The notes under the pieces were generated by a model. That model saw nothing but the letters and a program-made list of their open reading frames with translations, was not told the DNA's origin and did not search any database. Below are positions 1 to 24,549 of a stretch of DNA of 24,549 nt, one piece after another (positions within the stretch are counted from its first letter, which is position 1; each line of letters opens with the position of its first letter). Origin of the DNA: a virus; the IMG/VR virus record IMGVR_UViG_3300035034_000830, positions 1 to 24,549 of that record. The stretch is one strand, 5' to 3'. A program made the translations under genes and the position numbers.

Positions 1-3000
1 TAAGAGCTAGTCTCTGAGTATCTTCATCAAGGATACCAAATAATTCTTTGTACATACGTTTATCAATACTTTCTACAGTTTCTACCTTCGTACCTGTTTC
101 AGTTTCAGTAGAAGCTGCTAGTTCTTCAGTTGCTTTTATAGAATCATCAATCTCCTTGTCGCCAAATAATTTAGCTATGGTAGTACCTGCAGATTTCTCT
201 AACGGTATAACTGATTGAGTTAACTCTTTACCTTTAGACTCTAAAACTGCTAATTCTTTATTGATATTGGCAAGTACATTATTTAGTTTTTTTAAGTTAA
301 TAAATGTGAAACCAATTTTAGATAGTGCAGCTGCTTCTGCTGTGCCAATAGTTTCTTCGGTAGCATTATAACTTTTTAAGGCTGCTTCAAATTTCTCTTT
401 ACGCGCTAATTTAGCGTTTTTAAGTACAGCCATTTGTTCAAAAATAGTGCTGCTAATAAATCGTAAAGCAGTTTCTTTTTTCGATTGGTTGTCATTATTA
501 ACAGCAGCAGCAACTATATTTTTAGCAGCATCTATATATTCTTGTACACCCACAAAGTTTTCGTTTCCGTTAAGGAAAGAATCAAATGCTTCTTTGGTAG
601 CAACCTGTAATGTTTCGCCTAATTTTTTACGTTCTACGGCATTATGTTTAAGCTCTAGTACCCTATTAGCCAATATTCTTGCTAATTCTGTGCTTCCAGT
701 AGCTTCAGCAATTTCACCAAGGATTTGTAACTTAACTTTGTAATCTTTATCCCCGCGATTGATGGCTGCACCAGGACTAGAACCAAATGATTTTATCACT
801 CTATTCAATACGTCTGCTGCTATCTTTATTGGTTTGCCTTCTCTTTTTTGAGATCGGTAAGCGGTAAACATTTCATTAATAGCTACAGCATCTTGTTCAA
901 AAGTAAATTCTTCAAACTTCCTTATCACCTCTGTTACGGCTCGCCCTTTTGCAAGAATATCGGTGTAAATAGCTAATTCTTCTTTAGTGAAATCTTCTTT
1001 AGCTTTATCACCCAGTTCAGATATAACTCTTTCTTGTAATTTCTCTCTTACGAAGTGTAAATCATTAATTACTGCTTCCATTTTCTCAACACGACCTTCT
1101 TCCTTTTTAGTCTTCGCTATATTATCTAAAGTTTTATCCGCATCTTTAGCAAATCTCTCAGTATGTTCCATTGCCTCATTCTGAATAACTTCAGGGGATA
1201 AGTTAAATGCACTTACATTATCTACTCTAGGATCCGTTATGTTGCTATAGAACGTAGGAACGCCTGTGACCTTATCTTTAACAACTGATGCAGTTTCACC
1301 AATAAAACCTAAACCCTTCCCTGTAGTACGTGCAATGTCTCCAGTAAGAGGAATTGCTTGTCCACCTGCAGTAAGTCCTCCACCAACTAAAGCGCCTAAT
1401 GCTACACCTAAAAATATTTCGCTATTTCTGTCTCTGTCACGTTCTCGACCCAAAATATAATTAGATAGGTTTACTTCAGCATCTGTTTGGATGCCTTCCT
1501 GTAATCCCTCTTTAACGCCTGAATCAATTACTTTACCTACCCGTTTGCCTCCTGAATCACCAATAACTTTAGCAGTTTTACTTAATGAACTTGGTATGGA
1601 TTCACGTGCAAACTTAATAAGTCTATTTGTAATCCCTTTACCTACTTGTTCGTTACTTGGGTTATTTTTTAGTATTCCTGCAGTTTTTCCTATTCCTATT
1701 GTTGTAAGCGCTTCAATACCTGCAGCTGCAGTAGAATAAGCCAAAGCAAAATTACCTTCTTCAGCTGTCCAAATGTTCCCCGTCTTTTTAATATAATCAG
1801 CTAATGCTTGGTTATGAATATCTAAACCTTGTCCGACAGACTTAGACAAGATAGCAGTACTTTGTGTGATATTACCTGCAGTGTTAAACGCATCTTCAAA
1901 ACCTTTTAAGTGCGCCTCACGTGCAGCTCTCTTACTTTGTAGTTCGTCTAGTTGTTTTTGTATATCGCTATTCTTTATATCAAGTCTAGCTTTTCTGCTT
2001 ACATCACCTGAAAGGTTTCCATCTGCAATATCTTTTTTAGCTTTTGCCTTAATAGCAGCACGTTCAGTAGTAACTGCTTTATCTAGGGACGCTTTCATAG
2101 CAAGGAAATCTTTTTTCCCTAGTTGTCTCATTGCTAAGTTACCGCCAACACCAAATAACTTAAACGGTACCCCAGCAAATAGAGGTATACCTTCTTCTGC
2201 AATTAGAAGTGCTGCTCCTCGTTTGTGAGAGCCTACTGCACCTGCCCAACCCGAAGCGTACCTAACCATTAGGTTTGCCATATCTTTAGCAGCATCGGCA
2301 TCTCTGCCTTCAGCAACAGCTAAATCAAAGGAGGTTTGTAGCTCTTTTTCGTTGTTATAAACCTCAAGCATTGCATTAGATAAGTTGGTTTGGTCTTCCT
2401 GCCTACTAAAAGAATTTATATAGTCTTGAGTTTCTTTTTTGTTTCTAGCTAAGTTAACACTTAAATTTTTAATATCCTCTGCAATATCTATAGGAGATTT
2501 GTTTTGTAACGCAGAATACGCAACTACCAAACTAGCAGCAGGAGCCATCACTTCTGATGACTTAGCGCGTAGTAATTCGCCTACATTATCAAAATGTTTA
2601 CCTAGAGTATTAGTGACCCCTTCAACTATTTTTCCATCATCTGCTAATTTATCGACAAAATTAGCAGTATTTTTTACAGTGTTGGCTATAAAATCTAAAG
2701 CAGGTGTATCACCTCTAGCTGCTTTATCTTTTTCGAGCTCTGATAGAATAAAAGGCGCATCCATTGCTTGAAGACGTTTAATTGTTCCTTCTTCCTGTAC
2801 ACCTAACTTCTGCGCTTCCATATCATAAAGTTCTTGTCTCGCTGAAATCTCTTCAGGAGATGCATTATGTTTATCCGCATAACGCATATAAGTAGTTAAA
2901 CCCTTTCTAAGATTTTCTTGTTTGGTTTTTATATCGGTTAATTCCCTTAACCCTTCTGATGCAACTTCAGGAAGTGAAGCTGTTTTGGCAGCTACTTCTA

Positions 3001-3652
3001 ATGTAGGCAGTAATCTTCCTACGTACCCTTCAACTTGGTTAGCAAATGTCCTTCCTAACGCAAGCCAATCATTCTCCATGTACTTAGATCGGTCTATAAA
3101 CTCCCCTGAACTGAAAGTAGCACCTTCATCAACAGCTTCTCCACCTAAATCAGTTAGGGCTGCTTCGGCTGCTGCTTGTTCCCCTGGTTCCTGAAAACGA
3201 CTAGGTTGATTTTTCTTAGTGGTTAAAGCATCTATGTAAGCTTTAGACGTTTTCTCTCTTGTTTCTTGTTCTAGCCTTAACCTTTCAACTCGTTTTTGTG
3301 CAGCGTCATAAACTATTTTCATTCCTGTGTTACTAGAAAAATCTTCTTCAGATAATCCCATTATACTTGCAGAATCTTTCTCGGAATTTAAAATAGCTAA
3401 CTGTGTAGTAGATACACCTGTAAGAACGGATTTCTGTTCTTGGGCTTTATCCTTTTCTACTACTTTATTAGGAAGGGAGGCTGCTTTTACTTCTTTAGGG
3501 GTAATTGCCAATGCTAACTGACTATCCACAATCCCTGCATAATCAATAGGGGATTGTGTGGGTAAGTTAGGCTGAGCAATGGCTTTTTTTACTTCTGAAG
3601 GATTAGCTGTGGTAGTCGGAATAGGGGATAACGAATTGGGAACTACTGCCAT
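1..3652 (-). CDS. Giant virion protein, N-terminal 1,217 codons (presumed N4 gp50-like virion RNA polymerase), truncated by window edge
   Basis: An open frame runs from an ATG at 3652-3650 to the window edge without a stop (checked codon by codon over the distal 1 kb), beginning MAVVPNSLSPIPTTTANPSE. It is mostly helical and charged, with alternating Lys/Glu-rich and Ala-rich stretches. Around residues 750-775 there is a Gly-rich hydrophobic segment, FLGVALGALVGGGLTAGG, preceded by EGLQEGIQ; such segments occur in large ejected virion proteins. In N4, five genes separate the capsid gene from gp50, the roughly 3,500-residue virion RNA polymerase packaged in the head and injected with the DNA; here also exactly five do. 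N4 polymerase catalytic motifs lie after about residue 1000, so they would be mostly outside this window. I see no polymerase motif here: the name rests on position and size. It could instead be another large internal ejection protein. Confidence 0.6.
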   Translation of the reverse strand, partial: MAVVPNSLSPIPTTTANPSEVKKAIAQPNLPTQSPIDYAGIVDSQLALAITPKEVKAASLPNKVVEKDKAQEQKSVLTGVSTTQLAILNSEKDSASIMGLSEEDFSSNTGMKIVYDAAQKRVERLRLEQETREKTSKAYIDALTTKKNQPSRFQEPGEQAAAEAALTDLGGEAVDEGATFSSGEFIDRSKYMENDWLALGRTFANQVEGYVGRLLPTLEVAAKTASLPEVASEGLRELTDIKTKQENLRKGLTTYMRYADKHNASPEEISARQELYDMEAQKLGVQEEGTIKRLQAMDAPFILSELEKDKAARGDTPALDFIANTVKNTANFVDKLADDGKIVEGVTNTLGKHFDNVGELLRAKSSEVMAPAASLVVAYSALQNKSPIDIAEDIKNLSVNLARNKKETQDYINSFSRQEDQTNLSNAMLEVYNNEKELQTSFDLAVAEGRDADAAKDMANLMVRYASGWAGAVGSHKRGAALLIAEEGIPLFAGVPFKLFGVGGNLAMRQLGKKDFLAMKASLDKAVTTERAAIKAKAKKDIADGNLSGDVSRKARLDIKNSDIQKQLDELQSKRAAREAHLKGFEDAFNTAGNITQSTAILSKSVGQGLDIHNQALADYIKKTGNIWTAEEGNFALAYSTAAAGIEALTTIGIGKTAGILKNNPSNEQVGKGITNRLIKFARESIPSSLSKTAKVIGDSGGKRVGKVIDSGVKEGLQEGIQTDAEVNLSNYILGRERDRDRNSEIFLGVALGALVGGGLTAGGQAIPLTGDIARTTGKGLGFIGETASVVKDKVTGVPTFYSNITDPRVDNVSAFNLSPEVIQNEAMEHTERFAKDADKTLDNIAKTKKEEGRVEKMEAVINDLHFVREKLQERVISELGDKAKEDFTKEELAIYTDILAKGRAVTEVIRKFEEFTFEQDAVAINEMFTAYRSQKREGKPIKIAADVLNRVIKSFGSSPGAAINRGDKDYKVKLQILGEIAEATGSTELARILANRVLELKHNAVERKKLGETLQVATKEAFDSFLNGNENFVGVQEYIDAAKNIVAAAVNNDNQSKKETALRFISSTIFEQMAVLKNAKLARKEKFEAALKSYNATEETIGTAEAAALSKIGFTFINLKKLNNVLANINKELAVLESKGKELTQSVIPLEKSAGTTIAKLFGDKEIDDSIKATEELAASTETETGTKVETVESIDKRMYKELFGILDEDTQRLAL

Positions 3653-3682
3653 AGGAATACCTATTTAGTTTATTATTTAATA

Positions 3683-5284
3683 CTACTTTGCGGTAGAGGA
3701 AGCCCCTATAATACCCGCTTCATTTCTAACAAGATTAAGAGCTTTACTTGCACTAAGATCTCTTTGCGCTTGTTTTAGGTTATCCGCTAGACGATTTTCT
3801 TCTAGTAACGCCCTTTCAGCTTCAATAGCTTGCTTACCCCTTTTGGCAATTCTGTTATACACGGGGTTATTAAAATTATTTGCTCCTGCATGCTTGTTAA
3901 AATTAGCTGTTAAATTACCAGCTTTTAATGTTTCACCTACAAAAAACCATTGCCCAGCTTCCATCATTTTTGTGATTCCTAAATCCTTTATAACATCTTC
4001 GTGAGTACCTATAATAGCATTCGCATTAATCCAAGCTATTTCATCAGTTATCTTTTTTAATCTTACTTTAGAAGATGCAACTGTTTGTTCTTGCGACTTT
4101 GTTCTATTTTCATCAGGAATTGTACTTAACTTTTTATTTAGTTCGCGTACTTCAGTTATTAAAGGCGCCCTTAATTCCGCTTTAAAATGTTGATTTATAG
4201 GGGAGCCATTATTTTCTAATACGCCTGAGTAAATATCTTCTTCCATACCATTTAGGATTTCTAATTGTACATCATCTGAAGAAGGTTTCACATCTCCTGA
4301 AAATTGAACGTCATAATTAAATTCTACGGGGAGCTCTTTTGCGACACCATCAGCACCTTTACCTACAGTTGTTTTCTGGGGTGGACTTATAGCTGCCATA
4401 GTATCAATAGCCCTATCTTGTATAGTTCTATTGGTAGCCCTATTACCTATCTTTCTCCAGTCTACCCCTAAATTTGAACCTAGTTTTTCGTTTTGTAAGA
4501 TCTGATCATCTACTGCACTTTGTGCATTTAATACGCCCTGTTCGTAAGATTCTTCTAATTTTGTGTCTGCTAATTTTTCATCTATAGTACGTTTTTGGGT
4601 TTCTGTAATTATATCATCTAGCCCCTTTAGTACAGCAATTTCAGATTTACTGTTAGCTTTTCCAGCATTACCCGCTACAAATGTTTCAGCTAATTTACGT
4701 TTATTTTCATCAGTAATACTTATATTACCACTAGCGTCTACAAAAGGATTTTTACCGTTATCATCTTTGAAGTCCAACAACATATTTTTACCTTCAGCAT
4801 CCTTACCACCTCTGAGAAGATTCAGGAATTCCCCTGTTAATTCCTTGTTATCCCTAGTTTCCATTACACTAGTAAAGTCGTCTTGTTGCTTTTCTTGTGC
4901 AATTTGTTCGGTAACCCTTTTATCCCTTATTCCACGAAGAGTAGCTACACCTTGCTCATAACCTCCAGAACCTACTCTACCTCCACCAGTACCCGCAAAA
5001 ATATCTTCTCTGCTAGTACCTTCATCAAAACCTAAAAGTTCTGCATCAGTATCCATTTGGAATAGCTCCTCTGCAGAAGCACTCTTTATACGATTACTTA
5101 AACTACTTTTAATGTTGTCACTAACGGCATTAAAAGAACTTAAATTCTTTTCATCGACACTTTTAGCAGCGTTCTTTATTTGATCGAAAATAGTATTACG
5201 TTGTTTCTGCACATCCCTCAACATAGCAGCTTCGTCCGTAAAGATTCTACGTTGCTCGTTAAAGTCTAAAGTAGGGTTTGCCAT
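3683..5284 (-). CDS. Internal virion protein, gp51-like by position
   Basis: A 533-residue protein starting MANPTLDFNEQRRIFTDEAA, rich in Lys, Glu, Asp and Asn. It has long predicted helices at both ends (about 15-80 and 480-525) and Gly-rich breaks near residues 95-110 (FAGTGGGRVGSGGYEQG). There is no signal peptide, membrane segment or enzymatic motif that I recognise. It lies directly upstream of the giant protein in transcription order, separated by 30 bases, and downstream of the 193-residue gene. In N4 the corresponding gp51 is encoded beside the virion polymerase. The likely role is an internal, possibly ejected, virion protein. The assignment is positional only. Confidence 0.6.
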   Translation of the reverse strand: MANPTLDFNEQRRIFTDEAAMLRDVQKQRNTIFDQIKNAAKSVDEKNLSSFNAVSDNIKSSLSNRIKSASAEELFQMDTDAELLGFDEGTSREDIFAGTGGGRVGSGGYEQGVATLRGIRDKRVTEQIAQEKQQDDFTSVMETRDNKELTGEFLNLLRGGKDAEGKNMLLDFKDDNGKNPFVDASGNISITDENKRKLAETFVAGNAGKANSKSEIAVLKGLDDIITETQKRTIDEKLADTKLEESYEQGVLNAQSAVDDQILQNEKLGSNLGVDWRKIGNRATNRTIQDRAIDTMAAISPPQKTTVGKGADGVAKELPVEFNYDVQFSGDVKPSSDDVQLEILNGMEEDIYSGVLENNGSPINQHFKAELRAPLITEVRELNKKLSTIPDENRTKSQEQTVASSKVRLKKITDEIAWINANAIIGTHEDVIKDLGITKMMEAGQWFFVGETLKAGNLTANFNKHAGANNFNNPVYNRIAKRGKQAIEAERALLEENRLADNLKQAQRDLSASKALNLVRNEAGIIGASSTAK

Positions 5285-5305
5285 AATAATTATCTCTATA
5301 GATTC

Positions 5306-5887
5306 TTAAACATTATAACTTGTAGCGCCAGTACCAAATCGTTTAACGCCAAACTGTTCTGGTGTGAAACCATTTTCTGCTACGTAGGCTTTTGCACCTG
5401 CTCTAGCTTCATCAGTACTTAAACCATTAGCCTTTAAACGCTGGAATTCTCTACCTTGTAAGGGAACATTAGCAGAAGCTATTCTACCTAATGTATCTCT
5501 TTGGTTTTGTTCTCGATTATCTCTACGTATCCCTTCCTGTAAGTCCGTAGACTCTCTAAACTGATAAATAGAATTTGCAAGATTGAACGCTGGCATCAAT
5601 TTATTAAATGCAGACAATTCTTGGATAGGTTTACCATCTGCACCAACAGTAACACTTCCCCCAGTAAAGAAGTCCTTAACCCCTCCAGCAAAGCTTTTCA
5701 GACCTTGCATATATGGGTTTTGTCCACCTTGAGGAATTATTTCACCCGCATTTTCTGCAAAAATGAGGTTACCAGCGTCATCAAATTCATTACCGTATCT
5801 AGGGTCAACAGCTCCTTGATACTGAGAACCACCAGCAAACCCAGCGTTACCACTACTGTCAAATGTAAGTACGTTATGATTACTCAT
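5306..5887 (-). CDS. Small virion-cluster protein, gp52-like by position
   Basis: A 193-residue protein beginning MSNHNVLTFDSSGNAGFAGG. The frame can be extended five codons upstream to a GTG at 5902. I prefer the ATG at 5887 because GAGGGG lies seven bases before it, an ideal ribosome-binding site. The N-terminal 85 residues are Gly/Asn-rich and low in structure, followed by a basic helical region with KLMPAFNLANSIYQFRESTD. No known domain is recognised. It sits 15 bases after the stop of the 781-residue gene and 21 bases before the 533-residue gene, so it is part of the late structural operon. By gene order it corresponds to N4 gp52, a small virion protein. Confidence 0.6.
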   Translation of the reverse strand: MSNHNVLTFDSSGNAGFAGGSQYQGAVDPRYGNEFDDAGNLIFAENAGEIIPQGGQNPYMQGLKSFAGGVKDFFTGGSVTVGADGKPIQELSAFNKLMPAFNLANSIYQFRESTDLQEGIRRDNREQNQRDTLGRIASANVPLQGREFQRLKANGLSTDEARAGAKAYVAENGFTPEQFGVKRFGTGATSYNV

Positions 5888-5902
5888 GTTAATGCCCCTC
5901 AC

Positions 5903-8248
5903 TTATACTAAATTGTTTATATAATCATCATCTGACTGCTCATCTACTGCTATTTTAGGCAATTCTGTATGAGTAATCCACTTAAATCTATCTATTTGTG
6001 TCGCTAAAGCTTCGTATACGCCTATACCAGGGTTTAGGTTCCCAATGGTTCTATCATAGAAAGCTTGAGGAGATTCGTTGGTAAACTGAAATAAGCGCGT
6101 CTGTAGCGATATATTAGGGTCTTTATCCGCTAATAGATACTCAAATTGCTCATCCATATCCTCTAACTTACGAATATTCTCTTTTCTGGTAGCTTCAAAT
6201 TTCTCTAAATCCCTTGCAAATTCTTCTTGTGAGAACTCAACAAACGAATCATCAAAATTAGATGATAACTTGAAAGCTTTACTATTAAAATACTCAGGGT
6301 TTTCTGAGAAGCCATATATAGTAGATACAATAATTACTAATGCTGCAATAATTCCTGCGTCTTCTAAACCAAATTGATTTACTAAAAATCCTATAACGAT
6401 GTCGGAAGCAATACCAAAAGCTATGCTTTGTATATAAGCAGTTGCTAACACACGTGCCCATAAAGCAATATTAGTTAAAGTTATCCCTTCTTTTATTAAT
6501 GAGGGATTAATGGTAATAACCCCAACAACAATAAAAACTATTTGTATAATAGTACCTAAGTTCTTCTCTAAAAAAGATACTTTAGTTCGTTTAATTGAAA
6601 TAGTGATAATAGATAAGGATTTATTAAGCACCTCCTCACGCTCTTTAAGTACTAATTGATTAAGTACTTTCCTAATTACAGGGATAGTTAAGGAATCTGT
6701 ATCACCTGTAACACCATCAAATCGAGATCCAATAAGTACATTCACATATACGTTGGATGAAGGGTTATATTTATATATTTCAGGTTTATCTGCAGTAGTC
6801 CAATAATCCCCGCTATGAAAACTTTTATACGCTCTAGGGGTTTTAAACGCAGTGTTGTAAATACCTCTGTACTCACAACGAGGATTAATAATTATTATCT
6901 CTTCATAATAATCTACGTTGGCTGCAGAATTTAATGTAGTTGCAGTTTCTATATCCCATGCGTGTTTATTATTATTTCTAGCAAATTTTTGTACTTTAAT
7001 AGATATATAGGCAGGAGGCTCTAATGCTTGTAGCCCATCAATTTCTTGAAATAATTCTGTGTGTGGGTCTAACACCTTTACATCATAAGCATCTAATTCC
7101 GCATCAGAATGTGTTACAGGTATAGTGGGGTTCGTTGGGTAAACAACTTCACCAAAATTAGTAAATTCTGGAAATAGCGCGCCTTTACCTATAACAACTT
7201 CATATTGTTTTCTGCTGGCGATTTTACCTATTACTTTTCTGATAATAATATCTTGGGCTTGCAACTCAATACTTGTTTCATCTCTTGGGTCTACATATTC
7301 AAATATCTTAGTTAAATCTATTTCAGGATCGTCAGAAGCTTTGTACTCATAGAAATAATTACTGTTTTTCTTTTCTGTTAAAGTAGTACCTACATCATTT
7401 ATAAAAGAAAAATCTTCTGCGGTGTATGTTTTAAATCCTTCAGTTTCTAAAGCGTACTGTACACATGGAGAAGTTTGTTTTATTAGCGGTGCAGCAAACG
7501 CTCTATCCTTAAACAAATATTTAAAAAATCTAAACGTATATTCAGAATCGTTTTTAGAGCTCGGTATTAAGGTAGTAAAGAAACCAAAAAATAGATGGTC
7601 TATTTCCTTGTTATCGTCACTCTCCCTAACCGTATCCAACAAATTTGTTTTAACGTCTAAACCAAATTCTTTAAGTATTTTATTAGTGGCTATATATTCA
7701 GGATGTGCTTTGAACCATTCAGGATAAACGAGCTCATACGGAACAGCTTCCTCAGCAGTAAGGTTTACTGTTTCGGGGCGTTCTGATAGTAGGGTAAATG
7801 TCTCATCAGGTACCCTGTCAATGTCAGGATCTTTTAAATCTCTATGCCAATACTTATCGTTATAATCAGTAGCTTTATTATTATTTTTGGTACCCTTCTC
7901 TGTAAATATATTCCACCAGCAGGAATCAATATCTATGTTCTGATTACGTAACCAAAACATAGGTAAAGCTTCTTCCACTATTGTTATAGATGTTCTAGGT
8001 ACATTGAGTACAGGTAAACCGTAAGGGTGAATACTAGGATTCGCTTTCATGCTACCCACTAATTTATTTACTTTTCCTGCATAAGAATTAGGAATAGCTT
8101 CTAAAGTTAATGGGTCAATGTAATCCGTTACAATTACATCAGGACTGTAGATAACCTGTATGGGGTTAAGAAAGGCACCTTGATTTAATACAGACCTTTG
8201 AGCGTATACAACTGTTTCTGTGGAACTAGCAAAAGGATTACTTACCAT
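5903..8248 (-). CDS. Large structural protein with internal membrane segments, gp53-like by position
   Basis: A 781-residue protein beginning MVSNPFASSTETVVYAQRSV. The first roughly 560 residues look soluble, with beta-rich stretches and many aromatic residues. Residues about 561-647 contain three strongly hydrophobic stretches, among them IIQIVFIVVGVITI (about 567-580), a long one around 593-622 and IIAALVIIVSTIYGF (about 633-647). The C-terminal 134 residues are charged and helical and end in an acidic tail, DEQSDDDYINNLV. There is no signal peptide. It lies seven bases after the 254-residue gene and ends just before the ribosome-binding site of the next gene. Position matches N4 gp53. The hydrophobic cluster suggests a virion protein that contacts or inserts into the host membrane during DNA entry; this is inference. 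Confidence 0.6.
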   Translation of the reverse strand: MVSNPFASSTETVVYAQRSVLNQGAFLNPIQVIYSPDVIVTDYIDPLTLEAIPNSYAGKVNKLVGSMKANPSIHPYGLPVLNVPRTSITIVEEALPMFWLRNQNIDIDSCWWNIFTEKGTKNNNKATDYNDKYWHRDLKDPDIDRVPDETFTLLSERPETVNLTAEEAVPYELVYPEWFKAHPEYIATNKILKEFGLDVKTNLLDTVRESDDNKEIDHLFFGFFTTLIPSSKNDSEYTFRFFKYLFKDRAFAAPLIKQTSPCVQYALETEGFKTYTAEDFSFINDVGTTLTEKKNSNYFYEYKASDDPEIDLTKIFEYVDPRDETSIELQAQDIIIRKVIGKIASRKQYEVVIGKGALFPEFTNFGEVVYPTNPTIPVTHSDAELDAYDVKVLDPHTELFQEIDGLQALEPPAYISIKVQKFARNNNKHAWDIETATTLNSAANVDYYEEIIIINPRCEYRGIYNTAFKTPRAYKSFHSGDYWTTADKPEIYKYNPSSNVYVNVLIGSRFDGVTGDTDSLTIPVIRKVLNQLVLKEREEVLNKSLSIITISIKRTKVSFLEKNLGTIIQIVFIVVGVITINPSLIKEGITLTNIALWARVLATAYIQSIAFGIASDIVIGFLVNQFGLEDAGIIAALVIIVSTIYGFSENPEYFNSKAFKLSSNFDDSFVEFSQEEFARDLEKFEATRKENIRKLEDMDEQFEYLLADKDPNISLQTRLFQFTNESPQAFYDRTIGNLNPGIGVYEALATQIDRFKWITHTELPKIAVDEQSDDDYINNLV

Positions 8249-8254
8249 AACATA

Positions 8255-9019
8255 TTAGCAGTTTTCTGGATCAGGCATTGGTGGGATCTCGTTCCAATAA
8301 AATGTTCCATCCCCACCTAAATCAGCATGACCTAAGTTGGGTGTATCATTGTGTGTCTGTAAACCTGAATCCATTTTTAACCCTTTAAGGATAAAATCTA
8401 TGCCTGAAGGAGAAATACTTGGGGGGTATCCATATTCAGTATCGCCACCTAAATTGGATACTAAAGTTCTATAAGAATCTAAGATGGCTTTACCCACATT
8501 AGTTTTATAGTTGTCATCGTAACCTTTAACTTGTCTACAAAGTACACGGTTTCTTTCACCTATAGTACCTTCAACCTTATTTACTGTGTCATGTAACGAA
8601 CCATTTAAACCAGTACCTGAAGTGTCTTCTGTAGCGGTTGGGTCGAGAACAGTTTCCTTCATTACTTGTGCTTTCTCAGTAACAAGTTTTTGGCAGAGCA
8701 ACATGATTTCTTTTTCTAGTTTAGCTAACTGTAATAAAGTTAAATTCTTTTCTAACTTAAATTTCTCTAATCCCAGTAAAAAAGCAATACTTTGTTGTAA
8801 TACTGTTGCTAACGCAGATGTATACACATCTGCATATTGATCGCCTGTAATACGATTAGCTGAGTGCTCTTTTGCTAGATGACTAGAGATGGTACGCATT
8901 AGAATATCAAATACGCCTTGTCCACTCTCAATATTCTCTTGAGTTAAATCCGCTACATCAACATCATCATTGATAGAGGCGGTAATTAAATTCGATATAT
9001 CAGTTAAGGAAATGGGCAT
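8255..9019 (-). CDS. Structural protein with long coiled coil, gp54-like by position
   Basis: A 254-residue protein beginning MPISLTDISNLITASINDD. Residues about 55-125 form one long amphipathic helix, with the segment RITGDQYADVYTSALATVLQ followed by QSIAFLLGLEKFKLEKN. I recognise this pattern (I-x-G-x-x-YA-x-VY ... QSI-x-FLLG followed by a Lys/Glu/Gln coiled coil) as recurrent in virion proteins encoded near capsid genes of N4-like and related podoviruses. The C-terminal third is Gly/Pro-rich and ends MPDPENC. It starts 12 bases after a terminator hairpin. By order it corresponds to N4 gp54, a virion protein. Exact role in tail or head is not visible from sequence. Confidence 0.6.
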   Translation of the reverse strand: MPISLTDISNLITASINDDVDVADLTQENIESGQGVFDILMRTISSHLAKEHSANRITGDQYADVYTSALATVLQQSIAFLLGLEKFKLEKNLTLLQLAKLEKEIMLLCQKLVTEKAQVMKETVLDPTATEDTSGTGLNGSLHDTVNKVEGTIGERNRVLCRQVKGYDDNYKTNVGKAILDSYRTLVSNLGGDTEYGYPPSISPSGIDFILKGLKMDSGLQTHNDTPNLGHADLGGDGTFYWNEIPPMPDPENC

Positions 9020-9030
9020 ATTTTACTCTC

Positions 9031-9053
9031 AAAAAAAGCCCTCCGAAGAGGGC
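9031..9053 (-). terminator. Rho-independent terminator with UUCG tetraloop, inside the late block
   Basis: On the minus strand, GCCCTC-TTCG-GAGGGC is followed by seven T residues. A six-pair GC-rich stem closed by a UUCG loop and followed by a U-run is a canonical intrinsic terminator. It lies after the stop of the 181-residue gene and only 12 bases before the start codon of the 254-residue gene. Confidence 0.9.
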
Positions 9054-9072
9054 AAACTTACATAGGGAATAT

Positions 9073-9618
9073 TTAATCGTTTACTACTGACTCCGCTTGC
9101 TGTCTTAGAGCAATACGTTGAAACTCTTTAGTAGTTAACGCGGGAAGTTCCTGAATATTAAATGTAGGAATTTCTTTAGCTGTTGTGGTTTCAAATCCAC
9201 CTTTACCTTTTTTCTTTGTGAAAGCTAAATAATTCTCTCCTTTCATATACTCAATCATCATTTGTGGTAAATGGGTAGGAGTATCGAAAGCAAATACTTT
9301 CTTAAGTTTCACGTATTTATTAGAAACAGATCGGTAACAACTTTCTCTATCTCGAATTCTTGGGTCATTACAAGTAACTTGTACCCGTGATAATTTAGTA
9401 GCTGATTTAATTATTCTATTTATTCTAGCCTTTTCCATTGCTGACGCAGATAGTTTAGGGTCTTTAAGAATAGTTAAATCTCCTTCGGGTAACATCGCTT
9501 TTTTATAGGCGTTAATCTTACCTGTTAGGGAATTTATAGTTGCTGACTCTGTATATTTAATATCATAAGAATCTGCTTCTTTTTTTAAAGTTTCTAGTAA
9601 CTCATTTTGTTCAATCAT
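9073..9618 (-). CDS. Head-associated protein with HeH/LEM-like N-terminus, gp55-like by position
   Basis: A 181-residue protein. Residues about 7-42 (LLETLKKEADSYDIKYTESA and on to KINAYKKAM) have the helix-extended-loop-helix pattern of small HeH/LEM/SAP-like domains found at the N-terminus of several phage head proteins. The middle part, RVQVTCNDPRIRDRESCYRS then VKLKKVFAFDTPTHLP, followed by QELPALTTKEFQRIAL near the C-terminus, resembles a family encoded beside capsid genes in which a short Cys/Asn-Pro motif is followed by a K-K-x-x-F/V-P/A-F-x-x-x-H segment. It lies just downstream of the capsid gene, between two terminators. Position matches N4 gp55. Function is unknown; a head-completion or accessory role is plausible. 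Confidence 0.6.
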   Translation of the reverse strand: MIEQNELLETLKKEADSYDIKYTESATINSLTGKINAYKKAMLPEGDLTILKDPKLSASAMEKARINRIIKSATKLSRVQVTCNDPRIRDRESCYRSVSNKYVKLKKVFAFDTPTHLPQMMIEYMKGENYLAFTKKKGKGGFETTTAKEIPTFNIQELPALTTKEFQRIALRQQAESVVND

Positions 9619-9647
9619 GCTGGAACCTCAATCTTTTAATTTAAAAA

Positions 9648-9683
9648 ATAATAGCCTCCTCCATAAATGGAGGAGGCTATTAT
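9648..9683 (-). terminator. Strong rho-independent terminator after the capsid gene
   Basis: Two 17-base arms, ATAATAGCCTCCTCCAT and ATGGAGGAGGCTATTAT, are perfectly complementary with only two bases between them (in practice a four-base loop). On the minus strand the hairpin runs into TTTTTT at 9643-9648. It lies 15 bases past the capsid stop codon and 30 bases before the next start codon. No promoter-sized gap remains between it and the next gene. Confidence 0.92.
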
Positions 9684-9697
9684 CATATTACCTCACC

Positions 9698-11080
9698 CTA
9701 CGGTGCGATACTTGTAGGTACAGTAGTCCACATTACTGCAATACGTTCAGGACGTTTGCATAAGAACCCGTACCACCATCGTATAGACATCAGACCCATG
9801 TTTGCGTAAGGATTCTCACGGGTTAGGGAGTCAGCACCAGGTTTTAAGTGGTGGATGGTGAACTTAGTATTACGTTTTTTACCATCGCTCATAAAGCCGA
9901 TAGTAGAGAACGAGTCATCACCAACAACTAACATTGGAAATACTGAGTTGTTTGTATTGTTATTGTACACAGCACTTTGACCTTCAGCAGCACCACCACC
10001 TGATTCATACTGCATCTCAGGGTTTACAACGATACGGAAACTATGGATTGAACCATGCTCTCCGTTCAATGTAGTGGTTTGACCTTCGTACTGACGTACT
10101 TCAGTCATTGCTTTACCGCCTTGATAATCCTGTAACGACTCCAATAAAGGAATCATTTCAGCAGCAACGTACATAATACGAGCTGAATTGATAGTTTTAG
10201 TATCAATCATTCGACTACCAGTGATTACACTTTTTTGCTTAGGTGTACGGTTAAGGTCTAACTCGATAGATAAATTTACGAAATCATCGTAAGTTACAAT
10301 ATCGGTTGCTTCTAAGGTCGCTTTAGTAAGAGCACCGCCAGCCAATCTGATTGTAGCAGCACAAGTTAGAAGATCACGTTGGAGCAAGTCCTCAGTTACT
10401 TCTACGGCAGCATGAATCATCTCAGTAGTGATGTGCATCATTAACTCAGCATCCGTATCGAACATCATAGAATCTTCAGTATATTCTGTGAAGAAACCAA
10501 ATTGTTCAATAGAGCCTTTAGTTACAACACGGGTTGAACCAACACGGTTAACTCGTTGAGCACCTTCAGAAAGCAAAGGTAACTTAGCTGTAATTACACC
10601 TGGGTCACGACTTCCACCATACATATTAGAAGTACCACCAGAAACGATACCTGTAGGGTTAGCAGCTATCCAAGCAGCATAATTTGCTGAATCCACTACT
10701 GCTGCAACGGAATCGAAACCACCAGTTGCATCTGCATCACCTAAAGTACCAGCACCTTCTAGCCATCCTACTGAACCAATCGCACCATCTACAAAAGCGT
10801 AGAAACGTGCTGCGTCAAAAGTTTGACCAAGTGCATCAATACCTTCATCTGCTACATTGCGTTCATCAAGGATAGGGTAATAGACGTTAGATTTCATCGT
10901 CTTACCGCTATTACGTGGCATATCTTTAGTTTCAGCCAATGGCATGAAATACATATCACGTGCAGCATCTACAATCGCCTTACGCTCGTATGCTTCTTCT
11001 ACAATCTGGTCACCAATTGTTGATTGGACACCAGTATTATCGGGGAAACCCCCGTCATTATATCTTTTAAAATCACTCAT
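9698..11080 (-). CDS. Major capsid protein, N4 gp56 family
   Basis: A 460-residue protein that I assign to the N4-gp56 major capsid family, an HK97-fold shell protein. Near the N-terminus, VEEAYERKAIVDAARDMYFM then PLAETKDMPRNSGKTMK and YYPILDERNVADEGIDALG match the family's typical opening (basic helix, PLA...MP...GKT, P-L/I-x-D-x-RN-x-x-D-x-GIDA). Further support is the LTRENPYANMGLMSIRWWYG region near the C-terminus. There is a strong ribosome-binding site (TAGGAGCTC) just before the ATG. It follows the acidic scaffold-like gene, and a very strong terminator follows it, consistent with high, separately controlled expression. No protease gene is seen beside it. Confidence 0.92.
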   Translation of the reverse strand: MSDFKRYNDGGFPDNTGVQSTIGDQIVEEAYERKAIVDAARDMYFMPLAETKDMPRNSGKTMKSNVYYPILDERNVADEGIDALGQTFDAARFYAFVDGAIGSVGWLEGAGTLGDADATGGFDSVAAVVDSANYAAWIAANPTGIVSGGTSNMYGGSRDPGVITAKLPLLSEGAQRVNRVGSTRVVTKGSIEQFGFFTEYTEDSMMFDTDAELMMHITTEMIHAAVEVTEDLLQRDLLTCAATIRLAGGALTKATLEATDIVTYDDFVNLSIELDLNRTPKQKSVITGSRMIDTKTINSARIMYVAAEMIPLLESLQDYQGGKAMTEVRQYEGQTTTLNGEHGSIHSFRIVVNPEMQYESGGGAAEGQSAVYNNNTNNSVFPMLVVGDDSFSTIGFMSDGKKRNTKFTIHHLKPGADSLTRENPYANMGLMSIRWWYGFLCKRPERIAVMWTTVPTSIAP

Positions 11081-11120
11081 TATGAGCTCCTAGTAATTAA
11101 CCATTAAAAAATTAAGCAGA

Positions 11121-12284
11121 TTATCCTGCCGATCTTCTGAGATGGTCTTCAAGAAACTTATCTAACTCTTCTTCTGTAGCTGTAGCAGGGGTGAATTTTT
11201 CTGCAGTTGGAACATTACTCGGTGCTGACCGAGGGGCTCCTCCTGCTTTCTTACGGTTATCAGTAACCGTTTTACTCACTTGCTTAGCGGGTTTAGAAGT
11301 ATTAGTAGATTCATTGGGTTTACTAGGAACACCTAATTTACCTTGATTCTGTAGTTCTGTTCCAACTCTGTTGTAAGCTTCTAGGTCGTCCACACCAACC
11401 AACTCCCCTAAAGCTCGTTTTTTATCCAAGACAGTTGTAATCTTACTGTATGTCCCATCTTGAATCTGTCTATTTAGTTCTAGGATATTTTGCGGATTTG
11501 TATAAAGCATATTCTTACTTGATTGATCCCATCCTTTACTGGATAGAATTTCTAAAGTAGCTACTTTAGCATCTCCTGGCGCAAGTGAATCCAGAATTTC
11601 ATTAAATTGGTCTACTGCTTCTGTATCTTTGTATTGTGATACATATTGTTCCCCATCGTCAACATTTATATCATAGGGGTCTATTTCTAAGTCTTTAATA
11701 TGTTTAGCTAAGGCTTCAGGTTTACCTTCTGCTATGTCCAGTAAAAAGTCTAACCTTTCAGGAGATAGCCCACCTCTACTTTTTAATACATTCATCGCTT
11801 TCTTAAACGGCTTAAGCTCTTCCATATTCTTATGGTAGCCTAATCCTTTCTGTATAAGGGTACGAGCTTCTGCCATATTATCAACAGTATACTGTTTACC
11901 GTTTGCTTTAAAAGGCGCAAAGAACTCCTCATGGAAAGCTTTGTAATCGACAGCTTCCTCTTCTTCTAAATCTTCTTCTTCTTCTTCACCTTCAGAGGCA
12001 TCAACTTCTTTGGGAGCATCTAGTTCAACTTCTTCTGCCAGCTCTTCAGAGTCATCCAATTCCTCTTTATCCAGAGAAGCATGCACCTCTACAGTGTCCT
12101 CATCATCATTATCAACAGAACTATTAGTAAATTCTTTAAATAGTAAAGCATCTAACTCACTATCATCAGCAGAATGCACATCTGCTAAAGATAGTGCAGG
12201 GGATTTCTCCCCTGCAACAGTTACTTCAGGTTTTTCAGCGTTTTCCGCAACTTCAGCAGATGTGTCTACAGATTGTTCAGACAT
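11121..12284 (-). CDS. Acidic scaffold-like protein, gp57-like by position
   Basis: A 387-residue protein. The first 115 residues are extremely acidic and low in complexity (GEEEEEDLEEEEAVDY at about 98-113). Then comes a more ordered helical part, KAFHEEFFAPFKANGKQYTV and EARTLIQKGLGYHKNMEELK, a pattern common in phage scaffold proteins. The end is basic, Pro/Thr/Ser-rich, then helical (EEELDKFLEDHLRRSAG). A gene directly before the capsid gene, with acidic N-terminus and helical C-terminus, fits an internal scaffold that guides procapsid assembly. The scaffold role is inferred from composition and neighbours; order matches N4 gp57. Confidence 0.75.
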   Translation of the reverse strand: MSEQSVDTSAEVAENAEKPEVTVAGEKSPALSLADVHSADDSELDALLFKEFTNSSVDNDDEDTVEVHASLDKEELDDSEELAEEVELDAPKEVDASEGEEEEEDLEEEEAVDYKAFHEEFFAPFKANGKQYTVDNMAEARTLIQKGLGYHKNMEELKPFKKAMNVLKSRGGLSPERLDFLLDIAEGKPEALAKHIKDLEIDPYDINVDDGEQYVSQYKDTEAVDQFNEILDSLAPGDAKVATLEILSSKGWDQSSKNMLYTNPQNILELNRQIQDGTYSKITTVLDKKRALGELVGVDDLEAYNRVGTELQNQGKLGVPSKPNESTNTSKPAKQVSKTVTDNRKKAGGAPRSAPSNVPTAEKFTPATATEEELDKFLEDHLRRSAG

Positions 12285-12314
12285 TGATCGAGCCCCTTAT
12301 AAAATGGATATTAA

Positions 12315-12710
12315 TTAATTCATAACTACTGTTTTTAAACTTACCAACTCGTCCCGCATTCTTGGTAATTCCATTTTTGCGGTATTAGCTAATTGTAGTA
12401 AACCTTCCAAATGCGTTTGCAGTGACCCAATACCTTCAAGAACCTCATGGAGCTCTTCTTTTTTGATATTGCCTCGACCCAAACCTCTAATAGCATTTTT
12501 AGCGAACTCATCCATGTAGCCATCTTGCATAACGACTACCCAATCAGGATTTAACTCTAATCTTAGGAGGGCATCTGCTTTCTTTAAACGCTTCTCCGCA
12601 ATTTCAATTTCTCGCTCTAAAAAGAGAATCTCACTTTTACGTTTATCTTCTGCATAATATTTATCATATACATCTTCTGGGGTATCTGGGTAAATTTCAT
12701 GTGTAGTCAT
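12315..12710 (-). CDS. Small helical late protein, gp58-like by position
   Basis: A 131-residue protein beginning MTTHEIYPDTPEDVYDKYYA. Residues about 25-55 (KSEILFLEREIEIAEKRLKK) and 88-128 form heptad-like amphipathic helices, so a coiled-coil oligomer is likely. I recognise no family. It lies between portal and scaffold genes, with gaps of 27 and 30 bases, which is where N4 has gp58. A role in head assembly is inferred from position only. Confidence 0.6.
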   Translation of the reverse strand: MTTHEIYPDTPEDVYDKYYAEDKRKSEILFLEREIEIAEKRLKKADALLRLELNPDWVVVMQDGYMDEFAKNAIRGLGRGNIKKEELHEVLEGIGSLQTHLEGLLQLANTAKMELPRMRDELVSLKTVVMN

Positions 12711-12737
12711 TTTTATATTCCTATGTTATTCAACAGA

Positions 12738-15152
12738 TTAATTTTTCAGTAACGATGTAGTAGACCCGATATTTTTTAGTTCGTCCTCAAAGGAACCCAA
12801 CGATTGCGGTTTATTTGTGGTTACGGGGTTACTGGGTACATTTGTACTAGGCTTTGTATAGTCTGTCAAGTTATCTTGTAGGTCAGGTATAGGATTAGCT
12901 GGTGCTGGTGGAGAAGCCTCTTCATTTTCAAGGTCTTTCTTGAACGCCTCTAACCGCATATTACCTTCTGCTTGGGATTGGTCTTTCTGTAAATCCCGTT
13001 CATGAGATAGACCCGATTCATCCTCTAAGTACTGCAAATCAATAGCATCTGCTTTAGCTTTAGCCAATATAGCATCTGCATCCATTTTCCCAGCATTAGC
13101 CAACTCTCTTTGAGCTTCCGCTTGATTCTCTGCAGTTCTACTTTGTATTTCAGCCACTTCAGCCTCTAACTTAGCAAGTTCTAGTTTAGCCTTAGCCTCA
13201 CCAAATGGATCAGGCGCAGGTTGGTAATTTCTATACTGCATAGCTTTACCTGGCATTCTACGTAAATCTGCTATGTCTGCTAAGAGCATACGAGTGAACT
13301 GAGGATCCATAACCGAACTTGAGGTTTGCAGCATGAAAGCTAATTCTTGAGCTTTAGTAGAATCATCTTCAGAAGTACTAATACTTAGACTTAAATCATA
13401 TTTACAATCTAATTGGTCTTTACTGATTACTGAGAATTCTGTATCAGTAATACGAATGACTTCCTCCTCATCGAGGAATTCTTTATTCATCGCACAGATT
13501 TTATGTCCTACTTCGATAATGCCGTTGGCAATACGTCTTAGAATGCCTAACTCTCTTCGAGCAGCTTTACTCATCCCACCTGTTTGCGCAGATTCCGCTT
13601 GGGTACCTAAATTACTACCGTGATTCTGGGAACCTGTTCCTTGAAGGGTACCCGTCATCTCTTTGATATTGTTTTCCGATAACTGCTGTATTTGTATAGC
13701 TGATTGCGGTATCTCAGGAAACTTAGTTATATGGGCTAACCCATCTCTTCCTATTTGCACTGTAGGATTGTATTCATAATCCTGACCTGTTCTATACAAC
13801 AAAGTATTGGAATAATCTAAAGCACCTTTAGGGGTACCACGCTGACCATTAGCGTTCTTGGCGAGAATATCAATTACGCCTCTAGTAATTGCACCAGATA
13901 TTTTTTGATCTTCGTGAAGTAGCGCACCATCAGGCTCACCATAAAGAGAATTTCTTTTCTTCAGGTAAGGGACAAATGTAAAAGGAATCTTCTTATCAGG
14001 ATAAGGATTTTCTTCTGCCCTTACTAACACATCACCGAACCAAGTAAATACTACGGGTGTGAGTATCCCTGAACCGTCTACATCAACAAAACCCCAATAC
14101 TCCATACCCTCAATTGGCTGACGATTAGGGTCTTTGAATTGGAAAGTATCTGAATCTTGTGAGGTACTTTCACTATTCGCATAATGTGCAGAATCTCTAG
14201 TAACTGTATTAGCTACCGTTATCAAAATGTCATCCACATTAAAATATCTTGGGTCTTTTTTTAATGTTGCTTTAGTTGTTCGTAGGCGGAACCCACAAAA
14301 TTGCAAATCATCTTGTCTACCCCGACAAGTGGGATCAGGAATTACATCTCTATAATCACAAACTTTTACATCGGGTTGGTTTTTAATAACTTCAACCTTA
14401 GTTACTTTCTCGGTCTTAACTACTACTCTTCGTAAGGGTCGACCTTCTTCAACAGACTTCTCTAGCCCTTTATATAATTCGGGATCCTTATTCCTTTTAA
14501 ATAGCTCAGGGTCTTCTTTGGATAACGCAATTAATTGGGTATACGTAGAGGACAATTCAGGGGCATCAATATATTTAACAACTTCTTGTTCCACTTCCCT
14601 ACTTCGTTCAATCTCTTCCCATGAAGTCCTAATAATTGCGGTACCCGTGTCCACTAAATCCTTAATAAAGTCATCAATAAATTCTACAAGACCTATTTGA
14701 TTTCTCATTTGAAAATTTAAAAGTAATTCAGTTTGTTTAGTTCCTTCGACATCTAAACCTGAAGTAGGCTCTCCTTTAAATATGTTAGGGCTATCTAAAA
14801 AAGGCTCAGATAAGGAAGAGTACCTCCACTCAGCAGCTTTGCGAATAGATTGTGGTTGGGCATTAGAACGACCTTGTATTTTATGTGGGCGACCTTTGCC
14901 TGGGGTAGTGTGGTAAAACGCTAAGTATTCATTAATCTCTGCAACAATTAAATCGTGTTCAGTTAATGCGCCTTCTATGTCGTGCTTTAAATCAATTAAA
15001 GCAGGAGGCTTAGTCCAAGTTTTTGGTATACGTATTTCACCGTACTCTTTCATAGCAGGAACATTTTTAGTTTCTGCTCTAAGAGCCTTCTCCTCTTCCT
15101 CCCTTTCTTCTAGGTCGGTGTCATTTAAAATACGTTCATGTAATTTAGGCAT
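12738..15152 (-). CDS. Portal protein, N4 gp59-like
   Basis: An 804-residue protein beginning MPKLHERILNDTDLEEREEE. Features of podoviral portal proteins are visible: an N-terminal helical part with EYLAFYHTTPGKGRPHKIQG, then VDTGTAIIRTSWEEIERSRE (a stretch that precedes the wing domain), PDVKVCDYRDVIPDPTCRGR, the IPFTFVPYLKKRNSLYGEPD segment, and QNHGSNLGTQAESAQTGGMS. The C-terminal 160 residues are a long Ala/Glu/Lys coiled coil (KAKLELAKLEAEVAEIQSRT) with a Pro/Asn-rich tail. Length is close to that of N4 gp59. It forms the dodecameric DNA-entry channel at one capsid vertex. Gene order (upstream of scaffold and capsid) fits. The coiled-coil tail is longer and more polar than a minimal portal needs. 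Confidence 0.88.
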   Translation of the reverse strand: MPKLHERILNDTDLEEREEEEKALRAETKNVPAMKEYGEIRIPKTWTKPPALIDLKHDIEGALTEHDLIVAEINEYLAFYHTTPGKGRPHKIQGRSNAQPQSIRKAAEWRYSSLSEPFLDSPNIFKGEPTSGLDVEGTKQTELLLNFQMRNQIGLVEFIDDFIKDLVDTGTAIIRTSWEEIERSREVEQEVVKYIDAPELSSTYTQLIALSKEDPELFKRNKDPELYKGLEKSVEEGRPLRRVVVKTEKVTKVEVIKNQPDVKVCDYRDVIPDPTCRGRQDDLQFCGFRLRTTKATLKKDPRYFNVDDILITVANTVTRDSAHYANSESTSQDSDTFQFKDPNRQPIEGMEYWGFVDVDGSGILTPVVFTWFGDVLVRAEENPYPDKKIPFTFVPYLKKRNSLYGEPDGALLHEDQKISGAITRGVIDILAKNANGQRGTPKGALDYSNTLLYRTGQDYEYNPTVQIGRDGLAHITKFPEIPQSAIQIQQLSENNIKEMTGTLQGTGSQNHGSNLGTQAESAQTGGMSKAARRELGILRRIANGIIEVGHKICAMNKEFLDEEEVIRITDTEFSVISKDQLDCKYDLSLSISTSEDDSTKAQELAFMLQTSSSVMDPQFTRMLLADIADLRRMPGKAMQYRNYQPAPDPFGEAKAKLELAKLEAEVAEIQSRTAENQAEAQRELANAGKMDADAILAKAKADAIDLQYLEDESGLSHERDLQKDQSQAEGNMRLEAFKKDLENEEASPPAPANPIPDLQDNLTDYTKPSTNVPSNPVTTNKPQSLGSFEDELKNIGSTTSLLKN

Positions 15153-15165
15153 TATAACTTCCTAC

Positions 15166-16089
15166 TTAATTTTTAGTATTAGTGAATACTTGGAAAGTGT
15201 TTACAGTAACAGAAGCATCTGCAGAACTCTGTACTTGTATATGTCCTGGATTAGAAATCATATCGTTAGAATTTATTGTAAACGTAACTTCAGCTGCCAC
15301 TTCATACGCAGAAACAGCAGAAAATGTTTCACGTGAAACCTGAATAGTTTGAGCTGAAGGTGTACCCTCTGATAGTGATAGTATAAAGTTTACTTCTTGG
15401 TCTATTACACTAGGGGTAACATTTAAGTTAATCCTTAAAGTTACTAAGTCACCTAATTTAAAATCACTAAGCTCTAACTGATTAGCGCCTACATCATAGA
15501 ATCCTGTAACACTCTCAGGCGCATAAGTAACATCAGTATCCGCACCTAAACCATCATTAGGTAGATTCTCTACACCGTTTACAGTTAGGTAAGCAAATGG
15601 ATCTGATTGCGTAGCAAGGTCAGCAAGTACTAAAGCACCTGATTGAATAAAGATACCTTTCAAAGCATCAAGAACTTTTTTAACATCAGTTAATCCTGCA
15701 TCATACCCACCACCTAACGGATCATAAATTGTACCCACTGCAGTAGCTGAATCAGATAGAGCAACTAGAAAATCTATAATTGCTTGTTGGTTTGATTTAA
15801 CTTGTAAAGCTAAAGCACCTAAGTACGCACCTAACGTATCTTCTGTGAAACCTTCAAGAAAATAATTTACTGTATAATCTAATAAAGGCTCTTCTACAAA
15901 TCCATCTGTGCCTTCTAGTACAATTGCGTTAGCCGCAGCTATGGCTGCGTCTAACTCATCAGCTTTAGTTAGAATTTCTACAATGGCTGGAACTTGTTGA
16001 GCTAATGCAACAATTTTATCGTAGTCCGAGCCAACATATTTTTGAATAATGTTGCTGTTAGTAGATACTGATGGTCTTTTAGTACTCAT
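15166..16089 (-). CDS. Tail or appendage protein sharing its N-terminus with the fibre next to it
   Basis: A 307-residue protein beginning MSTKRPSVSTNSNIIQKYVG, then SDYDKI. The first 26 residues are nearly identical to those of the 679-residue fibre-like protein encoded just upstream in the operon, and similarity continues weakly to about residue 105 (YLGALALQVKSNQ versus LLEAYAIAIKSNE). The remaining part is beta-rich and Thr/Val/Ser-rich, as in a receptor-binding or decoration domain (from about residue 190: YAPESVTGFYDVGANQLELS). There is no enzymatic motif. The shared N-terminus is probably the attachment domain that docks both proteins to the tail. Position matches the variable gp60-gp66 stretch of N4-like phages, which holds tail sheath and appendage genes. 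Confidence 0.65.
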   Translation of the reverse strand: MSTKRPSVSTNSNIIQKYVGSDYDKIVALAQQVPAIVEILTKADELDAAIAAANAIVLEGTDGFVEEPLLDYTVNYFLEGFTEDTLGAYLGALALQVKSNQQAIIDFLVALSDSATAVGTIYDPLGGGYDAGLTDVKKVLDALKGIFIQSGALVLADLATQSDPFAYLTVNGVENLPNDGLGADTDVTYAPESVTGFYDVGANQLELSDFKLGDLVTLRINLNVTPSVIDQEVNFILSLSEGTPSAQTIQVSRETFSAVSAYEVAAEVTFTINSNDMISNPGHIQVQSSADASVTVNTFQVFTNTKN

Positions 16090-16094
16090 AACTT

Positions 16095-16249
16095 TTACCT
16101 GTTATCTATAATTGCGTCTAATGCAGCTTCGTCTATTGCATTAATAATTGATGTTCTTAACTCTCTACCGCATCATAAGCAGACTTTAAGGCTGTAGTAA
16201 CTGCTGTAGTATTTGTTGCTACCTCTGCTTTTGTATTTTCATAGCTCAT
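16095..16249 (-). pseudogene. Short gene interrupted by a one-base frameshift (30 aa, or 51 aa if restored)
   Basis: An ATG at 16249 opens a 30-codon frame, MSYENTKAEVATNTTAVTTA then LKSAYDAVES, stopping at 16159-16157. In the -1 frame the coding-like sequence continues without a gap as LRTSIINAIDEAALDAIIDN then R, stopping at 16097-16095, just before the 307-residue gene. The second part has no start codon of its own. No classical slippery heptamer is seen at the junction (GAGAGTTAAGA), so a mutation or an assembly error is more likely than programmed frameshifting. The 30-residue product alone could still be made. The start is one base beyond the stop of the 679-residue gene, as expected for a coupled small gene. 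Confidence 0.5.
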
Positions 16250-16250
16250 A

Positions 16251-18290
16251 TTATTTTATCCACAAGTTAGTGCCATCATTATAAATTGTTGTAGCTTCGT
16301 AGTTGTTATCCAGCGTATAAGTGGCAGCTCCATCAATTAGTTCGCTGCCTTGAGTAGTTATAGTGATATTAGCAGTTTGAGCACTCCCACCACTATCTTT
16401 AATATCAACTGTCCAACGATCACTGCCAGTAATATCAGCAGTTAGAAAAGTTAATGTACAAGCACCTGTAGTTGTGTAATCAACTTGGACAATGTTTTTA
16501 TTGGATACTGTGATATTTGCTGTAGCAGTACTTACCACTTGTAAAACATTATTATTGCTTATAGCGGCTAACTTATTCCTCTCAGCAGTAGATATAATAA
16601 TACCACTTCCAGCATCAGTAACATCACTATGAGTAGTGACCGAGCCATCTGCCGAAACCTTCGTATTGTTAGTATTAGTATCAAATTCAATAGTATCGAG
16701 ATCAACCGCTTGCGTAACACTTATAAATCCTACTTTAGTTTCTTGGGCATTAGTAAATGCATTGGTATCACCGTTACTTTCGTACTGTGTTTTAATACTT
16801 TCTGCAGTTAGATTACTTTGGATAATTACCCAATCAGTTAAAGCAGCTGGGTTATCTTTATTTGCTCGAAGGGTATCACCTATTTCAATTGTCTCAGTAA
16901 AGAATAAACCTGCAGAGGTTGCATCATAGACATCACCTTTCTTAACAGAACCTACTGCAGGTACTGCAGTAGGTGCTTCCAAGTTTGGTATATTAGATGA
17001 AACATCATAGCCACCCTTGTAAGATTTTTCTGTAGAGATTTGTGCAGCAACAAACGTAGATATATATGCTTTAGTAGATTGTTGTGTTGGAACCTTAGTT
17101 GCAGAATCGGATATAAAACTATCTTCGTCAATTACAAAACCCATTGCTGCAGTTGAAGTATCTGCATTCATTACTGCACCAGCAGCATCAACATTAGTAG
17201 AATCAGTTACATCAGCAAGTGCCTCAATAGCATCTAGTTTACCTAATAAAGTATCATCTAAGTTATTGGTATCCGCTTCTAAAAATAAAGCAGTTTTAAT
17301 TTCTTCTCCCGTTTGATCGACAGTAGCGTTAGCTTCTACACCATTTAACTTTGTTAATAATGTGTCATCAAGATTATTTGTATCTGCTTCAGCAAATAAT
17401 AAACCTTTAATCTCTGAACCATCTAAGTCAGCAGTCGCAGCAGTCTCAATACCTGCAAGCTTTGTAAACTGTGCATCAGTAAAAGCGTTAACTTCTAATT
17501 CATATAGTGCTTTTATTTCTGCCCCAGTCTGGTCATCTTTTGCACCAGGATCTACACCAGAAAGTTTTATTTGTTCCGAATCAGAAAATTCATTTGTATC
17601 TGCATTCGATTCGTAAAGGGATTTAATTGATGCTGCATCAGTGGCATTAGGAATAATAAGCCAATCAGCTTCAAGTGTAGGCGTTGCAATTAATGCGTAG
17701 AGTGCATCACCTTTTGCTACAGGCGCTGTAAAAAAAGTACCTGCGACATCAACAATCCAATTGTGTCCTACTCCGATAGGTATTGTAGGAAAGGAATCAC
17801 TGTAATCTAAATTAGGAGTATCCGTTGTAGCATCATACTTACCTTTAAACCCACCAGAGCTTTGTAAAGTAGATAAAACAAATGCACGAATAGATTGTTG
17901 ACTAGCTGCTTTGATTGGTGAATTAGAAATCATATCATCTTCATCAAGGAACCAATCAAATGTACTTACGTCAAACGTATCTAGGAATGCAGCAGTCGAT
18001 AAAATTCCTGCAATGCTTTCTGTAATTTCTGAGATACTTGCATTAATATCAGGTATCGCGTTACCTGCGGTTTCATTACTTTTAATAGCAATTGCGTAAG
18101 CTTCAAGTAAAGCCTTTAAAGTTGTTTGGGGAAAATCTTGAGCTGTGTAATCAACAGTTAAAGTTAACCCTGTACCTGCTAAAATAGCTGGGAGGTTATC
18201 TGAAATTTCTTTTATCTTATCGTAATCAGAACCAACATATTTCTGGATCAGTTCTGATATGGTGCTAATGGAAGGTCGTTTAGTACTCAT
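16251..18290 (-). CDS. Tail fibre/appendage protein with repeat modules
   Basis: A 679-residue protein. Residues 1-26 (MSTKRPSISTISELIQKYVG then SDYDKI) match the start of the 307-residue protein and are a likely tail-anchor domain. Residues about 114-216 and 387-493 are two copies of a fibre module running from D-E-D-x-x-I-S-[DN]-S and Q-Q-S through K-G-x-Y-D to D-W-[LV]-I-I. Each is followed by E-I-K-x-L-Y-E / A-D-T-N-x-[FL] / K-L-x-G-I-E repeats: four at about 219-362 and one at about 496-530. This repeat is common in phage tail fibres. The C-terminal 95 residues form a beta-rich tip ending NDGTNLWIK, with no recognisable chaperone or lyase. Ribosome-binding site CGGAG precedes the ATG. 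It is probably the host-recognition appendage (role played by gp66 in N4). Confidence 0.75.
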   Translation of the reverse strand: MSTKRPSISTISELIQKYVGSDYDKIKEISDNLPAILAGTGLTLTVDYTAQDFPQTTLKALLEAYAIAIKSNETAGNAIPDINASISEITESIAGILSTAAFLDTFDVSTFDWFLDEDDMISNSPIKAASQQSIRAFVLSTLQSSGGFKGKYDATTDTPNLDYSDSFPTIPIGVGHNWIVDVAGTFFTAPVAKGDALYALIATPTLEADWLIIPNATDAASIKSLYESNADTNEFSDSEQIKLSGVDPGAKDDQTGAEIKALYELEVNAFTDAQFTKLAGIETAATADLDGSEIKGLLFAEADTNNLDDTLLTKLNGVEANATVDQTGEEIKTALFLEADTNNLDDTLLGKLDAIEALADVTDSTNVDAAGAVMNADTSTAAMGFVIDEDSFISDSATKVPTQQSTKAYISTFVAAQISTEKSYKGGYDVSSNIPNLEAPTAVPAVGSVKKGDVYDATSAGLFFTETIEIGDTLRANKDNPAALTDWVIIQSNLTAESIKTQYESNGDTNAFTNAQETKVGFISVTQAVDLDTIEFDTNTNNTKVSADGSVTTHSDVTDAGSGIIISTAERNKLAAISNNNVLQVVSTATANITVSNKNIVQVDYTTTGACTLTFLTADITGSDRWTVDIKDSGGSAQTANITITTQGSELIDGAATYTLDNNYEATTIYNDGTNLWIK

Positions 18291-18308
18291 TTGTTTTCTC
18301 CGAAAGGG

Positions 18309-19016
18309 TTATGCCCAACCATTATTAAAAAAATCAGTAGACACACTTTGGTCTATGTTAGGCACACCATTAAGTAATATTTGATTACAACGTGCATCGT
18401 ATTTTTGGAAATACCCTAAACTTGTTGGAGTAGCAGATTGACCACCTATTCCTGCGAAGTGACGGTAAGCAACAAAATAAAGTAAAGGCTCTAAGTAGGA
18501 TGCGGGTAACTCTACCTCAATTTCAGTAATATCATTGTAATCAGCTAATCTAATTTGTCGGTGAGCTGCGCGATAGACAACATTGATTGCATCGCCTCCA
18601 ACCTTCCAAGGTATTTGTATTGTATTTTGTGAAGGGGTGAATATAGATTTTTCTTTTGTTCTATCGTTAATTGGAAGGGGCTCTCCAATCTCTGTTGTAG
18701 CCTCTAAAATTCTTATGACATCGTTACCAAAAATATCGTAAGGGGAATCCACAATATACTTTAATTCTGTTGATGCGAGATTAGTGAAAGCATGCTTGTA
18801 ATCCAGTGTGTATTCCGCAACACCCTCTAACATCATTACCCATACATCACCAGTACGGATATTAAATCTTTCATACAGATTAGTTAATCCAAGATTTATA
18901 TGGGAGATTACTTTATTGTAGTTCTCAGGTTTAACGCCAGTAACTGTATCAATCAAAGAAGTTTGTGTGGATAACTCACCCGCTTCTAAGGCTAAAAATA
19001 TATCGGTTAGTTTCAT
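18309..19016 (-). CDS. Head-tail adaptor-like protein, gp67-like by position
   Basis: A 235-residue protein beginning MKLTDIFLALEAGELSTQTS. It contains ENYNKVISHINLGLTNLYER followed by FNIRTGDVWVMMLEGVAEYT and then LD. This helix plus beta-rich pattern (INLGL-x-x-LY-x-RF, then a strand ending in Y-x-L) is typical of proteins that sit below the portal as head-to-tail adaptors in podoviruses. Later come VELPASYLEPLLYFVAYRHF and a helical end. The start codon lies two bases after the terminase stop, suggesting translational coupling. In N4 the equivalent gene is gp67. The adaptor role is by resemblance; stoichiometry and exact contacts are unknown. Confidence 0.65.
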   Translation of the reverse strand: MKLTDIFLALEAGELSTQTSLIDTVTGVKPENYNKVISHINLGLTNLYERFNIRTGDVWVMMLEGVAEYTLDYKHAFTNLASTELKYIVDSPYDIFGNDVIRILEATTEIGEPLPINDRTKEKSIFTPSQNTIQIPWKVGGDAINVVYRAAHRQIRLADYNDITEIEVELPASYLEPLLYFVAYRHFAGIGGQSATPTSLGYFQKYDARCNQILLNGVPNIDQSVSTDFFNNGWA

Positions 19017-19018
19017 GC

Positions 19019-20728
19019 TTACACCAGGTAATTATCTAAAAAACTAGGAGCAACGTCCTCAGTAATAGCTTCCCCCCAGATTCTAGGGTCAAGTTTACTA
19101 TCGGGGCTCTCCTTAATATCCTCATTACTGGCTGAAGGATAATTGATTTCCATCAATCCTAACATAGAAATAGAATCTAAAGCATCATCTTTACGTGATC
19201 GTATACCTGTTCTAGTAACACTGTCCAGCTGGTGTAATTTCTCCATGATAATCGAATCGTTCTTACGTTCAATAGGATAATGCAACTTTTTACGTTTAAT
19301 CATGGGGACAACTGCTTTGAATCTTACTAATTTATTACTAACAGGTCTAATCCCTTTTTGAGCAGGAGGTTTACCCTTCTCCCCTGATAAGACAAAGAAT
19401 ACATCTCGGTCTAGCATTTCTTTCTCTAGTAATCGTATTAATGCTACTTGTTGCCCTGAAATCTCTATACCTACAGACTGTACTGAATGTTTAGCAATGA
19501 ACCTAAACAACACATCAATCGTATCCGTAATCTCCATCTTCTCACTCATTCCCTCGAGCCAATAAAGATTCTCATCTGGATGGGCTTCCCAAACATCAAT
19601 AATTGCATCATCTGAAGTACTGGTACCACTAAAACTTAAATCAGTCGTGATAAGTAATTCTTTATTACCATCGTAATAGCTTAATACCTTTGGGTCGTAC
19701 CATTGAATATCTTCGTCTGTGTTAATTAGCTTCTCTTCATCAGAGACAGTTTGCAGCATCAACTCTCGATAGAATTCAGTAGTATCTCCACCTGCTACTG
19801 CAATGTCGTACTGCCGCTTAATGTACTCGTAGGTAAATCGGTCATCCCACGCACCTACGAAATTCTTCTTAGTACACGGGAATTCCTCACATACAGGAAA
19901 CATGAATACAGTCCATGCACCTGAGATAACTGCTTTACATAATGGATCACGTTCATTAAATGGGGTACCCGCCCAGATAATCTTCTGGTTCAAGGGATTT
20001 AAAGCAGGTTGTACTCCACGTTTAATTACCTTTTCCACTTTAGCCATTTCTGTATCAGATTCAGCCATCGCATCCGATATTAAATCGTCAAGCAACGCCA
20101 ACTTAGGGCGTTTACCTAATACCTTAAATCCCCTAAACCCAGAAGCTGCACCAAAGCCTTTAACAATAAAGACCTCTCCGTCAATGTTCTCGAACTCCCA
20201 AGATACTTTGAAGGCTTTAAATTTAGGTATTTGTTTCTGCAAAAAGCTTGAATGTGCGTGTCTATGCTCAAGGTTCTTCTGCATATTGACCACACCATTG
20301 TCGATGGTGTCTGACATATAAATTGCTGAGTTAATTTTCCCGATACCTGGTAAATCAAACCCCGATGCCAGGAACAAAATCAGATACTCGAACAAGGTAG
20401 TCTTAGCTGCTCCCCTAAAAACCATAATCGCTATACGATCAGATTCTCCAGCAAACCCATCTAAAATATAATAGTGAATTATCGGAGTCTTGTTCTCCTC
20501 CCCTTCGGTACCGTTCACTAACTTAATGAAGTTAACGAAGGTTAAGGCAAATTCAGAAGGTACATAATTAGGAGGAGCTTTAAGGGTTACATTCTTCAAC
20601 ATCTCAGTCAGAGATGCTTTAGTCAAATCAGCCTCAGCAGCATTCTTCTCAATTTGAGCAGCAGCTGCTAAAACCTCTTCAGGCGTATTACCGCCTAATA
20701 CCGCAGGAGAACTTCTTACAAAATCCAT
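19019..20728 (-). CDS. Terminase large subunit (ATPase plus nuclease), N4 gp68-like
   Basis: A 569-residue packaging motor. ATPase domain: Walker A at about 104-111 (FRGAAKTT), Walker B at about 210-215 (LALLDD), and a coupling motif WAGTPFNERDPL at about 252-263. Nuclease domain of RNase H-like fold: ITTDLSFSG with Asp363, VGIEISGQQV with Glu422, and KDDALDSISM with Asp514/515 and Asp518, which together could make the metal site. The ATG overlaps the stop codon of the preceding gp69-like gene (TAATG), so the two are translationally coupled. It translocates DNA into the procapsid via the portal and cuts it at the terminus. All key residues appear intact. Walker B ends in DD rather than the more usual DE. 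Confidence 0.93.
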   Translation of the reverse strand: MDFVRSSPAVLGGNTPEEVLAAAAQIEKNAAEADLTKASLTEMLKNVTLKAPPNYVPSEFALTFVNFIKLVNGTEGEENKTPIIHYYILDGFAGESDRIAIMVFRGAAKTTLFEYLILFLASGFDLPGIGKINSAIYMSDTIDNGVVNMQKNLEHRHAHSSFLQKQIPKFKAFKVSWEFENIDGEVFIVKGFGAASGFRGFKVLGKRPKLALLDDLISDAMAESDTEMAKVEKVIKRGVQPALNPLNQKIIWAGTPFNERDPLCKAVISGAWTVFMFPVCEEFPCTKKNFVGAWDDRFTYEYIKRQYDIAVAGGDTTEFYRELMLQTVSDEEKLINTDEDIQWYDPKVLSYYDGNKELLITTDLSFSGTSTSDDAIIDVWEAHPDENLYWLEGMSEKMEITDTIDVLFRFIAKHSVQSVGIEISGQQVALIRLLEKEMLDRDVFFVLSGEKGKPPAQKGIRPVSNKLVRFKAVVPMIKRKKLHYPIERKNDSIIMEKLHQLDSVTRTGIRSRKDDALDSISMLGLMEINYPSASNEDIKESPDSKLDPRIWGEAITEDVAPSFLDNYLV

Positions 20729-21441
20729 TAATCTTCAATCTCTTCAAAGTCAGCAGTTACAATAGGGGATTCTGCTACATCTCTCAAGTCACCTCCACGT
20801 TCAATCATAGATTTCTGTGCTGCAGCTAGGTCAGCTAGTGCCTTCTTCAAATCACCTGTCTCTTCTGATTCCTTACGCTTCATCTGCAACTCAGTCTGAA
20901 TACTTTCAGGAGGAGTCAGTATATCCAATACCTTAGCTGCTGCTAAATGTTGCACCATATCCGATACGTCTTTACCACTTGTGGAGATACCTCTCATCAA
21001 AGACACCTCTTTCAACAAAGCTGCTTGCCGATAAGGTTGGTTCAACAAATGAAACGGTACCAACGTAATATCATACAATCGCATAACTAACTTGGATTTA
21101 TTGTAAGCAGCTACATAAGCTGATATGTCTTTCTCAGACACGCCATTAGCTACCCAATCCGTATACTTATCGGGAAAGGTCAAACAATAACTAGCTTTGT
21201 TCGTTTTACCGATCAACTTATAACTCATGTATTTAACAGAGTTAACATATTGCTGAAGGCTAAATTTACCTTCCTTTAAAATATCCGTATGACTAAGGAG
21301 ATTCTCCCTAAAGATTTCTCCCTCATAACCATTAGCAATCATATCGTTAACATCCTGCAATACTTGAGCAGGTACACCTCGCTTATCCATCCCACTAGGT
21401 AAGCTATTCTTAAAATCACTTTCAGTAATTAAATCAGTCAT
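20728..21441 (-). CDS. Putative small terminase/DNA-recognition protein, gp69-like by position
   Basis: A 237-residue protein beginning MTDLITESDFKNSLPSGMDK. It is largely helical: a middle region with YCLTFPDKYTDWVANGVSEK then DISAYVAAYNKSK, a hydrophobic LYDITLVPFHLLNQPYRQAA, and a charged C-terminal coil (KKALADLAAAQKSMIERGGD) ending in an acidic tail. Its stop overlaps the terminase start (TAATG). It is the first gene of the late block after the divergent region, as gp69 is in N4. Pairing with TerL suggests the small terminase role, recognising the packaging site. No helix-turn-helix is obvious, so this rests on context. Confidence 0.55.
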   Translation of the reverse strand: MTDLITESDFKNSLPSGMDKRGVPAQVLQDVNDMIANGYEGEIFRENLLSHTDILKEGKFSLQQYVNSVKYMSYKLIGKTNKASYCLTFPDKYTDWVANGVSEKDISAYVAAYNKSKLVMRLYDITLVPFHLLNQPYRQAALLKEVSLMRGISTSGKDVSDMVQHLAAAKVLDILTPPESIQTELQMKRKESEETGDLKKALADLAAAQKSMIERGGDLRDVAESPIVTADFEEIED

Positions 21442-21460
21442 AACTGTAATCTCTATAAAT

Positions 21461-21482
21461 AGTATAGGTGTTATATAGTATA
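21461..21482 (-). promoter_or_regulatory. Possible late promoter region with two TATACT boxes
   Basis: Read on the minus strand, two TATACT hexamers (21466-21461 and 21482-21477) lie 16 bp apart in very AT-rich DNA, 20-40 bases before the first late gene. They resemble sigma-70 -10 boxes, but no good -35 is visible. N4 late genes are transcribed by the host polymerase with a phage single-strand-binding protein as activator, so weak -35 elements would not be surprising. Low confidence. Confidence 0.3.
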
Positions 21483-21522
21483 AATATATATAAGTAAAGT
21501 ATTGACTAATAGTTAATAATAT

Positions 21523-21573
21523 AGGATTCTTAAGATCCCCGCAGCGGAGCTGCTAGGGGATCTTAAGAATCCT
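21523..21573. repeat. Large inverted repeat with a GGA-loop core hairpin
   Basis: Arms AGGATTCTTAAGATCCCC (21523-21540) and its exact complement at 21556-21573 are 18 of 18 matched. Inside lies GCAGC-GGA-GCTGC (21541-21553), a five-pair stem with a three-base loop, plus an unpaired TA (21554-21555). Each arm is itself nearly palindromic around CTTAAG. It can form a 23-pair hairpin or cruciform in otherwise AT-rich DNA between late and early genes. Possible roles are bidirectional terminator, protein or polymerase recognition hairpin, or terminus-related site. Confidence 0.85.
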
Positions 21574-21579
21574 TAATAA

Positions 21580-21585
21580 TATAAT
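21580..21585 (+). promoter_or_regulatory. Perfect -10 box (TATAAT) before the first early gene
   Basis: TATAAT occurs seven bases past the right arm of the palindrome and 30 bases before the start of the 30-residue gene. No -35 match is present; the region where it would lie (about 21556-21562) is the palindrome arm. If used, palindrome structure or a bound protein would control it. Confidence 0.3.
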
Positions 21586-21614
21586 ATAAATACATAATAA
21601 GAGAGAGGTGAAGA

Positions 21615-21707
21615 ATGCCCACACATTATGGTAAGAACTCACCTAAACCTAAAGCTACAAGTAAACCTAAACCCCCTAAAAAATCTCCACCTAAAAAACG
21701 TAAGTAA
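21615..21707 (+). CDS. Tiny basic Lys/Pro-rich protein (30 aa)
   Basis: ATG at 21615 preceded by GAGAGAGGTGAAGA, a strong ribosome-binding site at suitable distance. The product is MPTHYGKNSPKPKATSKPKP then PKKSPPKKRK: ten Lys plus one Arg and eight Pro in 30 residues, with no acidic residue. It resembles a disordered nucleic-acid-binding tail. A clean intrinsic terminator follows 25 bases after the stop, so the gene forms its own short unit. I know no family for it. The good ribosome site and terminator support it as real despite the length. Confidence 0.6.
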   Translation: MPTHYGKNSPKPKATSKPKPPKKSPPKKRK

Positions 21708-21731
21708 GTACTCACTAACCTATAAAAATTT

Positions 21732-21753
21732 AGCCTCTTAACTGAGGCTTTTT
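21732..21753. terminator. Intrinsic terminator, T-runs on both sides
   Basis: AGCCTC-TTAACT-GAGGCT is followed by TTTTTATT on the plus strand; on the minus strand the same hairpin is followed by AAATTTTT. It would end the transcript of the 30-residue gene and could also stop leftward transcription. Confidence 0.85.
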
Positions 21754-21765
21754 ATTGGATCTCCT

Positions 21766-21924
21766 ATGACAGAAACTACTTGTACAACCCACCATTACAA
21801 AGTAACCCAAGAAGAAGAACCGAACCGTATAAGATATGTAAATATATGTGTTCATTGTGGTACCCAGAAAATCTACCTAGCTCCTAAACCAACAAATCAT
21901 ATCTCCTTCCTATCCCCCTCATAA
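21766..21924 (+). CDS. Small putative zinc-binding protein (52 aa)
   Basis: An ORF of 53 codons beginning at ATG 21766: MTETTCTTHHYKVTQEEEPN and on. It contains C-x3-H-H (residues 6-10) and C-V-H-C-G (28-32), a Cys/His arrangement like a minimal zinc ribbon. The second half, KIYLAPKPTN, is basic. Ribosome-binding support is weak (GGATC nine bases before), and the start lies only 13 bases past a terminator T-run, so how it is transcribed is unclear. I recognise no named family. The conserved-looking knuckle spacing and even codon use make it more likely than not a real gene. Confidence 0.5.
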   Translation: MTETTCTTHHYKVTQEEEPNRIRYVNICVHCGTQKIYLAPKPTNHISFLSPS

Positions 21925-21950
21925 GAAATAAACTCAAGATTCATGAGTAT

Positions 21951-21986
21951 GTTAGTAAGCACTAACTTACGTTAGTAACCACTAAC
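21951..21986. repeat. Two palindromic 16-mers spaced 20 bp: GTTAGT-AA[GC]C-ACTAAC
   Basis: GTTAGTAAGCACTAAC (21951-21966) and GTTAGTAACCACTAAC (21971-21986) differ at one base and are each an inverted repeat of six plus six with a four-base centre. The 20-bp period puts both on the same face of the helix. This is the typical form of paired dimer-binding operators. They end 17 bp before a TTGACT box. Confidence 0.8.
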
Positions 21987-22003
21987 TAATAATTTTTCAA
22001 AAG

Positions 22004-22031
22004 TTGACTTTGTATATTTCTATTATTTTAT
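22004..22031 (+). promoter_or_regulatory. Possible sigma-70-type promoter
   Basis: TTGACT (22004-22009) with TTTTAT at 22026-22031 (spacing 16). The -35 is a five of six match; the -10 is weaker. The paired 16-mers just upstream could be activator or operator sites. It would read toward the 84-residue gene through about 200 bases of leader. Confidence 0.35.
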
Positions 22032-22131
22032 GGATGTAGAGGTAGGTGCCTAAATGGTTTGTTGTTATTATTTTTAATATTTTGCTTATCAAATTATATT
22101 TATAAAATACTTACAGAGGCAGTGCTTTGTA

Positions 22132-22150
22132 GTCTGTACTATGTACAGAC
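22132..22150. repeat. Perfect 8-bp hairpin with three-base loop
   Basis: GTCTGTAC-TAT-GTACAGAC, followed by AACACA and a C7 run, in the spacer before the 84-residue gene and 22 bases before the first conserved leader. No T-run follows, so it is not a terminator. A short stem with a three-base loop is the form of N4 virion-polymerase promoters, but the loop bases (TAT, or ATA on the other strand) do not match those. Confidence 0.6.
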
Positions 22151-22172
22151 AACACACCCCCCCATAAACAAA

Positions 22173-22226
22173 TCGCTAAACGCTCAGTTTGAATGAGGAT
22201 TTCCCTCACTAAACTTTATCGAAGGA
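22173..22226 (+). promoter_or_regulatory. Conserved structured leader, copy 1
   Basis: Block TCGCTAAACGCTCAGTTTGA then ATG (22173-22195), hairpin TGAGG-ATTTC-CCTCA (22194-22208), then CACTAAACTTTA (22207-22218) and ribosome site GAAGGA (22221-22226) before the ATG at 22235. It shares both flanking blocks with copy 2 and the first block with copy 3, while the stem sequence differs. Confidence 0.75.
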
Positions 22227-22234
22227 ATTAAATC

Positions 22235-22489
22235 ATGACTAAAGCAACAACACCTCCAGTAACTAGAAACCGTGTAACGGAAAGCTTCTCTAATACTCTG
22301 GATGCAGCACTATCTCTGACTAAGTCAGGTAGTCGAGCATTCAAAGTATTACCAGAAGTAGTGGATACTGCAACCAACACCGTAGTGTTAGGGTTAGCTG
22401 TATCTAACGTAGAACTAGCCAAGGCTGCTAAGGATATGTCTCCTGAAGCATCTGATGAGTACGAAGCAATCAAGCTTCGACTCAACTAG
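22235..22489 (+). CDS. Early-region hypothetical protein (84 aa)
   Basis: Begins MTKATTPPVTRNRVTESFSN; the ribosome site GAAGGA is eight bases before the ATG. It is small, Ala/Thr/Val-rich, with probable helices at about 14-45 and 58-83 (LAVSNVELAKAAKDMSPEAS). There is no signal peptide and no long membrane helix, although VVLGLAVSNV is mildly hydrophobic. It is the only gene of its unit: leader copy 1 stands before it and a hairpin follows seven bases after the stop. An antisense frame covering the same bases is a shadow. I recognise no family; N4-like phages carry many such small early proteins. Confidence 0.75.
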   Translation: MTKATTPPVTRNRVTESFSNTLDAALSLTKSGSRAFKVLPEVVDTATNTVVLGLAVSNVELAKAAKDMSPEASDEYEAIKLRLN

Positions 22490-22495
22490 AGTACC

Positions 22496-22519
22496 GAGAA
22501 CCCTGAACCTAGGGTTCTC
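22496..22519 (+). terminator. Nine-pair hairpin after the 84-aa gene, no T-run
   Basis: GAGAACCCT-GAACCT-AGGGTTCTC lies seven bases past the stop codon. The stem is perfect, but what follows is AACCCTCAAC, not a T-run. It may be an atypical terminator for a phage polymerase, or an RNA-stabilising 3' hairpin. Confidence 0.5.
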
Positions 22520-22840
22520 AACCCTCAACTACACACACAACACAGGTGAAGATGGAATCTTAAAGGAATAAGAGGACTCTTATGTATGTAAGCACACACT
22601 ATCAATACAGAGTAAGGTAGTACTGTCTAAGTACTGTCTAAGTAATATATTATGTATCAGGTACTATTATTGTACTGTATTGCACCATACTACGATAGTC
22701 TACCTATATACTATCCACACTTTGTTAAAGTATTACAGTCATCTCTATCATCACTACTATTACTAGACAAACCCTTTGCATCCACATATTAACCTATATA
22801 TTGCCTATAAGTTATATTGTCTCTTTTGTGTTGAGCTATT
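22520..22840. other. Gene-poor spacer with tandem GTACTGTCTAA and scattered GTACT words
   Basis: No convincing gene in about 320 bases. GTACTGTCTAA occurs twice in tandem (22620-22641), followed by further GTACT words at about 22661 and 22672. The region is AT-rich and ends in TTGTCTCTTTTGTGTTGAGC just before leader copy 2; a related TTGTCTC...TTTTGTGT string precedes copy 3 (23428-23445). Likely a transcription control region; no clear sigma-70 promoter is seen. Confidence 0.45.
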
Positions 22841-22902
22841 TCGCTAATCGCTCAGGTTGAATGCAGAATAATCTGCACTAAACTTTACTTATCTATTGGA
22901 GA
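22841..22902 (+). promoter_or_regulatory. Conserved structured leader, copy 2
   Basis: Block TCGCTAATCGCTCAGGTTGA then ATG (22841-22863), hairpin TGCAGA-ATAA-TCTGCA (22862-22877), CACTAAACTTTA (22876-22887) and ribosome site GGAGA (22898-22902) before the ATG at 22909. TGAGC at 22832-22836 could also pair with GCTCA at 22850-22854, closing a second stem over the conserved CGCTAA. Confidence 0.78.
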
Positions 22903-22908
22903 TATACC

Positions 22909-23283
22909 ATGTCAAAAGTTAAAGCAAAAGCAAAAAGAAACAGTGATTCTGAAGACTTTCCTATCGGTTACCTAAATCTTTACCGTAAAGCGGTAGATGA
23001 AGATGGTGAGTTAGTGAAAGGTGCTAAGTTAAATTGTACTTTCCCATTGGGTGATCAACGTGGACAGAACAAAGGCTTCGATAGTTTCGTTGAGTTAGCG
23101 CAAGAGCGTTGGACTAAACAGGAAACTGACGGTGTTCCAGAATCTGAAAGAATGCTAACCAAAGTCTTAGTTCCAGTGACATTCATCGCTGAAGTCTGGA
23201 TACCTGAAATGAAAGGTATCTCTGCTCCGTCTGATAGCATTGAAGAGACTGTTGATGACTTGAGAGCTCAAGTTATCGGTTAG
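22909..23283 (+). CDS. Early-region hypothetical protein (124 aa)
   Basis: Begins MSKVKAKAKRNSDSEDFPIG with a very basic first ten residues, then a compact mixed alpha/beta sequence (YLNLYRKAVDEDGELVKGAK, then LNCTFPLGDQRGQNKGFDSF and VLVPVTFIAEVWIP) and an acidic helical end (SIEETVDDLRAQVIG). There is a good GGAGA ribosome site. It is a single-gene unit with leader copy 2 before it and a strong terminator 17 bases after. The basic head followed by acidic body might suit a nucleic-acid or polymerase-binding regulator, but this is only composition. No family is recognised. Confidence 0.78.
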   Translation: MSKVKAKAKRNSDSEDFPIGYLNLYRKAVDEDGELVKGAKLNCTFPLGDQRGQNKGFDSFVELAQERWTKQETDGVPESERMLTKVLVPVTFIAEVWIPEMKGISAPSDSIEETVDDLRAQVIG

Positions 23284-23300
23284 TATCTGTTTGTTTAATT

Positions 23301-23338
23301 AAACCTTAAGTTCGTTCATTCGAGCTTAGGGTTTTTTT
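23301..23338 (+). terminator. Strong rho-independent terminator
   Basis: AAACCTTAAGTTCG and CGAGCTTAGGGTTT pair over 14 positions (two G-T) around the loop TTCATT, followed by seven T. It ends the 124-residue gene transcript. Confidence 0.92.
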
Positions 23339-23343
23339 ATTAG

Positions 23344-23403
23344 TGAACCAATAGGTTCATGTACCTTTTAAACTAAGATGCATTGACAGGCTCTCTACAG
23401 AGC
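23344..23403. repeat. Two small hairpins between terminator and leader copy 3
   Basis: TGAACC-AATA-GGTTCA (23344-23359) and GCTCT-CTAC-AGAGC (23390-23403), with TTGACA at 23383-23388 between them but no -10 at proper spacing. Neither hairpin has a T-run. They may be polymerase- or protein-recognition hairpins or chance structures. Confidence 0.4.
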
Positions 23404-23456
23404 TTGGCTGCAGTATTTGTAGTCCTTTGTCTCTGGTCTTTTGTGTCGCGTTCTCT

Positions 23457-23534
23457 TCGCTAAACGCTCAGGTTGTATGCGTTAGGGGCAATGTAAGATT
23501 CATTGCTGATTAATGCATCAATATAACCTGGGAG
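23457..23534 (+). promoter_or_regulatory. Conserved structured leader, copy 3 (enlarged hairpin)
   Basis: Block TCGCTAAACGCTCAGGTTGT then ATG (23457-23479). The outer stem TGCGTTA (23478-23484) pairs with TAATGCA (23511-23517), with one G-T pair. An inner stem GCAATG-TAAGATT-CATTGC (23488-23506) is added. The 3' block is degenerate (TCAATATAAC), followed by GGGAG (23530-23534) before the ATG at 23541. Confidence 0.72.
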
Positions 23535-23540
23535 TAATCT

Positions 23541-23780
23541 ATGAATATCATCAATTCTTATCAATACGAATCACAATCAATTGCGTTTAAACAAATGATT
23601 AATACTTACAAAGAAGTATTACGATTAGCTGCTTATGGGCTAATTGATAAAGAGACTGCTACTGAAGCAGAACAAGCATTGAAGAATCTCTATGCAATTA
23701 GAGAGTCTGTCATGTGCAGAAACCTGCAAGTATTTCTTGCAAATAAAATGCCTCAAATAATAACGAGGGTAACTCAATGA
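23541..23780 (+). CDS. Early-region hypothetical protein (79 aa)
   Basis: Begins MNIINSYQYESQSIAFKQMI. It is nearly all helical (YKEVLRLAAYGLIDKETATE then AEQALKNLYAIRESVM) and ends in a basic QIITRVTQ. Ribosome site GGGAG lies six bases before the ATG. It is the first gene of a unit of at least three, under leader copy 3; the stop overlaps the next start (ATGA). No family is recognised. Confidence 0.72.
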   Translation: MNIINSYQYESQSIAFKQMINTYKEVLRLAAYGLIDKETATEAEQALKNLYAIRESVMCRNLQVFLANKMPQIITRVTQ

Positions 23781-24070
23781 TCCACTATTTACCTAAAGAC
23801 TCACATATCCTGCAACTTGATGATCAGGAGGAAGTCACTATTACTATTGGTGACCGTTATCTTGCTAAAGTCAGAATATATCAATTAATGACCGTTAAAG
23901 AGGCTATTGATTTATATAATCGAGAAAGTATGTCAACGGGATTATTTAGTAATCCTGATATGTACATCCTAGAGGCTTGGGCATTCAATGGCACACCATT
24001 ATTGGTGGAAACATTACATAACCGAGATAGTGACATCGTAGGTCTATGCAGCATTGTAAATAACTTTTAA
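23777..24070 (+). CDS. Early-region hypothetical protein (97 aa)
   Basis: Begins MIHYLPKDSHILQLDDQEEV. It has an N-terminal beta-rich part (EEVTITIGDRYLAKVRIYQL) then helix and a short strand region (ILEAWAFNGTPLLVETLHNR). The start codon overlaps the previous stop by four bases, indicating translational coupling, and GAGGG lies upstream within the preceding gene. It is followed after 21 bases by the next gene. No family or catalytic motif is recognised. Confidence 0.72.
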   Translation: MIHYLPKDSHILQLDDQEEVTITIGDRYLAKVRIYQLMTVKEAIDLYNRESMSTGLFSNPDMYILEAWAFNGTPLLVETLHNRDSDIVGLCSIVNNF

Positions 24071-24091
24071 TCAATCTACTGGGAGTAGAAT

Positions 24092-24549
24092 ATGAACTTA
24101 CTAGAAACTGTAAAATTAGTACAAAATGAGTTAGTAGAGTATCAACTAAAATGTCTATTAAATGACATTGAGGTGGACTTAGATACTGACTTCATTGAAC
24201 CAACAATAGTATTCTTATCAGCTCAATCTAATAGTGTACCCATTGGTGCATTACTAGGAGCTATCGTAAACAACAAGCCTTACTTATTAGGTAAAGGATT
24301 GTGTTTCATAGAAGCATTGGTGGAGCATGACATCATCGACATCGAGCAGATCAATGGTAATTGGGTGATTCATCCAATTGTAGTAGAACATACCGTAAAC
24401 AAGCTCTTAGGCTGTGATACACGACCAATTAAGAAGGAAGCTAGAACTGTATTCTGTGGAAAAACTCTTCATAAGCCTGTGGGCTACAGAGTTGACCATC
24501 TAGAATATATGAACAGTATTAAGTTCGTTATTAACGATGACTTCTTAGA
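24092..24549 (+). CDS. Early-region protein, first 152 codons, truncated by window edge
   Basis: ATG at 24092 with GGGAG seven bases upstream; the frame stays open to the window end. Sequence begins MNLLETVKLVQNELVEYQLK and contains SVPIGALLGAIVNNKPYLLG, KGLCFIEALVEHDIIDIEQI and, near the edge, GKTLHKPVGYRVDHLEYMNS. The mix of Ala/Gly helix and KGLCFIEALVE reminds me faintly of the N-terminal region of single-subunit phage RNA polymerases, where a helix with a conserved ...IE-x-L-x-x... precedes the polymerase core. N4 encodes a split polymerase II (gp15/gp16) in this genome arm. That resemblance is weak and the name is not assigned. It is third in the unit after two coupled small genes. Confidence 0.7.
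   Translation, partial: MNLLETVKLVQNELVEYQLKCLLNDIEVDLDTDFIEPTIVFLSAQSNSVPIGALLGAIVNNKPYLLGKGLCFIEALVEHDIIDIEQINGNWVIHPIVVEHTVNKLLGCDTRPIKKEARTVFCGKTLHKPVGYRVDHLEYMNSIKFVINDDFL

Follow-up and report, generated by a model that had tools for sequence, protein, structure and literature searches.

Early transcription in N4 and related phages

Recognition of a supercoil-extruded single-strand hairpin by a polymerase has its textbook example in phage N4: its template strand extrudes a hairpin of 5 to 7 bp with a 3-nt loop, which is gripped by the vRNAP. The N4 sequence contains three promoter hairpins, GTTGC[TTC]GCAAC, AAGAAGC[TCC]GCTTCTT, and AAGCTGC[TCC]GCAGCTT. Directly after each of them, we found a second hairpin (GGACA/TGTCC, TTGGATG/CATCCAA, and TTGGT/ACCAA, respectively), located at the mapped transcript start. 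All three vRNAP promoters map to the left genome end, with conservation extending from -17 to +1; the vRNAP needs the hairpin and recognizes a purine at template position -11, -10G, -8G, and +1C (PMC4496689). Hairpin promoters have also been predicted for LUZ7, LIT1/PEV2, and Pectobacterium CB1/CB3/CB4, and the passages of PMC3715699 and PMC6027278 that deal with them describe three early sites per phage at analogous positions. According to the same passages, which contain no mention of a leader hairpin that we could find, these promoters have stems of 4 to 5 bp and 3-nt loops, unlike the elements reported here.

A schitovirus with adjoining early and late genes

The analyzed DNA, a stretch of 24,549 nt (here, the window), derives from a Schitoviridae (N4-like) phage. 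Its portal, capsid, terminase, and other structural proteins matched schitovirus families, the portal being ~40% identical to those of many N4-like phages. The N4-type portal, capsid, and terminase genes are arranged in N4 order and are accompanied by the gene of a giant vRNAP, of which the N-terminal 1,217 residues were seen; the catalytic domain lies beyond the window end. Database searches with the vRNAP open reading frame (ORF 2-3652) gave no meaningful match. It occupies the place of N4 gp50 (vRNAP), and the next six genes correspond to gp51 to gp56 by order and rough size. A profile of 13 vRNAPs scored 24.2 bits against this ORF (best of 200 shuffles, 6.2 bits), and hhalign gave 82.6% against vRNAPs, with at most 1.3% for the controls (shuffled and neighbor sequences).

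The late genes are oriented leftward, ending near 21441, and the early genes rightward, beginning at 22235. The early and late regions are found at opposite genome ends in N4; therefore, the record spans joined genome ends. RNA polymerase II (RNAPII), encoded at the right end of the window, is a T7-like RNA polymerase that unites the DX2GR part of gp15 and the catalytic part of gp16 in one chain, and the complete protein is encoded at positions 1673 to 3409 of a near-identical contig (L004). A two-subunit RNAPII has been reported for nearly all vRNAP-bearing phages, unlike the single chain observed here (PMC4496689). Near position 1568, the same contig lacks ~200 bases of the small early gene at window positions 23777 to 24070; given this gap, the gene may be dispensable.

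Three copies of a conserved block precede early genes

A 23-nt block (TCGCTAAWCGCTCAGKTTGWATG) occurs on the plus strand at 22173-22195, 22841-22863, and 23457-23479. The three copies given in a preliminary description of this DNA were confirmed, with zero expected in shuffled sequences; the window has no additional copy even when up to 3 mismatches are allowed, and the near-identical contig L007 contains three copies only. The copies open the early region, the third preceding the RNAPII gene, and each is located directly 5′ of a hairpin, which is followed by a ribosome site and a gene (Table 1).

Table 1. Positions of the vRNAP gene and of early-region features in the window
Feature	Position	Strand	Remark
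vRNAP gene, N-terminal 1,217 residues (N4 gp50 counterpart)	2..3652	-	Gene order and profile; cut by window end
Promoter block copy 1 (predicted)	22173..22191	+	Three-copy repeat; N4 -18 to +1 if start is G22191
Leader hairpin 1 (probable)	22194..22208	+	TGAGG-ATTTC-CCTCA
CACTAAACTTTA after hairpin 1	22207..22218	+	Unpaired spacer before ribosome site
Unit 1 first gene	22235..22489	+	84 aa; no known family
Promoter block copy 2 (predicted)	22841..22859	+	Three-copy repeat
Leader hairpin 2 (probable)	22862..22877	+	TGCAGA-ATAA-TCTGCA
CACTAAACTTTA after hairpin 2	22876..22887	+	
Unit 2 gene	22909..23283	+	124 aa; no match in phage records
Intrinsic terminator closing unit 2	23301..23334	+	
Promoter block copy 3 (predicted)	23457..23475	+	Three-copy repeat
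Leader hairpin 3 (probable)	23478..23517	+	TGCGTTA...TAATGCA plus inner helix
Unit 3 first two genes	23541..24070	+	79 and 97 aa; ORF start 23541
RNAPII gene, start	24092..24547	+	Single chain; 578 aa in near-identical contig L004

The pairing described for the hairpins was reproduced. All three open with TG and close with CA at one fixed offset from the block, the third with one G·T wobble and a 26-nt interior that harbors a second helix (GCAATG/CATTGC). The element CACTAAACTTTA is confined to copies 1 and 2, and the first gene of each unit lies downstream, both as described. Comparable stems opening with TG were found in the early region at a rate of ~3% by the criterion that copies 1 and 2 satisfy and of 5% by that for copy 3, which allows G·T, and the product of these background rates puts three stems at one fixed offset at ~1 in 10^4 to 10^5 by chance. 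Calling the stem covarying is a fair description, as sequence-unrelated paralogues all pair; however, it does not amount to a phylogenetic test. Because the copies are paralogues in one phage and the other contig is near-identical, the stems offer no cross-species covariation. As RNA, the copy 1 stem appears in the centroid and not in the minimum-energy fold (z = -0.28).

Several candidate features were discarded. The three hairpins are not terminators, as no T run follows them and real terminators are located elsewhere. Use of the ATG of the block as a start codon would yield a 6-codon frame in copy 2 and a different frame without that stop in copy 1. A hairpin upstream of copy 2 (TGAGC/GCTCA) is absent from copy 1. 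Separately from these, a perfect 8-bp stem with a 3-nt loop (GTCTGTAC-TAT-GTACAGAC) was observed at 22132-22150, ~22 nt upstream of copy 1, and was not found before copies 2 and 3.

The further copies in the genome and in relatives that the preliminary description had looked to did not appear, and the exact block is known from the window phage and one near-identical contig only. Searching IMG/VR with exact and relaxed versions returned the near-identical contig plus three others that are unrelated and have no leader hairpin. In a collection with a single genome for each prokaryotic species, 16 chance matches turned up, and a nucleotide search of phage records gave none. With RNAPII or terminase alone as the query, only the near-identical contig was recovered.

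The block fits the N4 promoter register without the N4 stem

When aligned on its GC core, the block (CGC[TAAAC]GCTCAGTTTG) falls into the N4 register with G22191 as the assumed +1. Taking G22191, G22859, and G23475 as +1, the template bases -8G, -9C, -10G, and +1C match N4. Template position -11, which the longer loop makes uncertain, is A in copy 2 and T in copies 1 and 3. The locus resembles N4 P1 to P3 in having three promoter-like elements at the left end, each with a GC core, matching template bases, and a variable second hairpin directly after it. The analogy with the three N4 early promoters, already drawn in the preliminary description, is sustained by the schitovirus origin, the vRNAP gene, the location of the copies where the early region begins, the third copy before RNAPII, and the register. 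The gene order differs in one respect: RNAPII follows at once in the window, whereas it comes after 14 genes in N4.

The stem, in contrast, differs from that of N4. N4 promoters have 5 to 7 bp and a 3-nt GNA loop on the template strand; the block folds into two G-C pairs with a 5-nt loop at -0.7 kcal/mol, compared to -3.7 to -6.3 kcal/mol for the N4 promoters. Its 3′ arm, GCTCA, is fixed and noncomplementary, unlike the paired arms of N4. The unusual part is the predicted promoter, in which the N4-type stem is reduced to two G-C pairs. The recognition elements carrying the N4 promoter-contact residues could not be aligned across 13 vRNAPs, even for phages with clear N4-type hairpins.

On balance, we consider it probable that the blocks are vRNAP early promoters (approximately -18 to +1), each directly before a 5′ mRNA stem-loop. 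Counting for the promoter reading are the schitovirus genes, the N-terminal part of the vRNAP, the three early copies, the N4 register, the leader hairpins of the family, the similar blocks of D270 and L040 (below), and the absence of sigma-70 enrichment; counting against it are the absence of the N4 stem, a purine at the uncertain -11 position in copy 2 only, the location of the vRNAP catalytic domain beyond the window, a likeness to L040 that may be convergent, and the fact that most family sites show no leader stem of at least 5 bp in the survey below. Judged from the sequence, the vRNAP would use the blocks with G22191 and its counterparts as presumptive +1. The start could also be the hairpin's own G (22195), because the spacing between GC core and leader hairpin varies across the family.

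Leader hairpins follow N4-type promoters more often than expected

We surveyed 72 promoter-like hairpins from 35 schitovirus early regions, requiring at least 5 bp in the stem, a T[ACT]C loop, and a downstream ribosome site, and derived the expectation for leader hairpins from 100 dinucleotide shuffles. A leader stem of at least 5 bp followed 27 of the 72 hairpins (expected, 10.5 ± 3.2; shuffle maximum, 19), and one of at least 6 bp followed 14 (expected, 3.4 ± 2.0; shuffle maximum, 9), with a strong preference for TGG at the start. The other 45 sites showed no leader stem of at least 5 bp. In the literature covered, which leaves the original N4 promoter papers outside its scope, we found no description of a leader hairpin after N4-type promoters. 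Since the TG...CA hairpins of the window occupy the same place as the family leader hairpins, we infer a leader role for them; they are probably the 5′ leader of the early mRNAs and not the promoter hairpin. The preliminary description had offered a hairpin promoter or an RNA leader as alternatives, and the evidence suggests that both are present in series, with the block as promoter and the hairpin as 5′ leader.

It appears unlikely that block and hairpin together are transcribed as a regulatory leader RNA that controls translation or attenuation, with the promoter further upstream. The two are indeed common to three 5′ untranslated regions, and a ribosomal S15 leader weakly matched copy 2 (22862-22936; E = 0.0036). 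However, this best Rfam match reached 25.9 bits against a gathering score of 39.5 and is probably due to chance, no Rfam family was found at threshold, a sigma-70 promoter search revealed no enrichment upstream of the blocks, no sequence upstream of the block is conserved across the three copies, and the block agrees with the N4 promoters in register. Quite unlikely, too, is that the TG...CA hairpin itself serves as the promoter hairpin of the vRNAP and that the block upstream of it adds a further recognition element. Copies 1 and 2 have perfect stems of 5 to 6 bp, and a hairpin is a known requirement of the vRNAP (PMC4496689), but the loops (ATTTC, ATAA, and the 26-nt structured interior) have nothing conserved, whereas the N4-type promoter hairpins examined keep C(TNC)G family-wide; in addition, the hairpin coincides with the place of the N4 transcript starts, at which N4, too, has a comparable hairpin separate from that of the promoter. 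This is the promoter reading of the preliminary description. Least probable is that another polymerase, either the phage RNAPII or the host RNA polymerase aided by a factor, uses the block as a double-stranded promoter. The block is directional, nonpalindromic, and ~20 nt long, and it lacks a strong hairpin, in all of which it resembles promoters of the T7 type. However, the RNAPII promoters of N4 cover only -7 to +2, are rich in A+T, and are scattered across the left genome half (PMC4496689), and the block has only three copies, which all precede the RNAPII gene, with no further copy in the 5 kb that follow.

Stem-poor promoter candidates in other schitoviruses

The RNAPII alignment was too divergent for scanning, and the terminase alignment was usable. 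A motif-free search for repeated blocks led to Vibrio phage D270 and to an uncultured phage, L040 (IMGVR_UViG_3300004154_000014). The D270 blocks read TTGC[TTAC]GCTTG and TTGC[TTTC]GCTTG, and L040 has four intergenic copies of CGC[TGC]GCTCA; the arms are unpaired in both. Like the window, both phages combine a GC[T..C]GC core with a nonpairing 3′ arm (GCTTG or GCTCA), a leader hairpin, and a gene. The loop has 4 nt in D270 and 3 nt in L040, compared to 5 nt in the window. The D270 leaders open with TGG and close with CCA, and those of L040 are clear at two of the four copies and partial by eye at the others. The terminases of the two phages are about 41 to 47% identical to that of the window phage. 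That of L040 shares 47% identity with the window and 70% with DEV, which has ordinary promoter hairpins; because it is closer to phages with ordinary hairpins, the likeness between L040 and the window may be convergent. Other lineages showed ordinary stems with TNC loops, the TAC class being found in Fuhrmanvirinae and Pontosvirinae. DNA mini-hairpins with two G-C pairs, e.g., d(GCGAAGC), are extraordinarily stable according to work cited in PMC10527192, and the template cores of L040 (GCGCAGC) and D270 (GCGAAAGC) resemble this series.

If the blocks are vRNAP promoters, as we favor, the injected vRNAP would start at them immediately on infection. The promoter would keep the GC-(T...C)-GC core with a 5-nt loop, its arms pairing no further than two G-C pairs, and the fixed arm GCTCAGKTTG would probably be read by sequence by the polymerase, perhaps helped by the weak mini-hairpin. 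The leader stem would be free to change its sequence because, as proposed, only pairing matters; it would likely protect or stabilize the 5′ end of the early mRNA or help the RNA to detach from the template. On single-stranded templates, the N4 vRNAP is known to have difficulty with transcript displacement (PMC4496689). More tentatively, some schitovirus lineages, that of the window included, might have early promoters independent of an extruded DNA hairpin, their vRNAP reading a linear or mini-hairpin sequence. If so, and taken together with a common hairpin at early mRNA 5′ ends, hairpin recognition, the best-studied feature of N4 transcription, would not be universal within its own family, and natural relatives that keep the core and lose the stem would reveal what the vRNAP needs and how this mode of recognition evolves. 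The hairpin in the leader, commoner than chance after N4-type promoters, constitutes a separate feature of early phage mRNAs.

Two further hairpin types were observed. In three loci (L009, L010, and L011; VBP47, pYD6-A, and 1.150.O), repeated ACTACGT hairpins precede early genes; these belong to the N4-type promoter class with the loop TAC, and a leader hairpin often follows them. In the window, a long palindrome at 21525-21576 carries the tip GCAGC[TCC]GCTGC on the minus strand, with no T run on either side; this tip has the canonical form of an N4 promoter hairpin and faces the terminase genes.
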